Positions 1 to 64,000 of a stretch of 64,000 nucleotides of DNA are shown here, one piece after another. Each line of letters starts with the position of its first letter. Within the stretch, counting starts at the first letter, position 1. The stretch is from Rouxiella sp. S1S-2 (GTDB lineage Bacteria > Pseudomonadota > Gammaproteobacteria > Enterobacterales > Enterobacteriaceae), in assembly GCF_009208105.1 (NCBI RefSeq), contig NZ_WFKL01000002.1, forward strand, positions 62,001 through 126,000. The letters are read 5' to 3'. Under the pieces are notes generated by a model, which was not told the origin of the DNA, searched no databases, and saw only the letters and a program-made list of their open reading frames with translations. Both the position numbers and the translations under genes were made by a program.

Positions 1-9
1 TGGGTTGTA

Positions 10-159
10 TTACCTCACGGATTCGTAGGCCAGTGAAGCCACAACCTCCATCTTGCCGTTTCTAACCTGGATTTCACAAAGTGATCCCCGATACATCCAT
101 GCGAGCGTTAAAACTGTCACGCACAGTATAAAAACGGTTAATACTGGTTTGTGTAGCAT
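10..159 (-). CDS. hok: Hok/Gef family type I toxin
   Basis: A 49-residue reading frame beginning MLHKPVLTVFILCVTVLTL encodes one N-terminal membrane helix followed by the Hok-family block SLCEIQVRNGKMEVVASLAY and ends YESVR. Hok peptides insert in the inner membrane and collapse the membrane potential when their antisense RNA decays. A strong GGAGG ribosome site lies just before the ATG. The length (49 aa) is normal for the family (about 50). The upstream leader carries a mok-like overlapping frame and a conserved antisense target, so the whole locus looks intact. It supports a plasmid origin, although chromosomal hok copies exist. Confidence 0.9.
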   Translation of the reverse strand: MLHKPVLTVFILCVTVLTLAWMYRGSLCEIQVRNGKMEVVASLAYESVR

Positions 160-218
160 CTGTCCTCCTTGTCCTTGCTTTTCAGCATGTGAGGCGCTAC
201 CTTTATGTTGCTACGCAT
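138..218 (-). CDS. mok: Mok-like leader peptide overlapping hok
   Basis: A 26-codon frame (MRSNIKVAPHMLKSKDKEDR, then CYTNQY) starts 59 bases upstream of hok and stops inside it, overlapping the hok start codon in another frame. This is the arrangement known for mok, whose translation is coupled to hok and is the actual target of the antisense RNA. Only the architecture supports the call; leader peptide sequences are not conserved. Confidence 0.65.
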   Translation of the reverse strand: MRSNIKVAPHMLKSKDKEDRCYTNQY

Positions 219-221
219 AAA

Positions 222-275
222 CGAGGGCCTCGGGTTGAATTAACTTCAATTCGGGGCTTCTTGCTTTCTGCTCTT
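222..275 (+). ncRNA. sok: Sok-like antisense RNA region
   Basis: Read in the hok mRNA sense, this stretch contains GCAGAAAG, then AAGCCCCG, AAGTTAATT and CGAGGCCCTC in the same order as the Sok target of classical hok loci. The opposite (+) strand should therefore encode the antisense RNA that blocks mok/hok translation. RNA ends are estimated; no transcript start can be fixed from sequence alone. Confidence 0.55.
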
Positions 276-780
276 TGCATAAATCTTAATCCATGCTCAG
301 AACAGAAAGATCCTGAGCACCCGCGCGAAGTGTAACAGCCTTTTCGACGGCTTATGAGAATATTAATCATATAAATCAATTATTTAAATTAATAAAACAT
401 AGCCGGCACTTTTACTGAATTGCCAGGAAGAAGAAGCGAGCCTTTACGCTGACCTTTGCAAATATTCCCTTCCGGAATAAATGTCATTAACATATTAAAT
501 AAAGATTATTAGCTTGAAGACTGCTTTTTTAATAAATCAATACCGTTAAATTTTTATTCATCTGCATAGGAAAATATTTTAAATCATTGCCATTTCATAT
601 CAAACAGGTAGTGGCCAATCCTATACCACCGCTTTAACTCCGACTATGAAGCGCATTTCAGTAATTAAGTGATGTTATTTCACAGCATTTCCGCCACGGA
701 ATTTATAAAAAGGTTAATTATATTGAGCGTTTCGGCTGTCTCGTATCAACCGGGTAAATGCCTGGTAAGGGATAACCTGA
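276..780. other. AT-rich non-coding stretch
   Basis: No convincing gene is seen here. The left part would be the 5' leader and promoter of the hok mRNA on the minus strand. The remainder is AT-rich and stop-dense in all frames. Confidence 0.5.
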
Positions 781-1158
781 TTATATGCCGTTAACTATGT
801 TTGCCGCATTCTTGGCCGTTTCCTGACTATTACGGGTGCTGGTTACCTTTTTTGGCTAGGTGTAGGAATACTTCGTAATCCCTCTGTTCCTGTAATAGAT
901 CGCGACGGTGAAGAGTTTGGGTCAAGGGTAAAGTGGGCGTTAAAGGGGTTTTGTATTAACGGTCTAAATCTGAAAGTATTTCTTTTGTTTCTCGCTCTGC
1001 TTCCTCAGTTTACCAATGTGAAGTCCGCGTGGCCTTTGCCGTTGCAAATGACCGCGCTGGGGCTTAGCTATGTGTTCAGTTGCGGTGTGATAGTTGGATA
1101 CTGTTCAAGCGCAGCGCTTCAAACGTGTCCGCAGGCGGCTAAGATGGGAGTAGGTTAG
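781..1158 (+). pseudogene. LysE/RhtB-family exporter, 3' remnant
   Basis: An open frame without a start codon encodes GAGYLFWLGVGILRNP followed by VKWALKGFCINGLNLKVFL and a membrane segment ending at LQTCPQAAKMGVG. This matches the second half of LysE/RhtB amino-acid exporters (the YLLWLG motif, then the linker and the last transmembrane helices). A stop codon lies immediately upstream at 778 and the first half of the gene is missing, so this is a relic. It ends just before a bidirectional terminator. Confidence 0.7.
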
Positions 1159-1211
1159 AACCAATGCTGTTAAATTTTAAATCTCAGAGCATCTACCCAA
1201 AACCTTAAACG

Positions 1212-1240
1212 AAAAAACCCGCTCAAGGCGGGCTTTTTTA
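1212..1240. terminator. Bidirectional rho-independent terminator
   Basis: A CCCGC/GCGGG stem with a 5-base loop is flanked by a run of six A on the left and six T on the right. It can terminate transcription from both directions. It sits downstream of the cold-shock gene on the minus strand and of the LysE relic on the plus strand. Confidence 0.85.
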
Positions 1241-1308
1241 TCACTAAGCTTAACTGCTCAGGCTCTGGCCATCATCGCTATCGTAAGTTTTAGTGAGGTT
1301 ATCGGCAA

Positions 1309-1521
1309 TTAAAGCGCGACAACATTGGCAGCTGAGGGGCCTTTAGCGCCGTTCTCAATCGAGAATTCCACTTTCTGGCCTTCGTCTAAGGTTTTGAAAT
1401 CGCTGCTTTGGATGGCGGAAAAATGTACGAATACATCTTTGCTACCGTCTTGTGGAGAGATAAAACCGAAACCTTTACCAGCATCAAACCATTTTACTAA
1501 ACCAGTCATTTTATTAGACAT
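1309..1521 (-). CDS. Cold-shock protein (CspA family)
   Basis: A 70-residue single cold-shock domain that binds single-stranded RNA/DNA and melts RNA secondary structure. RNP1 is visible as KGFGFISP (residues 16-23) and RNP2 as DVFVHFSAI (29-37). Length and C-terminus (AANVVAL) are typical of enterobacterial CspA/C/E paralogues. AAGGAAG precedes the ATG at good spacing. Which paralogue it is cannot be decided from the sequence; the long upstream gap could hold the structured 5' UTR typical of cold-inducible members. Such genes are often carried on plasmids. Confidence 0.93.
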
Positions 1522-3062
1522 AGATACTTCCTTTCATTTTTTGAGCCACTTATCGTGACGAACGAGGCCTGTTTTGCAGAGTTTTACTTACTTGGCACTT
1601 AGGAGGAGGCTCATGAAGAAGGGTATCTATGGATAACGCTTGAACTGAGAACTGCTTTACTAAAACTGCTTTCATAAGGTCTGTGTTCCAAACCGATGGC
1701 ATCATAGTAGACTTAGAATGATTTAATAAGCAAGTATTAATTATATAATAATTTTAATTAGCTAACTCACTGAGCCATTTGGCCCTTTCTGGAAGGAACA
1801 TGGATGGTCTTAAGAATGGTCTGATAATGATTTGTGTGAGGCTAAAACGATAAAAGCCCCGACCATTTGCAGTCAGGGCTTTTATCTTTCTTCCAACTTC
1901 AAATTTAACATTAATGAACTTAATTGACTTACTACTATTAGTACTGCATTAGATGTACACGTTTATCTCAGATAATATTAGGCTATAACTAATAAAAAAC
2001 CTCCTATCTATTTGCTGATTTAATACTCTGTTACTTTATGTTGACATCTGAACTATTGATGTCACAAACAGGTACATCTCCCCTCGCGATATATACTATT
2101 GATGCGTTGCCTTACATTCATTGCGATTTGATAAATCCAATCTAAAAAACATCGCAAAAAAACTTTAAGAACATGGCATTACTTCATCGCGTTCAATTTC
2201 ACATTTTGCGATTTAATATATTTATTACATGGCTTTGAAGCATTGTCGCTTATGGAAAAACTGCCTTAAAGCGATTAACCAAAAAACAAACTTCGCCGCC
2301 TTCATCGCAAGTTTACTAATAACTAATGAACTTAACACTCTTTATAAACAGCAAGTGATTTTCTACTGCTGTTAAAAGCTAATTTAATGATTTTTTCTAA
2401 AGTGTCAACACTGTTTTTAATAACATGTTTTTATTTACAGTCTGTATAAATCTCCGGATTATAAGCTAACTTTACTATCTTTTTCATCGATGACTGATTA
2501 TCAAGATAAATCCCATCGTAAGTTCTCTAATAGTTAAAAATTTATTAATACTATTACGAGAGTTTTCCCTGGCTACCCAGTACAGTCTCTGCAATTCAGA
2601 CTAATCCTTTCATTCATCGTTGATATGCATATACATTTTACTTTGGGTAAAAAATTCCGAGTCAATTTAGTCATTGGAGGGGGGGGAGTAGGGGGGCGCA
2701 TGCGTCATTAACGATGTATTCACAGACGAGTTCGATGACTGCCCATTTATTTAGACGAAAAAAACTCTGGGTTAGCAGAGATTTTTTCCATCAAAGGAGC
2801 AATATATCTTTTGCGTATCCATTAAGGACATTTTCTGTAAATGCTTATGAATTGTTATAACTCTGCATTTAAGTTGATCATAGCTAGCAAAAAGACTTAA
2901 ACACCTCTAACTATAAATCATAACTTGTTTTGAAGATTATACGGCCCATAGCAATCTCTACCTTGGCTATTTGCCGTTAGTTCAGCTGCCCAATACACAC
3001 TATTGATAACTCATCGGAAAATCTGAGAAAAATTTTATTAACTCCCTGGATGATTTGAAAAA
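1522..3062. other. Long AT-rich intergenic region
   Basis: About 1.5 kb with no supported gene apart from a terminator near 1849. Between roughly 2085 and 2315 the motif TTGCGAT or its complement recurs at irregular spacing (near 2122, 2153, 2210 and 2305). Near 2678 there is a G-rich tract. The part next to 1521 is the likely leader and promoter of the cold-shock gene. Confidence 0.5.
1849..1886. terminator. Strong hairpin terminator
   Basis: GATAAAAGCCC pairs with GGGCTTTTATC around a short inner stem. A/T-rich flanks on both sides make it usable in either direction. No intact gene precedes it, so it may be a leftover of a lost operon. Confidence 0.7.
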
Positions 3063-3611
3063 TCAATTTTCATTGACGTCCTGACTGAGAATGCGGGAAC
3101 GGCAAACATCCAGAATTTCATCAGCCAGAGCGGAATTATCCGGGCAAGCACGGGACAGCACCAGGGCGCCAACAAGATGAGCAATGGTATCTATAAGGTC
3201 AGCGCGCGTTCCATCTTCATTTCCCAAAAGTGCCAGCTGACGTTCAATGCCAGCCGCAAATGTCGCCTTCATTGACTCAGACTGACGGGCTGTATCCGCG
3301 CCCAATGCCGACATCACGCAACCGTTCCCCATACCGTCGCGATGCTGGCGGGAGAGGTAGTATTCAATAAATTTTTCTCGGTTCACACCTGCCGTGCTTT
3401 CTGCAGAACGCGTAAAACCGCAACTCACAGCCTCCGCCATCAGATCAACCTTAGAACCAAAGTGCTTGTAGAACCCGCCGTGAGTTAATCCTGCTGCAGA
3501 CATCAGTTCCGCGACGCCCACGCCGTCATAGCCACGTTCACGAAACAATACTGAAGCAGTTTCGACAATGCGCTTTCTGTTTTCACGGACCTGCTCTTTT
3601 GACACTTTCAT
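3063..3611 (-). CDS. TetR/AcrR family regulator
   Basis: A 182-residue TetR-type repressor. The N-terminal HTH is clear (ASVLFRERGYDGVGVAELMS, then AGLTHGGFYKHFGSK, residues 17-54). The C-terminal ligand domain has a Cys-containing segment (GNGCVMSALGAD). It is divergent from the ene-reductase gene at 3743, so it most likely represses that gene and the dehydrogenases behind it. The inducer is unknown; electrophiles or quinones are a reasonable guess from the neighbours. ATG start with AAAGAGGATTT upstream. Confidence 0.88.
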   Translation of the reverse strand: MKVSKEQVRENRKRIVETASVLFRERGYDGVGVAELMSAAGLTHGGFYKHFGSKVDLMAEAVSCGFTRSAESTAGVNREKFIEYYLSRQHRDGMGNGCVMSALGADTARQSESMKATFAAGIERQLALLGNEDGTRADLIDTIAHLVGALVLSRACPDNSALADEILDVCRSRILSQDVNEN

Positions 3612-3742
3612 CGTTTTTCAAATCCTCTTTTAAAAAAATCACGTCATTAGTATACATTGATGATGATCATAATCAAACGCATTGACTTTTTAGATTACTA
3701 TCGACATCATTAGATTCTTACCTTCACTATCAGGAAAACTAA
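3612..3742. promoter_or_regulatory. Divergent promoter/operator region
   Basis: This 131-bp gap separates the TetR gene from the ene-reductase gene. It contains CATTAG twice (near 3645 and 3708) and a TGATGATCAT dyad near 3662. It also has a TTGACT box near 3683 that could be a -35 element for the plus strand. The exact operator is not fixed. Confidence 0.45.
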
Positions 3743-4834
3743 ATGACCCACCAACCCTTATTTCAACCCTATGATCTTGGGACAATAACGCTTGCCAACC
3801 ATATCGTGATGGCACCGCTGACGCGTAATCGTGCCGGAGCAGGTCTGGTTCCAGGCGAACTGGCTGCAACCTACTACGCCCAGCGAGCTACCGCTGGATT
3901 GCTGATTACCGAAGCCACGCAGATCTCCGCGCAGGCGCAGGGCTATCAGGATACGCCAGGGATCTACACGCAGGCGCAGATCGATGGTTGGCGCAAAGTG
4001 ACAGATGCCGTGCATGCCAAAGGTGGGCGCATATTTGTACAGCTCTGGCACGTAGGACGTATCTCGCATGTCGATTTACAGCCCGGTGGCGCTGCTCCGG
4101 TCGCACCGTCTGCCATCCGTGCCGAGACTAAAACATTTGTGAACAACGGATTTGCTGATGTCTCTGAGCCACGCGCGCTCGAGCTGCAGGAAATAAAGGG
4201 GATTATCGACGATTTCAGAAAGGCCTCTGCCAATGCGATTGCCGCCGGGTTTGACGGCGTAGAGATCCACGGAGCGAATGGTTATCTGCTGGAACAGTTC
4301 CTTAAAGACGGTGCCAATCAGCGTACCGATGAGTACGGCGGCTCAGTCGAGAACCGCGCGCGCCTGCTGTTAGAAGTCACGGCGGCCGTTAAAGAGGAGA
4401 TTGGTGCTGACCGCACCGGCGTGCGTATTTCACCCGTTTCGCCTGCTAATGCGATTTCGTGCAGTGATCCGCAGCCGCAATTTAACTACGTCGCTGATGA
4501 ACTTAATGCATTGGGTATCGTGTACCTCCACGTGGTTGAAGGCGCTACGGGCGGCCCGCGTGATGCATCACCGTTCGATTACGGCTCCCTGCGCAGGCGT
4601 TTTAAAAACACCTACATCGGCAACAACGGCTATGACTTGGCGCTGGCGTCCGCTCAACTTGCAGAAGGAAAAGCCGATCTGTTCGCGTTCGGTCGCCCGT
4701 TCATTTCCAACCCAGATCTAGTCGAAAGGCTGAAAACAGGTGTGCCTCTGGCCTCACTAAGTCCTGAAACACTTTATGGCGGTGGCGCAGCGGGATATAC
4801 CGATTACCCGTCACTTACTGAGACAAACAAGTAG
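3743..4834 (+). CDS. Old yellow enzyme family ene-reductase
   Basis: A 363-residue FMN-dependent NADPH oxidoreductase of the NemA/OYE class, reducing activated C=C bonds (enones, maleimides, nitro compounds). It has the MAPLTRNRA start motif, the substrate-binding pair in EIHGANGY (His176, Asn179), Tyr181, and the C-terminal FGRPFISNPDL phosphate-binding segment. Full length for the family. It leads a plus-strand run of reductases and is divergent from a TetR gene. A second paralogue lies at 51596, in a NemR context. Confidence 0.92.
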   Translation: MTHQPLFQPYDLGTITLANHIVMAPLTRNRAGAGLVPGELAATYYAQRATAGLLITEATQISAQAQGYQDTPGIYTQAQIDGWRKVTDAVHAKGGRIFVQLWHVGRISHVDLQPGGAAPVAPSAIRAETKTFVNNGFADVSEPRALELQEIKGIIDDFRKASANAIAAGFDGVEIHGANGYLLEQFLKDGANQRTDEYGGSVENRARLLLEVTAAVKEEIGADRTGVRISPVSPANAISCSDPQPQFNYVADELNALGIVYLHVVEGATGGPRDASPFDYGSLRRRFKNTYIGNNGYDLALASAQLAEGKADLFAFGRPFISNPDLVERLKTGVPLASLSPETLYGGGAAGYTDYPSLTETNK

Positions 4835-4909
4835 AACCGCAGGTGTCGCGGTTATACATACGTCGCACTTTGCGAATTTTGTTTACACATTTATAAAGAA
4901 GATCAACTT

Positions 4910-5692
4910 ATGACTAAAGCTTCAGTTCTCATTACAGGCGCCTCCACGGGTATTGGTGCTGTGTACGCCGAGCGGTTCGCCCGCCGTGGACACAACCTTG
5001 TTCTGGTTGCACGCGACAAAGCAAGGTTAGAGATACTTGCCGATCGTTTGCGACAGGAAAATGGCATTTCTGTCGAAGTTCTACCTGCCGACCTTACGCA
5101 ATCGGTGGATTTAGAGGCGGTTGAAGCTCGTCTGCGTGAAGACTCGCAGATTGGCATTCTTATCAATAACGCGGGTATCGCGCAGTCTGGAAGTTTTACA
5201 GAGCAGTCTCCTGAATCGATAGAAAGCCTTATCGCGCTTAACGTCACCGCCCTGACTAGACTCGCCAATGCCGTGGCACCACGACTCGTGCAAGCGGGTG
5301 AGGGATCGATCGTCAACATCAGTTCCATCGTAGGCCTGGCCCCAGAATTTGCGATGACGGTTTACGGCGCAACCAAAGCCTTTGTGCTTTTCCTGTCTCA
5401 GGGAATGAATGTAGAGCTGTCATCTAAGGGCATTTATATCCAGGCGGTGCTCCCTGCCGGCACTTACACTGAAATTTGGGATCGTGCGGGTATCGATATC
5501 AGTAACTCGGCAAAATTCATGGAAGTGGGTGAGTTAGTGGATGCCGCACTGGTAGGTTTTGATCGCCGTGAACGGGTCACTATTCCTCCTTTACATAATG
5601 CTGCACGCTGGGACACCCTCGACGCCTCGCGTCAGGTTCTGCTTTCAGACATCAAACAAGATGAAGCTGCAGAGCGATATAAAGCACTTTAG
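4910..5692 (+). CDS. Short-chain dehydrogenase/reductase
   Basis: A 260-residue classical SDR. The NAD(P)-binding motif TGASTGIG is at residues 9-16, NNAG at 86-89, and the catalytic Ser139, Tyr152 and Lys156 (YGATK) are present. The fold acts on alcohols or carbonyls with NAD(P)H; the substrate is unknown. It follows the ene-reductase by 75 bp and has AGAAGAT before the ATG, so co-transcription is likely. Confidence 0.9.
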   Translation: MTKASVLITGASTGIGAVYAERFARRGHNLVLVARDKARLEILADRLRQENGISVEVLPADLTQSVDLEAVEARLREDSQIGILINNAGIAQSGSFTEQSPESIESLIALNVTALTRLANAVAPRLVQAGEGSIVNISSIVGLAPEFAMTVYGATKAFVLFLSQGMNVELSSKGIYIQAVLPAGTYTEIWDRAGIDISNSAKFMEVGELVDAALVGFDRRERVTIPPLHNAARWDTLDASRQVLLSDIKQDEAAERYKAL

Positions 5693-5705
5693 TCAATGAG
5701 TGCCA

Positions 5706-5739
5706 CTCTACAGAACGGTATTTTGGCTGTTCTGTAGAG
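5706..5739. repeat. 11-bp perfect inverted repeat
   Basis: CTCTACAGAAC and GTTCTGTAGAG form a perfect stem around a 12-base loop, just after the SDR stop. No T-run follows, so it could be a weak terminator, an RNA stabiliser or a regulator site. Confidence 0.6.
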
Positions 5740-5824
5740 CGTTAAATCTGACATCAATCCCTGACAATCCGTCATCTCATCAGCGATGAGACACCCCAAA
5801 TAAATCATGAAGGCTGTATTCAGC

Positions 5825-6643
5825 ATGACAAAAAAACGTGTAGCACTGATTACAGGCGCTTCTTCAGGTATCGGCGAAGCGTCTGCCCGTAAACTTTTAG
5901 CGGCGGGGTATAGGGTATATGGCACGAGCCGGCGTGGCTCCCTGGCGGGAAAGCATCCGTTTCCGCTATTGACGCTTGATGTGACGGACGACGCTTCTGT
6001 CAAGGCTGCCATTGATGAACTGATACGGCTTGAAGGGCGGATCGATGTTCTGGTGAATAACGCGGGGTTCGGGGTTGCGCCGGCGGCTGCGCAAGAAAGT
6101 TCGATTGAACAGGCCAAGCGAATTTTTGACACAAACTTTCTGGGTATAGTCAGGTTAACGCGGGCTGTTGTTCCTCATATGCGTCGTCAGGGAAGGGGGC
6201 GGATCATTAACATGGGTTCGATACTCGGGATCGTTCCGTTGCCGTATGTGGCTCTTTATGCAGCCAGTAAGCATGCGGTCGAAGGGTATACGGGAGCGCT
6301 GGATCAAGAGCTGCGCACGCAGGGCATCAGAGTTTGTGTCATCGAACCTGCGTACATAAAAACGCAGTTTGAAAACAATAATATAGAGCCGGACGCAAAG
6401 CTTGAAGAGTATGATCTTATTCGAGCTAAGCTGACGAAAGTGGTTAGCAAGGCAATGGCTGAGGCGGAAAGTCCAGAGGTGGTCGCTGAAGTGGTGGTTA
6501 AGGCCGCACAGACTTCACGCCCAAAGTTGCGTTACACGGCGGGAAGATTGGCAGGGAAATTGAATTTTATTCTCAGATTCGCGCCTGCCTCATTGCTGGA
6601 TAAGGTGGTGCGCAAAAGTCTTCAGCTTGATGAGAAGGATTAA
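5825..6643 (+). CDS. Short-chain dehydrogenase/reductase
   Basis: A classical SDR of 272 residues from the chosen ATG. TGASSGIG is at residues 10-17, NNAG at 78-81, and the catalytic YAASK is at 145-149. A further in-frame ATG at 5807 would add six residues, but GAAGG precedes only the 5825 start. The substrate is not deducible. It ends three bases before the next ATG, suggesting an operon with the membrane protein and MDR oxidoreductase that follow. Confidence 0.88.
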   Translation: MTKKRVALITGASSGIGEASARKLLAAGYRVYGTSRRGSLAGKHPFPLLTLDVTDDASVKAAIDELIRLEGRIDVLVNNAGFGVAPAAAQESSIEQAKRIFDTNFLGIVRLTRAVVPHMRRQGRGRIINMGSILGIVPLPYVALYAASKHAVEGYTGALDQELRTQGIRVCVIEPAYIKTQFENNNIEPDAKLEEYDLIRAKLTKVVSKAMAEAESPEVVAEVVVKAAQTSRPKLRYTAGRLAGKLNFILRFAPASLLDKVVRKSLQLDEKD

Positions 6644-6646
6644 AAA

Positions 6647-7063
6647 ATGACATTTTCTCAATTGGCTACTCTGGCCTCTGTGCTGTTATTCGTCCTGGCT
6701 GCTGTATGGATGTTTCTCCCGGAACAGCTCCTAACGCTGTGGGGAATTGCACCGACGCGTGGCTCAGAGGTGGTCAGTCGTCGTTCTGCCGCATTTTTTA
6801 TGGGGCTGGGCATAATGTGTTTGTTGGCCAGGAATGCTGAACCCTCTCAGGCTCGATTTGCTCTAGCTACCGGTATCACTACCATTTCTTTGATTTTAGC
6901 GGCACTTGGGATCTTTGAGTGGGAGAAAGGGAATGTAAACGAGCAGATCCTGTTTGCGGTATTTATCGAAGTGTTGTTGGGGGTAGCCTTTTTAATGAGC
7001 AACAGACCCCCAAGAAAAATTTTATCGACAAACGCAGCGGAGCAAATAAACAATGAGTCATAA
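6647..7063 (+). CDS. Small four-helix membrane protein
   Basis: A 138-residue hydrophobic protein with four predicted transmembrane segments (about residues 7-24, 46-62, 70-88 and 100-118) and a polar C-terminal tail. No motif I recognise; DUF4345-like or DoxX-like small membrane proteins are possible relatives. It is packed between an SDR and an MDR gene: 3 bp behind the first and overlapping the start of the second. It therefore belongs to this operon. Function unknown. Confidence 0.75.
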   Translation: MTFSQLATLASVLLFVLAAVWMFLPEQLLTLWGIAPTRGSEVVSRRSAAFFMGLGIMCLLARNAEPSQARFALATGITTISLILAALGIFEWEKGNVNEQILFAVFIEVLLGVAFLMSNRPPRKILSTNAAEQINNES

Positions 7064-8072
7064 GACAATGAAAGCCTTCACGTTTAAACGCTACGGTAAA
7101 TCTCCTGAACTGGGCTTCGATGACGTAGATTACCCCTCAGTCAATGCTGATGAAATTCTGGTTAAAGTCTACGCGGCGGGTCTGAACCCTATCGATAATA
7201 TGATCCTAACCGGAATTTTTAAGCCGGTTATGCATTTCAAGCTCCCTGCAACATTGGGTAGCGACTTGTCTGGTGTTGTCATTGCAGTTGGAAGTGGTGT
7301 GACTCGTTTTACCCCGGGCGACGAAATCTTCGCTAGCATTTTTGACACGGGAACCGGATCTCTTGCCGAATTTGCCGTGGTACCTGAAAAAGCGGCAGCA
7401 ATCAAACCTGCCAACCTGGATTTCGTGCAGGCTGCTTCTCTGCCGATGGTCAGCCTCACATCCTGGCAAGCATTGAAAGAACGGGCCAAAATCCAGATGG
7501 GCCAAAAAGTATTCATTCCGGCGGGTTCGGGCGGTATTGGTACCCTTGCGATTCAACTGGCGAAACACTTTGGTGCAACAGTGGGCACGACGACGAGCAC
7601 AGCCAATGTCGGATGGATGCATCAACTTGGCGCAGATGAAGTGGTTGATTATAAAAAGCAACCATTCGAAAACGTGCTGAGTGGCTACGATATTGTTCTT
7701 GGGACTATCAGAGGCGATGCAATTGAAAAATCCACCCAAATTCTTAAGCCTGGCGGAAAGATTGTTTCTCTCGTCGGGCCGTTAGATGTCGCGTTTGCAC
7801 GCGCACGAGGGTTGAACTTTTTTCTGCGCTTTGTCTTCGGGCTGATGAGTCGCAAGATTATGCGTCTTTCCAAAAAACGAGGCCTGACCTATTCATTTCT
7901 CTTTGTCCGTCCTGATGGCGATCAACTCAACCACATCGGCAAACTCATAGAAGCGGAACAAATCAAGCCAACGATTGACAAAGTGTTCCCCTTTTCAGAA
8001 GCAAAGAATGCGCTTGCCTACCTTGCAGAGGGGCATGCGAAAGGCAAAGTGGTCGTGAATATGCAGGAGTGA
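7053..8072 (+). CDS. MDR-family NADP-dependent oxidoreductase
   Basis: A 339-residue quinone-oxidoreductase-type medium-chain dehydrogenase. The GroES-like N-terminal domain has AAGLNPIDNMI (residues 30-40) and TLGSDLSGVV. The nucleotide-binding motif is GSGGIGTLAIQLAKHFGA. The zinc-ligand cysteines of alcohol dehydrogenases are absent, so it probably acts on enones or quinones. The ATG overlaps the stop of the upstream membrane protein gene. Another in-frame ATG lies five codons in. It is the last intact gene before an IS relic. Confidence 0.88.
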   Translation: MSHKTMKAFTFKRYGKSPELGFDDVDYPSVNADEILVKVYAAGLNPIDNMILTGIFKPVMHFKLPATLGSDLSGVVIAVGSGVTRFTPGDEIFASIFDTGTGSLAEFAVVPEKAAAIKPANLDFVQAASLPMVSLTSWQALKERAKIQMGQKVFIPAGSGGIGTLAIQLAKHFGATVGTTTSTANVGWMHQLGADEVVDYKKQPFENVLSGYDIVLGTIRGDAIEKSTQILKPGGKIVSLVGPLDVAFARARGLNFFLRFVFGLMSRKIMRLSKKRGLTYSFLFVRPDGDQLNHIGKLIEAEQIKPTIDKVFPFSEAKNALAYLAEGHAKGKVVVNMQE

Positions 8073-8247
8073 TAACAAATGAGATTTGTATCGGTGGAAA
8101 AGTTTATTTGCCGGACTCAATCTCCACGAGTTTGACGATATATCTGATGACCTGCCCCCCCAGGATTAGATACAACGCTCAGTTAGCAATGGCGGATCCT
8201 GACCAGTTCCCCGTATGTGATCCAGCCATAATCAGGAATAACCGGCT

Positions 8248-9062
8248 TCATTCTGGCTGCATATTCTGGCAACCGGCAGATTTTTCGGCGAATTCGGAGG
8301 GGGTCATCCAGCCCAGTGCAGAATGGGGGCGACTCTGGTTATAGTGTATGCGCCAGGCCTCGATTTTGCTCCGGGCATCCTCCCGAGACATGAACCAGCT
8401 CTCGTTCAGGCATTCCTGCCGCAACCTGCCGTTGAAGGACTCCACCGTCCCGTTGTCCGTAGGTATCCCCGGGCGTGAGATGTCGAACCTTATCCCTCTT
8501 TTATGCACCCACCTGTCCAGCATTTTTCCTGCAAATTCATAACCATTTTCAGTTTTCAGCAACGGCGGTAAAGGACGACTGAGCGCTATACTGTTCAGCA
8601 TTTCCGCCACTCTTTTTTACGCAAATTCTCCCCTCGCAGATCCCCATGCATTCGCGGGTGTAAAGATCGATAACCGTGAGTAGACGCAATGCATCAGAAA
8701 CAACATCCATGCCCAGACGTGGTTCGGATATAAGCCCTGAAGCTGTGGCTGCCGCCGAGCAGATTTATTGCGGCGTGACCTTTTGAGGCGCAGCAACAGC
8801 CCCTGCTCACAGTAGAGGCGATAAATCCGTTTATGATTGTCGCGCCAGCCCTCACGCCGGAGCATCACGTGTACCCGGTGATATCCGTAGTGAATTCGCG
8901 TTTCGGTGATCTCACCTACACACAAGCGCATTGCACTGTCATCGGCAACAACAGAACAATACCTGAACGAGCTGCGGCTGAGCCGTAGCTCAAAACAGAT
9001 TTGTCTTTCGCTGGCACCATATCGGGCCTGTAAATCCCTGACCCATTCCCGCAGGCGTGCCA
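8248..9062 (-). pseudogene. IS3-family OrfB transposase, broken
   Basis: Fragments in different frames cover the DDE integrase: the region with ITETRIHYGYHRVHVMLRREG (about 8617-8931), then NGYEFAGKMLDRWVHKRGIR and the final Asp/Glu block PTDNGTVESFNGRLRQECLN (8248-8560). At least one frameshift falls between NHVWA and the DDE core, and the TVID-type segment is scrambled. Not able to encode an active transposase. Confidence 0.85.
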
Positions 9063-9065
9063 GCG

Positions 9066-9332
9066 TCAGCTCTTTTTTGCCAGCACGTACTGCAACATGG
9101 CCTTGTCGAGGCTAAGGTCTGCAACCAGCCTCTTCAGTCGCAGATTTTCTTCTTCCAGTTGCCGCATATGGTTGAGTTTAGAAGGAGAAATTCCGCCGTA
9201 TTTCTTACGCCACGTGTGAAATGTGGTATCAGCTATATCTAGCTTGCGGCAGACATCCGGCACGGACGTGCCCAGCTCGGCCTGCTTGAGGAAAAAAATA
9301 ATCTGCTGTTAGGTGAATCTTGAGTTTTTCAT
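9066..9332 (-). pseudogene. IS3-family OrfA, nonsense mutation
   Basis: The frame starts MKNSRFT and then meets TAA before QQIIFFLKQAELGTSVPDVC. It continues with the HTH segment (IADTTFHTWRKKYGGI) and the leucine-zipper block LRLKRLVADLSLDKAMLQ. OrfA is the DNA-binding partner of OrfB. The stop at codon 8 makes it a pseudogene unless translation restarts downstream. Confidence 0.8.
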
Positions 9333-9648
9333 CGGCACAACATCCGTTCAGGGGAGTGTTTATCATACCGGTACTCTGAATAGAGCAGGATTTTGGGGTA
9401 GGGTCAAAGGCGTTAAAGCCAACCTTAGTGGCAGCTAACAACTATTTCACTACTTCAAATCACTCATGATGGCATTTAGCCTACGACTTAAAACCTTTGT
9501 ACTTCAATGTTGCTCGATATCTGTCATTGGGTGTTACCTCTTTCAATGGAGCAACTAGTACACAACTTGCACAAATTTAAGATTTCCTATAAAATAATTT
9601 CATTAAATCTTAAAGAAATGCTTTTTAATCAACCGGAGCGCTATCAAC

Positions 9649-10299
9649 ATGAAAACCGCAACTATGAAAATGAAAAGCCCGGCGGAAACAGGTCTCCTGG
9701 AAAAACGGCTTAAGAACATTCAAGCAAACATAGTTTCTTCACTGAAGCTCCTTTCGGTTGAAGAGCAACAGTCATTGTTGACCTTAACTGATGCCGATTT
9801 TTGGTCTGAGGCTCAACTTAAAGCGCGCACTCAGCAAATTATTGCCACACCAACACCGGAAAAAACTGAGCAGCAAGAGTTTGCAGAAAACCGGCTGGTA
9901 TTCATGGAACATCTTCAAAAATACGGTGGAGTGCACAAATCATCTGTTGTTGAAAAGATAATTCATGCAAGTGTGCCTACAGTGATCAAGTACGGTGAAA
10001 ATAATAAACTTATTGTGTTGAAGTGGGGCGCAGAAAACCTTTATCCCGTTTTTCAGTTTTCAACGGACGAAAGAAATAGTGAAAAAGGAATGTTGAAAGG
10101 TGTCCCTCAGTTACTGGCAGCTATGAAGCATAAAGTTAGTGCGGTGCGTAAATGTAACTTTTTCACACGGAAAGTTGAATTGCCGACTACTGGAGAGTTG
10201 GTGTCGGTTCTGACAATTCTACGCAGAGGAGCGACCCCAGAAGAAATGGACTATCTCATGATCCTTGCTGAGAATTTGGGAACTCAAAACGCTGTTTAA
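9649..10299 (+). CDS. HTH antitoxin-like protein paired with RES toxin
   Basis: A 216-residue protein with a central HTH-like segment (VHKSSVVEKIIHASVPTVIK, residues 98-117) followed by AENLYPVFQF and a C-terminal helical domain with GELVSVLTILRRGATPEEM. The same layout, including ENLFPVFQF, is found in the protein at 42318, and both face a RES-domain gene. By analogy with Xre/MbcA/ParS antitoxins, the C-terminal domain should bind the RES toxin and the HTH should autoregulate. The gene is convergent with the toxin rather than upstream of it, which is unusual. Start codon choice is uncertain because several ATGs follow. Confidence 0.7.
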   Translation: MKTATMKMKSPAETGLLEKRLKNIQANIVSSLKLLSVEEQQSLLTLTDADFWSEAQLKARTQQIIATPTPEKTEQQEFAENRLVFMEHLQKYGGVHKSSVVEKIIHASVPTVIKYGENNKLIVLKWGAENLYPVFQFSTDERNSEKGMLKGVPQLLAAMKHKVSAVRKCNFFTRKVELPTTGELVSVLTILRRGATPEEMDYLMILAENLGTQNAV

Positions 10300-10301
10300 A
10301 A

Positions 10302-10323
10302 AAATGGGCCAGATGGCCCATTT
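10302..10323. terminator. Terminator between convergent HTH and RES genes
   Basis: AAATGGGCC and GGCCCATTT form a perfect 9-bp stem with a 4-base loop. The A-run at its left gives a U-tract for transcripts of the minus-strand RES gene. Confidence 0.85.
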
Positions 10324-10329
10324 GAGGTC

Positions 10330-10962
10330 TCAAACAACATGAATATTCAGCTGAGACTTGAGGATTTCTTTGGCCGTTTTACCATTGTGCGAGTATTCAT
10401 TCAGCGGAGTTACGGACATGCTTTTGACCATACCGCCTCCATCTGTTTGATCCGACCAAAGAACCACACAAGGCTTCCCAGTGTGGCGTGACAGGTACTC
10501 CAACCCATCAGCATGTTTTGAAAGCTCATTCGCCAATTCCTGCGTAAACGAATAAACAGCCTTCGGCCCCATAAGGTCCCCTACTGTAATCCCAAGATGT
10601 GGGGCAAGTGAGGTTTCCTCGAACACACGAATTGGCCGCGCTGTTGTGATCTCCGCCATACAGTTCGTTGTAAAATCTGACTGCTCGATGAACTCGTCCT
10701 GTTGGAAAAATTCTTTGCATGCTGTGTGTGGGGAGTCAGCAATATACATAACTCCTTTTGCATGGTCAGATAACGAAAAACGGTTTACGGATGTCTGGCT
10801 AAAAAAGACTCCGTTCCCGCCAAAACTTTCTTCTTGTACCTTGTAATATCCATAATCTGTTGCGATTTCTTTTGTTACTTGCAACTCATCACGTTCTTCC
10901 GCGGACACAAGATCACTTATTCTTTCATTGAGGTTTCCCTCGAATAGGATGGAAATAGACAT
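10330..10962 (-). CDS. RES-domain toxin
   Basis: A 210-residue protein with the RES fold signature: an Arg in SVNRFSLSDHAKGVMYIAD (residues 59-77), then SPHTACKEFFQ with the Glu, and a C-terminal half rich in LSRHTGKPCVVLW. RES toxins degrade NAD+ and arrest growth. AGGGG precedes the ATG at good spacing. It is convergent with the HTH gene at 9649, and a terminator lies between them. The pair is the likely toxin-antitoxin unit; assignment of catalytic residues is tentative. Confidence 0.75.
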   Translation of the reverse strand: MSISILFEGNLNERISDLVSAEERDELQVTKEIATDYGYYKVQEESFGGNGVFFSQTSVNRFSLSDHAKGVMYIADSPHTACKEFFQQDEFIEQSDFTTNCMAEITTARPIRVFEETSLAPHLGITVGDLMGPKAVYSFTQELANELSKHADGLEYLSRHTGKPCVVLWSDQTDGGGMVKSMSVTPLNEYSHNGKTAKEILKSQLNIHVV

Positions 10963-11362
10963 TTATGCCCCTTTTATTTCTATTTTTTTTATTTAGCATA
11001 AGATTCTCTCTTTCTGCCAGTTGAATGTTGTGGCTATGTGCTTGCCCATAACCACGGATTTGCACCATATGGTTCTCTAACGGTGCGGGAGCAATAATAA
11101 CGAAAAGGTAGAAATATCAAAAAGAAATTATTTGATATTTATTTTTAAACAACTGTATCAAACGCCATTGTGATCTTGGTGGCTTCAGAACCGTGGCCTT
11201 CGAAATGATCACGCCGTGAGGACAGATATTATTTAGAGAATTGAGGGTGCTTTGTCGTGGTCAAGAAATACTGTCCACGGCTTCAGAGTTTTCCAGAATA
11301 ATTATTCTGATTCACTTGGCTGGATAAATACCTCACATCGAATGTCTGCCTGAATGTATTTT
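10963..11362. other. Non-coding gap
   Basis: Contains the promoter region of the RES gene near 10970-11010. Beyond that only stop-rich AT sequence is seen, with no gene I can support. Confidence 0.5.
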
Positions 11363-12197
11363 TTACTGACACCCCATAGAGTCTTTAGCCAATGTTCCTT
11401 TCATTGCCTTGACCTCAGCGGCAATATCCAAGGGCAGGGAAGACCAAATATTCAGATGGTGATTGGTTTTTGCCTCAATCTGTTCGACAGTGACCTGATA
11501 ATCACAAAAATTGGATGCCCTGGGAGCACTTTGGTCCATTAGAAACGCGGCGTATTTTCCCTTGTCCGGCCCAGAGCCAATGTCCAGTAACCGCTTGGGA
11601 TCTGTATTGCAGGTGCAGCAGGTAAAACCGCTATAGCTGTCTCAAATAATGGGCCGGTCACTGAGTGAACGTCCGTGCCCTCGTCCTGATTGGCCAAAGC
11701 GCGTTCTTTATCTTCTAGCCGCGCCCATGGGCCTTGATTGAGTGCTGACTTTTGGGCGTGATATTAGATAAGTAGTTTAATGACTACCAATCAGCTGTAC
11801 CGCCCAGGCTGGCCAAAGGTGCCTGATGGCCTCTGTCTACGGCGAGTTCACTGTTGGCGCCTGTATATGCGGCGGGAGATAGAGTATCTGATTCAGGCAA
11901 AGCAGGATCGCGTTTCCAGTTACGGAGGCGACTAGTTGCCTGACCGGTTTTTGTTATCGTATAGGCAACCCAGTTGGCAAACTTCGTATCAGGATTGTTG
12001 TTCAATGTATAAGCTTCGCGGGTAACAGTCTGAATACTGCCGCCTACAGGGCAGCCTATAGAACAATTGACGCTTATTGCCCCAGATACGACCTGCGGAG
12101 AAGTTTCATTTTGTACTTTTTTGATTTGTGTCGTACAGGAAAAAAGGAATAAAGGAGGTAAAAGCGACAACGACCGAAAGTGGCTGGATATAAGCAT
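11363..12197 (-). pseudogene. Secreted DNA/RNA non-specific endonuclease, broken
   Basis: The intact N-terminal part (137 codons) has a lipoprotein-like signal ending LFLFSC, then a nuclease domain up to the catalytic motif DRGHQAPLASLGGTADW, as in NucM/Serratia-type nucleases. A TAG replaces a codon right after the motif. Further on, SLNYLSNITP and, after a frameshift, SALNQGPWARLEDKERAL and VTGPLFET can be read, with IPSGYW and a final segment ending at a TAA near 11363. So the gene once coded for about 275 residues. It sits at the end of a toxin/immunity array and could have been part of the same weapon locus. Confidence 0.85.
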
Positions 12198-12470
12198 GTT
12201 AACTCCATTTAATATCTAAAATCCTTTAAATAGATATGTAATTACCCCCAAACAGTTGAGCATTGATCCGCTTATACGCTTTGTTGAATAGATCGGAATG
12301 CTGGTCGGAATTAGGAGCGGTTTCCCTTTCTAACCGCCAAAGAAAACGTCCAATAAACCCTCTTTTTCTGGACGTTGCTTAAAATGGACTTATCAGAAAG
12401 CGCTGGCGATTATGCGATACCGTATTTTTTCTCAGTTACAAATTTAGGTTCTTTCCAGTTCGGGCCTTTT
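12024..12470. repeat. Direct repeat copy A (447 bp)
   Basis: Nearly identical to 13035-13469 in the same orientation. It covers the last 20 or so codons of an immunity gene, the intergenic space and the first 50-odd codons of the nuclease gene. Copy A has about 12 extra bases near 12050. The repeat marks where a toxin/immunity module was inserted or duplicated by homologous recombination. Confidence 0.92.
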
Positions 12471-12673
12471 TCAGGAAGGGGTTTTTCGTTTTCTAGCAAC
12501 TTACCTTCACGCACAAGTCGCAGATACGTTTTCAATAAATGACCATCTGCGACAATCTCGAATTTATAATTAACATACATCCGATCAATGCTGGGGTAAG
12601 GAGTTCGCGGAGCAAAATGCAGAAGAACATCTTCCACACTCTCATTTTTATAGATACCTTCAAGATCTAACAT
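12410..12673 (-). CDS. Immunity protein-like, partner of toxin fragment
   Basis: An 87-residue acidic/basic mixed small protein starting MLDLEGIYKNESVEDVLLHF. It ends with EKGPNWKEPKFVTEKKYGIA. Its ATG overlaps the toxin stop codon (TGATG), the classical coupling of toxin C-terminus and immunity gene. It is homologous to the product of 13409-13666 over both ends (KNESVEDxL and the shared C-terminus), while the middle differs, as expected for immunity proteins matching different toxins. No biochemical function is proven by the sequence. Confidence 0.7.
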   Translation of the reverse strand: MLDLEGIYKNESVEDVLLHFAPRTPYPSIDRMYVNYKFEIVADGHLLKTYLRLVREGKLLENEKPLPEKGPNWKEPKFVTEKKYGIA

Positions 12674-13034
12674 CACTTGCCCTCCTCGGCTTGGCGATAA
12701 GCTTCTTCAGCTTCAGGTGTATACAACGGCTGAGTTTTCTCATTAATCTTATAGTCTTCTAGAGTGGCGGTATGTGCGTTATTCCAAACCTCAGACCGTT
12801 TTTTAGGGCGTTCGCCTTCTTTAACCCCTAGATTTCTATAACGCTCCAGCTCTCTGATTTCATATGTATAAAATCGTTTATCAATATCCGTTAATTGTAG
12901 TTCTCCTTTCAGGATTTTCTCCAGACGGTCGATCATAACCTTGTTATCAGGTGATTTGCCAAACCGTCCGGTATGTAGTTTCACCTTGCCCACTCCTGCA
13001 CGATCAATAGTGGCACTTTTCCTGTCTAGGGTTA
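12673..13034 (-). pseudogene. Orphan polymorphic-toxin C-terminus
   Basis: An open frame without its own start encodes ATIDRAGVGKVKLHTGRF, then VMIDRLEKILKGELQ, FYTYEIRELERYRNLGV and WNNAHTATLEDYKIN. It ends YTPEAEEAYRQAEEGK. This is the toxin tip found at the C-terminus of S-type pyocin-like bacteriocins and contact-dependent inhibition proteins, probably a nuclease. The delivery part is missing: the frame begins at the edge of repeat copy B. It is an orphan module that could be used by recombination onto a full-length carrier. Confidence 0.7.
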
Positions 13035-13196
13035 AACAGTATGAATACTGCCGCCTACAGGACAATTGACGCTTATTGGCCCAGATACGACCTGCGGAGA
13101 AGTTTCATTTTGTACTTTTTTGATTTGTGTCGTACAGGAAAAAAGGAATAAAGGAGGTAAAAGCGACAACGACCGAAAGTGGCTGGATATAAGCAT
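13032..13196 (-). pseudogene. Duplicated nuclease N-terminus
   Basis: The first 50-odd codons of the nuclease gene (MLISSHFRSLSLLPPLFLFS onward) repeated inside direct repeat B. The frame ends in a stop where it meets the orphan toxin fragment. It is a by-product of the module insertion. Confidence 0.85.
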
Positions 13197-13469
13197 GTTA
13201 ACTCCATTTAATATCTCGAATCCTTCAAATAGATATGTAATTACCCCCAAATAGTTGAGCATTGATCCGCTTATACGCTTTGTTGATTAGATCGGAATGC
13301 TGGTCGGAATTAGGAGCGGTTCCCCTTTCTAACTGCCAAAGAAAACGTCCAACAAACCCTAGTTTGCTGGACGTTGCTTAAAATGGACTTATCAGAAAGC
13401 GCTGGCGATTATGCGATACCGTATTTTTTCTCAGTTACAAATTTAGGTTCTTTCCAGTTCGGGCCTTTT
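13035..13469. repeat. Direct repeat copy B (435 bp)
   Basis: The second copy of the repeat described at 12024. Scattered substitutions separate the copies, so the duplication is not very recent. Confidence 0.92.
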
Positions 13470-13666
13470 ACTACTTTCCCATTTTGATCAGCTAGTACAC
13501 CTTTTCTAAATAACTCATCGTATTTAGATGAAAGTTCTCCACTGGTAATTACATCATATCGGTTGTATGTAAATAACTTATCTAACTTTGGATAGTCAGA
13601 CGTTGGCCCTAAAAATGTTAAAATATCTTCTACACTTTCATTTTTGATTATATCTTTTAAAGACAT
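13409..13666 (-). CDS. Immunity protein-like, partner of second toxin
   Basis: An 85-residue protein from MSLKDIIKNESVEDILTFLG to the same C-terminal block (GPNWKEPKFVTEKKYGIA) as the product at 12410. The chosen ATG lies 5 bases beyond the stop of the toxin gene; longer in-frame starts would run inside the toxin gene. Related but distinct central sequence (YDVITSGELSSKYDELFRKG) suggests specificity for a variant toxin. It seems intact although its toxin gene carries a stop. Confidence 0.7.
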   Translation of the reverse strand: MSLKDIIKNESVEDILTFLGPTSDYPKLDKLFTYNRYDVITSGELSSKYDELFRKGVLADQNGKVVKGPNWKEPKFVTEKKYGIA

Positions 13667-13670
13667 TGAA

Positions 13671-14315
13671 TTATCCGTCCAAGGCATCTTTAATTTCCTG
13701 TTCATAATCGGCTTGTAGGGCCTCATCAGTATAAAGGCTCAGTTCTCTTTCGTTTATTATATGATCTTGTAGAGTTGCAGTATGGGTATTATGCCATAGT
13801 TCTTTTCGCCTCGAGACGCTTTGAGGAACTTCGCCATCTTTTATACCAAAATTCCGATAACGCTCTAGCTCTCTAATCTCATGGGTATAAAAGCGCTTGT
13901 CCGTATTGGTTACTGGTATCTCTCCCGCTAAGATTTTCTCCAGGCGGTCTATCATCACTTAATTACCATCTGAAGGGCTGAAACGTCCAGTATGCAACTT
14001 CACCTTATCTAAGCCAGCTCGGTCAATCTTTGCCGTTGTGCAGTCCACATTTAAAATGGGCCCTCCAGCTTTTTCCGTATCATATGCGCGGCCACTATAT
14101 TGTCCTTTAGCATTTGTCTCTCCGTAAGGATTACTCACCATGACATAGACAGGCTCAACGCCGGTGCCTGAGGCATCCGGCTGCCAGTAGATAAAGTCCT
14201 GTAACCCTGCACCTATATATATCGGCAGGGTTGTCGTAACGATACTCTCCGCCTGCCTGAACGTGTTCCCCGTGTGTACGGGCGTGACAGGTGCCGGAGA
14301 TCTGCAGATAGTCTG
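13671..14315 (-). pseudogene. S-type pyocin-like bacteriocin, 3' part with nonsense codon
   Basis: From 14315 leftwards one frame reads TPVHTGNTFRQAESIVTTTL, IYIGAGLQDFIYWQPDASG and VEPVYVMVSNPYGETNAKG. This resembles the pyocin-S translocation domain just before the toxin tip. The tip follows (AKIDRAGLDKVKLHTGRF) until TAA at 13959, then continues in the same frame as MIDRLEKILAGEIP, FYTHEIRELERYRNFGIKDG and WHNTHTATLQDHIINE. The homologous fragment at 12673 has Lys at the stop position, so a single substitution likely killed the gene. The 5' part of the bacteriocin is lost. Confidence 0.75.
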
Positions 14316-14332
14316 CTACGGGTTGAAAAATT

Positions 14333-14971
14333 TTAGCCCTGTCGGGCAACATTTTTCCACAGCAAACACATCATTTTGCTGCGTTTTCGGACGTGGATAA
14401 GCCTGGCAAGTAGCAATATCACACCAGTGATTTCGAAACCGTCGTATAATCCGAGCGAACTTTGAGAAAAATAGAAATCCCAAAGTAGATAAATGACCAG
14501 CGATAGAGAGGTGATATGGCAAGCAATCATCGGTGTGCATAGCCAATGATAGAGCTGAGTTCCGGTCATGTTTTTCATCTGGATCCACAGCAGACCTGCC
14601 CAGGCGACCATGCCGCTGGCACAGGCAAGAAATACTGCAGGTCCGCCTTTGTCGCTGGAGAGGCAGTTAAACACCGCCAACCCGATAGCCAGCATGATGC
14701 TGAGATCGAGAAACAGCGTGTTGCGCAATTTACGTGTCATCAGCACAGCTGCGAAATCGGCGGCGAGAAATTGTGGCGAGCCAAATCCCTGTGTTAATTC
14801 AGCGGCAGCCTTCTCAGCATCCTGTTCACTGGTGCAGGCCAGAGCTTCATAAAAATGTCCGCCTATCTCCTCGCAAATCTCCTCGGCATATTTGCGTTCG
14901 AAACGCAGCTCGAAAGAAAGCTCGTCGAGGTAATGACGTGCGGATTGGGGAAGATCGCTCATGTCAGACAT
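14333..14971 (-). CDS. HAAS-domain membrane protein
   Basis: A 212-residue protein with an N-terminal amphipathic region (SARHYLDELSFELRFERKYA, residues 10-29) like HAAS signalling domains. Four or so membrane helices follow (about 88-104, 110-128, 141-165 and 178-195). HAAS proteins are regularly encoded next to PadR regulators, as here, with two bases between the genes. The role is unknown; membrane-stress sensing is an inference. The C-terminus lies next to the bacteriocin fragment, so slight truncation is possible. Confidence 0.7.
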   Translation of the reverse strand: MSDMSDLPQSARHYLDELSFELRFERKYAEEICEEIGGHFYEALACTSEQDAEKAAAELTQGFGSPQFLAADFAAVLMTRKLRNTLFLDLSIMLAIGLAVFNCLSSDKGGPAVFLACASGMVAWAGLLWIQMKNMTGTQLYHWLCTPMIACHITSLSLVIYLLWDFYFSQSSLGLYDGFEITGVILLLARLIHVRKRSKMMCLLWKNVARQG

Positions 14972-14973
14972 GA

Positions 14974-15306
14974 TTAAGGTCTCTGCAATATGGTCGACAC
15001 AGCACCTGAATAGTTAGTCCAGGCGTTGCGTTGCTTGGCTAACTCACAAGTACCCGCATCGGTCAGCTGATAAACCTTGCGCTTACGTCCTTCTGGAGGG
15101 GTTTCCCACTCTGACAAAATCACCCCCTTATGCTCCATACGATGCAATAGGGGATATACGGTCCCTTCCTGAAAGGACAGCACGCCGCCGCTGAGCTGGC
15201 GTATTAGCTCAATCAATGAATAACCGTGGCGTGGACCGCGTTCCAGGGCGGCAAGGATCACCATTTCGACATGGCTTTTGAGATTGTCGTCTGCGCTGAC
15301 CTTCAT
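14974..15306 (-). CDS. PadR family transcriptional regulator
   Basis: A 110-residue winged-helix protein. It shows MVILAALERGPRHGYSLIEL, a Gly-Thr-Val-Tyr-Pro-Leu-Leu motif (GTVYPLLHRMEHKG, residues 48-61) and GRKRKVYQLTDAG in the wing. PadR proteins repress their own operon and respond to small ligands. The next gene, two bases on, is its HAAS-type membrane partner. Start ATG is clear. Confidence 0.9.
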   Translation of the reverse strand: MKVSADDNLKSHVEMVILAALERGPRHGYSLIELIRQLSGGVLSFQEGTVYPLLHRMEHKGVILSEWETPPEGRKRKVYQLTDAGTCELAKQRNAWTNYSGAVSTILQRP

Positions 15307-15748
15307 TGAAACTCTCTGTTACCTGTAGAGCATATAATCGTGACTATATCATCTTGACAATGTTTAGTCTTATACCTAGTTTATCTAGGTATTGGGTGTG
15401 CCCCTTAAACAAAAAACAGGAGAAAAATCATGTCCCAACTATCTCGAGTAGGGTTCATGCAAACGTCCAGCTTATATTACCGATGGTAGTCTTGCGGATT
15501 GCCAGTGTGCAGGGCAGGCTTATGCTGAAGCTTATCAGGCAGCGTCTCATTAGCGGCAGTAAATAATTGGAGATGATGGTCGCCTATCCAGAAGTGCAAA
15601 GCTGGGTTATTTGCCGTAGTGGACTCTCAGCCGGCGGCTGCATGCGTTTAATACAGATACCCCTGCTGGGTGGCAACTCGGGCTTACAAAATTTTCAACG
15701 AATGTCATTAATATGGTTGAACCCATCAGATATTAATAAGAGATCACC
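15307..15748. other. Degenerate region, no intact gene
   Basis: Short interrupted frames (for example around 15430-15720, containing DTPAGWQLGLTKFSTNVINM in one frame) suggest a decayed gene on the plus strand, but I do not recognise it. The first 60 bases should hold the PadR promoter. Confidence 0.4.
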
Positions 15749-16045
15749 ATGAGCCATAAGAATAAACTCGTTACTGCTAAGTTTATTGCCAGCGCGGGTC
15801 AGGCTGAGGCGTTATTTAACGTCATTAATGCCTGTAAGCATCCAAGCCGAAATGAAGAGGGTAATGTCTATTACGATATTTATCGCAACAGCGAAGACAG
15901 CAATATATTCCTTATTCACGAAGAGTGGAAAGGGGAAGCCGCCATCGAGTTCCATTTTGAACAGCCTCATTTCAAACAGCTCGTAAACAATACTAAACCG
16001 TTTTTGCAATCTGATCCGGAAATTCAGCTAGTCAATCTGCCATGA
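15749..16045 (+). CDS. Antibiotic biosynthesis monooxygenase-like protein
   Basis: A 98-residue ABM-domain protein with the typical EEGNVYYDIYRNSEDSNIFL stretch, then HEEWKGEAAIEFHFEQPHFK. These small cofactor-free dimers (YgiN-like) oxidise quinols or polyketides, or act in redox defence. AAGAGATCACC precedes the ATG. It is followed by a PEBP relic and a tautomerase, a mixture of small detoxification genes. Confidence 0.85.
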   Translation: MSHKNKLVTAKFIASAGQAEALFNVINACKHPSRNEEGNVYYDIYRNSEDSNIFLIHEEWKGEAAIEFHFEQPHFKQLVNNTKPFLQSDPEIQLVNLP

Positions 16046-16069
16046 ACGATTAATTAGGAATGTAGATTA

Positions 16070-16252
16070 GGCTATTCAGGACCTTGTCCCCCTAAAAACG
16101 CTGATATTCATCATTATAATTTCACCTTAATTGCAACAGATGTCGAGATGAACTCGCTTCCCAAGGGGCTAGATAAAAATATGCTTGCCGAACCTTTGAA
16201 AGGTCACGTATTAGGAGCTACTGGGATTGTTGCTCAATATAAAATAAATTAA
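16070..16252 (+). pseudogene. PEBP (YbhB/YbcL) family, 3' remnant
   Basis: The frame encodes GYSGPCPPKNADIHHYNFTL, then IATDVEMNSLPKGLDKNML and GHVLGATGIVAQYKIN before the stop. This is the C-terminal third of phosphatidylethanolamine-binding-like proteins (the GPCPP and HHY motifs). The 5' two thirds are absent. Confidence 0.75.
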
Positions 16253-16267
16253 TTAGAGGAAAAAAAT

Positions 16268-16453
16268 ATGCCTGAAGTCGTAGTCAATCTTGCCGCAGGT
16301 CGTACCAAAGAACAGAAAGAAAAACTGATGAAGGGGATTTATGAGGTGGTAAAAGATACCCTAGGCGTTAAAGACGAATATATTGTGGTGTCACTCAATG
16401 AAACGCTAAGGGAGCATAAAACCCGTGGCGGAATAAGCTACGAAAAAATTTAA
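16268..16453 (+). CDS. 4-oxalocrotonate tautomerase family protein
   Basis: A 61-residue tautomerase whose second codon gives the N-terminal catalytic proline after Met removal (MPEVVVNLAAGRTKEQKEKL). AGAGGAAA precedes the ATG. Family members catalyse keto-enol tautomerisation or dehalogenation as oligomers; the substrate here is unknown. Arg in AGRTKEQK and the C-terminal RGGISYEKI are conserved-looking. Confidence 0.88.
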   Translation: MPEVVVNLAAGRTKEQKEKLMKGIYEVVKDTLGVKDEYIVVSLNETLREHKTRGGISYEKI

Positions 16454-16463
16454 TAACGGCATT

Positions 16464-16496
16464 CAAAAAAATGCCACCCTGATGACAGAGTGGCAT
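16464..16496 (-). terminator. Terminator of the gluconate dehydrogenase operon
   Basis: ATGCCAC pairs with GTGGCAT around a 12-base loop. The A-run on its left becomes a U-tract for minus-strand transcripts leaving the cytochrome c gene. Confidence 0.8.
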
Positions 16497-16515
16497 TCAG
16501 TTTACTGCTTCAAAT

Positions 16516-17817
16516 TTATTCGACGGCGGTAAGGTTTTTTCGTACCTTAGTGACATCCTTTTCACTCACTGACGGCGCGTTATTGCCCCAGCCGCTGCGG
16601 ATAAAGGTTGCCAGCTCTGCCATCTGCTTGTCGCTCAGGCGTTGTTCAAATCCAGGCATAACTTGTACCGACGGTGCATTTTCGGTCGAGGGAGTCTGTG
16701 CGCCCTTGAGCATAATACTGATAAGACCGGTCGGGTTATCACTCAGCACAATATCTGCTCCGTTCAGACGCGGGAAAATATCCTGCGCGCCGTTGCCGTC
16801 CGTCAGGTGGCAGGCTTCGCAGTTGTTTAGGTAAAGCAGCTGGCCCGCAGTGAGATTTTTACCCTGATTTAGTGTTATTACTGTTTTCTGGGTTTCGCTG
16901 TTGCTGCCGGGTTTAAGGTTTGACGGTTCATTTGCGTTAGCCGGTAGCGACTTCAGATAGGTGGCAATCGCCTGTAAGTCACTGCCATCCATATGTTGCA
17001 TGCTGTGCTCGACGACACCCGTCATCTCGCCGCCGACCGACGCGAAGTGATTGCGCCCGGTAGAGAGATAATCGGTGACGTCTTTAATCGACCAGCCCTC
17101 AAGATTGCGGATAGACGGCACCGGCCAGCCGTTGAGGTCACCACCTGAAAGGAACAGCTTATCGTTATCGTTGAGCGCCTTCTCTTGCATGCCGATGCCG
17201 CGCGGGGTGTGACAACTGCCACAGTGGCCCAGCGTTTCAACCAGATATTTTCCGCGATTAAGCTCGGTGGCATTGGTATCCGCGGCGGCTGCAAAAGGTT
17301 TAAACGGTTTATCCGAGGTGAAGGCAAAGTTCCAGAACTTCATGCCCCATCGTTGATTAAATGGGAAAGACATCGACGTTTCCGGCGCTTTAACAGCCAC
17401 CGGCGCGACGCCTTTCATAAAGTAAATATACAGCGCGTGGATATCTTCGTCAGAAATGCCGCGATAGTCGGGGTAGGGCATTGCTGGATAAAGATTGCTG
17501 CCGTCGCCCCTTACGCCTTTTCGTAACGCGTCGGCAAACTGTTTCTCGCTGTATTCTCCAATACCAGCTTTTGGATCAGGTGTAATATTAGTGGAGTAGA
17601 TCACGCCCATGGGACTCTTTATCGCCATCCCACCGGAAAACGGTTTGCCACCTGCAACAGTATGGCAGGCGGTACAGTCTCCGGCACGTGCCAAATAGTC
17701 CCCTTGTTTAATCAGCTCGGAGGTATTTTCGCCCTCTGCATGTGCCTGAGCGATGCCAAACATGCCCAGCATTGACATTATTGCGAAAGGCAAGAGCTTT
17801 ATAATGCCTGATTTCAT
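16516..17817 (-). CDS. Gluconate 2-dehydrogenase cytochrome c subunit
   Basis: A 433-residue triheme c-type cytochrome. It starts MKSGIIKLLPFAIMSMLGMF with a Sec signal peptide ending near AQAHA, and carries three heme sites: CTACHTVAGG, CGSCHTPRG and CEACHLTDG. It passes electrons from the flavoprotein to ubiquinone on the periplasmic face of the inner membrane. The ATG at 17817 has GAGGAGAGGAC before it; a longer frame from 17871 would overlap the previous gene and hide the signal. Third gene of the operon. Confidence 0.92.
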   Translation of the reverse strand: MKSGIIKLLPFAIMSMLGMFGIAQAHAEGENTSELIKQGDYLARAGDCTACHTVAGGKPFSGGMAIKSPMGVIYSTNITPDPKAGIGEYSEKQFADALRKGVRGDGSNLYPAMPYPDYRGISDEDIHALYIYFMKGVAPVAVKAPETSMSFPFNQRWGMKFWNFAFTSDKPFKPFAAAADTNATELNRGKYLVETLGHCGSCHTPRGIGMQEKALNDNDKLFLSGGDLNGWPVPSIRNLEGWSIKDVTDYLSTGRNHFASVGGEMTGVVEHSMQHMDGSDLQAIATYLKSLPANANEPSNLKPGSNSETQKTVITLNQGKNLTAGQLLYLNNCEACHLTDGNGAQDIFPRLNGADIVLSDNPTGLISIMLKGAQTPSTENAPSVQVMPGFEQRLSDKQMAELATFIRSGWGNNAPSVSEKDVTKVRKNLTAVE

Positions 17818-17827
17818 CGTCCTCTCC

Positions 17828-19597
17828 TCACGCCTGAACCAGTGGGCCGGGGTTATTGATATATTGCTCACGAATGGCTTTGGCAGACCAATAGGCTAGA
17901 CCGGAAACAAGCGCTGTAGGGTTGGCATACTGATTTTGTGGAAAAGCGCTGGCTCCCATGACGAATACGTTGTGCACGTCCCAGGTTTGAAGATACCGAT
18001 TTACCACTGAAGTTTTTGGATTGCTGCCCATAATCGCGCCACCGGCATTGTGGGTGTTCGAATAATTCGGTGAGCTGGCAAAATGACTGTCCATCTTGAG
18101 CATGCTGTCGGAGTAATAGTCTGGCTTTAGATGCTTAGCTATCCCCTCCATCTTGCCCTTCACATACTGCAGCATCCGCAGATCGTTCTGGACATAGTCA
18201 TAAGTTACGCGCAGCAATGGCATGCCGTACTTGTCTTTATAGGTTGGATCCAAGTCCAGATAGTTAGTCTGTGTACCCATATTGGAGGCTTCGAGCTTTA
18301 TCGCCATAGAATGGCCATAGCTCTCTTTCAGCCCTTTTTTCCAGCCGCGACCCCAGCTCGGTGAAGTATTTTTTACCGGAGCAGCCATCGGCGTTCCTGT
18401 CGGCTGAGAACTGTAGATTTTTGCTCCACCAATGAAGCCCAGCTCCGCCGTTTTGATATTGCCGGTACCAAAATCTGTAATAACAATGCCGGTTGGTCCA
18501 GCTGTAGCGAAAGGGTTAAATTCAAGGTTGTCAAAAAACAACGTGAAACCACCACCGTATTGATGGGTATAGTTACGCCCTACAACACCTTTTTCGGTTA
18601 TTGGATCGTAAGGTTCGCCAATCCCAGAGTTTAACAACAGGCGGACATTGTTCAGCCCGAAGCTGGCCAGAATAACGATTTCTGCAGGCTGAAAAACTTC
18701 ATTGCCGTGCTCGTCGACGTAAGTGACGCCAGTTGCGGTCTTGCCGTCTGCATGTTTTTCCACGCGGATCACATTGGCATGGGTCTTGTAGTCAAAGTTT
18801 TCAAACTGTTTTAAGCGGTCGAGGATAGCGGTTTGCGGCGAAGCCTTCGAGTAATTCAGACAGGAATAGAATTGGCAGAAGCCGCAGTAGTTGCAGGGCG
18901 CAATTTGCTGGCCATAAGGGTTTGTGTAGGCCTGTGAAACCGCCGCTGATGGGATCGAGTAAGGGTGATAGCCCATCTCCATCGCCGCTTTGCGGAACAT
19001 GCTGCTGTTTAGGCTATCAATAAGCGGCGGGTTAGGGAAGGCGTTGGAGCGCGGGCCTTCAAAGGGATCGCCACCCGGAATAATTTGGCCGCGGACATTT
19101 CCTGCTTGACCCGAAGAGCCGCAAACTTGGTCGAAAAAGTCCAGATGCGGTTCAAGCTCATCCCATGAAATAGGGAAGTCATACAATCTCAGTTCTTTGT
19201 CGAGCTGCGACTTTTCGAAATTTTCACGCGCGTAGGTCGCCAACTGTAGATCGGTTGGCGTAGGACGAGTGATCATCGCCGTCCAGTGCAGGCCCGCACC
19301 TCCGACACCATCGCCGAGGCGGAAGGAGCCAAGTTCACGCATCGGCAGCGCGACTTCATTGAGATTATGGCGAGTGGTGAAGGCCGCTACCGCCGGACTT
19401 TGCATAATCTTGTGGCGTTTGGTGTATGCCAGTTCATCCGCCGGAATAGGGTAAGCAAATTCGGCGCTTGTACGATCTGCACCGCGCTCAAGTGCACGAA
19501 CTTTTAATCCAGCTTTAGCCAGCTCAATGCTTTGGATAGCACCGGTCCAACCCAGACCAACGACGACCACGTCTACGGGTTCATTAGTGATTTTCAT
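17828..19597 (-). CDS. Gluconate 2-dehydrogenase flavoprotein subunit (GMC)
   Basis: A 589-residue GMC oxidoreductase. The ADP-binding motif is VVVVGLGWTGAIQSIELAKA near the N-terminus, with a further FAD motif around GDGVGGAGLHWTAM. The C-terminal catalytic region has HNAGGAIMG and FPQNQYANPTALVSGLAYWS. A Cys cluster (CNYCGFCQFYSC) lies mid-protein. It oxidises gluconate to 2-ketogluconate in the periplasm, exported by riding with the Tat subunit. Middle gene of the operon, 10 bp before the cytochrome gene. Confidence 0.92.
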   Translation of the reverse strand: MKITNEPVDVVVVGLGWTGAIQSIELAKAGLKVRALERGADRTSAEFAYPIPADELAYTKRHKIMQSPAVAAFTTRHNLNEVALPMRELGSFRLGDGVGGAGLHWTAMITRPTPTDLQLATYARENFEKSQLDKELRLYDFPISWDELEPHLDFFDQVCGSSGQAGNVRGQIIPGGDPFEGPRSNAFPNPPLIDSLNSSMFRKAAMEMGYHPYSIPSAAVSQAYTNPYGQQIAPCNYCGFCQFYSCLNYSKASPQTAILDRLKQFENFDYKTHANVIRVEKHADGKTATGVTYVDEHGNEVFQPAEIVILASFGLNNVRLLLNSGIGEPYDPITEKGVVGRNYTHQYGGGFTLFFDNLEFNPFATAGPTGIVITDFGTGNIKTAELGFIGGAKIYSSQPTGTPMAAPVKNTSPSWGRGWKKGLKESYGHSMAIKLEASNMGTQTNYLDLDPTYKDKYGMPLLRVTYDYVQNDLRMLQYVKGKMEGIAKHLKPDYYSDSMLKMDSHFASSPNYSNTHNAGGAIMGSNPKTSVVNRYLQTWDVHNVFVMGASAFPQNQYANPTALVSGLAYWSAKAIREQYINNPGPLVQA

Positions 19598-19627
19598 GAA
19601 TTATCTACTCAAAAAGATAACAAAAGA

Positions 19628-20350
19628 TCAGGCCACGTCACCATTGAGGGAAACGGGGCCGATGGGGTATTTGACGTTGTGGATTTTGACCCACGTCGGA
19701 AAGCTCGCACGCGCGCCCGGGAAATTAATCATTACCCATGACGCCATGCCTTTATTGCCACCGTATTTGGGATCGGACAAATAACCTTCTTTCGTGTTTT
19801 CGAGCAGGCGGATGAAAAAATATTGTGCAGTTAAATCGGGTTCCCCGAATTCTGAAAAATCCACTTTGTTACTTTCAAGCGAGACTAATACTGCGTCTTG
19901 CTGCATAGGTGTCAACGAGGGAAAATCTTTATTATATTTCAGGCGGGTATGTTGATTGGTTAGTGCGATGCCTTTTTGATAAAGTACTTGCAACGGAAAC
20001 GGCAATTGATAGCCAAACAGTTTGCCTGCATGGCTGCTAAAAGGTCCGTTCATGTACCAGTCTTCTCCCTTGCCATAGGGGGTCAGCATCTGATTATCAA
20101 TGAAGACTGGGACGTGTGTTTCTAATGCGCCAGGGCCTTCTTCATCCTGCGGGATAAGACGATCACAGGCCGCTACGACAAACTGCCATTGTTCTTTTGA
20201 GAAAAACTTGGGTTGATAGGCGTTCAACTCATCAATCGGGGAGTTGACAGCGGCAAAAACGCTACTGATGCCACATTTCATCCCAAGTGATGCAATGCCA
20301 ATGAGAGAGCCAATGATGAATGGGCGTCTCCCGATACCGCTTTGTTTCAT
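19628..20350 (-). CDS. Gluconate 2-dehydrogenase subunit 3, Tat-exported
   Basis: A 240-residue small subunit starting MKQSGIGRRPFIIGSLIGIA, with a twin-arginine signal. The Gluconate_2-dh3 domain follows (ACDRLIPQDEEGPGALETHV and a C-terminal KGMASWVMINFPGARASFPT). It probably folds in the cytoplasm with the flavoprotein and carries it across the membrane. First gene of the operon, so the promoter lies in 20351-20450. Confidence 0.9.
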   Translation of the reverse strand: MKQSGIGRRPFIIGSLIGIASLGMKCGISSVFAAVNSPIDELNAYQPKFFSKEQWQFVVAACDRLIPQDEEGPGALETHVPVFIDNQMLTPYGKGEDWYMNGPFSSHAGKLFGYQLPFPLQVLYQKGIALTNQHTRLKYNKDFPSLTPMQQDAVLVSLESNKVDFSEFGEPDLTAQYFFIRLLENTKEGYLSDPKYGGNKGMASWVMINFPGARASFPTWVKIHNVKYPIGPVSLNGDVA

Positions 20351-20669
20351 TATTATTTACCAATCAGCCGTGCTTTATAATTATCAAGTTGCAGGTATTT
20401 ATTTGACCTGTTGCTTTGATGGTTCTTTGCACATCTATCGTGCATCCATCCTTGGCTCAACGTGGTTTATTTCCCTGAAAATGATGAGAACCGAGCGGTT
20501 CTATATCGAATGCGTTGAGTGTATGAAAATGTTTTATTAACTCGTCTTTCTTGTTGCGGTTTTGTAAGCGCACGTAGTATGACGGGTTGAAATTAGTGTT
20601 CAATGTCGTTTGATTATATAAAATATGTATATAATCAGGGGTGCAGTATTGTAGGTGTCTTTTTTCTTG
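20351..20669. other. Intergenic, promoter of the gluconate dehydrogenase genes
   Basis: About 320 bp with no gene. The segment next to 20350 is AT-rich and should hold the minus-strand promoter. A TATGTATATAATC stretch lies near 20623. Confidence 0.4.
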
Positions 20670-20719
20670 AAAAAAAAAGCACCGACCCATAAAAGTTGAA
20701 AACTTCTATGGGTTGGTGC
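20670..20719 (-). terminator. Strong terminator of the tartrate/glycerate operon
   Basis: Read on the minus strand, GCACCAACCCATAGAAG pairs with CTTTTATGGGTCGGTGC (two G-U or mismatch positions) and is followed by eight or nine U. It insulates the gluconate dehydrogenase operon from the upstream operon on the same strand. Confidence 0.92.
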
Positions 20720-20732
20720 CAAAGTACTTCCC

Positions 20733-21992
20733 TTAACTGATAAGTATTGCTCGAATATCATTCACATTGGTTAACGTTGGGCCGGTCGTCACCAGATCCC
20801 CTGTAGCATGGAAAAAGCTATAACTGTCGTGCTTCGCCAGATAGTCAGGGGCATGTAGGCCGACTTCGCTGCCACGGCTTATCGTATCGGGATAGATAAT
20901 CGCTCCAGCTGCGTCTTCCGTGCCGTCTATCCCGTCAGTATCCCCTGCGATAGCCCAGATGCCCTCTTGCGCTTCCAACGCACAGGCGAGGCTTAGTAAA
21001 AATTCTGTGTTACGCCCCCCTTTGCCTGCGAAGCCCGTCACGGTAACTGTTGTTTCCCCTCCGGAGAGTAATACCGCCGGTTTTTTCACAGGATGACCAT
21101 ACAATTTTACCGACCGTGCAATACCTGCCATCACTATACCCAGCTCACGACTTTCCCCCTCAAGCGCATCGCCTAGAATCAACGGCATAATGCCGTGTCT
21201 GCGTGCGGCCTCTGCCGCGGCTTTAAGCGCCATCGCCGGTGTTGCAATAAGCCGCGAATCGGATTGGGCCGCCGGTGAAAGATACGCTTCCTGCTTTGCC
21301 AACAAGGCATTTCTAATCTCTGGAGAGACCGGTATGTTATAGCGCATGAGGACGGCTAGTGCCTGCTCGGGGGTGCTGGTATCCGCGACAGTCGGGCCAG
21401 AAGCGACATCAGAAGGATTATCGCCAGGCACATCGCTTATAATTAATGACACTACGCGTGCAGGCGCCGCCATCGATGCCAGTTTCCCCCCTTTAATGGC
21501 TGATAAATGACGCCGGACCAAATTCATCTCACGAATATTTGCTCCGCTGAGTAGCAGTGATTGGGTGATTTTCTGTTTATCGGCCAAATTCAGTCCGCTG
21601 ATGGGCAACGCCATCAATGCCGAGCCGCCTCCTGATATCAATGCCAGCACTAAATCGTCAGACGTTAAGTGTCGAACGGCTTCGGCAATCATCATCGCCG
21701 CGACCTCACTCATAGAATCGGAAACAGGATGCGCTGCCTCAAGAATGCGTATGCGACCAGCCGGGACTGCATGACCGTAGCGTGTCACAACCACACCAGA
21801 TAAATCGACGTCTGGCCAGGCAGCATCTACCGCCGCCGCCATCGCTGCCGACGCCTTGCCTGCGCCAATGACCACACAACGACCGCGTGGTTTTTCTGGC
21901 ATGGAGAGGGGGACGACAGGCCCCGGGAGGGCACTGTCGATGGCGGCGTGAAAGATATCCTGCAGTACAACTGCAGCATCTTTATTGTCCAT
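20733..21992 (-). CDS. ttuD: Glycerate 2-kinase (MOFRL/TtuD family)
   Basis: A 419-residue member of the glycerate kinase type II/MOFRL family, once annotated hydroxypyruvate reductase in tartrate clusters. It phosphorylates D-glycerate to 2-phosphoglycerate. Visible motifs: VVIGAGKASAAMAAA (residues 40-54), LALISGGGSALMALP and the C-terminal GGRNTEFLLSLA plus AGDTDGIDGTEDAAG. Two bases after the stop of the upstream dehydrogenase gene, whose decarboxylation product is glycerate, so the two steps are coupled. Cytoplasmic. Confidence 0.9.
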   Translation of the reverse strand: MDNKDAAVVLQDIFHAAIDSALPGPVVPLSMPEKPRGRCVVIGAGKASAAMAAAVDAAWPDVDLSGVVVTRYGHAVPAGRIRILEAAHPVSDSMSEVAAMMIAEAVRHLTSDDLVLALISGGGSALMALPISGLNLADKQKITQSLLLSGANIREMNLVRRHLSAIKGGKLASMAAPARVVSLIISDVPGDNPSDVASGPTVADTSTPEQALAVLMRYNIPVSPEIRNALLAKQEAYLSPAAQSDSRLIATPAMALKAAAEAARRHGIMPLILGDALEGESRELGIVMAGIARSVKLYGHPVKKPAVLLSGGETTVTVTGFAGKGGRNTEFLLSLACALEAQEGIWAIAGDTDGIDGTEDAAGAIIYPDTISRGSEVGLHAPDYLAKHDSYSFFHATGDLVTTGPTLTNVNDIRAILIS

Positions 21993-21994
21993 AA

Positions 21995-23083
21995 TTAAAC
22001 AGTCTCAGTAACCGGAGTCGTGCTTTCGATAAACGCAACGACGGCGCGTGTTACGTCCGCAGTGTTGGCTTTGCCGCCCACGTCTGGCGTAAGGAAACCC
22101 TTCGAACACGCGTGTTCTATACCTTGCATAATACGGTCTGCTGCTTCTTTTTCACCAAGGTGTTCAAGCATTTGTGCTGCGGTCCAGAAGGTAGCAATTG
22201 GGTTGGCGATGCCTTTGCCGGTAATGTCGAACGCCGAACCATGAATAGGCTCAAACATTGACGGGAAACGGCGTTCAGGGTCGATGTTAGCGGTTGGAGC
22301 CACACCCAGACTACCCGCCAGTGCACCGGCCAAATCGGAAAGGATATCGGCATGCAAGTTCGTGGCGACGATGGTATCCAGCGTTTTTGGATGAAGAGTC
22401 ATGCGGTGGGTCATCGCATCAACCAGCATTTTGTCCCATTTAACATCTGGAAACTCGAGTGCCACTTCTGCGGCTATTTCATCCCACATCACCATGCCAT
22501 GCCGCTGGGCGTTAGACTTGGTCACTACGGTCAGGAATTTACGCGGACGAGACTGCGCCAATTTGAATGCGTAACGCATGATGCGTGTCACGCCAACGCG
22601 AGTGAAAATTGCCACTTCAGTTCCCACCTCTTCTGGCAGGCCTCTGTGTGCACGGCCGCCGTTGCCCGAATATTCACCTTCAGAGTTCTCACGCACAATT
22701 ACCCAATCTAAATCACCAGGACCGCAGTTGCGCAGCGGCGGCGTGATGCCGGGCAGAATTTTGGTTGGACGCACGTTGGCGTACTGATCAAATCCCTGAC
22801 AAATCGGCAGGCGTAAACCCCACAGCGTGATATGGTCAGGTACATCAGGTGCACCTACTGCGCCGAAGAAAACGGCATCAAATTTTTTCAGCTGATCGAG
22901 ACCGTTTTCAGGCATCATCACACCATTGGCTTTGTAATAGTCTGAACCCCAGTCAAAAGTTTTAATATCAAACTTGAGCTGTTTGTTTTGACGTTCCAAG
23001 GCGCGAAGCACCTCAATGCCCGCAGAGATAACTTCTGGACCGATACCATCGGCTGGAATGGCTGCTATTGAATATTGACGCAT
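21995..23083 (-). CDS. ttuC: Tartrate dehydrogenase/decarboxylase
   Basis: A 362-residue beta-decarboxylating dehydrogenase of the isocitrate/isopropylmalate fold, TtuC/DmlA type. NAD+- and metal-dependent, it converts tartrate to oxaloglycolate or glycerate and may also act on D-malate. Motifs: AIPADGIGPEV at the N-terminus, WVIVRENSEGEYSGNGGR, VTKSNAQRHGMVMWDE and NLHADILSDLAGALAGSLG. Full length. Preceded by the transporter gene and followed by the glycerate kinase, so the operon is import, oxidation, phosphorylation. Confidence 0.9.
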   Translation of the reverse strand: MRQYSIAAIPADGIGPEVISAGIEVLRALERQNKQLKFDIKTFDWGSDYYKANGVMMPENGLDQLKKFDAVFFGAVGAPDVPDHITLWGLRLPICQGFDQYANVRPTKILPGITPPLRNCGPGDLDWVIVRENSEGEYSGNGGRAHRGLPEEVGTEVAIFTRVGVTRIMRYAFKLAQSRPRKFLTVVTKSNAQRHGMVMWDEIAAEVALEFPDVKWDKMLVDAMTHRMTLHPKTLDTIVATNLHADILSDLAGALAGSLGVAPTANIDPERRFPSMFEPIHGSAFDITGKGIANPIATFWTAAQMLEHLGEKEAADRIMQGIEHACSKGFLTPDVGGKANTADVTRAVVAFIESTTPVTETV

Positions 23084-23101
23084 GTTCTATCTCCAAAATT
23101 T

Positions 23102-24409
23102 TTAGTGTGATTTAGGGTGAGGAAGGGTTATATCGCTTTGTGTTTTAGTCCGTGCAGCGAGTATTAAGACGACGATTGCAGAAATGAGCAGCAGGCCACC
23201 TACGAAATAAAGCCCATAGGTAAACGACCCGGTATATTCCTTGATAATCCCGATCATCATCGGGCCAACAAAACCACCGAGATTACCAATGGAGTTGATG
23301 GCGGCGATACCTGCGGCGGCCGCAGGACCGCTTAGAAACAGTGTTGGCATGCTCCAAAGAGGTGGTTTTGATGCGCTAATTCCTATGTTAACTAAGGTCA
23401 GCGCGAGGATTACCGTTAGCATCGTGCTGGCATTTCCCGCGAAGAACAGCCCAACGGCGGCCAGAATGCAGGCACTGATGACGTGCCAGTTCCTTTCACC
23501 GGCGCGGTCAGAGTGACGGGCCCACAGCACCATTGCAATGACACCAAACACTGCCGGTACGGCGTTAAGAAAGCCGATTTCCAGAGAGGAAACGCCTAAG
23601 GTATGGATGATTTGTGGTGACCAGATACCCAACGTATATAAACCCGCAGAGGTACCGAAATAAACCAGCGCGAGGGCAAGTACACGCTTATCGGCCAAGC
23701 CACGCCATGCACTTTGATGTTTGACGCCAGACCTATTAACTTGCTCTGCATGCATGGTGTTTTGCAGCCATTCACGCTCTTCATCGTCAAGCCACCGAGC
23801 CTTTTCTGGCCGATCGGTTAGGTAGAAAAGAACGACGACACCTAATATTAGCGCCGGAATTGCTTCAATAAAGAACATCCATTGCCAACCTGCATAGCCC
23901 ATCATGCCGTGCATTTCCAGCAGTGCCCCGGACAATGGCGATCCGAGAACCGTTGAAAGGGGGGCGGCAGCCATAAATATGGCAGTAACCTGAGCACGAC
24001 GGGTTGCAGGAAACCAATAGCTCAGATAAAGGATGATGCCCGGGAAGAATCCTGCTTCTGCGACACCAAGCAAAAATCTCAGCACATAGAAACTAGTGGT
24101 CCCCTGAACGAATGCCATACAGCCGGAGACAAGCCCCCAAGTGATCATGACGCGGGCAATCCATATCCTGGCACCGACTTTGTGCAGAATAAGATTGGAG
24201 GGAACTTCAAAAAGAAAATAACCTATAAAAAATATTCCTGCGCCTAAGCCGAATACAGTAGGTGAAAATCCGAGGTCTTTATTCATGGTCAGTGCGGCGA
24301 AGCCGATATTGACCCTATCTATAAAAGCAATGAAATACAGGAGCATGATAAAGGGCACGATACGTAATGTGACTTTACGCATCACCCTTTTTTCTAAGTG
24401 ATTATTCAT
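23102..24409 (-). CDS. ttuB: MFS anion/tartrate transporter (TtuB-like)
   Basis: A 435-residue 12-helix MFS protein of the anion:cation symporter family. Helices start at VTLRIVPFIMLLYFIAFIDR. The signature GYFLFEVPSNLILHKVGARI and the WFPATRRAQVTAIF segment are clear. It probably imports tartrate or a related hydroxy-dicarboxylate by proton symport. First gene of the minus-strand operon, divergent from the LysR regulator. Substrate is inferred from the operon. Confidence 0.87.
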   Translation of the reverse strand: MNNHLEKRVMRKVTLRIVPFIMLLYFIAFIDRVNIGFAALTMNKDLGFSPTVFGLGAGIFFIGYFLFEVPSNLILHKVGARIWIARVMITWGLVSGCMAFVQGTTSFYVLRFLLGVAEAGFFPGIILYLSYWFPATRRAQVTAIFMAAAPLSTVLGSPLSGALLEMHGMMGYAGWQWMFFIEAIPALILGVVVLFYLTDRPEKARWLDDEEREWLQNTMHAEQVNRSGVKHQSAWRGLADKRVLALALVYFGTSAGLYTLGIWSPQIIHTLGVSSLEIGFLNAVPAVFGVIAMVLWARHSDRAGERNWHVISACILAAVGLFFAGNASTMLTVILALTLVNIGISASKPPLWSMPTLFLSGPAAAAGIAAINSIGNLGGFVGPMMIGIIKEYTGSFTYGLYFVGGLLLISAIVVLILAARTKTQSDITLPHPKSH

Positions 24410-24534
24410 ATGAGGTTATCCTCTATAGAGTGTAGGGTATGTTATTATTTTGTAATCACAGTCTCAGTATGCCGAGTTAAGCGGCGTTATCATCAGGGCT
24501 GATTTATATAAATTAGTGATACAATCGAGGGTGT
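24410..24534. promoter_or_regulatory. Divergent control region of the tartrate operon
   Basis: A 125-bp gap between transporter and LysR genes. ATCAGGGCTGAT near 24491 is a short dyad with the T-N11-A flavour of LysR binding sites. Exact promoter positions are not assigned. Confidence 0.5.
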
Positions 24535-25443
24535 ATGGAGTTAAATCAGCTGAGGTGTTTTATTGCTGTTGCGCAGGAGTTACATTTTGGCCGAGCTGCC
24601 CAAAAAATGGACATGATGCCTGCTTCTTTTGGCCGTTTTATAAGGCTTCTTGAGGAGGAGTTGGGATTGAGATTGCTGAATCGTTCCACGCGTAATGTCT
24701 CTCTGACCAAAGAAGGCGTGATGTTTCTCGAAGAAGCAGTGAAAATAGTTTCATTGGCCGATCAGTTATCGAAAAAATTTAAAATGATTGGCCAAAAAAT
24801 AAAGCATCCGTTGAGAATTGGTGCAATGGACAGCGCCGCTTCAGGATTGTTGCCGAAACTTTTAAATATATATCGGCAATCACATCCCGATGCAGATATT
24901 CATTTGCAGGAAGATAAAAGTATTAATCTTATTCCGCGTCTGAAGTCAGGATGGCTGGATGCGATATTTGTCCGGCCGCCCGAGAAATATGATTCAGCTA
25001 TCGAATTTAAATTGATTACCCACGAAAATTGCGCGCTTGCTGTCCCTTTAAACCACCGCTTGGCAGAAAAAGAGAGTGTGTCGGTTTATGATTTTAACGA
25101 TGAAGCAATGATTTTACCCGAACGAAGATTGCGTCCCCACAGCCATGACCTCACGATGACTATTTTCCGAGCCGAGGGTTTTCAGCCAAAAATATCCCAA
25201 TATGCTGATGAGAAGCACACGATTGTTAATCTGGTCTCTGCTGGACTGGGGATTGCTATCGTTCCTGCTTATTTGAAAGGTCAGAGCTTTCCAGGTGTGA
25301 AATACATTAATTTAGAAGTAGCTGAGAAAGTGGGGGGGCTCCCACTTAGCGTGGCTTGGATGAAGGGAAACACTGATGGTAATCTTGAGGATTTACTCGC
25401 ACTACTCGATAAGAATCATCAACTACTGGTGAAAGATTTATAA
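24535..25443 (+). CDS. ttuA: LysR family regulator of the tartrate operon
   Basis: A 302-residue LTTR. The HTH is at residues 1-60 (MELNQLRCFIAVAQELHFGR and RLLNRSTRNVSLTKEG), followed by the periplasmic-binding-fold effector domain (LRIGAMDSAASGLLPKLL; GLGIAIVPAYL). Divergent from the transporter gene, which it most likely activates in response to tartrate or a metabolite. The gene symbol is by context only. Confidence 0.85.
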   Translation: MELNQLRCFIAVAQELHFGRAAQKMDMMPASFGRFIRLLEEELGLRLLNRSTRNVSLTKEGVMFLEEAVKIVSLADQLSKKFKMIGQKIKHPLRIGAMDSAASGLLPKLLNIYRQSHPDADIHLQEDKSINLIPRLKSGWLDAIFVRPPEKYDSAIEFKLITHENCALAVPLNHRLAEKESVSVYDFNDEAMILPERRLRPHSHDLTMTIFRAEGFQPKISQYADEKHTIVNLVSAGLGIAIVPAYLKGQSFPGVKYINLEVAEKVGGLPLSVAWMKGNTDGNLEDLLALLDKNHQLLVKDL

Positions 25444-25517
25444 TTGAGGAGCAATTAAGAACGCGTAGATTACTTTGCGTATTTGAATCGCCCCTCAGAT
25501 TGTTTAGCTACAACGAA

Positions 25518-27917
25518 TTAAGATTTCTCGGGCAGGGCATAGGCAATGACATAGTCGCCTTCCGGGGTCATCATACCGTGATGACCGCCCGCCATGATAA
25601 TCACAAACTGGCGTCCGTTCACCTCGTATGTCATCGGTGTCGCCTGTCCGCCTGCTGGCAGTGAGTCCTTCCACAATGTATTACCGGTTTTCACATCAAT
25701 TGCACGCAGATAATCATCGGTTGTTGCGCCAATGAAAGCCAGTCCACTGGTGGTGGTCAACACACCACCATTGTTCGGCAGACCAATTTCAATCGGTAGC
25801 ATGGAATGCAGGCCCCATGGTCCATTTTTCTCCGCCGTACCTAGAGGACGATCCCACAGTGTTTTGCCCGTGCCGAGATCGATAGCCTTAATCATTCCGA
25901 AGGGCGGCTGTTTGCAGATAACGCCGATGTTGGAGACCCAACCGGTATTGACGTCCTGCCCATATGGCAAGCCTGCTTGCGGGCGGTTACGGCCTGGAGG
26001 AGGATTTTTATAGCGCGAATCACCCATCCAGAATACGCCGAGAGCGTCATCTACAGCGCGTGGTACCAGCTTAGAGTAGCTAGGTAAGTCGTTATAGTTC
26101 TCTATAATTACACCGTTATGTACGTCAACTGAGATGCTGCCCCAGTCAGAACCACCGTTATTACCAGGATATTCAATCCAGGGTTTATTGGCGCTCGGCG
26201 GGGTAAAAATGCCCTGATAGTTGGCGGCGCGGTATTGAATACGGCACACCAATTGGTCTATAGGCGATATCCCCCACATCATTTTTTCGGTCAAATTCGG
26301 TTTCTGCGTGTGGCTATACAGTGAACGCCGCTGAGTTGGCGCGCGCTCTGCGGGCTCAACGCCGCCCTGTGGTACCGATTGGTCGTCAACCTTATGCAGT
26401 GGCTCGCCGGTACGACGGTCAAGCACCCACAGGTCGCCCTGCTTGGTGGTGACAATCAGCGCGGGTACTGGACCTTTAGCAGTAGGGAAGTCGACCAGGC
26501 TCGGCTGGGCCGGCGTGTCGTAATCCCACACATCATTTTTAACAAACTGATAAACCCAGCGCGGCTTTCCTGTAGTAACGTCCAGAGCGGTAATGCCCGA
26601 ACTGTATTTACGCTCTTCAGGCATACGCGTGGAGCTGTAATAGTCACCAGCCGAGTTGGCCATCGGCAAATAGATAAGCCCCAACTTCTCGTCACCCACT
26701 GCTGTCGACCACATGTTTGGTGTGCCAAGAGAATAGGTTTTGCCTTCGGCAGGAATGGTCTTGATCTCCGGCTGTTCCATGTCCCAGGCAAAGCGCATCT
26801 GGCCAGTCACAGCGTCGTAACCACGTACGACCCCTGAAGGTGCAGAACGAAGCTGTCCGTCCATGACCTGCTGACCGGATACTACAATACCGCGAACGAT
26901 AGTCGGCGCTGCGGTGATCGAGACGATGCCCGCAGGCCAATTACCCAACCCTTGCATTAAATCGACAAAGCCGTGATTGCCGAAGTCCTCGCAAAGTTGA
27001 CCGGTATGAGCATCAACCGCCACAATTTTGGCGTCTAAAGTACCGACAATAATACGTGCGGCGCACATTTTACCTGCCTGCGCCTGTGGATTGGCATAAT
27101 ACGACACCCCGCGGCAGGCTGAGTTAGGCGGAGAAAATTCTGCAGGGGTCTTTGGGTCGAACATCCAAATCTGTTTTCCGCTGGCCGCATTAACGGCGAA
27201 AATTTTATGTCTAATGGTACACCCGTAAACTGTATCGCCAACCTTGATAGGCGTCAGCTCATTGCCAAAATTAGGACTGTGATCCTCGCCGGTACGGTAG
27301 GTCCAGACGCGATGTAGTTGACTCACATTTGCTGGCGTAATCTGCGACAGTGCTGAGAAACGCTGTGCGCCGTGGCCACCGCCGTAGGTCGGCCAATCTT
27401 GCGAAGCAGGTTTAGTTACCTCGTCAAAATAGCTGCCAGGTTGTGTGGTTGCCGTTTCGACGGAGTAAGGCTTTTGCGCCAACGGCACGGCAACACCCAA
27501 GCCGGCGACGGTAAACACGAAAAGCGCCACGCCGTAACGCCGATAGGCTTTTTTATCTTCCGAACTGCGGGCAGGCATGAGTAATACAGCAAACAGCAAG
27601 AACAGTAATGGCAGATCCAGACGCGGTACTAACGCCCAACCATTGAGCCCTGATTCCCACAGTGCCCATACGAGAGTGGCGATAAAACTCAAAATATACA
27701 GATAGATGCCTGAACTCCGCCGCAATAACGTCAGCAGTCCGGATAGCAACCAAACTCCCCCGATAATCAGATAATAGGGACTGCCATGCAGCCTAACCAG
27801 TTTGAATCCAAGTGACGCGAGTACTGCACCTGCGATGATCAGTAGAACCCCAAACCCCAGCATGCCCAATTTATGAATAGGTGAATGCCTTACACTTCCT
27901 TCGTTAGATGAATTCAT
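25518..27917 (-). CDS. gcd: Membrane PQQ-dependent glucose/quinate dehydrogenase
   Basis: About 799 residues. Five N-terminal membrane helices (up to about residue 150) anchor an eight-bladed PQQ propeller in the periplasm. Motifs: DWPTYGGGHGAQRFSALSQI at the domain start, the catalytic Asp in KNDVWDYDTPAQPSLVD, and repeated W-docking segments such as GVLTTTSGLAFIGATTDDYL. It oxidises aldoses (glucose to gluconolactone) and feeds ubiquinone. Quinate or shikimate specificity cannot be excluded. ATG at 27917; a TTG four codons upstream is possible. Together with the gluconate dehydrogenase genes it predicts direct periplasmic oxidation of glucose to 2-ketogluconate. Confidence 0.9.
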   Translation of the reverse strand: MNSSNEGSVRHSPIHKLGMLGFGVLLIIAGAVLASLGFKLVRLHGSPYYLIIGGVWLLSGLLTLLRRSSGIYLYILSFIATLVWALWESGLNGWALVPRLDLPLLFLLFAVLLMPARSSEDKKAYRRYGVALFVFTVAGLGVAVPLAQKPYSVETATTQPGSYFDEVTKPASQDWPTYGGGHGAQRFSALSQITPANVSQLHRVWTYRTGEDHSPNFGNELTPIKVGDTVYGCTIRHKIFAVNAASGKQIWMFDPKTPAEFSPPNSACRGVSYYANPQAQAGKMCAARIIVGTLDAKIVAVDAHTGQLCEDFGNHGFVDLMQGLGNWPAGIVSITAAPTIVRGIVVSGQQVMDGQLRSAPSGVVRGYDAVTGQMRFAWDMEQPEIKTIPAEGKTYSLGTPNMWSTAVGDEKLGLIYLPMANSAGDYYSSTRMPEERKYSSGITALDVTTGKPRWVYQFVKNDVWDYDTPAQPSLVDFPTAKGPVPALIVTTKQGDLWVLDRRTGEPLHKVDDQSVPQGGVEPAERAPTQRRSLYSHTQKPNLTEKMMWGISPIDQLVCRIQYRAANYQGIFTPPSANKPWIEYPGNNGGSDWGSISVDVHNGVIIENYNDLPSYSKLVPRAVDDALGVFWMGDSRYKNPPPGRNRPQAGLPYGQDVNTGWVSNIGVICKQPPFGMIKAIDLGTGKTLWDRPLGTAEKNGPWGLHSMLPIEIGLPNNGGVLTTTSGLAFIGATTDDYLRAIDVKTGNTLWKDSLPAGGQATPMTYEVNGRQFVIIMAGGHHGMMTPEGDYVIAYALPEKS

Positions 27918-27929
27918 TGATAAACTCAA

Positions 27930-28300
27930 TTTTATGAAATGTTATCGAGATTGTCCGGCTGGCCAGCACAGGCATTTTTACGGTTTGTTAACCGTTACGT
28001 CATTGTGTATTAGCTTTCTAAACTATACCTATTCAATCTAGGTATGGTGGTGAAATGTGTCAAGCACCTGTTAGCTTATCGATGAGGGGAAAGCACCCAG
28101 CAATGACTGTAAATAAGAAATCTAAACGCTAATACAACCGGATTATTCCTTCGTTTGTTGGCGTTCTTAATCTGTCAGTGTCCAGTTTAAAATCCCACCC
28201 ACTACCTGATTATGGTGACAGAAATCAAACGGTGGCGAGGCAGCGGGGAGCTGGTCAAATAACAGCGTTGATTAAAATAGTGAGTAGGAATGAATTAAGC
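27930..28300. other. Non-coding, gcd promoter side
   Basis: No gene seen. The part next to 27930 should hold the minus-strand gcd promoter. The rest is unremarkable. Confidence 0.45.
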
Positions 28301-28366
28301 TGACCCTGACCCAAAATCCTTTTCCATTCAGAAACAGAATTCCGGCATGATACACACTCCCCTGAA
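28301..28366 (+). mobile_element. Solo IS3-family end
   Basis: The sequence TGACCCTGACCCAAAATCC and the next 45 bases (ATTCAG, CCGGCATGATA, ACACTCCCCTGAA) match the outer end of the IS3-family relic at 9406, but in opposite orientation. The body of this copy is gone. Together the two ends bracket 9407-28300. Confidence 0.75.
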
Positions 28367-28370
28367 GAGG

Positions 28371-28577
28371 CAATGTGCCAAGTTTGTAAGACAGACCTTT
28401 GTCGAATGGATTGCTCAGAGGGTTTATTCATCATACTGGACCAGACTTTATTACTATAGCCAGCGAGAAAAAGGTAAGTCGCATCAGTCAGCCATCCGGG
28501 CTCTGGCGTTTAAATGGATGAGGAGTATTTACCGCAGCTGGAAGACCAGAACCCGCTACGACGAAGCACGACACTAG
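28371..28577 (+). pseudogene. IS110-family transposase, 3' remnant
   Basis: The frame encodes QCAKFVRQTFVEWIAQRVY, then YYYSQREKGKSHQSAIRALA and FKWMRSIYRSWKTRTRYDEA before the stop. This matches the C-terminal end of IS110/IS1111-type transposases (transposase IS116 domain). All upstream parts are missing. Confidence 0.7.
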
Positions 28578-29691
28578 ACCATAAAAAGCTTGTCGAATGT
28601 CTCATGGCGCGAAGCGTACGTCGGTTTTGAGCAGCAATTTCTCGAAATGTCTGGGCTTTCATTTGCAATTCGGACTAAGGCCTCACAAGACTTTTATATT
28701 GGCTCATCTATCAATAATCATGAACTGATAGCCTTATGAGAGCTCCTGCCTGCCAGCCTTGCTAACCAGATACGCTCACACTGTAGTTTCTTTCAAATAG
28801 CAGGGACATCACGACCAGGTACTTGGTCGCTGCTACTTCCAGCTTCAGTAGGCCTAAGTCCGCCCACTATTGCTGTTATTACAGCGCCCGCGGGCGTAAC
28901 AACCGCAATTCGGCCTAAGGACACAGCACCGGGCCACACTGCCCCGGCAATAAACCAGCCAGTTCAATGGTTGTGGTCAAGACGCTGCTAAGCTGCATCA
29001 TTCCTGAAGCAGGCGGAGCTGGGTAGTTCGATGCTGGAGGTCTATGAAAAATCGTATGAGGGCTGGATTGTATGATTATTAAGATAGAAACCATTAGCCA
29101 ACCGGTGTAGGTAAATCTCCTTGCGTAGGTAATGGCAGCCTTGAACCAGGATATTGGCAACGCGTGAGCGCTGCCAGGGGAATGTTAACCGTTGAAAAAT
29201 GGGCAAGCAGTCGAGTGCGCCCTTGATACCTGAAATATTCTCAGTGGATTTCATCTTATTGAATGTTTAACGACTTCTTAATTTATTTATTAGTACTTCT
29301 AATATTAAAAAATAAGCATGCATGTGCCTGATGCCATGTGACTATTTTGAGGTATATTGTTAAACATAGACTGGGTACGGTTGAAAACTTTACACTCAGT
29401 GCCAGAGGATGCAAGAGATAAATACATTCTTGTGTCAATAGGGATAATAAATAACGTCAAAAGTGGATACATGTAAAGCATGTAATTCCTAATTACTTTG
29501 TACTGTTGATTCTTATATAACACCAATTAATATTATTATTATCGTACACTTTCGTTAGCCAAGTTGTAGACATCACTGGGCTCTCGTTTGCTGATGGCCA
29601 GTACGACAATAATAAAGCGCCCTAAATAACCTGGCAGATAGGGCGAACCCTGGCTGTAGTGAAAGTTGAAAATTTCTAGCAAAGACAGTGT
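28578..29691. other. No recognisable gene
   Basis: About 1.1 kb of decayed sequence with frames too short and uncharacteristic to call. A 70-codon minus-strand frame at 29042-29254 has no recognised similarity. Confidence 0.45.
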
Positions 29692-29991
29692 TTACTTAAA
29701 TAAATAATTTTCAAGAATTTGAATCATGATTATAAAAGCAAAAAAACCTGAAACAATAAGCGCCCATAAAGATGCCAATTTACTTTTTTTGCGCGATTTT
29801 TTAATGTAATTATCAAGTGTCTTGGCCTTGTCTTCTGTGGCGCTACGGCGCTCCAGATCATACCATTTTCCTAGTATTTTCATTGTGTTATAGTGGTCGT
29901 ATTTCCTGTGGGCAAGATATGCATTCATCCAAAAGGCAAGAATAAGCAAGATATATCCGTATTTAAACAAAAAAGCATAGATTATTTCCAT
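29692..29991 (-). CDS. Small two-helix membrane protein, unknown
   Basis: A 99-residue protein: one helix near residues 4-24, a charged middle (RRSATEDKAKTLDNYIKKSR, 48-67) and a second helix at 74-95. No family recognised. A weak AAGATAATGG upstream. It stands alone in an otherwise decayed region, so it may be a real orphan or a chance frame. Confidence 0.5.
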   Translation of the reverse strand: MEIIYAFLFKYGYILLILAFWMNAYLAHRKYDHYNTMKILGKWYDLERRSATEDKAKTLDNYIKKSRKKSKLASLWALIVSGFFAFIIMIQILENYLFK

Positions 29992-30278
29992 TATCTTTCG
30001 CTCTTAATAAGTTTGAGTTGTTGTGATTACAGGAGGTGTTATATTCCACCCCAAGGGTTGGTCAAATTTATAAACAACAGGAATATAAGTTAATCAATAT
30101 GCATTACCGCGAGCGATCCCTATGTTTTTTAATGATTAATTTGAGTGGTTTTATATAATAAAAAATATATATACTTGGATTTATTAGAGAATGAATTATA
30201 TGTCATCGTTGTTATTAAGTGAGTTGTTTTGATTCACATCCCAGATTTCAAATGTATTGATTATGTTTATTCAGGTGA

Positions 30279-30431
30279 GCCGACACCGTGTACTCCGACG
30301 CGTTGCGAGCTCATGCCGCCAGAATGTATGACTGGATTAGCCGCGGCGATCTGAATGTCAAGATAGGCAGAACCTATCAATTAGTTGAAGCTATGCATCC
30401 ACATACGGACATTGAGAGTCGGACCCCGTAG
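30279..30431 (+). pseudogene. Quinone oxidoreductase (QorA-like), C-terminal remnant
   Basis: The frame reads ALRAHAARMYDWISRGDLNV, KIGRTYQLVEAM and HTDIESRTP before TAG. This is the end of quinone-oxidoreductase-type MDR proteins (the DWI and LEA..AH..LESR motif). The final TTGK-type tail and everything upstream are lost. Confidence 0.65.
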
Positions 30432-30653
30432 CAGAGTACTGGGGACCGTCTGCGATTCCCCCTTCATATAACATCAGCATATTAGTCATGGGTGCTGAAT
30501 CATGCATAACGCTCTATTTCGATCACCTCAAACCTTCAGGATATCTGTGTCAAGGGGAACGCCTGGTCATGGATTGCAAGGTATGTGCGGCATCTTATGT
30601 GGCAAAACGGGCTGGTCGGCGACCGGCCAGCGTCGATAGATGATCGGGTGTTG

Positions 30654-31053
30654 TTAAACGAAGAACTGGGAGCAGTGTTGCCAAGGCTTGCTGAACGGCT
30701 GAACGGCTGAACGGCTGAACCAGGATGAAATTTCGACCATTCTTTTAAAAACGAACGATCTCCTGTCGTACCTTTATGCCTAGAAAGACATCGGAAACAT
30801 AGAACGCGTCAAAACGTGGGCCGAAAAAGTTATCCAAACCGACGAGAGGCTATTGGAACTGCTTTTGCGCTTAAGAGGGCACGTCATCAGCAGTGATAAA
30901 GGCCTTTATCTGAGTCTGGAGCTCACTAAGCTGAGTGAGTTTATTGGCGAGGAGGAGGTTATTAAACAACGGCTTGATCGCATAGAGTCTGAAGGACAAA
31001 ATTCTGACTTCATCAAGAAAATCAGGGCTGCTCAGGAGCATGCTCGATTTTAA
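30654..31053 (+). pseudogene. Broken gene, possibly P-loop (KAP-like) C-terminus
   Basis: The start reads NEELGAVLPRLAERLN, then a four-unit 8-bp tandem repeat shifts the frame. It continues as NQDEISTILLKTNDLLSYLY, stop, KDIGNIERVKTWAEKVIQTD and ERLLELLLRLRGHVISSDKG. It ends LDRIESEGQNSDFIKKIRAA QEHARF. The helix-rich end recalls KAP-family NTPases, but I cannot confirm it. At least one stop and one repeat-mediated shift make it a pseudogene. Confidence 0.45.
30690..30721. repeat. Four 8-bp tandem repeats
   Basis: Units GCTGAACG, three times, then GCTGAACC. The unit is not a multiple of three, so changes in copy number switch the reading frame of the host gene. Confidence 0.85.
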
Positions 31054-32157
31054 TGCCCCTGCTGGTTGGTTTTTTTATTACCAGCCGGTCTCCACACCCT
31101 GCTTTTTCAGTTGGTGGCGGGTTGGCTTATCCGCCCTATACCAAACTATGCAGGTTCAGTACTTTAAATAATATCCTGCAATATCTGGCCAAAACCTTTC
31201 TCTGTATATATTACGGACATCCTCCATCAGGCGCGCATCTACATAGCGCTTCTAATACTCCATATTATATATTTCCACATCTGCCGTTTCTGTGGTTTCT
31301 TATTAGTTTCAATTAATAGAAATAAAATTATGGGCGAGGAGTATTAAAGTTGATGACTTTAATATCTTTTGGATATACCAAAAATTCACGTAATGTCGCG
31401 CCATCTGTGCTTGTTTAATCTCTTGCTAGCTCAGAAGCAAGTTCTGGAAACGTTCAGGTTTCCATATCAAATTAACTAGGGTAAATGTGATTGCGAAAAT
31501 ATTTATTTGACACTTTCTCTGATAGTTCCAAAATATCCAAGTGAAAAATTAATATTTGTATGTTGTAGTCAGTTAGACTTATGGTGATTAGAATTATCGG
31601 AATGTTCAATGTGGTACTGATGTCGGTAATTTCCCTGCAATTCGTCACCAGACGATTGCCATGGAATAGAATCAAGTGAGCATTGATGTTAAGCATCAAG
31701 CTAATAAAGTCTAATCTTAGGAATTATTATTCAAGTATGAAAGAGAATGTATCAACCCCCTAAAGGCATTCCTTTTACTATGAAATATAATGAGAAACTT
31801 TAAAATCCTCCATAATTAGTTATCGCTTATTTATAAAAGTCACAGAACTCAAATAGAAAATTCCTATTGAACTGCTGTTGTAGACATTGAATTTTATATT
31901 AATTTTCATGCAAAAATTAAACCCTACTCTTATCAGTGGGATGGGGTTATTTCTAAAAGAATTTAATTAAAAAAATATAAGTTAAATTCTGCTAAATGTT
32001 TTGATTCGTGATCGCATTCAAATTTAAAGGTAATTATTAATGTAATCGTGAATTGATATTTTACTTTTTAGCAATAAACAAACTACTCTCGATGAGGGCC
32101 AAGCAATGGCTCTGGTTTATAATATTATTATTAATCGAAATTAATGAGGTTTAAATT
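31054..32157. other. AT-rich upstream region of the RiPP cluster
   Basis: No gene supported across 1.1 kb. AT content rises strongly between 31300 and 32150. The promoter of the precursor operon should be in the last 200 bp. Confidence 0.5.
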
Positions 32158-32310
32158 ATGAATGAGACTTCGAACTCTCTGAACCTGAATATCTCTGAAG
32201 ATATTTCCTCTGAACTTGTGGAGTTTTTTGAGCAACAAGCCGCGGTTGGCATTGGTGGTGGCTTAGGAGGCCATAACGCAAACAACGATCTGATTACCTA
32301 CGACGATTAA
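32158..32310 (+). CDS. RiPP precursor peptide
   Basis: A 50-residue peptide too short for usual gene finding. The leader-like part, MNETSNSLNLNISEDISSEL then VEFFEQQAA, is acidic and helical. The putative core is VGIGGGLGGHNANNDLITYD plus a final D. There is no Cys and only one Thr in the core, so azole or lanthionine chemistry is unlikely; Gly-rich backbone thioamidation and hydroxylation of His/Asn/Asp fit the enzymes that follow. A TTAATGAGGTTTAAATT leader precedes the ATG. The gene is immediately upstream of YcaO on the same strand, separated by a hairpin. The leader/core boundary is inferred. Confidence 0.8.
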   Translation: MNETSNSLNLNISEDISSELVEFFEQQAAVGIGGGLGGHNANNDLITYDD

Positions 32311-32329
32311 TTAATATTGAGCAAAATAT

Positions 32330-32360
32330 ACTGCTCTGTTGAATATTACAGAGCAGTTTT
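32330..32360 (+). terminator. Attenuator hairpin after precursor gene
   Basis: ACTGCTCTGT and ACAGAGCAGT form a perfect 10-bp stem with an 8-base loop followed by four T. It lies between precursor and YcaO. Such leaky terminators give much precursor mRNA and less enzyme mRNA in many bacteriocin operons. Confidence 0.85.
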
Positions 32361-32375
32361 AATACAGGAGATGGT

Positions 32376-33617
32376 ATGTACAAACTCAGTTCAAGTATGA
32401 GGATTCGTACTGCGGAAGAGTCTCTGGTGCTTGCGCGACAAGTAGCCAGAACAATGGGGGTGACAAGGGTAACAGATATCACCTGGCTCGATAAAATTGG
32501 TATGCCTGTGTATGCAGGAATTAGACCTTATGCTGCCCGTGGGTCGCTGAATGTACACAATGGAAAAGGGCTTCTGGCCAGTGAAGCAAAAATTGGCGCG
32601 TTCATGGAGTCTATAGAGTTCTCTCTGGCAGAAGGTAAAAAGCATCAACACCGCATCAAAAAATGCCAGCTCAAGGATGTTCAGGCTTCTCTACCGCCAG
32701 GCCTGCCATTCTCCGCCTTTGGTACGAAAATGGGTATAACTTTCTCGCAGGATGAAGAAGTTAACTGCGTTGAAGCCACCGATATCATCAGCGGATTAAC
32801 CGCATTAATTCCCGCAGAGCTCATTTTTCACCCAGTTAATCTCGAAGGTCAGCGCTCGTTTTATGGTGGTACAACAACAAATGGTCTTTGCTTAGGGAAT
32901 TCCCTGATAGAGGCCGTAGTTCACGGAGTATGCGAAGTCCTTGAGCGTGATGTTAAATCGTTTGACAGCCTTTATCATCACTCAGCTCTTGTGGATATTT
33001 CAACAGAGCCAGAAGTGGTTAGACTGCTGCGTCAGAAAGTCGAGGCTGCCGGTTTGCTGTTAGCGCTGCGTAAAACAACCAATATCTGGAAATTGCCATT
33101 CTACTCTGCCTTTGTTCTCGAGCCTGATATCGACAGTCCGATTTCTGTCGCGGATGGCTATGGTTTGCATCCCGATGCAGAAATTGCAGCAACCCGGGCG
33201 ATAACTGAGGCAGCACAGAGCCGGCTAACCCATATTCACGGCGGACGGGATGATATTGTTAAAAGAATTAACTTTTATCAGGCTAATTCGAAGTTAAATG
33301 AACAAGAAATTGTCAGTGACCTTCGAAGAACGATACTGAGCAGTGATCGTATAACTTCCTTCCTCGATGAAGAAGAGTTCTTTTCTCCACCGGATACTCT
33401 GGATGCTCTTTGGCTGGGTATTAAAACCCGAATGGCGGATCAGGACATACATCATTGTTTTGTATACGAACTCAGTCCACCAGGTTTTCCATTCAGTGTG
33501 GCGCGTGTGGTTGTGCCATATGCTGAGTTTATCGAAAGCGAGATGCAGAGAGTTGGACCACGCTTCTTGGAAGCTTTCCGTCGCAAAAAGCTACGTTTTG
33601 GGTGTAAAGATGCATAA
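32376..33617 (+). CDS. YcaO-domain peptide-modifying enzyme
   Basis: A 413-residue YcaO protein. The ATP-binding blocks are visible: SEAKIGAFMESIE (residues 69-81), NGLCLGNSLIEAVVHGVCEV (169-188) plus LERD, and AATRAITEAAQSR (271-283). YcaO enzymes phosphorylate a peptide amide oxygen and let a nucleophile attack. Partnered with TfuA and sulfide they make thioamides. The proline-rich C-terminus (PxPxP) of azoline-forming YcaOs is absent; this one ends RRKKLRFGCKDA. CAGGAG precedes the ATG. The next gene starts inside its last codons. Confidence 0.93.
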   Translation: MYKLSSSMRIRTAEESLVLARQVARTMGVTRVTDITWLDKIGMPVYAGIRPYAARGSLNVHNGKGLLASEAKIGAFMESIEFSLAEGKKHQHRIKKCQLKDVQASLPPGLPFSAFGTKMGITFSQDEEVNCVEATDIISGLTALIPAELIFHPVNLEGQRSFYGGTTTNGLCLGNSLIEAVVHGVCEVLERDVKSFDSLYHHSALVDISTEPEVVRLLRQKVEAAGLLLALRKTTNIWKLPFYSAFVLEPDIDSPISVADGYGLHPDAEIAATRAITEAAQSRLTHIHGGRDDIVKRINFYQANSKLNEQEIVSDLRRTILSSDRITSFLDEEEFFSPPDTLDALWLGIKTRMADQDIHHCFVYELSPPGFPFSVARVVVPYAEFIESEMQRVGPRFLEAFRRKKLRFGCKDA

Positions 33618-34299
33618 CGATACTCTATTCCTTTATATCGGCCCCACATCTTACAACCTAGAGCTGAGTGACTTTATCCCGCCTAGCACCCAGGTGTTAC
33701 CTCCGGTAAGACGTGGAGACATTCAACAGCTTATCGAACAGGAGTTACCGTCTATCATTGTTATCGTGGATGGAACCTATCACGACTTTCCCGCTGTGTC
33801 CCATGTCGAGATCAAAAATGCGCTGAGTCTCGGCTGGCAGGTCTGGGGACTGAGCTCAATGGGGGCCATCAGGGCCGCAGAGATGCACGCATTGGGAATG
33901 CAGGGCTATGGTTCTGTTTTTCAGCAGTTCGTTGAGAATGAAGATTTACCGGACGATTATGTTGCCTTGGTGCATAGCACAGAAACACCTTGGTTTCCGG
34001 TAAGCGAACCTCTTGTCCACTTGGAATCATTGCTAAATGATGCTGTCGATTTATCAATTCTAACGCCTGAAATATGCCGTCAGATAATGGAAGAACTGAC
34101 GAATATGTGGTTTGGCGATCGTACAGTCAGCTACCTGAAAAAAAGATCTCACGTTCTGATGAATGGTCAAAATCAGGCTCTTTGCGACCTGTTCAGCCAG
34201 ATGGATAAATATCGGCTAAAAAGTCGTGATGTAGTGAGTTTTTTCCGTGAACAGCCATTTCTGACCACCAGGAGTTCCCATGAATACCCCGTCAATTAG
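33610..34299 (+). CDS. tfuA: TfuA-like protein
   Basis: A 229-residue TfuA protein (name from the trifolitoxin locus). Conserved blocks: YIGPTSYNLEL (residues 9-19), LPPVRRGDIQQLIEQ (30-44), VIVDGTYHDFPAVSHVEIKN (51-70), WGLSSMGAIRAAEMHALGM (79-97) and DDYVALVHS (115-123). TfuA helps YcaO make thioamides, probably by delivering sulfur to the activated amide. The ATG overlaps the YcaO stop by 8 bp. A longer frame upstream lies inside YcaO and has no family similarity, so the 33610 start is preferred. Confidence 0.93.
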   Translation: MHNDTLFLYIGPTSYNLELSDFIPPSTQVLPPVRRGDIQQLIEQELPSIIVIVDGTYHDFPAVSHVEIKNALSLGWQVWGLSSMGAIRAAEMHALGMQGYGSVFQQFVENEDLPDDYVALVHSTETPWFPVSEPLVHLESLLNDAVDLSILTPEICRQIMEELTNMWFGDRTVSYLKKRSHVLMNGQNQALCDLFSQMDKYRLKSRDVVSFFREQPFLTTRSSHEYPVN

Positions 34300-35047
34300 C
34301 CTTATCGACAAAATATGTGGCGTGCCAATGATCTCTGGCTCCTTTAATGCACAAATTCTGATTACTTTAACAGCGCATTATCGTCATATTGCGCTGAATG
34401 CTTTTACGCGGATTGCTGATTACCTCAGTCCGGATGTAATTGAAGCCCCAGTGCAACACAGGAATGCTGCACTGGGAATTGAATATCCGGAATATGCCAT
34501 GCTTTCTGCGCAAGAAGAACTCGCGGTTAACGAAGCCATCAGAGCGATTATTACCATTGTCCCCGAATGGGAGATCTACTTCTCATTGCCGGTCAATTAC
34601 AGAAAACTCAGTGCGGGGAAAAATATGGTCAGTCTGACCAATCATCATATCCCGCAAGTGATTTTTTTAGGTGATAAAGCTTTCAAGAGTGAACACTGGC
34701 TAGCCGAAGTCCTGATCCATGAAAATGCACATGTCTGGTTGGGGATGCTTTGTGAAATGAACCATTTTTATGAGGCTACCCAGGAAAAATATTACACGTT
34801 GCCCTCCGGAACCAAAAACAAAGATGCCCGAGGGGTCATTTTTGCTTCGCATTTTGCCGCCTGCACGCTTGTGTATTACAGGAGAAAGAAAACCAACGGT
34901 TGCATTTCTTCAGAGGAAGCTGAACGACTTTTCTTTCTGGAGAAATACTACGCAGGATGCATGACTCAGTTAATGGAAATGAAGGAGTTGACCGAGACAG
35001 GCAAGGGCATCGTAAGGATGATGGGGGAGGAAATACATTATGGCTAA
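34280..35047 (+). CDS. HExxH-type putative peptide beta-hydroxylase
   Basis: A 255-residue protein with LIHENAHVWLGM (HExxH at 147-151) and a downstream His in GVIFASHFAACTLVYY (His191). This combination resembles the alpha-ketoglutarate/HExxH family of RiPP peptide beta-hydroxylases often found beside YcaO genes, rather than a classical metalloprotease. It could instead be a leader peptidase with the same metal motif. CAGGAGTTCCC before the ATG is a strong ribosome site, and the start overlaps the TfuA gene by 20 bp. Cytoplasmic. Confidence 0.7.
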   Translation: MNTPSISLIDKICGVPMISGSFNAQILITLTAHYRHIALNAFTRIADYLSPDVIEAPVQHRNAALGIEYPEYAMLSAQEELAVNEAIRAIITIVPEWEIYFSLPVNYRKLSAGKNMVSLTNHHIPQVIFLGDKAFKSEHWLAEVLIHENAHVWLGMLCEMNHFYEATQEKYYTLPSGTKNKDARGVIFASHFAACTLVYYRRKKTNGCISSEEAERLFFLEKYYAGCMTQLMEMKELTETGKGIVRMMGEEIHYG

Positions 35048-35303
35048 ATTAATTCTGCCGAGGCAGTTGATGCAGTACACCACGCTGACAGATGAATTTG
35101 TCTGTACGGCTCTGACGCTCGGGCAAGCTCTGGAGTCTCTTGTGCAAAGCTATCCCATGCTGAAAACCCAGATCTTTAACAACGACAGCACGGTAAGAAA
35201 TTTCGTAAACATCTTTGTTAATGACGAGATGATTGACGATTTAACAATGCCGGTGCAGGAAAACTCGCGAATTCAAATCATTGCCGCTGTAGCTGGAGGC
35301 TAA
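35040..35303 (+). CDS. ThiS/MoaD-like sulfur carrier protein
   Basis: An 87-residue beta-grasp protein ending QIIAAVAGG. The C-terminal Gly-Gly is the site of adenylation and thiocarboxylation by an E1-like enzyme. Family signs include TLGQALESLVQSYPML and FVNDEMIDDL. ATG overlaps the preceding stop by 8 bp, and the E1-like gene begins one base after its stop. It should carry sulfur for thioamidation by YcaO/TfuA. Confidence 0.88.
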   Translation: MAKLILPRQLMQYTTLTDEFVCTALTLGQALESLVQSYPMLKTQIFNNDSTVRNFVNIFVNDEMIDDLTMPVQENSRIQIIAAVAGG

Positions 35304-35304
35304 A

Positions 35305-36420
35305 ATGCAACACTCATTATCTACTGATGAAAAGGAATACTACTTAAGGCATTTCTCATTGCCCGGTTTTAACGAACAGACGCAGTTGAAGCTGAAAGCT
35401 GCCCGGGTCCTCGTTATTGGGAGCGGTGGTCTTGGCGCTCCTTGTCTACAGTACCTCGCCGGTGCCGGTATTGGCCATATTGGGATTGCCGATCACGATA
35501 CGATTAGCTGTAGTAACCTCCCACGTCAGGTGCTGTTCAGTCATAGAAATATCGGGGAGAGTAAAGCAGAAAAGGCTGGTGAACGTATCAGCGCGCTGAA
35601 CCCCTTTATTTCCATTGAGATTTTTCCGGAAAAAGTCAGCAGGGAGAATGCTAGAACTCTTGTCCGGCGGTTCGACATTGTTGTTGATTGCACGGATAAT
35701 TTTGATGCGAAATATCTGCTCAATGACATCTGTGGCGAACTAAAAACCCCTTTGGTCTATGCCTCTATTTTTCAGTACGAAGGACAGCTGGCGGTTTTCC
35801 ATTATCCTGGAAAGGATCAGGAAGTGCTTAGCTATCGAGATCTATTTCCCGAGCCACCGCAAGCCGAATTACGAGAAAACTGCAGTGATGCTGGCGTTCT
35901 TGGTGTATTACCCGGCGTTCTCGGTACTTTGCAGGCTGGAGAGGTCCTGAAACTGGTCACAGGCCTAGGTGAGGTTCTCAGTGACAGAGTCATGACATGG
36001 GATGCTCTTAATAACCGCACCTCCCAGCTGCGGTTAAAGCCTCGCCGGAATATCACGTCTGCGGTAAAAAACAATCCACCAGAGTCTTCTGAGAATATTG
36101 ATTTATCCCTTTTACTGGAGATGAAGATACGCCGGCCTGAAATGCTGTTATTGGATGTCAGGGAGTCAGCAGAGCGGGAATTTGTTTCTATAGGAGGTTT
36201 GCACATCCCTTTACGGGAGCTCCCGGATCATATTGATATGCTTCCTCGCGATCACCCCATCGTTTGTTACTGTAAATCTGGTAGCCGCAGCCTCCGGGCG
36301 GCATTGTTTCTCCAGGACCAGGGTTTCAGCGAGGCTTTTAGCCTGAAAGGCGGGGTAATGAGGCTCACACAGGCTGAAAAACTACGATTACAGAACATGG
36401 ATGCTTTACATGATGACTGA
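35305..36420 (+). CDS. E1-like ThiF/MoeB protein fused to rhodanese
   Basis: A 371-residue two-domain enzyme. Residues 10-225: adenylation domain with VIGSGGLGAPCLQYLAGAGI, the Arg/Asp motif DHDTISCSNLPRQVLF, DCTDNF and the Cys of ENCSDAGVLGVLPG (Cys193). Residues 275-365: rhodanese domain with CYCKSGSRS (Cys323). It should adenylate the Gly-Gly carrier and transfer persulfide sulfur to it, as MOCS3-type enzymes do. The zinc-binding CxxC pairs of MoeB are missing (SYRDLFPEP where Cys are usual). One base after the carrier gene; overlaps the transporter gene. Confidence 0.9.
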   Translation: MQHSLSTDEKEYYLRHFSLPGFNEQTQLKLKAARVLVIGSGGLGAPCLQYLAGAGIGHIGIADHDTISCSNLPRQVLFSHRNIGESKAEKAGERISALNPFISIEIFPEKVSRENARTLVRRFDIVVDCTDNFDAKYLLNDICGELKTPLVYASIFQYEGQLAVFHYPGKDQEVLSYRDLFPEPPQAELRENCSDAGVLGVLPGVLGTLQAGEVLKLVTGLGEVLSDRVMTWDALNNRTSQLRLKPRRNITSAVKNNPPESSENIDLSLLLEMKIRRPEMLLLDVRESAEREFVSIGGLHIPLRELPDHIDMLPRDHPIVCYCKSGSRSLRAALFLQDQGFSEAFSLKGGVMRLTQAEKLRLQNMDALHDD

Positions 36421-37699
36421 TCGCTTTCAAAGCCTCGGACCCGTTTTTTTTCTGCTGCAGACCGGTACCTCTCTCAGCCAGATTGCCGGGCATATCTTTC
36501 GCCTAGCTCTGGCATGGTGGTGTCTGCAGGAAACTAATTCTGCTGTTGCATTTTCATCACTGATTGCTTTTTCAGTGGCTGCGGAGGTATATCTCAAGCC
36601 ATTTCTTGCCTCACTTGGCGATCAGTTCAACAGGGTTAAATTCATATTCATCTGCCAGATAATCATTCTGGCGATAATGTCGCTGTTCTGCCTTGCCGGC
36701 GTTGGCGGGGAGTTTCATCTGGCTGCTGTAACCGTGGGTCTTATCAGTATGAGTGCGGTCATTGCAGTCAGAGAACCCACGATTATGGGGCTTATTCCGG
36801 ATCTGGTTGGAGAAGGATATGTATCCAAGGCAATTTCCCGTCGCTCAGCCATCAACTCGGTAATTATGCTGACGGGACCTGTAATTGCAGCAACACTGAT
36901 ATCTTTTGTCAGTATTGGGTTTGCACTGTTTACTGCAGCCCTTCTTCAGAGCTCGTCAGCACTGACATTTCTTCGACTTATGGGAAAAGGATCTCTGACC
37001 GCATCGGCAATCTGTGAGCATGAAAGCTGGTTCAGTAAAACGCGTGGCGGATTCATGGCTATGTATCGTGTAAAGCCAGAACTGCATATTGCTATTATTT
37101 CTGCCTTGATCAATTTCACTATGTTTCCCTTTTTTTCTGTCACGATTCCTTACTGGATCAGTACTGAACTTCATCTGAGCGCTTCTTATCTAGGGGCATA
37201 TGAATTTTCGTTTGCTCTCGGCCTGCTCACAGGCAGTCTGTACCTTAATACTCTGCTGCAGAGCTGCATTGGACGGTTTTGGAATGTTGTTACAGGGTTT
37301 CTACTCTTGGGTTGTAGTGTCATCGGTACTGTGCTGGCACCGACTATCTACCTTTCAATAGGACTCGCATTTTTTAGTGGTCTGGCATTTATTTTTATCA
37401 ATGTGAACCTGAGTACCCTACGTGCCACGGCTACTCCTGGGAACTACCGGACACGGATGAGTGCGATGGCTGCATTCCTCTCAAGCCTTGCAAATCCCTT
37501 CGGTGTCATTATTGCAGGCTGGTATATGCACTGGCTCGGAGTCATTCCTTTCGCAGTTCTGTCTGGTATAGCAGTGATCCTAGTGGCGCCCATACTGTTA
37601 TGGTCATGGCATCTTAAAAACGCCCTGTCGCTGGAAGAAGTGGAGATGCAGGGCTATTACGCAAAAACTTATCCAGACGCATTCACCGAGAGAGGTTGA
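36401..37699 (+). CDS. MFS exporter of the RiPP cluster
   Basis: A 432-residue membrane protein with about 12 helices, of the MFS_3/multidrug-exporter type (FRLALAWWCLQETNSAVAFS; LKPFLASLGDQFNRVKFIFI). It probably exports the mature peptide and gives self-protection. Several ATGs lie in frame (36401, 36410, 36413), so the start is uncertain. It overlaps the preceding gene by 20 bp and ends one base before the JmjC-type gene. Confidence 0.85.
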   Translation: MLYMMTDRFQSLGPVFFLLQTGTSLSQIAGHIFRLALAWWCLQETNSAVAFSSLIAFSVAAEVYLKPFLASLGDQFNRVKFIFICQIIILAIMSLFCLAGVGGEFHLAAVTVGLISMSAVIAVREPTIMGLIPDLVGEGYVSKAISRRSAINSVIMLTGPVIAATLISFVSIGFALFTAALLQSSSALTFLRLMGKGSLTASAICEHESWFSKTRGGFMAMYRVKPELHIAIISALINFTMFPFFSVTIPYWISTELHLSASYLGAYEFSFALGLLTGSLYLNTLLQSCIGRFWNVVTGFLLLGCSVIGTVLAPTIYLSIGLAFFSGLAFIFINVNLSTLRATATPGNYRTRMSAMAAFLSSLANPFGVIIAGWYMHWLGVIPFAVLSGIAVILVAPILLWSWHLKNALSLEEVEMQGYYAKTYPDAFTERG

Positions 37700-37700
37700 T

Positions 37701-38666
37701 ATGACTCGAACTCCAGCACCTCCGACCCTGTCGTCTCTTCTGGGGGCTGATAATTACAGGGATTTACTGTCTCATTATTCACAAAAGACTCTTTACCGAA
37801 CGCGGTTAGCCGAAACCGCTGCAGGAAGCATTTTGACCCTTGGCGATCTGCAGGACATTCTGAACACACGCCGATTGTCCTTCCCCCGTTGTCGCCTTGT
37901 CCAGGATGGAAAACCCTTAAATCCCGCAGGTTATCACGAGGAAGGGCCCACAGCTCTTGGTCAGCGCATCGTAAAAATTGCGCCCGAACGAGTTATGGAA
38001 GCGGTAAGTTCTGGTGTAACTCTGGCCATCGATTTCATCGAGGATTTATCTGCACAGGTTGGTCATCTTGCCGGTGCTATAGCCACGGAATTTCAGGAGC
38101 GAACAGGAGCTACTGCATTCTTCAGTACCGGAAGCAGCAAGGGATTTACTACTCACTGGGATAATAGTGAGACGCTGATTTTTCAGCTCAGCGGCAAAAA
38201 AAAATGGAATATATGGACACCCACGTTCAACTCTCCGGTCAGTGACAATAAACACGAATTGCCTCCCCCATTTTCGCCCCCCTCAGAAAGCCTGACACTG
38301 GAAGAAAATGACTTCCTGTACCTGCCCAGGGGCTACTGGCATGCCCCCGAGCCCTGCGGTAGCCATTCATTGCACATCTCATTTGCATTTCGGCCACGAA
38401 ACGGCATCGATTTCACCAAATATCTTCTCCAGAAATTGGGAGCAGAACTCAAATTTCGGGAGGATATTGATAAGTCTATTTCTGGTATGGCGCTTCAGGA
38501 ATACGTTGACACATTGTATGAAACGCTTGAAAAGATAATGACACCCGAAAACCTCATATCGTTTCTGACTGAAAGTAGTCATCGGAAATTTATATCCACT
38601 CCGTTTTGTATTGAACAAATGATTGATTGCGGATTAAAACATGAAACAACGCATACTGATAAATAA
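37701..38666 (+). CDS. JmjC-type 2-oxoglutarate oxygenase
   Basis: A 321-residue cupin oxygenase. The iron triad is visible as H152-W-D154 in GFTTHWDNSETLIFQLSGKK and His214 in DFLYLPRGYWHAPEP. The fold and the LPRGxxH motif resemble ribosomal oxygenases (YcfD/NO66), which hydroxylate Arg or His side chains. The His/Asn/Asp-rich precursor core makes side-chain hydroxylation a plausible job. AGAGAGGTTGAT lies before the ATG. Its 3' end overlaps the methyltransferase gene. Confidence 0.85.
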   Translation: MTRTPAPPTLSSLLGADNYRDLLSHYSQKTLYRTRLAETAAGSILTLGDLQDILNTRRLSFPRCRLVQDGKPLNPAGYHEEGPTALGQRIVKIAPERVMEAVSSGVTLAIDFIEDLSAQVGHLAGAIATEFQERTGATAFFSTGSSKGFTTHWDNSETLIFQLSGKKKWNIWTPTFNSPVSDNKHELPPPFSPPSESLTLEENDFLYLPRGYWHAPEPCGSHSLHISFAFRPRNGIDFTKYLLQKLGAELKFREDIDKSISGMALQEYVDTLYETLEKIMTPENLISFLTESSHRKFISTPFCIEQMIDCGLKHETTHTDK

Positions 38667-39441
38667 TGACAGTATAAGTGGTACTGTGCAGGCCTATAAT
38701 ACGATACACAGCAGTGTGAGTGATGGCACTCTGTTTCAGTCTTGTCTGAAACATGTCTTGGGAAAAGATTTTGTACAAAATGAGGGTCAGTTTTCTTTTG
38801 TTGGACATAATGCACTTAGATGGATAATTCAGAAGTTAAAGTTGAATAAAAATATTTGTATGGCCGCTGAAATAGGATGTGGTAGCGGTGCATTTTCAAA
38901 GTTATTATCTGACGCCTTAAACTGTTCTTTGACTGCAACAGATATAAGCCCCGTTGCAATTAACATGGCTAAAAATAATCATTTTGATAAAAAAATTAAT
39001 TTTGATGTGGCGGATTTCAACCATCTGCCTTACAACAGCAATAGCCTGGATATTCTTGTTGGTCTGGATTGCGTTCAGCACGCTAGTAACTATAATCAAC
39101 TCAGCAAAGAACTTTCAAGAGTTATGAAATCTGGTGGACGGATGGCCTTCACTAACTGGATGAAAACATATCCAGCTAGCAAGCTTGTAAAGGTCGATCC
39201 ATTATGCGTAGCATTGACTGAAAGCGGTTTTGTTATTGACGGTTTTTATAATTTTGATGAAGAATTAAAGAGACAGTTTAAATTTTATGATTTAATATAT
39301 TTAAATAGAGCATTATTCCAGAAGGTGATGGGGGAGTCTCTTTATACTTCACTTATGAATGAAGCGTGCCACCTTTATCAGTTTAATGGGACTGTTTCTC
39401 ACTATGCTTTTTCTGTTCATAAAATAATTTATCCCGTATAG
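38641..39441 (+). CDS. SAM-dependent methyltransferase
   Basis: A 266-residue class I methyltransferase with the SAM-binding motif AAEIGCGSGAFSKLL (residues 75-89), an acidic motif II (ATDISPVAIN) and motif IV LDILVGLDCVQHASN. Last gene of the cluster, overlapping the oxygenase gene by 26 bp, so it is translationally coupled. It could methylate the modified peptide (N-terminus, side-chain or carboxylate). The specific target is unknown. Beyond its stop begins a truncated Tn3 transposase. Confidence 0.88.
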   Translation: MKQRILINNDSISGTVQAYNTIHSSVSDGTLFQSCLKHVLGKDFVQNEGQFSFVGHNALRWIIQKLKLNKNICMAAEIGCGSGAFSKLLSDALNCSLTATDISPVAINMAKNNHFDKKINFDVADFNHLPYNSNSLDILVGLDCVQHASNYNQLSKELSRVMKSGGRMAFTNWMKTYPASKLVKVDPLCVALTESGFVIDGFYNFDEELKRQFKFYDLIYLNRALFQKVMGESLYTSLMNEACHLYQFNGTVSHYAFSVHKIIYPV

Positions 39442-39466
39442 GAATAAATTAAGTTTACTATTTTCG

Positions 39467-39749
39467 CCAGAAAACCGAAGCACCGGCATCAGCCAGGCGC
39501 GGCGAAAACTGGTATCCCAGCAGCCAGAAAAGGCCAAAGACAAGATCGCTGGCACCTGCTGTATCTGTCATAATTTCGGTTGGATTCAGCCCGGTCTCCT
39601 GTTCCAGAAGACCTTCCAGCACAAAGATAGAGTCCCTCAGCGTCCCCGGTATAACGATGCCATGAAAGCCGGAATACTGATCGGACACAAAGTTGTACTT
39701 TAAGTATCCCAGCTTTAGTTCCACACACTTTTTGAGATTTCCGGTTTCT
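39467..39749 (-). pseudogene. Tn3-family transposase fragment
   Basis: Encodes the end-region block NFVSDQYSGFHGIVIPGTLR, LLEQETGLNPTEIMTDTAGA and DLVFGLFWLLGYQFSPRLAD of Tn3-family TnpA. It is cut on the right by the IS3-family element and on the left at the RiPP cluster edge. So a Tn3-type transposon once lay here and may have carried or received the cluster. Confidence 0.9.
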
Positions 39750-39781
39750 TGACCTCCCCCCAATATCCGTACCAGGCTAAA

Positions 39782-40626
39782 TCAGAGATCCGGACCTTTT
39801 TGGTGATTTCGGACAAATTCTGCTGGAGTCAGGTTATTTAACGAGGAATGCGGGCGAAAATGATTATATTCCTGCCGCCAGTGTTCGATTTTCCCCTGCG
39901 CATCTTCCAGGGACAGGAACCAGTGTACGTTCAGACATTCATCCCTCAGGCTGCCATTAAATGACTCGATAAAAGCATTATCAGTAGGCTTTCCCGGGCG
40001 CGAGAAGTCCATCGTCACCTGGTTTTCATATGCCCACCGGTCCATCGATTTCGAGATAAACTCACTGCCGTTGTCTGTCTGTAGCCTTTGAGGAATACGT
40101 CCCAGAGACTGTTTTAATCGGTCCATGACAGCCACCACATCATCGCCACGCAACCCCTGGCCGACCTCGATCGCCAGACATTCCCGACTAAAATTATCCA
40201 CTATAGTTAGCGCCCTGATCCTACGCCCATAGAACAGATTATCAGCAACGAAATCCATGCTCCAGCACTGATCTACAGCGAGTACCTGAGGCTGTCCCTT
40301 CCTGTGTCTGGCGGTCACATGCCGCCGTGGACGCTTCGAACGCAGATTGAGCCCCTCAAGGCAGTAAATACGGTGTGTTTTTTACGGTTAACCAGCCAGC
40401 CTTCACGACGCAGAAGAATATGAATGCGCTCGTAGCCATAACGGATCCGTGTTTCAGCAATTTCCCGTATCCGATGAGTAATTGCCCGATCATCGCGATG
40501 GCTACGATAGTTGTATACAGTGCGACTTTGCATCATCAGCCTGCACCCTCTGCGTACGCCGATACGGTACGCCGCCAGCAGATATTCCACAGCATCGCGC
40601 TTCTGCAGCGGCCTCAGAGCTTTTTT
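39782..40626 (-). pseudogene. IS3-family OrfB transposase, frameshifted
   Basis: The DDE integrase core is complete in one frame from HVTARHRKG to the end: SMDFVADNLFYGRRIRALTI, TDNGSEFISKSMDRWA and FIESFNGSLRDECLN. The upstream HTH part (EYLLAAYRIGVRRGCRLM, IRYGYERIHILLRREGWLVN) lies in another frame. A single lost A in an A-run near 40380 explains this (RKKTHRIYCLEGLN becomes RKKHTVFTALRG). The normal A6G slippage motif for OrfAB fusion is at the orfA end near 40620. Confidence 0.85.
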
Positions 40627-40880
40627 CGGATGACATCCTGCAGCATCTCCTTGTCCAGACTCAGATCAGCCACCAGTCGCTTGAGGCGCTGATTCTCTTC
40701 CTCAAGCTGTCGAAGACGGCGTAATTCTGCGACGCCCATGCCCCCGAATCTCTTCTTCCAATTGTAAAATGTTGCCTCAGAAATCCCCATCTTTCTGCAG
40801 ACTTCCTCGACCCGAGTGCCTGTTTCAGCCTGTTTGAGTGCAAATGCAATCTGTTCTTCGGTATAACGCGTCTTTTTCAT
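40614..40880 (-). CDS. IS3-family OrfA
   Basis: An 88-residue intact OrfA: HTH domain (MKKTRYTEEQIAFALKQAET, GISEATFYNWKKRFGG) and a leucine-zipper segment (LRQLEEENQRLKRLVADLSL). It binds IS ends and normally joins OrfB by a -1 ribosomal shift. With OrfB broken, it could only act as a repressor. Confidence 0.9.
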   Translation of the reverse strand: MKKTRYTEEQIAFALKQAETGTRVEEVCRKMGISEATFYNWKKRFGGMGVAELRRLRQLEEENQRLKRLVADLSLDKEMLQDVIRKKL

Positions 40881-40959
40881 AACGAATGACCTCTTTTTGG
40901 CGGAAAAGAAGGACCGAAAACTCTACTTTACAGCGGTACTGAATGAAGGGGGAAGATCA

Positions 40960-41147
40960 CCGTGTCTAATATTGAGGCTGGGCGGAACGTAGGGTTTGAG
41001 ACAGTTGTTCGGGTTGCTATGGTTCTTGGGCGTGTTAAAGAACTGAATGAACTCTTTAAACCAAAGATAGAGAGTCTGGACGATATCCTGCGCTATGAAG
41101 AGAGCGCCAGCCGCCAACGTATAAAAAAGAAGAATCACAATGCCTAA
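40960..41147 (+). pseudogene. HipB-like antitoxin, C-terminal part
   Basis: VSNIEAGRNVGFETVVRVAM, VLGRVKELNELFKPKIESLD and DILRYEESASRQRIKKK are the second half of an Xre HTH regulator of the HipB type. The first half was removed where the IS element ends at 40959. Its last codons overlap a hipA-like start. Confidence 0.7.
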
Positions 41148-41308
41148 TGCTGTTGATGTTTATTATCAATATTGAAAATGCGCGTGAGGTAGGTGCTAAC
41201 TTTGTTGCTATAGCCAAGGATTTGTATCCGGAGCAAATAACTCCGCAAACATTAAGTATTCTTCAGCAGCGGATCAACACCAATATACTTTTGCTTGCTC
41301 GTCGCTGA
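41140..41308 (+). pseudogene. HipA-like remnant with internal deletion
   Basis: Starts MPNAVDVYYQY as HipA kinases do right behind hipB, then stops. A second in-frame piece (ENAREVGANFVAIAKDLYPE, LSILQQRINTNILLLARR) could be the far C-terminal end. The kinase core is missing. Tentative. Confidence 0.4.
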
Positions 41309-41840
41309 TTAAGGATTTTACTCGAGGCTGATTTATTTGCTAGGTACTGCATCCAGATGCCCGATCATAGAAAATGTTGTTGTCTCGGTTGGTACAAATA
41401 GGTAAATCGACTTCATCAACATTACAATAAATACTCCAGTAAACGTTGCATCTTGAAAATGGATTAGGCAGCATTCGGACAATACCTTTCGCAGCTTGAA
41501 CCTGAAGGGTTCTTAACTGTTGATTATGTTTTAAGATTGAATAACCCATTGTAAATTATTGATATATCATGGTGCGCATAATATTGATTATGTTAAATTG
41601 TATGTGTTGATTCATTAGTTCATTGCTGTCGTATTAGCTAACCTGCCAAGTTCGATGTTTCATATCTATACTTGTTTTTAGTACAAAGTAGCTGACCTGC
41701 TCCCCGATATTAGTAATGTCTTAATATGAGGACATCCCCATTTTCACTTCATAATTTTTCTTTCTAGAATCTCCTTCATAGTTAGCCTTCGTATAAAAAT
41801 CGAAATATGCATCCCATGGGATACTTTATTGTTCTGTACT
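41309..41840. other. AT-rich gap without gene
   Basis: No supported gene in about 530 bp. A minus-strand 69-codon frame at 41340-41549 has no recognised similarity. Confidence 0.45.
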
Positions 41841-42136
41841 GTGTTTATAGTATCCCAAGAGGCACATATAACTACACTTTATGATGTTGCAGAAATGCTT
41901 AAGGTAGCAAGGTCCGAAGCAGGCCTGTCGCAGGCAAACTGGCCGAAATAGCAGGGGTTTCACGTGTGACCGTTGTGCGCATGGAAACACTGGTGAAAGG
42001 TGATATGAGTGTTTCCATTCTTGTCCTCCTTTTAGAGGCAGCGGGATATGACTTACGTACAGTCAAAATGGTTCATATACGAACTCAGGATGACATTCTT
42101 TTGGAACAGCGGAATGGTCAAGCATCAAGAAGTTAG
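41841..42136 (+). pseudogene. Second HipB-like antitoxin, frameshifted
   Basis: From a GTG start: TTLYDVAEMLKVARSEAGLS, then QA, a one-base loss, and LAEIAGVSRVTVVRMETLVK followed by GDMSVSILVLLLEAAGYDLR. It is a HipB-type HTH antitoxin. The lost base lies in the run near 41935. Confidence 0.7.
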
Positions 42137-42255
42137 ATGTGCAGGTGCGAGGGAAGAAGGTGGCAACGTTATTCAGGGAACGAGATGAGTATGTACTTCA
42201 ATACTTACAGGAAACCCAGAGTAATGACTTCAAGTTATGTACGGATAGTGAGTGA
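42124..42255 (+). pseudogene. Second HipA-like remnant, N-terminus only
   Basis: Reads IKKLDVQVRGKKVATLFRER, then DEYVLQYLQETQSNDFKL. This matches the first beta-strands of HipA kinases (LDV...G..VG.L..... Y.F.Y). It stops after about 43 codons and the kinase domain is absent. Confidence 0.6.
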
Positions 42256-42317
42256 ATTTTGATCTTTACAGTTAGCATTAGCTGCTGTATTATAACTGTA
42301 AATCAAGGGGGGGGGTT

Positions 42318-42944
42318 ATGACAGCACATGCTCAACGTACTGGCACCAAACATGCTTCGAGTCTAAATACGATCCTTCATGGTCGTATTGAGAACTTAAT
42401 CAGCAAAGTAGTAGAAGAAATGGGGACTGAGTTTTCATTAGGTACTGCTTTGCAGCTTGATGATTCTGAGCTTATGCATCAAGTCTTCCTGCACTATTTA
42501 GCAGGTTCTTCTCGCGCAGATAAGCGTGAAAGAATGAAAATACAACGTCGTGCCGAAGGTGCTTTAGCATTTTATCAAATGCTTGATCGAATGGGCGGAA
42601 CACTAAGGGCTAGTGAGGTCGCTGATTTATTGGGTGTTTCAAGGCAGACCGTTAATAATTATGTCAAGTCAGGTAAGCTTTTGGCCGTGAAACCTGCGAA
42701 AGAAAATCTATTCCCGGTATTTCAGTTTAATGGGAATCAGGTACTCCCTCACTTTGAGGATATACTTAATGCATTACCTGAAAATCTTAGTCCTGTAACA
42801 AAGACCTCATTCTTTACCTCAATGGCTTTTTTTGAAGATAGTTCAAAGTCTGTTATCGAGCTTCTTAGAGAGGGGCTGGCTAATGAAAGGCAATTGAGCA
42901 ATATTCTTTCCCAGGCAAAATCGTTGGGTAAACAGGCCGGTTAA
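42318..42944 (+). CDS. HTH antitoxin-like protein paired with second RES gene
   Basis: A 208-residue protein. Residues 95-125 have a helix-turn-helix (ASEVADLLGVSRQTVNNYVK). Next come KENLFPVFQF and a C-terminal region (SVIELLREGLANERQLSNIL) comparable to the product of 9649. The proposed role is antitoxin and autoregulator. An unusually strong GGGGGGG tract precedes the ATG. The RES gene at 42973 is convergent, with only a terminator between. Confidence 0.7.
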   Translation: MTAHAQRTGTKHASSLNTILHGRIENLISKVVEEMGTEFSLGTALQLDDSELMHQVFLHYLAGSSRADKRERMKIQRRAEGALAFYQMLDRMGGTLRASEVADLLGVSRQTVNNYVKSGKLLAVKPAKENLFPVFQFNGNQVLPHFEDILNALPENLSPVTKTSFFTSMAFFEDSSKSVIELLREGLANERQLSNILSQAKSLGKQAG

Positions 42945-42971
42945 GGTGGCAGTAAAAGCTGCCACCTTTTT
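42945..42971 (+). terminator. Terminator between second HTH/RES pair
   Basis: GGTGGCAG pairs with CTGCCACC around a 6-base loop, with TTTTT directly after. It ends the plus-strand HTH transcript. Confidence 0.9.
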
Positions 42972-42972
42972 A

Positions 42973-43680
42973 TCAGTCAGGGTTGTTTGGTGTAATCTTA
43001 AAATCGAGTGTTTCTGTAATTATTTCAACTCCTTCAATATCGTTGTATCCCCACCCAGCAGGAAAACAAGCAGTATCACGGTCCTTGAATTTACTTACAG
43101 GCACCATTTCAATTGTGGCAAGAGGATTATCAGCCCCATCGTTCCACCACCAAGCCGTACATGTTCCAACGGGAAGATGTCTTGAACGGTAAGTCACACC
43201 ATCAAAACCTTTTTTCCCATTAGAAGCCCAATTCACAATCTGACGCGTTGTGGTTTGGTTATCACCTGTAACTTTATCTACTGTAATATGTAATAAAGGT
43301 AACAGGCGGTCCATGTCTACGGTCTTTGTTTCTCGGGTAGTTTCCAGTGTGCAAATATTTGCCCGTGATAGCTCATCTTCCCCAATACTGAATTTATTTG
43401 GTGTCTTTTGGTATTGACGCCCATAAGATTCAGCAATTGCAGTGACTGAATGATCTGCAGTGTAGCAAACACCGGTCCGACCTGAAGCATCATTGTAGCG
43501 CCCCATATCATCCTCTTCCCGAGGTTTACCATAATGCACCCCTGACTTTTGTGACTCGCGTTGCCAACGCGATTGTTTAGTCATCGGGCCACGGATGCAT
43601 ACAGGAATACGACCTTTGCCATGAAGAGCGTTTAGCTGTTCATCCAAATGCCCTCCTTCTTCATTGTTGTAGTAAGCCAC
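42973..43680 (-). CDS. RES-domain toxin, larger variant
   Basis: A 235-residue protein. RES-like signs: GRYNDASGRTGVCYTADHSV (residues 60-79) with Arg and Tyr, then TAIAESYGR with the Glu, and QIVNWASNGKKGFDGVTYRS in the C-terminal half. Probably an NAD+-consuming growth-arrest toxin, neutralised by the convergent HTH protein. The N-terminal 55 residues (Lys/Arg-rich, VCIRGPMTKQSRWQRESQKS) are extra relative to the 10330 toxin. Confidence 0.7.
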   Translation of the reverse strand: MAYYNNEEGGHLDEQLNALHGKGRIPVCIRGPMTKQSRWQRESQKSGVHYGKPREEDDMGRYNDASGRTGVCYTADHSVTAIAESYGRQYQKTPNKFSIGEDELSRANICTLETTRETKTVDMDRLLPLLHITVDKVTGDNQTTTRQIVNWASNGKKGFDGVTYRSRHLPVGTCTAWWWNDGADNPLATIEMVPVSKFKDRDTACFPAGWGYNDIEGVEIITETLDFKITPNNPD

Positions 43681-44314
43681 TCAACACCTCTTTTATTAAA
43701 AACATTTATCATATGAACACCGATATGGTTGTCATGATAGAGAGTCCAGACCGTGCTTGCCCAGCCTGATATATGCCTAAAAGGCTGAAATATAATATGA
43801 TAAACTGAGGCTTCTTCCCTACAAATATTGCAGGATTGGTATGTTTATTGTACGTAACATGTTAATTAATTTAATTAGTGCGATATGGTTCCCATTAATA
43901 ATTACATACTACAGTATGAACATGTTCATATGGATTATACGAATAACACCATGAATTAGCTTTTGTTGAGCAACATATCATTAATGCACTATGCAAAACT
44001 AAAGCTGGTAGTTTACTCAATAGCTTTGCTCGTAGGCATTCTATCTCTAATACCACGTTTTACAGCTGGCAATAGGATTATGTAGATATAAAGATATTAG
44101 ATGCTGAGTAATTGAAGTTGATAAAGTATTATGGGATTTGTTCAATATGCGAGCTAAAAATGCACTATGGCTGGTTTAAAATATAAACTTTGACGTTTGA
44201 TTTTAATTATTAAAACTGTATTTTATAATGGTTAGCCTTGGTGGGTTGAAATATTTTTTTAAACATGATTTAGCTTTTTGGAATTGTTTACGAGTGGTTA
44301 ATCTACTAGAGCAA
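43681..44314. other. AT-rich gap without gene
   Basis: No supported gene in about 630 bp. The right side near 43690-43740 should hold the RES promoter. Confidence 0.45.
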
Positions 44315-45361
44315 TTAAATTTTTCTACCTTTTCCCATATTATGCTCCATTAAATCCACCATAGCGCCTTTATGTGCCTCCACGTTTCTAAGATAGCGCA
44401 TCAGTGTTTCTGGTTTTTTCCAGGTTCCTTCCTGCATTATTTGTGCTACTGCATATCCATTTTTGGCCATGTCCTGAGCTGCACCTACACGCGCACTGTG
44501 ACCGGTCCAACCGCTATATCGCCCTTTATTGGCTTTGGAATAGAGTGAAGAACCGGCCGTTTTCCATGCTTGAGCAAAAATGGTCTCAATCGCGGGTGTG
44601 CTTATTGGGTTTACGGAAATGACAGTGGCCTGATTAGAGCGATGCACTGGGCAGAATAAAAATGCTTCTGATTCTGCCTGTAATCCGGCCATATTTATCC
44701 ACTCTGTTAGGCGCCGGCTTGATGCAGCACTCAATGCTTTGACGAGTCCACCGGTCTGCACCACTGTTTTTGTCCAGGACACGTTAAGAATAATACGTCC
44801 ATCTTCGGCACGGGATATGTCTGACACGCGTAAACGCGCCAACTCGCTGATGCGCAGCAGCGTACTGTACGCCACATGTAGAAAAGCCAGGTTTCGAACA
44901 TCACGAAGTTGTATTGAATCTGACCATGTCTGATCCAGGACGAGCAAATCTGTTAGGCAAAATGGCAGTGCTTGTCCCGTACGCTCGCCTGCGACCACTG
45001 CTGACCTGTTAATTTTACGCAAGGTACGAAAAACAAGCGGTGAGGCATTAGGAGGAATAATTCCAGCGTGACGGTGTAACATTGAAATGAGAGAGGCGTG
45101 TGTTGCAATGGTGGTCGACGCACGGCCGCTTGCCTGCAAAAACGACAAGTAATCGCGCAAATCCGCAGATGACATGGGTAAAAAGCTTCGGGCATGTTCT
45201 TGCGACCAGCGCGCAGAGATCCGCATCACGCTAAGCAGTTGTCGCCAAGTGTTAGGTGAAAAGGCGTCCTTGTCTTGAACAAACTCGCGCAACCTCGCTG
45301 AAAGATCGGGTTGCAGCGCATTTATCATCGGAAATTCGCCAGACGTCGAAGGTATCGTCAT
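44315..45361 (-). CDS. Cre-like tyrosine recombinase
   Basis: A 348-residue tyrosine recombinase very similar in layout to phage/plasmid P1 Cre (343 aa). Core-binding domain: AFSPNTWRQLLSVMRISARW and LRDYLSFLQASGRASTTIAT. Catalytic residues: Arg170 (TLLRISELARLRVSDIS), Lys198, His288 and Arg291 (GWTGHSARVGAAQDMAK), Trp314, Tyr323 (ETLMRYLRN). It should resolve plasmid multimers at a lox-type site; one lies 174 bp upstream. A recombinase of integrative elements is the alternative. Confidence 0.9.
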   Translation of the reverse strand: MTIPSTSGEFPMINALQPDLSARLREFVQDKDAFSPNTWRQLLSVMRISARWSQEHARSFLPMSSADLRDYLSFLQASGRASTTIATHASLISMLHRHAGIIPPNASPLVFRTLRKINRSAVVAGERTGQALPFCLTDLLVLDQTWSDSIQLRDVRNLAFLHVAYSTLLRISELARLRVSDISRAEDGRIILNVSWTKTVVQTGGLVKALSAASSRRLTEWINMAGLQAESEAFLFCPVHRSNQATVISVNPISTPAIETIFAQAWKTAGSSLYSKANKGRYSGWTGHSARVGAAQDMAKNGYAVAQIMQEGTWKKPETLMRYLRNVEAHKGAMVDLMEHNMGKGRKI

Positions 45362-45482
45362 TTTTCGCTCACTATTTACCCGAAAAACCTTGAGGTTGCG
45401 CTACGTAAAATCTGTAACTTCATGTGGGGATTAGTGCTGTAGAAATGACACAGCGCTGTCAAAATCAAACACTCTATTCCAT

Positions 45483-45498
45483 GGATCGCGTGCGATCC
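45483..45498. promoter_or_regulatory. GGATCGC palindrome with two Dam sites
   Basis: GGATCGC GT GCGATCC is a perfect 7-2-7 palindrome in the promoter region of the Cre-like gene, containing two GATC sites. Dam methylation could affect expression, as reported for the P1 cre promoter. This is an inference. Confidence 0.5.
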
Positions 45499-45534
45499 CC
45501 TGCGACGATTTTACCTCAAGCGCCCTATGATATC

Positions 45535-45568
45535 CTAACTTTATATAAGTCCCATTATATAAAGTTAG
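45535..45568. other. lox-like recombination site (13-8-13)
   Basis: Arms CTAACTTTATATA and TATATAAAGTTAG are perfect inverted repeats around the asymmetric 8-base spacer AGTCCCAT. The total of 34 bp equals loxP. Each arm matches the loxP arm at 10 of 13 positions. The dyad continues outward for 11 more bases on each side with one mismatch (45524-45579). The site lies just upstream of the Cre-like gene. Confidence 0.8.
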
Positions 45569-45767
45569 AATATCATAGGCTGGCTATATCTTTTTTTGGA
45601 GAAATCATTGAACAGGTTTATGTAAATAGATGGAAAATAATGTCATCCAGATGATGGAGACATAATGTTGTTTGACAGTAAATTTGCCCCCATTCGGATT
45701 AACTATTTTGAATTACAAACTACCCTGTTAGCATTGGCGTTTAGTCATTAAGCTATGATAGGGATGT

Positions 45768-46110
45768 ATGAGCAGAAAAAAGGATATCATTTTTGATTTG
45801 GATGGTACATTGACTGACTCCTTACCTGGGACTCAGTTAAGTATTTAAATATTTTGGATTTATTTGAGGGCGTTCACGGAACCTCAGCTGAGGGTAAATT
45901 GGATATTAAAGGTGACCTTCTCGAAAGTATATTAATAATGTATTAATTATCATCCTGTAATTCAGTGTTTATTGGTGATAGAGGAATAATGTATTATCTG
46001 CTATCAAAAGCAATATTTTAGTGATTGGTGCTCAATAAAGTTATGCGGACAAAAATGAGCTGGGAGATGCCGGGGTCTATTATTTACGTGCGCAGCTATT
46101 AGAGTTTTTA
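45768..46110 (+). pseudogene. HAD-family phosphatase, decayed
   Basis: Begins MSRKKDIIFDLDGTLTDSLP with the catalytic DxDGT motif, then stops. Later frames show IGDRG and YADKNELGDAGVYYLRAQLL, which are the C-terminal motifs. The gene has several stops and frameshifts. Confidence 0.7.
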
Positions 46111-46810
46111 ATTACCCATTGGAAATGCTTTTAGCCCTTTTTATTATCGATTAAAATAAGACAATATCAGTGCCTGATATGTCTGCTTAGGAGTAAATTA
46201 TCAATTTTTACTCTAATCAATGTTATGGTTTAATTGTAATGTGTTGTTATTTATCATAATATTTATTTTCCTTGGCTCTTTTGTGAAGCAATGCCCGTGA
46301 TGTCTTTTTTGAATATGGCTACCAAATGATGCAATATTATTAACTTCAGATAACAGTTGTTATCTCAGCGGTTGTGAAATTTCTTTATAGTGGTTTATCT
46401 CGATTTAAATAAATCTCGTCCACGCGTATTATCCCCCTGCTTACTCATTTAAAAAAATCATCTCGTTCAAACGTTTTAGCACCGGAACAGTGGATATAAT
46501 GGTTTATGTCAATTTATGGTATTGGGTGATTGCTCAGGTAATAATCATCAAGTATTATAATCAATAATTGGACGCATTTTTCGTCTGAAATTACGTGCAA
46601 ACGACGGAAATGCCCTACTCACGTTATCTACAAACATGCTCGCATTCCACGACGGCATGCTTACATTAAATGCGAATGAAACTATGGCTGTGTCGACGGG
46701 CCGCTTCCCACTGAAGCAGCCTTTCAACGACAGCAAAAACTCCGACTCCTCGGCATGGCTGCCAGCCGAGGCCATCCGTCGCGCAACTCGACAACGAGCT
46801 GCTCATCGCG
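46111..46810. other. Region without recognisable gene
   Basis: About 700 bp. The first 450 bp are AT-rich and the last 250 bp are GC-richer (from about 46560), perhaps the edge of the foreign segment that includes the hydrolase. No gene called. Confidence 0.4.
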
Positions 46811-47761
46811 CTAACGGTGCGTGACTGTCAACTGACGCGTGAAAAAATGGTCGAGATGGTCCACCGCCTGATCGACGTACTCCGGGACGTCGTACATCTG
46901 ATAATGGCGCGCGCCTGCGATTTCAATGACCGGCTGCGCGGCTCGAGCCAACCCAGCGAGTCGGTAACCGTCTTCAAACGAGCCGGTTGTCTCCGCCGAG
47001 TTTCCTGCAACGATAACTTGCACCGGCTGTGTGAGAAGGATTCCCGCCAGATGGAAAGCATCGAAGCCAAGAATTAACGCATCACTCAAGTAATGGCGGC
47101 GATTAGTGGAGTTCGCGTGTTGTCCGCGCTCGGTTCGGTAGTATGTGATAGCCTGCAGCATATCGATGTCCACTATACCCGCTGCCTTGGCCTCGGCCAA
47201 CGTATCAGGGATCCATTGATGCAGTACCGGTGCGGCGCCGCTGGCTTCGTCTATCGCTTGCGCGGCTACGGTGTCCAAGAGACGGTTGTGGCCGTCATCA
47301 GCTGCAAGCATTTTTCGAAAAGCATTGCCGATATCAATAGGTACCACGACCCCCAAGGCCTTTACGCGATGGTCTATCATCGTTCCGGCTGCTGCGTAGC
47401 CGCCGCCGGCGCAAACACCCAGCATGCCAATACGCCCATCGTCAACCTGGTCCTGCCTAATCAGGAAATCGACAGCAGCGCGCAGATCGGCGATACGGTC
47501 CGTCGGACTTTCCAGATCACGTGGCTGGCCGGAACTCGCCCCTTGATAGGTGGGATCGAATGTGAGGACGATGAACCCCCGCGCTGCCAGTGCGCGCGCA
47601 TAGTTTGCGGCGATCTGTTCCTTGACGCTGCTACCCGGTCCTGTGATGACAAGTGCAGGATAGCGCTTCATGGGATCCCCAAGGGGAGGCATGTACAGGT
47701 CGGCGGCGAGGGTAAAAGTGTCACGCGCAAATGTGGTGGATGTGCATTGGATAGTGTTCAT
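46811..47761 (-). CDS. Alpha/beta hydrolase (YcjY-like)
   Basis: A 316-residue hydrolase from MNTIQCTSTTFARDTFTLAA. The nucleophile elbow is GMLGVCAGGGYAAAG, where Cys occupies the nucleophile position usual for Ser (G-V-C-A-G-G), so it may act as a dienelactone-type hydrolase. The acid and His are in the last third (GARHYQMYD). An in-frame extension to 47839 lacks similarity. GGGAA precedes the chosen ATG. GC-rich compared with its neighbours, and divergent from a MarR gene that probably controls it. Confidence 0.82.
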   Translation of the reverse strand: MNTIQCTSTTFARDTFTLAADLYMPPLGDPMKRYPALVITGPGSSVKEQIAANYARALAARGFIVLTFDPTYQGASSGQPRDLESPTDRIADLRAAVDFLIRQDQVDDGRIGMLGVCAGGGYAAAGTMIDHRVKALGVVVPIDIGNAFRKMLAADDGHNRLLDTVAAQAIDEASGAAPVLHQWIPDTLAEAKAAGIVDIDMLQAITYYRTERGQHANSTNRRHYLSDALILGFDAFHLAGILLTQPVQVIVAGNSAETTGSFEDGYRLAGLARAAQPVIEIAGARHYQMYDVPEYVDQAVDHLDHFFTRQLTVTHR

Positions 47762-47798
47762 GGTGGTGTTTCCCAAGTAAAATAATACTGAAGATAAT

Positions 47799-47850
47799 AT
47801 AGTACAATATGGAACTAGAATATGTATAAACAATCTCAATTATGTACTAT
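47799..47850. promoter_or_regulatory. Probable MarR operator pair
   Basis: ATAGTACA (47799-47806) and TGTACTAT (47843-47850) are inverted copies in the divergent gap between hydrolase and MarR genes, separated by 36 bases. Binding by the MarR protein is inferred. Confidence 0.5.
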
Positions 47851-47871
47851 AAGTAAATGTGGGCGGAATGG

Positions 47872-48273
47872 ATGAGCGATGCTGCAAACATCTGGGCTTT
47901 GAACCACCGTGTACTTGGTCTCGTTATGAACGAATGCGCTGAACAACTTGCGTCGCTCGGGCTGGAAACGAAGGAATTTTTTGTACTTGGAGAAATTGAG
48001 CCGTGCCGCTATCCGGCCGAACTTGCCAAACGTTTGATGTTGCCAAAGGCCAGCGTGACCGTTTATTTGCGCAACCTGGTTGCAAAAAAATTCGTTCAAC
48101 GCGAGATAGATGAGGGAGACCTGCGCCGACACCGGTTAGTGCTAACCTCAGAAGGCCGACGCGCACTCGACGCAGCAACGGTGGCACTGTCTTCAAGCTT
48201 CGAGAAGCGCCTGACGCGACTGCAAGAGCAGGAACGGGCTGAACTAGAGCGTCTACTTTCAAAACTTGTGTGA
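47872..48273 (+). CDS. MarR family regulator
   Basis: A 133-residue winged-helix regulator: CRYPAELAKRLMLPKASVTV (recognition region), REIDEGDLRRHRLVLTSEGR (wing with the typical D-R-R motif). Divergent from the alpha/beta hydrolase gene. An ATG at 47857 adds five residues, but GGCGGA stands properly before 47872. Ligand unknown. Confidence 0.85.
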   Translation: MSDAANIWALNHRVLGLVMNECAEQLASLGLETKEFFVLGEIEPCRYPAELAKRLMLPKASVTVYLRNLVAKKFVQREIDEGDLRRHRLVLTSEGRRALDAATVALSSSFEKRLTRLQEQERAELERLLSKLV

Positions 48274-48614
48274 CGCAAGCCCGCTGTTGGCTGAGTGGAT
48301 AATTGGGTCAACCCGAAGTTGCAGCGGCTCGCGTTTTCAAACGGCTATGCTCTTATTCGATGCGTTTGCAGGTTCAAAGTAAACGACCTCTCAGCACCGT
48401 TTGTACGTAGCCACCTCACTCTGCAAAAGGCGTTGTTGTTATTTTTTGGATGGGAACTACTGCGGACACTGTGAGCAGTTCAAACAATCGTAAAAGGCAC
48501 CCGTGAGAGAGAGGGGGTCGGCTCGAGCAGATACTCTTTATGCTCGACTGGTTTCGCTAGCCTGAACTGTGACGGCAAGTACAGGCCGTATTGAATAACG
48601 TTGATGGGTTTGTA
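48274..48614. other. No gene seen
   Basis: About 340 bp with no supported gene or clear terminator. Confidence 0.45.
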
Positions 48615-49235
48615 TTACTCTTGTAAAACTATCGCAGCCTCATGGATATAACTTCCACTCACCACAGTTTGAAGAATAAATGAGGCGAGATCGGCACGCG
48701 ATATTCTTCCTGTAATACCCGGCCTCAAATCAATACCTGAACGATAATTTTTACTCGCATCGCCGTTCGTCAGCATCGGGGGCCGTATCAACGTCCAGTC
48801 GGTATGACTCGCTCTCACTAAATCTTCCATGTCATCCTTATCACGCATCTTTTCGCTTATTATGCTGCGTACAAAACGGATAAACAAAGAGGCGTTGTGT
48901 GTTTCCGATGCCCCATAAGCGCTCAAAGCAATAAGGCGTTTTACACCAACATTTTGCATCGCGGGTATAATTTTGCTGAGGCCATCAGTACAAATATTCT
49001 GAGCTTTGCCTTTACGGGCACCTAGCACGCTAATAACGGCATCTGCGTCTCGTATGACAGATTCTACGGTAACCGAATTATAAAGTTCACCGACGATGAG
49101 CTTCAGGCCAACGTGATTAACCTGCAGACTGTCTGGGGTGCGCACCAAGGCCGTAACAGAATGCCCCGAGGAGAGAGCTTGATTGACCAAATGGCGGCCG
49201 GTCGCGCCTGATGCGCCAAAAATAGCAAGTTTCAT
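48615..49235 (-). CDS. NAD(P)-binding atypical SDR (NmrA-like)
   Basis: A 206-residue Rossmann protein: KLAIFGASGATGRHLVNQAL at the N-terminus, then ADAVISVLGA and DWTLIRPPMLTNG. Such proteins reduce flavins or quinones, or sense NADPH. It lacks the YxxxK pair of classical SDRs. 23 bp downstream of the phosphatase-like gene on the same strand, so probably one operon. Confidence 0.87.
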   Translation of the reverse strand: MKLAIFGASGATGRHLVNQALSSGHSVTALVRTPDSLQVNHVGLKLIVGELYNSVTVESVIRDADAVISVLGARKGKAQNICTDGLSKIIPAMQNVGVKRLIALSAYGASETHNASLFIRFVRSIISEKMRDKDDMEDLVRASHTDWTLIRPPMLTNGDASKNYRSGIDLRPGITGRISRADLASFILQTVVSGSYIHEAAIVLQE

Positions 49236-49258
49236 ACGTATTCCTTAGCGTGATACTT

Positions 49259-50095
49259 TTAGGCAATTAAGGTGAGAACCGCCGCGGCTTGCTCTACAAG
49301 TGACGGGGTGCTGGCAAGAAAACTACGACTGCCCAAATGCCACGGTGCACCCTGCAGATCAGTGACTGTGCCACCGGCTTCAGATACCAATAATGCTCCG
49401 GCCAGTAAGCCAGACCGCACTTGGCTGTATTGCCAAAATATATCCTGACGGCCTGCAGCAACCTGAATGAGTTGTAACGTGGCTGGCACCGATACCTGGA
49501 CCACCAACGCCGCTTTCAGCATGGCGATCACTGACATTCCCATGCGACGGTATGTGTCATCGCTCTCATTAGGCATTGCCTGGCCGGTGCCGACCATCGC
49601 GGCGTTTAAATGGGTCTTGGTTGACGTCTGCAGGCGGCGGTCATTAAGCCATGCACCGCCACCGCGCAAAGCAGTGTAAGTATCGCCACTCATCGGCAAA
49701 TGCACCGCAGTCAGAACAATTTCATTGTCTCGAACCAACGTCACCGTTACACCCCAGTCCTGTAAACCATGTATAGAGTTTATCGCTCCCTCAACGGGGT
49801 CCGTAACCCACCATTCCCCCGCAGGTAACGTACCAGTACCCTCCTCATCTTCAACCCAATGAGCGTGAGGAAGGGCAACAGATAGTGACTCTCGTAAAAT
49901 ATCGAGTGAGATAACATCGATAGCAGTAATCTTCTTGGCAATATCTTCTCTGTCTTTAGGGCGATTGTCCGCGCTAAAGCTCTGTTTTAACGCCATGCCG
50001 GCTGACTGCACGGCTGAAGTGACAAGCCTCAATAAATGCGCGTCATTGGCTTTTTTTTCGGCTGAATGATTTAAAGATGTCATGGATACCTTCAT
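49259..50095 (-). CDS. Inositol monophosphatase family protein
   Basis: A 278-residue FIG/IMPase-fold protein. The metal motif appears as WWVTDPVEGAINSIHGLQDW, in which the usual D-P-x-D-G-T is D-P-V-E-G-A. The second motif near the C-terminus (RSGLLAGALLVSEAGGTVTD) has the Ser-Gly in place of Asp. The substitutions question true phosphatase activity or indicate another substrate. It shares an operator-like palindrome region with the divergent TetR gene. Confidence 0.8.
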   Translation of the reverse strand: MKVSMTSLNHSAEKKANDAHLLRLVTSAVQSAGMALKQSFSADNRPKDREDIAKKITAIDVISLDILRESLSVALPHAHWVEDEEGTGTLPAGEWWVTDPVEGAINSIHGLQDWGVTVTLVRDNEIVLTAVHLPMSGDTYTALRGGGAWLNDRRLQTSTKTHLNAAMVGTGQAMPNESDDTYRRMGMSVIAMLKAALVVQVSVPATLQLIQVAAGRQDIFWQYSQVRSGLLAGALLVSEAGGTVTDLQGAPWHLGSRSFLASTPSLVEQAAAVLTLIA

Positions 50096-50140
50096 CGGTT
50101 TACGAGGGGAAAGAATTACGCTTGACTCAGTGCGAAAATA

Positions 50141-50160
50141 ATATGAGCATTAGCTCATAT
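50141..50160. promoter_or_regulatory. 20-bp palindromic operator
   Basis: ATATGAGC ATTA GCTCATAT is a perfect 8-4-8 palindrome that overlaps the start codon of the TetR gene and lies in front of the divergent phosphatase-like gene. Likely the TetR autoregulatory site. Confidence 0.7.
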
Positions 50161-50782
50161 GAGCAACTCGCAATCTAAACCCGCCGCCACTCGTCGCTTA
50201 AACCCACGTAAAATGCCCTCTCAACCACGTTCCACGCATACGGTCGAGGCAATAATTGAGGGGGCAGCTCACATTCTCGAACAACATGGACTCGATGGGT
50301 ACACAACAAATGCAATCGCCGCGCGTGCCGGGGTGAGTATTGGCTCTCTCTATCAATACTTTCCGACCAAGGATGCCGTGACCGTTGCGCTTATCGAACG
50401 GGAAATGGCGGAGTTGGTGCAAGAAGCAAAACAGGCGCTGCTACGGGATGATCGAGGAGAGGCGCTGCGCCAGCTGATAAGGGTCGCAGTTCGTTACCAA
50501 TTACGAAGACCTGGACTGGCAATGTTGCTCGATTTTGAGGAACATCGTTTATCAGCAATGATGCCAAAGTCAGGGACCAGAGCGATTATGCATGCGGCAT
50601 TAGTCGAATTTTTGAAGGCAGGAAATTTGTCAGGAAAGGTCTCAGCAGACATCGCTGCCTCTGAGACGATGGCCATCGTCAGTTCACTCACCGATGCCGC
50701 TGGCCGACATGGCGATAATCAACAAGATCAGCTGATTGACCGGATAGAGGCCACTTTGCTGGGTTACCTCAGCGTCGTTTAA
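50159..50782 (+). CDS. TetR/AcrR family regulator
   Basis: A 207-residue TetR-type repressor. HTH in AGVSIGSLYQYFPTKDAVTV (about residues 60-79). A basic 25-residue N-terminal tail (RRLNPRKMPSQPRS) precedes it. The first ATG lies inside the palindrome with no ribosome site, so translation could be leaderless or start at a later Met such as codon 19. It probably controls the divergent phosphatase/SDR pair. Confidence 0.87.
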   Translation: MSNSQSKPAATRRLNPRKMPSQPRSTHTVEAIIEGAAHILEQHGLDGYTTNAIAARAGVSIGSLYQYFPTKDAVTVALIEREMAELVQEAKQALLRDDRGEALRQLIRVAVRYQLRRPGLAMLLDFEEHRLSAMMPKSGTRAIMHAALVEFLKAGNLSGKVSADIAASETMAIVSSLTDAAGRHGDNQQDQLIDRIEATLLGYLSVV

Positions 50783-50794
50783 GTTCAAGAACAA

Positions 50795-50821
50795 GGCCCG
50801 CTCTTAAAAAAGAGACGGGCC
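50795..50821. terminator. Bidirectional terminator
   Basis: GGCCCG-CTCTT pairs with AAGAG-A-CGGGCC around a short A-rich loop between convergent TetR and SDR genes. Confidence 0.7.
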
Positions 50822-50843
50822 AGAGGAGATCATTCGCATAAAA

Positions 50844-51584
50844 TCAGAACTCTTGACGAGTTGGGCGGAGAACTATCTCATTAATATCAACATCGGCAGG
50901 TTGCTCAATAGCAAAGGCAATTGCCCGAGCCACTGAAGCTGCAGGTATGGCCTGTTTGTAGAATTCCAGTACATTTTCAGACGCGGTTCCTGAGGTGGAA
51001 TATTTAAGATCACTCTCCACCGCTCCAGGCTGAATCGAGGTCACACGCACCTTGTCTCCCACTTCTTGCCGCAGCCCTTCTGAAATGGCTCTTACTGCGA
51101 ACTTGGTACCAGAATAGACGGTGCCTCCAGGTGCAAATACTTTAATGCCCGCCACCGAACTCAGGTTAATAATATGCCCGCTCTCTTGCGCCAGAAACCT
51201 CGGTAAAACGGCTGCGATACCGTAGAGCGTACCTTTCAAATTAACATCGATCATGGCATCCCATTCATCAGTGTTAACCTCAGACATAGGACGGATTGGC
51301 ATCATGCCAGCATTGTTAATCAGCACGTCAAGCCGGCCAAAATCACTAATGACCGCTGAGACCACTGACTTTACCTGCTGCTTATCGGTAACATCGAGTG
51401 AGTAACCCCGTACATCGCCACCTGTGGAGGTAATATCCTCAACGACTTCGTCTATTTTTGACTTTCTGCGCGCGGCGATTGCGACCTTTGCACCGCGACT
51501 TGCCAACAGACGGGCAACTTCTGCACCAATCCCGGTATTACCCCCGGTGATCAAAATGACCTTATCTTTAATTCCGTTGTTCAT
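50844..51584 (-). CDS. Short-chain dehydrogenase/reductase
   Basis: A 246-residue classical SDR: TGGNTGIG (residues 13-20), NNAG (90-93), Ser143 in NLSSV, Tyr157 and Lys161 (YSGTK). Probably acts on small carbonyls or alcohols. It begins 11 bp after the NemA-like gene stop on the same strand, so it belongs to the NemR-linked operon. Confidence 0.9.
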   Translation of the reverse strand: MNNGIKDKVILITGGNTGIGAEVARLLASRGAKVAIAARRKSKIDEVVEDITSTGGDVRGYSLDVTDKQQVKSVVSAVISDFGRLDVLINNAGMMPIRPMSEVNTDEWDAMIDVNLKGTLYGIAAVLPRFLAQESGHIINLSSVAGIKVFAPGGTVYSGTKFAVRAISEGLRQEVGDKVRVTSIQPGAVESDLKYSTSGTASENVLEFYKQAIPAASVARAIAFAIEQPADVDINEIVLRPTRQEF

Positions 51585-51595
51585 TATATATCCTC

Positions 51596-52735
51596 TTATT
51601 TTTCTGAATGTAGCGCGTTGTAAACCGGATAATCAGTAAAGCCCTCTTCTGCTCCTCCATAAAGTTTGGCGGCATTAAGGTCGTTGAGTGGCCAGTTATT
51701 CGCAATGCGTTCTGGCAGGTCAGGATTGGCGATAAAAGGTCGACCAAATGCAATCAAATCAGCCAGGTTATCTTTTACCAATCGAGCGCCGCGCTCTGCC
51801 GTGTATCTGCCGGCATAGATAATGCGTCCACTGAATAGGGTGCGAATTTCGCGACGAAACGCTTCCGGTAGGTCAGGAGCATTCTCCCAGTCGGCTTCGG
51901 CAATAGACACATAGGCAACACCGGCGTTTTCAAGAATTTTTACGGCTTCGACGTATGTTTGGTGAGGGTCCTTTTCAACCAGACCAATGTAGACGCGGTC
52001 TTCATCTGTACTGGTGAACAAAGGCGTGAAACGTACCCCTAAACGTTCAGGCCCGATGGCATCACCGATCGCCTGTACGATTTCACGCAGGAATCGCAGA
52101 CGATTATCGAGTGAACCGCCGTATTCATCTTTTCGTTGGTTCGCGTGTTCGGAGATAAACTGATTGACCAGATAGCCATTGGCGGCATGGATCTCGACAC
52201 CGTCAAAACCGGCATTGATGGCATTTTTCGCCGCCTGAGCATACAGGCCCACTAGGTGTTTAATCTCTGAGAGCGCCAGTTCTCGGGGCTGGGAGGGGGC
52301 AACCAACGTTCCCGTTCCTGGTCCAGTTTCAATAAAAGCCTTGGCTTGTTCAGCCTGAATGGCCGACGGTGCTATTGGTGCGCCCTCATCGGGCTGTAGT
52401 GCTGAATGAGACACCCTCCCTACATGCCAGAGTTGAGCAAAAATAATTCCCTCTTCGGCATGTACTGCTTGAGTGACTTTTTTCCAGCCCTCGATCTGTT
52501 CCTGGCTGTAAATACCGGGTGTCCATGCATACCCCTGACCACGAGGTTCGATTTGTGTACCTTCAGTGATCATGAATCCCGCCCCAGCGCGTTGACGGTA
52601 ATACTCGGCCATCAGTTCGGTGGGCACATTGCCTGGCTGCGCCGCTCTTTGACGTGTAAGAGGAGGGAAGACAAATCGATTCTTAAGGATATAAGGGCCA
52701 AGATTTGTCGGTTCGAACAGGGCTTTACTCTTCAT
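51596..52735 (-). CDS. nemA: NemA-like ene-reductase (old yellow enzyme)
   Basis: A 379-residue FMN enzyme. FPPLTRQRA at the N-terminus, GVEIHAANGYLVNQFISEHA with His183, Asn186 and Tyr188, and the C-terminal FGRPFIANPDLPERIAN. It reduces N-ethylmaleimide, enones and nitro compounds with NADPH. Two operator-like sites (52813 and 52843) stand in its promoter, and the NemR-like gene follows 168 bp upstream on the same strand. Gene symbol by family and context. Confidence 0.9.
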   Translation of the reverse strand: MKSKALFEPTNLGPYILKNRFVFPPLTRQRAAQPGNVPTELMAEYYRQRAGAGFMITEGTQIEPRGQGYAWTPGIYSQEQIEGWKKVTQAVHAEEGIIFAQLWHVGRVSHSALQPDEGAPIAPSAIQAEQAKAFIETGPGTGTLVAPSQPRELALSEIKHLVGLYAQAAKNAINAGFDGVEIHAANGYLVNQFISEHANQRKDEYGGSLDNRLRFLREIVQAIGDAIGPERLGVRFTPLFTSTDEDRVYIGLVEKDPHQTYVEAVKILENAGVAYVSIAEADWENAPDLPEAFRREIRTLFSGRIIYAGRYTAERGARLVKDNLADLIAFGRPFIANPDLPERIANNWPLNDLNAAKLYGGAEEGFTDYPVYNALHSEK

Positions 52736-52812
52736 AATGTTTTTCCATAAAGGGTGAAAGAGAGGGATGGCAAATGCAAACTCTGCCCTCCTCCTTAATT
52801 ACATTAAATTAT

Positions 52813-52827
52813 TAGACCGGTCGTATA
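52813..52827. promoter_or_regulatory. NemR-box-like site 1
   Basis: TAGACCGGTCGTATA, one of six related sites in this region, in the promoter of the NemA-like gene. Confidence 0.7.
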
Positions 52828-52842
52828 TTGAGTGAGTAAAAG

Positions 52843-52857
52843 TGGACCGGTCGTATA
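52843..52857. promoter_or_regulatory. NemR-box-like site 2
   Basis: TGGACCGGTCGTATA, 30 bp from site 1 (about three helical turns), so two dimers could bind on the same face. Confidence 0.65.
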
Positions 52858-52887
52858 TAAATTATTTACAAATCTGCCTATCAGTAC

Positions 52888-52915
52888 GCCATATCCCCCC
52901 TGTCAGGGGGTGATA
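52888..52915. terminator. Hairpin overlapping the nemR stop
   Basis: CCCCCTG and CAGGGGG form a near-perfect stem, extended by ATATC/GATAT. The nemR stop codon lies inside it. No U-run, so termination is uncertain. Confidence 0.5.
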
Positions 52916-53508
52916 TGAATAATCGTCTGCGTCATGCTCAGTGCTGAATCAAAGGGTCCGGTGTTTCGAACAATTTTGACCATCACGCTAGCACCTACCC
53001 AAAGTTGATAGAGACTTTCTGCCACTTTGCCCGGCTTATCGTCAATGGAAAGAGAACCTTCCGCGACGCCAGATTCTAACGCCTCCGCCAGCCGTGATAT
53101 TATTCCTGAGGTACCGGCTTCCAGCGTTAAGCGCATATTTTCCGAAAGGTCAGCAACTTCAGCGCCAAGCTTAACGGCAAGGCACTTGCCCTGACATTCG
53201 GAGAAGGACTGCGATTCCTTCCAAATCTGCCAGTAATTCATCAGCCGCTGCGACATATTAAGACCTGGCTGGCTAAGCGTTGCATCGAGTTCAGCCAGAT
53301 AATCATCAAAATAGCGCGCCAGCAAATCAACACCAAAAGCTTCTTTGGAGTCAAAATAATGGTAAAAAGACCCCTTCGGGACGCCTGCGTCCTTGAGTAT
53401 TTCATTCAAACCGACGGCAGAAAATCCCTTTCCAGCCATGATGCGCTGGCCCGTCGCAAGAATGTGATCGCGGACTTCATTGTTATGTAGTTGAGTTGTA
53501 GTATTCAT
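52903..53508 (-). CDS. nemR: NemR-like TetR-family electrophile sensor
   Basis: A 201-residue regulator closely resembling E. coli NemR: HTH VGLNEILKDAGVPKGSFYHY and FDSKEAFGV, then KCLAVKLGAEVADLSENMRL. Cys109 in that block sits at the place of NemR Cys106, the redox-sensing residue (alignment by eye). Cys105 is close by. It should repress its own gene, nemA and the DJ-1-like gene until electrophiles or hypochlorite modify it. Sites with TAGACC flank these genes. ATG with no strong ribosome site. Confidence 0.9.
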   Translation of the reverse strand: MNTTTQLHNNEVRDHILATGQRIMAGKGFSAVGLNEILKDAGVPKGSFYHYFDSKEAFGVDLLARYFDDYLAELDATLSQPGLNMSQRLMNYWQIWKESQSFSECQGKCLAVKLGAEVADLSENMRLTLEAGTSGIISRLAEALESGVAEGSLSIDDKPGKVAESLYQLWVGASVMVKIVRNTGPFDSALSMTQTIIHITP

Positions 53509-53528
53509 ATGTTTAATTTACCAATAAC

Positions 53529-53543
53529 TAGACCAGTCGTCTA
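53529..53543. promoter_or_regulatory. NemR-box-like site 3
   Basis: TAGACCAGTCGTCTA, with perfect outer TAGAC/GTCTA arms, 21 bp before the nemR start: the likely autoregulatory site. Confidence 0.75.
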
Positions 53544-53578
53544 TAGGTAAGTTAAAAGCTTTTTCGTTTTGCTAAAGC

Positions 53579-53839
53579 TTATTTGTAGATCTCAGCAGTA
53601 CCGTACAGATAGTTATCGCCACCGGCTGAAATAATACGGTAAGACGTTGCGCCATGTTCATTCGCTTTCGCCGCCAGTTTGTCCTGCAGGTCGCTCAAAT
53701 TGCTTCCAACAGCGGAAGCGTTGATCACGCCAATACTTTGCCCCTTCACAGGTACAGCGTTGACTTCGGTCGCGGCAAAAGTGGCAAAAGAAGCCGCAGT
53801 GAGTACGATTACGGCAAAGGCTTTAGTGATGTTTTTCAT
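53579..53839 (-). CDS. YdgH/BhsA/McbA-like periplasmic stress protein
   Basis: An 86-residue DUF1471 protein. Signal peptide MKNITKAFAVIVLTAASFATFA, then VKGQSIGVINASAVGSNLSD and ATSYRIISAGGDNYLYGTAE. Such proteins are induced by acid, oxidants or copper and influence biofilm and membrane. Upstream of nemR on the same strand, so expression may extend into that region. Confidence 0.9.
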   Translation of the reverse strand: MKNITKAFAVIVLTAASFATFAATEVNAVPVKGQSIGVINASAVGSNLSDLQDKLAAKANEHGATSYRIISAGGDNYLYGTAEIYK

Positions 53840-53983
53840 GATTATATCCTAATTAAATTATTTTTAAGCACACGTTAAGCGTGGGCGAGTGGGTCTAATT
53901 TTAGGCACTGAATTCATTTTAAAAATTCATTCAATGCCTGGAAAGACGGGTATAAATGGGGACCTTGTATGTCCCTTAACGTA

Positions 53984-54805
53984 TTATTCTTCAATGAATC
54001 GCAGCAGGTCTTCATTAATCGTCGCGGCTTGGGTGATCGTCATCCCGTGACCAAATCCTGCATAGACCTTGAGCTGTGCGTCTTTGACCAGTTGCGCGGA
54101 CAAAACGGCGGAGTCATCCAATGGCACTATCTGGTCGTCATCGCCATGCATAATCAGCGTCGGCACATCGATTTTCTTAAGGTCATCGGTGAAATCAACC
54201 TCAGAGAACTGTTTGATACAGTCATATTGACCTTTGATCCCACCCTGCATGCCCTGAAGCCAGAAACTTTCCCTCACTCCCTCAGAAGGTGTCTCCGAAG
54301 AGCGGTTGTAATTGAAAAACGGCGTGGTCAAATCCTTATAGAACTGAGAACGGTCTTTTTCGACCGCAGCACGGATGCCATCAAACACTTCCATAGGCAG
54401 ACCGCCGGGGTTTTTCTCACTTTGCAGCATTACTGGCGGTACTGCGCCGATAAGTACGGCTTTGCTGACGCGGGCTGAACCGTAGGTACCGATATAGCGT
54501 GCGACTTCACCGCCACCGGTCGAATGCCCAACCAGAACAACGTCTTTGAGATCTAACTGCTCAATGAGCGATGACAAATCTTCCGCGTAAGTATCCATAT
54601 CGTTGCCGTCCCACGTCTGGCTCGAGTGGCCATGACTGCGGCGATCGTGGGCGATGACACGGAACCCCTGCTGCCCGAAGAACAACATTTGGGCATCCCA
54701 CGCATCGCTTGATAGTGGCCAGCCGTGGGAGAAAATAATGGTTTGTCCTTTTCCAAAGTCTTTATAGGCAATTTTTGAGCCGTCTTTTACCTGAATAGTT
54801 TTCAT
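53984..54805 (-). CDS. Alpha/beta hydrolase (non-heme chloroperoxidase-like)
   Basis: A 273-residue alpha/beta hydrolase of the haloperoxidase type. Oxyanion motif [12 protein letters not shown], nucleophile [15 protein letters not shown], acid [10 protein letters not shown] and base FGHGMT. Cytosolic esterase or perhydrolase activity is likely. Preceded by a second hydrolase and a DJ-1-like gene, a detoxification run all on the minus strand. Confidence 0.9.
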
Positions 54806-54930
54806 GTGTTAATTCTCTTTTCTATTGAACACGCCCACTGGGGAGAGTGTTTGATTTAATGAAATTATTTTACGTAAATATCGCTATAAACAGCGTCGTC
54901 ATCTCAAGCGCGGCAGACCCCGCGGGAAGG

Positions 54931-55686
54931 TTACTGAGACAAACTCTGCGCCGCTTTTTCAATCACGGCCGCAATTTTCTCTGGCTGTGAGGCGTAAATG
55001 GCATGGTTGCCCTTCAGCTCCGTGACGGTGCTGTGTGCGCGTTTCGCCATGAAGCGCTCGAGTTCAGGATTGATAGCACGATCCTGCGTGGCGACGACTG
55101 CCCAGCTTGGTTTCGTTTTCCAGGCAGGGACGCCGGCCGGAGCGGTGAAGGCTGCCTCTGCGGGCATAACCTGAGAGCGCGCCAACAGGTTTGTCTCTTT
55201 GACTGGCAAATCTGCTGCAAAATCAGCGTGGAAATTTTCCGGCTTGATGTAAAGGAAATGGTCGGCCGTTTGTGTAATTGAGGTGGCAGCAGGCGGATAT
55301 TTCTTGGCCAGGCTCAGTAATGACTCCCCTTGTTCCGGCTGAAATGCTGCGATATAAACCAGGCCTGCAACGGAAGGGTCATTACCCGCATCGCTGATAA
55401 TCATCCCACCGTAGCTGTGACCGACTAACAGCGATTTACCCTTTTGTAATGCCAAAATACGTCGAGTCGCTGCTGCATCATCGGCAAGAGAGGTTTGCGG
55501 TTCTTGAACAATCGACACTTTATAACCGGCCTTATCCAGGATGCGAGCCACCGGGTTCCAGCCGGAGCCATCGACAAACGCACCGTGCACCAGAACAATA
55601 TTTTTTACTGGCTCTGCCATTGAAGACTGAGCATAAACTGACAGAACCAGGCTCAAGGCCAGTGTAGTAAATGATTTTTTAAACAT
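54931..55686 (-). CDS. Secreted alpha/beta hydrolase
   Basis: A 251-residue hydrolase with a signal peptide (MFKKSFTTLALSLVLSVYAQ, cleavage near SSMA). Catalytic motif LLVGHSYGGMIISDAG, oxyanion loop LVHGAFVDGSGW, His near GNHAIYASQP. This family is common in enterobacteria and often annotated as a salicylate esterase-like or generic hydrolase. Periplasmic. Not further assignable. Confidence 0.87.
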   Translation of the reverse strand: MFKKSFTTLALSLVLSVYAQSSMAEPVKNIVLVHGAFVDGSGWNPVARILDKAGYKVSIVQEPQTSLADDAAATRRILALQKGKSLLVGHSYGGMIISDAGNDPSVAGLVYIAAFQPEQGESLLSLAKKYPPAATSITQTADHFLYIKPENFHADFAADLPVKETNLLARSQVMPAEAAFTAPAGVPAWKTKPSWAVVATQDRAINPELERFMAKRAHSTVTELKGNHAIYASQPEKIAAVIEKAAQSLSQ

Positions 55687-55816
55687 GATTAATTTCTCTC
55701 AACGGTTATTTTTGAATAATGTCCCGACACCGCGCAACTCTGCCTCACAGGCAGAAAGTCGAGCGTTCAGATTATTGTGGGACGTCTTATGACGCCCCTT
55801 ACGTCAGTCACGGTTA

Positions 55817-56500
55817 TTAATTATTTTTAAGCTGTTTAATCAGTTCTTCTGCCGCTTCGGTCGAGGATGTTGGGTTTTGCCCAGTGATCAGCAGGCCGTC
55901 AGTAACCACATAGGAACTCCAGTCCGCGCCTTTTGAATAAATCCCGCCTTTCGCAATCAGCTCGTCTTCAACCAGGAAAGGAACGATATGGGTCAGGCCC
56001 ACCGCTTCCTCTTCGCTGTTGGTAAAGCCGGTAACCTGACGACCTTCAACCAACGGCTTACCTGCCGGTGTTTTAACGTGGCGCAACACGCCTGGAGCAT
56101 GACAGACAAGCGCAACGTGTTTATTCGCTGCCAGGAATGACTCAATCAAGTCGATTGAGTTTTTATCCTCTGCCAGATCCCAGAGAGGACCATGACCGCC
56201 TGGATAAAAGACGGCGTCATAATCGTCTTGTGAAACGCTATCAAGGCGAAGGGTCGAGGCAAGTTGCGCGATGGCGTCTGCATCGGCCTCGAAGCGGTGG
56301 GTCTGTTCAGTCTGGAAGTTGGGTTCATTACTTTTTGGGTCTAAAGGTGGGTTACCGCCCTTAGGGGAGACCAGCGTAATTTCTGCACCAGCATCTTTAA
56401 ATACGTAGTAAGGGGCGGCGAGCTCTTCAAGCCAGAAACCTGTTTGACGGCCGGTATCACCCAGTTTGTCGTGTGAGGTTAAAACCATAAGTATCTTCAT
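55817..56500 (-). CDS. DJ-1/PfpI family, Hsp31-like glyoxalase
   Basis: A 227-residue class I glutamine amidotransferase-like protein. Glu25 (FWLEELAAPYYVF), Cys133-His134 in LVCHAPGVLR and YPGGHGPLWDL. This set matches Hsp31/DJ-1 glyoxalases, which detoxify methylglyoxal and repair glycated proteins. Three NemR-box-like sites stand upstream, suggesting control by NemR, which responds to methylglyoxal in E. coli. Confidence 0.88.
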   Translation of the reverse strand: MKILMVLTSHDKLGDTGRQTGFWLEELAAPYYVFKDAGAEITLVSPKGGNPPLDPKSNEPNFQTEQTHRFEADADAIAQLASTLRLDSVSQDDYDAVFYPGGHGPLWDLAEDKNSIDLIESFLAANKHVALVCHAPGVLRHVKTPAGKPLVEGRQVTGFTNSEEEAVGLTHIVPFLVEDELIAKGGIYSKGADWSSYVVTDGLLITGQNPTSSTEAAEELIKQLKNN

Positions 56501-56535
56501 CGTAATTCTCCTGCGATAGGGGTAAAATAATTTAT

Positions 56536-56550
56536 TAGACCGGTCGTATA
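56536..56550. promoter_or_regulatory. NemR-box-like site 4
   Basis: TAGACCGGTCGTATA, in the promoter of the DJ-1-like gene. Confidence 0.7.
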
Positions 56551-56567
56551 TTTATTACTTAAAAAAA

Positions 56568-56582
56568 TAGACCGGTCGTATA
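56568..56582. promoter_or_regulatory. NemR-box-like site 5
   Basis: TAGACCGGTCGTATA, 32 bp from site 4, repeating the tandem layout before nemA. Confidence 0.7.
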
Positions 56583-56737
56583 TTGGTAATGCGTACTTCA
56601 GTATGCTGTATTCCCCGCAAGGGGATTTATTAATACGTTCTGTCTGACTCATGTATCGTGTTGTGTTATGCAATCAGAGTGGAAAGCTTTGCTACACCGC
56701 TCGACTGCTGTAACCATGAATCTAAACTATCATCGAA

Positions 56738-56752
56738 TAGACCAGTCGTCTA
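56738..56752. promoter_or_regulatory. NemR-box-like site 6
   Basis: TAGACCAGTCGTCTA, identical to the site before nemR, located between the dehydrogenase end and the DJ-1-like promoter. Confidence 0.7.
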
Positions 56753-56785
56753 TAGTTATTTTATAAACTTTTCTACTTTTTCTAC

Positions 56786-58201
56786 TTAATCAACTTTTTT
56801 TGCCCATACTGCCTGGGCATTGGTGAACTCACGTAAGCCAAAATGCGAAAGTTCGCGGCCATAACCACTCTTCTTCACACCGCCAACCGGGATACGGGCG
56901 TTAGTGGCTGAAAATCCGTTGATAAATACGCCACCCGTTTCTAACCGGCGTGCAATGCGCTGGGCACGAGAGATATCAGCAGTCCACAGGTTGCCACCCA
57001 AGCCGTAATCACTGGTGTTCGCCAGCTCAATAGCATGTTCAATATTATCTGCGAGGGTGATAGCGGCAACGGGTCCGAATGTTTCCTCATCGAATGCAGC
57101 CATCCCCGGACTGACCTCTCCCAGAATGGTTGGCTCATAGAAATTACCTCGGCCTTCCACTTTTTTACCCCCAAGAAGGAGCGTAGCGCCTGCTGCAAGG
57201 GTGCGTTCTACTTGATTATGTAATTCGTCACGCAAATCTTTTCTCGCCATAGGCCCTACGCTATTTTGTGGGTCCAACGGATCGCCAACCTTCAGGTTTT
57301 TTACTGCAGCGATGAACTTCTGTGTGAACTCCTCGGCGATGGGTTTTTCTAAAATAAATCGCTTAGCGGCAAGACATACCTGACCTGCGTTTTGGAACCG
57401 TGCTTCAACGCCGGCTTTTACGGCCAAATCAATATTTGCGTCAGCCAGCACGATGAACGCGTCTGAACCACCGAGTTCTAATAGGGTCTTTTTAAGAGCT
57501 TTACCCGCAATCGCCGATACTGCTGAACCTGCCCGCATACTTCCCGTCAGTGTTACTGCGGCAACGCGGTCATCTTCAATAACGGTTGCAACGGTTTCGT
57601 TATCCGCTAACAGATTAACGAATAATCCTTTAGGGAAGCCCGCGCTCTCATAGGCGTCCTGCAAGGCATAGGCCGACCCCATAACATTGGGCGCATGCTT
57701 GAGGATAAAACCGTTACCTGAAAGCATAATGGGTCCTGAGGCACGAATAACCTGCCACAAAGGAAAATTCCAGGGCATGACCGCCAAAATGGAGCCAATC
57801 GGTAAATAAGAGACGTGCACCTGGTCGTCATTTTCAGTCGCTACCGGTTCATCGGCGAGGATGGCTGGACCATTACTGGCAATCCAGTCAATGGTGGTTG
57901 CACACTTCTCAACTTCTGCACGCGCAGCGGCAAGGGTTTTCCCCATTTCTGCTGTGATGACCGCCGCCAAACTTTCTGAGCGTTCACGCAGAATGGCAGA
58001 CAAACGACGGTAGGCTTCTACGCGTCCCGACATTGGAGTCGCACGCCACAGACGAAAAGCTGCGTTATTTTCTGACAACAAGCTTTCAACTTCGTCGGGC
58101 TTCTGGAATGCATAAGTCTCAAGCAACTGGTCAGTTGCAGGATCACGAGATACCGCAACGTTCAGGACGGGAGTATTTGATGTAAGAGTTTGAGATGACA
58201 T
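56786..58201 (-). CDS. Succinate-semialdehyde dehydrogenase-like ALDH
   Basis: A 471-residue NAD(P)-dependent aldehyde dehydrogenase. Asn145 (MPWNFPLW), Glu242 (LELGGSDAF) and the catalytic Cys276 (NAGQVCLAAKRF) are all present. It resembles the Sad/YneI class acting on succinate semialdehyde and related aldehydes. 100 bp behind an XRE regulator gene on the same strand. Confidence 0.88.
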   Translation of the reverse strand: MSSQTLTSNTPVLNVAVSRDPATDQLLETYAFQKPDEVESLLSENNAAFRLWRATPMSGRVEAYRRLSAILRERSESLAAVITAEMGKTLAAARAEVEKCATTIDWIASNGPAILADEPVATENDDQVHVSYLPIGSILAVMPWNFPLWQVIRASGPIMLSGNGFILKHAPNVMGSAYALQDAYESAGFPKGLFVNLLADNETVATVIEDDRVAAVTLTGSMRAGSAVSAIAGKALKKTLLELGGSDAFIVLADANIDLAVKAGVEARFQNAGQVCLAAKRFILEKPIAEEFTQKFIAAVKNLKVGDPLDPQNSVGPMARKDLRDELHNQVERTLAAGATLLLGGKKVEGRGNFYEPTILGEVSPGMAAFDEETFGPVAAITLADNIEHAIELANTSDYGLGGNLWTADISRAQRIARRLETGGVFINGFSATNARIPVGGVKKSGYGRELSHFGLREFTNAQAVWAKKVD

Positions 58202-58301
58202 AGTTATTGCCCCTAATGGTTTGTGAGAAGCACGTTGTGTGCTGCTATGAAATCCAGTTTAGGCAGGTTTAATCATCTCAGGAAGGCGTCTTGTTATCCT
58301 A

Positions 58302-59111
58302 TTACTGGGAGTCATAGGCAACGTGTCGTGGAATATACGTCACCAGGGAAAGGTCGGGTCTTCCCTCTGGTGTGAGAGCCACGTAGGTAAATTCAATGTG
58401 CCCGGAGGTGGGATGTAATAGGCGCTTGCTTCCCTCCCCCATGCCTTTAACCCCTGTATCCTGCCACCACTCCTTGAATTCAGAACTTTTTTCGGAAAGC
58501 TCATCGATCAGTTGGTCGAAAGGCTTTTTGTCCTGAGCATGGGCGCGTGACGCACGAAAAACGGAAATCATCCCACGCGCCATCTGCTCCCAATCAAGGA
58601 TCTGAGTGCGGTAAGGCCGATAAAGAAACAGAAGGCGCAGCGTATTACGCTCATGAGGTTGCAGCGAACTGTAATCGATAAATAAATCAGCGATGGCATC
58701 ATTCCAGGTGAGAATATCAAGTCGGGCATTTCTCACATAGGCAGGAATAGGGTCGATAGCCCGAACGAGGCTTTCCAGGCCGACGCTTACTCCATCATCA
58801 AGCTGACGAGGTACAGGCTCCTCGCGCGGTGAAAGGGCAAAAAGGTGGGAGGATTCAACGCGATTGAGTTTAAGCACTTTAGCTATGCGTTGGAGTGCGT
58901 CTGCCGAGGGTTTGATCTCTCTTCCCTGCTCAAGCCAGGTATACCAACTCACACTGACACCAGCCAATACAGCAACCTCCTCACGACGTAACCCAGGGGT
59001 TCGGCGCGCCCCTTTGAGCATACCGAACTCCTGTGGGTCCAGGCGTGCGCGCCGGCTTACGAGGAAGGCACCCAGTTCTCGACGTTGCTCCGGTGAGGTT
59101 TTTTTTACCAT
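58302..59111 (-). CDS. XRE regulator with MmyB-like ligand domain
   Basis: A 269-residue regulator. N-terminal HTH (RREEVAVLAGVSVSWYTWLE, residues 45-64, then QGREIKPSADALQRIAKVL). The C-terminal MmyB-like domain has PAYVRNARLDILTWNDAIAD and ERNTLRLLFL. These often bind fatty acids or similar ligands. Probably controls the neighbouring ALDH gene. Confidence 0.9.
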   Translation of the reverse strand: MVKKTSPEQRRELGAFLVSRRARLDPQEFGMLKGARRTPGLRREEVAVLAGVSVSWYTWLEQGREIKPSADALQRIAKVLKLNRVESSHLFALSPREEPVPRQLDDGVSVGLESLVRAIDPIPAYVRNARLDILTWNDAIADLFIDYSSLQPHERNTLRLLFLYRPYRTQILDWEQMARGMISVFRASRAHAQDKKPFDQLIDELSEKSSEFKEWWQDTGVKGMGEGSKRLLHPTSGHIEFTYVALTPEGRPDLSLVTYIPRHVAYDSQ

Positions 59112-59516
59112 AAAACATTAATCCCCTGATTTGGACATTCACATGGACTGTATGCGAGCTAATTATCTGAGAGTATTTTATAACAGCAAAATTCTGGTTA
59201 AACGAAGGTCATAACGATAGAAATCTGTAAAAAATCACCGAAGCATTCTGGGGTTGGCCACTCCACTTCGCTAGACATTCCACGTAATCAGATATCCTTC
59301 TATAAGTATCCCGCTTAACGGGCCGGAACTGATATCACTGGCTCTGACACAATGAGCTGAGGACAATGGTGTAATCGGGGAGGCGACGTGATGTGCGGCC
59401 TTTATTCTCCCAGAAGCGTAGCCATTTGAAGATGACATTGTCATGAATTAATCATTCTGGATAGCCCAGTGATGTGCTGTTTAATACATTCCAGACACTC
59501 ACTGGGCATTCGTCGT
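59112..59516. other. Gap with long inverted repeat
   Basis: No gene. GCCCAGTGA (59464-59472) and TCACTGGGC (59499-59507) form 9-bp arms around a 26-base loop, just behind the subtilase stop: a possible terminator or RNA stabiliser. Confidence 0.5.
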
Positions 59517-61973
59517 TTACTTACATTTATCGTGCATGTTGCTAGCCCCTAAAGGGCGCCAGACTCCCGAGAGACCATCTGAACCCGGTTCAGTTCCCTG
59601 TATCCACCATCCATTGAGCCATTCTTTCCCTTGCCAGGAGACTTTTTCACAGGCGACGGTATACTTTTTCGTGCTGCTCCACTCTGGCGCTCCGCCAGTT
59701 GGCTTAACCTTTTGTAATATGGTGGTTTCCTGGCTGCTCTGCGCACCGTGTGTATCGGTCACCGTCAGTTTGAAGCGGTAACTGGTTTGATTTTTCACAT
59801 CCTGCAGACTCACAGAGGCAGTCAGGGTACCAGGATTTTTAAGTATCGCCGCTGGGCCTGCAGTCTGCTGCCAGTGATAGCTCAAAGCATCTTTATCCGG
59901 GTCATAGCTTCCTGCACCGGACAGGGTCACTGTTCCAGCACCGGTGAGCTCGGCAGGCGAGGCACTGGCTTTTGCGACGGGTAGAAGATTGTTCGGTGGT
60001 ACGGGAATATCGCGCTCACCAAGCGTTAATTCAAAATCATCAAAATGAACATCAGAAGTACTCCCGGCTTTCTTCATGGCCTGAACCAGAATTTCTAACA
60101 CACTGGCTTTAGCAGGTAAAGTTAAGCTTACCTTGTTATCCAGCCATTTTTTTGCTAAGCCCGGTGTATCAATGCTGGCAGTTTTAATCGCATTGCCTTT
60201 GTTGTCTCTCGCCAGAAGTTTCACTGTGCCATAATCGCCATCACCCCAGCCGTTGCTCTTAAATCTTAGCGTTGCCGAGGCTTTTCCTGAACTAATCAGA
60301 TCCTGATCGAGCTTAATTTTTTGACTGATTTGATCGGTAGATTCATGGTCGGCGGCACTATCATTAATATGCCCAGTGAAGAAATAATTTCCTGACGCAG
60401 GTTTGATGCCATCCTGTGTTTTTATTACCCGGAACTGGCCTTGAACCCGCCGCCAGCCATTAAGATTGCCCGCTTCTGCGTTGCCATTTTGTAGAGTAGC
60501 ATTAACAATATCTTCCTCTTCACCGTAATCTTTAAGCAATTTATTGATAGCTTTTCTAAGATCGGGTTGAGTACCGATTTTTGAAGAATCATCATTGATA
60601 AGTTGAGTACCTGTTTCGGTTAACAATTGACGCAATGCTTTAGGTGATATTTTGATGCCATTAGCTTTTGCTACACCGGAAAGACTTGCTGCTGCTCCGG
60701 CAACGATCGGATTAGCTGAAGAGGTACCTCTAAAACCGTTGGTGTACTCGGCATCAGGTTCATTCCATAAATTACCGCCGTCATGGGTCGTACTCACCAC
60801 ATCCTCTCCCCAACTGGCACTATCAACCCTTGACCCATAGGTACTAAAACCCGCTTTCCCGCCTGATTGTGGCGAAAGCGCCCCCACAATGATAGAGCCG
60901 GAATCCCTAATCTTTCGGTCAAATTTACCTTTAAAAGCGGGGTCATCAAGATTCACATTACCATTTCCTGCCGCCTGAATAACATGGATGCCTTTATCTG
61001 TAGCTGCTTTGATATCAGCAAAAAAATGATCCTTTACTTCTATAGGTACCAAACAGTTGCTCGCGCAATTGCCAATAGGACCTATGTTGGTCTGCTGCCC
61101 AATTTGTACAACATCCCCCGCTTCTAATTTATCGAGGACATCATAAAGTAATGAATTACCGTCCAAATAACCAAACTTGGATTTATTTGCAATCCCCGTA
61201 ATACCGAAACCATTATCTTTTCCACCCATAATACCCACGGAAGAGGTATCGTGATAATTAATATCTGGACCGGTACCGTTTTTAACAACCTTAAAAGCAT
61301 AATCATGCAGATCTACATGTTTATTGTTCCAGGCCCCCCCTTCTTGAGAAACAACTGTCAATCCTTCACCTTCACCACCGTAGACACCTTTAGCATAATC
61401 GTAATTAATACCACCAATTTTATAACCAACTCCTCGGTCCTCAGGAGCCCTGAGATAATATTGTAGGGAGGTGAAATCTGGAACACTACTTTTCTTAGGT
61501 GTTACGTTATAAACAGAACCGCCCTTTATTACATTATATCGAGTAACTACTTTAGAGTCGGGATAAGCTATTTCGATGTTTTTTTCTTTTTCTATCTGTG
61601 CAAGGAGTGCATTGATATAGTTAATGTCTTGGGTTTTACTTGCCGGTAAATCAATTTTATAATAAAGATCGAACCCATATTTGTCATCCAGTGCATCCGT
61701 CACGCTTTGATTTTTTGAACGTTTATCTTCAGTATTATAAAGTGGAGAAACATCGATAGCACCACTTTCAAGCATCAGTTTGTTTGATTGTATAACAGAC
61801 TGGTTTAAAACACTTCTTTGCGATACCTTCTCTTTTTTTAATTTTACAATAATTGAACTGTATTCAATACCCTCTACAGCCCAATAATCAATAACACCAG
61901 AAGCAGCCGTCGCCAGATTTGCAGAAAAAGCCCCTATAATAAGAGTGGCGCCAACAGATAGTCGAAATTTCAT
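59517..61973 (-). CDS. Secreted subtilisin-like protease with PKD and chitin-binding domains
   Basis: An 818-residue exoenzyme. Signal peptide MKFRLSVGATLIIGAFSANL, propeptide to about residue 170, then an S8 domain. The His is in NYHDTSSVGIMGGKDNGFGI, the oxyanion Asn in IQAAGNGN and the nucleophile in FRGTSSANPIVAGAAA. At the usual Asp position GLTVVSQEGGAWNNKHVDL has Glu. A jelly-roll-like region follows, then a PKD domain (PLAVAK-type, ASGSYDPDKDALSYHWQQT-like stretch around residue 690) and a C-terminal CBM5/12 module (WSSTKKYTVACEKVSWQGKE, about 775-810). Likely insect or fungal targets. Confidence 0.88.
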   Translation of the reverse strand: MKFRLSVGATLIIGAFSANLATAASGVIDYWAVEGIEYSSIIVKLKKEKVSQRSVLNQSVIQSNKLMLESGAIDVSPLYNTEDKRSKNQSVTDALDDKYGFDLYYKIDLPASKTQDINYINALLAQIEKEKNIEIAYPDSKVVTRYNVIKGGSVYNVTPKKSSVPDFTSLQYYLRAPEDRGVGYKIGGINYDYAKGVYGGEGEGLTVVSQEGGAWNNKHVDLHDYAFKVVKNGTGPDINYHDTSSVGIMGGKDNGFGITGIANKSKFGYLDGNSLLYDVLDKLEAGDVVQIGQQTNIGPIGNCASNCLVPIEVKDHFFADIKAATDKGIHVIQAAGNGNVNLDDPAFKGKFDRKIRDSGSIIVGALSPQSGGKAGFSTYGSRVDSASWGEDVVSTTHDGGNLWNEPDAEYTNGFRGTSSANPIVAGAAASLSGVAKANGIKISPKALRQLLTETGTQLINDDSSKIGTQPDLRKAINKLLKDYGEEEDIVNATLQNGNAEAGNLNGWRRVQGQFRVIKTQDGIKPASGNYFFTGHINDSAADHESTDQISQKIKLDQDLISSGKASATLRFKSNGWGDGDYGTVKLLARDNKGNAIKTASIDTPGLAKKWLDNKVSLTLPAKASVLEILVQAMKKAGSTSDVHFDDFELTLGERDIPVPPNNLLPVAKASASPAELTGAGTVTLSGAGSYDPDKDALSYHWQQTAGPAAILKNPGTLTASVSLQDVKNQTSYRFKLTVTDTHGAQSSQETTILQKVKPTGGAPEWSSTKKYTVACEKVSWQGKEWLNGWWIQGTEPGSDGLSGVWRPLGASNMHDKCK

Positions 61974-62626
61974 TTATTACTCTTAACATATTTAATATTT
62001 TGAATTATTCTATTGGAGTTATAAGGATAGGTATATAAGTACATTGTTCTATTAATGGAGAAACTTCTTTTTGCGAGTGAAATTTTTTAACCCTCGACGA
62101 TATTTTCGGCAGCCAGCGGGAGAGCTCTGTCGCATTAAGGAGTCCGCTCAGAGTATCATGGAGAAAACTCAGAATGGAATTCGCTATGATAGATATGCAG
62201 AGCCAGAAAAAGGAGTAAACAACGCTTCTAAGCGGGTAGAAGTGCCTAAGTTTACCCGCTTATTTCCCAAGCCATTCTGGCTCTTAATGATGCCGCCCGA
62301 GTTTTGTTATAATAATAAGCCCTCGCAATGAGATGCCAGACGATATTACGATTTTTTAAAGTGAATGTAAGCACAGGCAAAGCAAAACGAGTCAAGGCAC
62401 TGATTGATTTATTAATGAAGAAGACCCAAAAATAGCGACTAACATAGCCTGTTAAACGTCCACATCAGTTTGCAGGAGGATCTCTAAAAGTGGATTGAAC
62501 GATTGTGCGGGATTCATATAGAAGCTTTTCATCATTTATTACTATGTGGTAAAATGTGAAAATTCCTCTTGCAAGCTTAGGAATTAATTATATAACCGTG
62601 CTATTGCCATTATTGAGGAATGTCCT
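61974..62626. other. Gap with terminator, no gene
   Basis: The first 70 bp hold the subtilase promoter. Short frames near 62071-62331 and 62360-62428 (ending VKALIDLLMKKTQK) look like decayed gene tails but are not recognised. Confidence 0.45.
62230..62266 (+). terminator. Hairpin terminator
   Basis: AAGCGGGTA and TACCCGCTT form a perfect 9-bp stem with a 14-base loop, followed by ATTT. It could end the decayed plus-strand gene before it. Confidence 0.65.
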
Positions 62627-63157
62627 GTGGAACTGAGAACTGAACGTCTGCATCTGTGCCCGGTAAGAGAACAAGATCTCGAAGATTTATTCCGGATTTA
62701 CGGCGATCCAGCGACTAATACCTTCAATCCAGCAGGACCTTATCCTGACATCGGTCACGCTAAAAATGTTCTGATGAGATGGGTACAGCACTGGAGTCAG
62801 CATGAATTTGGTTGCTGGGCAATAACTGAAAAGGATGCTCCTGCAAGGGTAATAGGTTTTGGTGGCATCAGCATTCGAAACTTTGGAGAAGTAGTTGTGA
62901 ATAATCTGGGCTATCGGTTGGCAACAGAAGCCTGGGGAAAGGGATATGCAACAGAGTTTGCCCGGTTTTCAGTGGAACATGGCTTCAATAATCTCGATCT
63001 CCAGGAAATATCAGCAACTGTCAGAGCAGATCATCAGGCTTCACAAAATGTCCTCAAAAAATCAGGTCTCCGGTTCATTAGGGAAATTCATGATGTCGAA
63101 AATGCCGCTCCAAGTCTGCTTTTTTCTCTCACCAAAAAAGAATGGCTAAAGGCATAA
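62627..63157 (+). CDS. GNAT acetyltransferase (RimJ/RimL type)
   Basis: A 176-residue GNAT protein from a GTG start (MELRTERLHLCPVREQDLED). Acetyl-CoA motif NNLGYRLATEAWGKGYATEF (residues 91-110), then QEISATVRADHQASQNVLKK. RimJ/L-like enzymes acetylate protein N-termini or small amines, including antibiotics. TTGAGGAATGTCC precedes the GTG. Substrate unknown. Confidence 0.88.
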   Translation: MELRTERLHLCPVREQDLEDLFRIYGDPATNTFNPAGPYPDIGHAKNVLMRWVQHWSQHEFGCWAITEKDAPARVIGFGGISIRNFGEVVVNNLGYRLATEAWGKGYATEFARFSVEHGFNNLDLQEISATVRADHQASQNVLKKSGLRFIREIHDVENAAPSLLFSLTKKEWLKA

Positions 63158-63367
63158 TGCAATATGACTTCTCACCAGCGCTCTTGCAAACCCGTTGTAG
63201 TTTTAAGTACCTGTATGGATTATCCATTCTGACTCATTAATTGCTACCGCCTTCACAGGGGGCGCTCATCTCATTACCCGTAGTTTTAGCTCCCTCACTT
63301 CCGCTATTTATTGATGCAAGGGTAATTTGAACGTTCAGGAAGCGCTTGATGCGTTGGCCCATTATTA

Positions 63368-63694
63368 TTATGTACTGATCAGGCGCTTGAATAATAGCTG
63401 CTGAATATCCTGACTATGCGACAAGATAGCATGAGCAGTTATTGTATTCCCTTCGACAGAATACAATATTCTGTAACCTTCACGGGTGTTACATTCCCGA
63501 TATTTAGCACAGCCAATTTTAAGTAACTCGGGGCAAATTTGACAACCAAGAGGGAAATCCGTTACGCGTGTTTCAAAATCCCCGAGAATTTCAGTGACCA
63601 CTGTCTTGGGTTCAACATTGATACGCCGCAAATAGTGGGCGATGTCCTCAATACAAATCTTTACCGTATGCGTGTATTCAATCACAACAGGCAT
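63368..63694 (-). CDS. ParE/RelE-type toxin-like protein
   Basis: A 108-residue RelE/ParE-superfamily protein: VKICIEDIAHYLRRINVEPK at the N-terminus, CAKYRECNTREGYRILYSVE and NTITAHAILSHSQDIQQLL at the C-terminus. It starts one base after the stop of the Phd-type gene. Could inhibit gyrase or cleave mRNA; which is unclear. Confidence 0.8.
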   Translation of the reverse strand: MPVVIEYTHTVKICIEDIAHYLRRINVEPKTVVTEILGDFETRVTDFPLGCQICPELLKIGCAKYRECNTREGYRILYSVEGNTITAHAILSHSQDIQQLLFKRLIST

Positions 63695-63695
63695 A

Positions 63696-63923
63696 TTAGA
63701 GGCCTGCTAAAAGCTGGTTTTTGGAATAGACCTTACCGTCCAATTTATCTTTCTCTGAAAGTGTTAGCAGCTTAAGCAGAGCGATAGCATTCTCGCGCTC
63801 CTGTTGCGCCTCATAAGATTCTATGACATAGGCGGGGATGCCATTTTGCGTGACCAAGATTGGCTCGGCCAGGTCGAGCGTGGCCGCATTTTTTTTCACA
63901 TAACTGATTGTTTCATGTTTCAT
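63696..63923 (-). CDS. Phd/YefM-type antitoxin
   Basis: A 75-residue antitoxin: MKHETISYVKKNAATLDLAE, then PILVTQNGIPAYVIESYEAQ, which is the Phd/YefM fold with DNA-binding N-terminus. The C-terminal tail (SEKDKLDGKVYSKNQLLAGL) should bind the toxin. It autoregulates a small operon with the toxin gene next to it. Confidence 0.87.
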   Translation of the reverse strand: MKHETISYVKKNAATLDLAEPILVTQNGIPAYVIESYEAQQERENAIALLKLLTLSEKDKLDGKVYSKNQLLAGL

Positions 63924-64000
63924 AGTAAATCTCGCTTTGTGACGAGGTTTAAATTTAGTCCTAATTTAGACTCGTTGCAAGATTTGCTACGTTTTACGTC

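Follow-up and report, generated by a model that had tools for sequence, protein, structure and literature searches.

A conserved YcaO-TfuA gene cluster with its own sulfur-carrier genes and two predicted peptide hydroxylases in a Rouxiella-type bacterium, likely directing an undescribed natural-product class

What does a tight run of nine genes produce in a Rouxiella-type bacterium, where it lies on a plasmid-like contig? In the window (the whole stretch of 64,000 nucleotides that was analysed), an ORF check found all nine ORFs on the + strand between 32,158 and 39,441. The precursor gene is followed by ycaO at +65 bp and the later distances are -8, -20, -8, +1, -20, +1 and -26 bp, so the sequence-only reading was right to describe nine overlapping or closely spaced co-directional genes (gaps of -26 to +65 bp). 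The reading favoured here, at a probability of roughly two in three, is that of a precursor with an H-x-[A/S]-N-N end accompanied by genes for thioamidation, His/Asn hydroxylation and export. An eight-gene order recurs in further bacterial families as well as in Burkholderiales, and this recurrence, along with a synonymous bias in precursor codons 38-50, argues at the sequence level that the cluster is beyond chance. Transposon DNA lies behind the cluster, and it alone was matched, among the matches listed, when near-identical DNA was sought in plasmids and E. coli genomes. The promoter scan returned 3 sites against 3.2 expected, none above chance, and the terminator scan 3 against 0.4 expected.

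The precursor gene (32,158-32,310, +) encodes 50 aa (MNETSNSLNLNISEDISSELVEFFEQQAAVGIGGGLGGHNANNDLITYDD) and was aligned with its relatives, bearing out the earlier claim of a 50-residue precursor. Its conserved C-terminal stretch HNANNDLITYDD (32,272-32,307, +) is the predicted core and carries the family motif H-x-[A/S]-N-N at residues 39-43. The motif is kept in 9/9 aligned precursors, two of which were chosen by a motif pattern, and a small ORF bearing it stands directly upstream of ycaO in all eight lineages. Compared with Kosakonia, codons 38-50 carry synonymous changes only (6, with 0 non-synonymous), whereas codons 1-37 carry 14 synonymous and 12 non-synonymous ones. The third motif position is Ala in the window, P0002, Kosakonia, Pantoea and Paraburkholderia and Ser in the other four precursors, while two Pseudomonas-like loci retain the motif and miss the LITYDD tail. 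Pfam and NCBIfam profile searches gave no family match for the precursor. Mimicry of uL16 by the Gly-rich stretch preceding the motif was considered and rejected, as this stretch is unconserved among the aligned precursors.

YcaO (32,376-33,617, +; PF02624, 161 bits) is predicted to activate a backbone amide at the expense of ATP, and TfuA (33,610-34,299, +; PF07812, 109 bits) to hydrolyse thiocarboxylated ThiS. Both proteins exceed the Pfam cut-offs and their genes are adjacent, overlapping by 8 bp; the tfuA start is the ATG at 33,610, a longer mechanical ORF from 33,367 running inside ycaO. This adjacency and the short in-operon precursor with a conserved core agree with a YcaO-TfuA thioamidated RiPP. 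The best NCBIfam match of YcaO is the McrA-thioamidation YcaO TIGR03266 (195 bits, cut-off 365) and TfuA scores 135 bits with the corresponding model NF033432 (cut-off 235), both thus below the McrA-type equivalog cut-offs. The closest solved structure to YcaO is MJ1094, TfuA matches the solved TfuA 6xp8, and 8/8 TfuA rows keep the Ser of SMGA and the Lys of R-x-K. Backbone thioamide formation by this pair, as proposed earlier, is therefore supported as a prediction by TIGR03266 as best match and by the relatives MJ1094 and 6xp8. Linear azol(in)e peptides (LAPs) go with a SagD-type YcaO and have a Cys/Ser/Thr-rich core for cyclodehydration, and thioamitides (thioviridamide-like) are defined by a decarboxylase and lanthionine-type enzymes beside YcaO-TfuA. 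The window precursor has no Cys and, after residue 18, one Thr and no Ser; Pfam and NCBIfam profiles detected neither thioamitide-type decarboxylase nor lanthionine-type enzymes in the nine genes. It is unlikely that YcaO makes an azoline or amidine instead of a thioamide, with ThiS/E1 as a partner or serving another sulfur step. YcaO enzymes are capable of both chemistries according to the available text of PMC13063428, and Thr47, plus the Ser of H-x-S-N-N in some relatives, could be cyclised. Against this stand the conserved TfuA adjoining YcaO, a SagD-family score (68.4 bits, cut-off 219) far below that of the thioamide family, the absence of a dehydrogenase family from the nine genes by Pfam and NCBIfam profiles, and the Ala in five precursors, so that the motif needs no beta-nucleophile.

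Sulfur for the thioamide would come from the two genes following that of the HExxH protein. The ThiS-type carrier (35,040-35,303, +; PF02597, 40.5 bits, over the Pfam cut-off) ends in Gly-Gly in 8/8 rows, and the E1-like adenylyltransferase-rhodanese fusion (35,305-36,420, +; PF00899 (ThiF) 240 bits, PF00581 (Rhodanese) 41 bits, both over the Pfam cut-offs), the predicted maker of ThiS-COSH, has the rhodanese loop C-[KQ]-S-G-x-R-S intact in 7/7. The carrier end and the rhodanese Cys of a sulfur relay are hence present, and the transfer itself is predicted. On these features the dedicated ThiS/ThiF-rhodanese supply of the sequence-only reading stands as a prediction; its novelty does not, since feeding of TfuA systems by ThiS/E1-rhodanese is an already known route (PMC13063428, PMC13185837, PMC5589413, in their available portions). 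An E1-like gene occurs at 6/13 distant YcaO-TfuA loci.

The two hydroxylases claimed earlier are recognisable as two hydroxylase-type enzymes of predicted activity. The JmjC_2 oxygenase (37,701-38,666, +) scores 72.2 bits with PF08007 (cut-off 22), keeps the iron site H-x-D...H in 7/7 lineages and is a predicted peptide hydroxylase with His favoured; NO66, YxbC, 1vrb and MINA are its solved relatives, and the JmjC proteins of two Pseudomonas-like loci are only 18-21% identical to the others. RoxA of E. coli is presumably a JmjC_2-type enzyme as well. The HExxH protein (34,280-35,047, +), a predicted alpha-ketoglutarate/iron peptide hydroxylase, has no Pfam family match and reaches 38.5 bits with NCBIfam TIGR04267, 1.5 under the cut-off of 40; all 14 HExxH alignment members, among them the window protein, hit this model at E <= 0.01. 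A fold search with the predicted structure gave a ChlB-type fold containing HExxH, after which a metalloprotease was rejected as first choice. Its role may nonetheless differ from hydroxylation because relatives can also cleave backbones, the HEXXH enzymes PflC and PosC both hydroxylating Gln and cutting the backbone (PMC12636437, available text). Pfam and NCBIfam profiles detect no protease family in the remaining eight genes, and the protein might release the core as a leader peptidase or by oxidative cleavage of the backbone, leaving JmjC as sole hydroxylase; we give this a low probability and retain two hydroxylases as the preferred reading.

The MFS transporter (36,401-37,699, +; PF07690 (MFS_1) 63 bits, over the Pfam cut-off; TIGR00900 132 bits, below cut-off) is the predicted exporter and self-protection protein. 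The SAM methyltransferase (38,641-39,441, +; PF08241 (Methyltransf_11) 69 bits, over the Pfam cut-off), earlier counted in the set, proved to be an optional tailoring gene and not a core part. It was detected in 2/8 lineages, its relatives being confined to L003 and L004 among nine loci searched at E <= 1, and its G+C is 0.357 versus 0.438-0.484 across the remaining eight cluster genes. Neither a leader peptidase nor a peptide-binding (RRE) domain came to light in the cluster, the JmjC model (pLDDT 44.7, 3 rows) being too poor to reveal one.

Between precursor and ycaO lies a hairpin (32,330-32,357, +) with a folding z of -3.6 in the window and -3.1 to -7.1 over 8/8 loci. Because the eight hairpin sequences align poorly, covariation was limited to four Enterobacterales, which folded together show two main-stem pairs with double-sided changes. 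The hairpin is a putative attenuator that would hold precursor mRNA in excess, a role only weakly supported because the terminator scan calls it on the - strand alone. Could the small ORF be incidental and the true substrate a protein of the cell, in the way that chromosomal YcaO and RoxA modify neighbouring residues of uL16? E. coli YcaO and the oxygenase do act on adjacent uL16 residues (PMC13063428, available text), but a motif-bearing small ORF precedes ycaO in 8/8 lineages with the hairpin between, and the genome carries a second, better-scoring YcaO on its other contig, which makes this explanation very improbable.

From gene content and order, catalytic motifs, the modelled HExxH fold, motif conservation and the hairpin, all obtained directly, a peptide pathway can be predicted in its reactions, sites and activity. 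The rhodanese would take up sulfur as persulfide, and the E1 domain would adenylate and then thiocarboxylate the Gly-Gly end of ThiS. TfuA would release the sulfur at YcaO, which would phosphorylate a core backbone amide, most likely that of Asn42 or Asn43, for exchange of O by S. JmjC may hydroxylate His39 after thioamidation and the HExxH protein one Asn of the N-N pair. Capping of the product would be the task of the methyltransferase, in loci that encode one, and export that of the MFS protein. No gene of the cluster evidently serves leader removal, for which a host protease or the HExxH protein itself would be responsible.

No characterised cluster with this gene set emerged from literature searches, among the matches listed and with supplements outside their scope, and within these bounds the earlier label "undescribed" holds. 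The main text of a Pantoea antibiotic survey (PMC11350110) contains no YcaO or thioamide, those of PMC6511847 and PMC13185837 no JmjC, and that of PMC13185837 no HEXXH either. Because gene set and peptide motif recur in other Proteobacteria, the cluster likely makes an undescribed natural-product class. More tentatively, it may be the founding member of a new RiPP class, partly plasmid-borne and spread over several Proteobacteria families, with H-x-[A/S]-N-N as a compact warhead in which an Asn thioamide stands between beta-hydroxy-His and beta-hydroxy-Asn. Soft S, imidazole N and hydroxyls grouped in this way would bind a metal, or else a site on a ribosome or an enzyme; this would account for the fixation of the motif residues alone from Pseudomonas-like genomes to Rouxiella. 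Metallophore support from neighbour genes was dropped, a TonB receptor lying near annotated locus L022 but not near the Pantoea locus. In this family the substrate motif is short and well delimited and the operon encodes all of the sulfur-supply proteins, so native-donor thioamidation is testable in E. coli.

Characterised YcaO-TfuA peptides comprise four classes plus std (count in the available text of PMC13174530), whereas 2,326 non-redundant clusters are predicted, 70% in Proteobacteria (PMC8120280, likewise in part). The std cluster of Streptomyces thermodiastaticus also has a YcaO-TfuA pair with an MFS permease and thioamidates a backbone Asn within a short C-terminal motif; unlike the Rouxiella cluster, it hydroxylates homocitrulline by an MNIO, and its gene list, as available, lacks ThiS/E1, HExxH and JmjC (PMC13174530). 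In E. coli uL16, YcaO thioamidation beside RoxA hydroxylation resembles the predicted Rouxiella chemistry, but the substrate is a folded ribosomal protein and the available text has no TfuA, whereas the Rouxiella cluster has its own peptide (PMC13063428). Near sulfur-carrier/E1 genes (moaD/moeB/thiF), ycaO-tfuA are likewise found in several archaea for McrA thioamidation, there of a glycine in a large enzyme (PMC5589413). The pfl/pos systems of Pseudomonas likewise have an alpha-ketoglutarate HEXXH enzyme that stands alone and modifies an amide side chain (Gln), but partner it with an MNIO-nitroreductase on a precursor ending in ARMD (PMC12636437, available text). Biphenomycin bip resembles the predicted Rouxiella pathway in that a JmjC hydroxylase works on the way to a single peptide together with a HExxH hydroxylase dependent on alpha-ketoglutarate; it differs in its MNIO, B12-radical SAM enzyme and biaryl macrocycles, with a gene list, as available, without YcaO-TfuA (PMC12707348). 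In the Rouxiella cluster, a thioamide-forming enzyme and two distinct iron/alpha-ketoglutarate hydroxylases would converge on one short group of residues.

The cluster consists of nine plus-strand genes at 32158-39441 of the window, which encode a precursor of 50 aa, YcaO, TfuA, an HExxH protein, ThiS, an E1-rhodanese fusion, an MFS protein, a JmjC protein and a methyltransferase. A distance of 65 bp separates the precursor gene from the second one, while all other neighbouring cluster genes overlap or sit 1 bp apart. Matches above the Pfam cut-offs were obtained for YcaO, TfuA, ThiS, ThiF together with rhodanese, MFS, JmjC_2 and SAM methyltransferase. As far as the sequence goes, these genes and domains bear out the sequence-only reading, which had seen here an undescribed-looking TfuA/YcaO thioamide RiPP cluster with a sulfur relay. 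The HExxH protein had no Pfam match and scored 1.5 bits below the cut-off of the NCBIfam model TIGR04267.

The window covers bases 62001-126000 of its contig, which (184,129 bases, in a genome of two contigs and 5.36 Mb) is probably a plasmid. The cluster proteins are 98.8-100% identical to those of the Rouxiella silvae contig NZ_MRWD01000106.1; the same DNA was retrieved from genome G1021, which is placed in the genus of the window's genome, and for these two reasons the host is taken as Rouxiella. The HExxH gene occurs in two of the five listed genomes of that genus. Downstream of the cluster lie a Tn3 transposase fragment (39461-39763) and an element with two transposase genes (39782-40880), named IS3-like from its layout and DNA match rows. 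Further on, at 42318-43680, a plus-strand gene with a weak helix-turn-helix match stands beside a minus-strand gene for a RES-domain protein; the two may form a RES-type toxin-antitoxin locus. On the minus strand, Rfam matches were also seen at 157-322 (sok antitoxin RNA) and 1270-1697 (cspA thermoregulator).

Concerning distribution, the gene set was present in eight lineages: Rouxiella, Kosakonia pseudosacchari, Pantoea ananatis (plasmid NZ_CP054911.1), Symbiopectobacterium, Prodigiosinella, Paraburkholderia megapolitana (plasmid NZ_CP041744.1) and two Pseudomonas-like lineages of one genus (loci L046 and L048). The last two look like Pseudomonas, judging from the large genus and from two acyl-CoA-ligase-like genes recognized by eye beside L046. 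The Symbiopectobacterium copy is decayed: the matches to ycaO, tfuA, MFS and JmjC are each broken up over more than one frame. The Prodigiosinella HExxH protein is identical to that of P. aquatilis (P0016), and its cluster is flanked by transposase genes which, by eye, look like IS21 and IS66 types. The order precursor-YcaO-TfuA-HExxH-ThiS-E1/rhodanese-MFS-JmjC is common to all eight lineages. Pairwise identities of seven genes run in parallel (Spearman 0.74-0.95 over 21 pairs of seven lineages, the decayed Symbiopectobacterium being left out), as expected if the set was inherited together. Relatives of the window methyltransferase were found in Rouxiella and Kosakonia only and, even at E ≤ 1, in none of the other six lineages, whose loci could hold an unrelated methyltransferase elsewhere. 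This restriction, together with a G+C of 0.357 (gene 38641-39441) against 0.438-0.484 for the other eight cluster genes, suggests that the methyltransferase gene is a later addition.

The gene set is rare. Genomes with a match to the HExxH profile numbered 4 out of 392 in the family, 2 out of 398 in the phylum and 2 out of 199 in the genus to which genome G1379 belongs; all three figures include the centre genome. Two of the plasmid records searched carry the protein, and a large protein set gave at least 26 proteins at E ≤ 1e-10 among the best 7,997 candidates scored, one of them a 139-aa piece. A YcaO query at E ≤ 1e-20 gave matches in 11 out of 369 genomes for the class and in 5 out of 394 for the order, with just 29-37% identity outside the own genome. 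One genome of the class has a pair of divergent YcaO genes, of which one is accompanied by TfuA (L033, 6674-9695).

The motif H-x-[A/S]-N-N (window residues 39-43) is kept in all nine aligned precursors, namely those of the window, relative P0002, Kosakonia, Pantoea, Symbiopectobacterium, Prodigiosinella, Paraburkholderia, L046 and L048; the alignment included neither P0001, which differs from the window precursor in one residue, nor the identical copy from R. silvae. It is followed by [DQ]-L-I-T-Y-[DE] in Enterobacterales, N-L-V-N-F in Paraburkholderia and N-I-S-A-D or A-I-A-A-D in the Pseudomonas-like precursors. Since the latter were selected by the motif pattern from 158 and 198 small ORFs, they are evidence by position only: the pattern occurs in one ORF per 19.9-kb locus, immediately upstream of ycaO. 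Selection is visible in the precursor at codon level. Between Rouxiella and Kosakonia, codons 38-50 comprise 7 identical, 6 synonymous and 0 changed, and codons 1-37 comprise 11, 14 and 12; the corresponding values against Pantoea are 6, 6 and 1, and 14, 9 and 14. In Symbiopectobacterium the C-terminal stretch SHNSNNDLITYDD is unbroken, although the cluster is decaying.

A strong hairpin folds between the precursor stop and ycaO in all eight loci, with z values between -3.1 and -7.1 and no more than one shuffle in 200 equally good. Its sequence differs among distant loci, and in the main stem of four Enterobacterales two pairs have changed on both sides with pairing kept. It is likely a partial terminator or stabiliser leaving precursor mRNA in excess; against this role counts the terminator scan, which scored the window hairpin on the minus strand only, because the T run on the plus side is short.

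The window YcaO scored 195 bits with the McrA-thioamidation family (cut-off 365), 68 with SagD and 32 with YcaO_for_S12; among proteins of solved structure, MJ1094 is the best relative. TfuA matches the solved structure 6xp8. Directly behind the first Paraburkholderia cluster we observed a second, different one (L022, 18628-25167), with a small ORF (18628-18756), MFS, YcaO, TfuA, ThiS, an E1 with N-terminal rhodanese and a JmjC-like protein truncated where the stretch ends. This stretch showed no match to HExxH, and H-x-x-N-N is absent from the small ORF. The Gly-Gly end of ThiS is kept in 8/8 aligned rows, one being this second cluster, and the rhodanese loop C-[KQ]-S-G-x-R-S in 7/7. C-x-x-C, which we take to be a zinc knuckle, is kept in the second Paraburkholderia E1 and absent from all seven E1 rows of the cluster family; the window E1 domain (gene 35305-36420) has YRDLFPEPP in place of CYECVFPVAP. 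One Ser (S-M-G-A) and one Lys (R-x-K) are kept in 8/8 aligned TfuA rows, making them candidates for the Ser-Lys pair with which TfuA is described as hydrolysing ThiS-COSH, so that sulfur is passed to YcaO (PMC13185837).

The ThiS/E1-rhodanese/TfuA relay is already known, since two papers describe such supply: thioamide YcaOs outside sulfide-rich settings tend toward a thiocarboxylated ThiS homologue with a TfuA hydrolase (PMC13063428), and moaD, moeB, thiF and rhodanese genes occur near ycaO-tfuA (PMC5589413). Among 13 distant YcaO-TfuA loci, six had an E1-like gene and four a detectable ThiS; tblastn found no HExxH or JmjC relative in any of the 13, two of which are short stretches (10.0 and 5.4 kb). 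Among the papers listed by the literature searches and in the searched main-text passages of PMC8120280, neither this gene combination nor the motif turned up; supplementary files may still list the cluster. In the proposed product, the thioamide would be placed within H-x-x-N-N and hydroxyls on its His and Asn. Asn as the thioamide site is a guess by analogy with the Streptomyces thermodiastaticus YcaO-TfuA cluster, which thioamidates backbone Asn (PMC13174530), and His as a hydroxylation site is likewise guessed from the solved JmjC relatives NO66/MINA. For every part of the cluster, a known relative exists.
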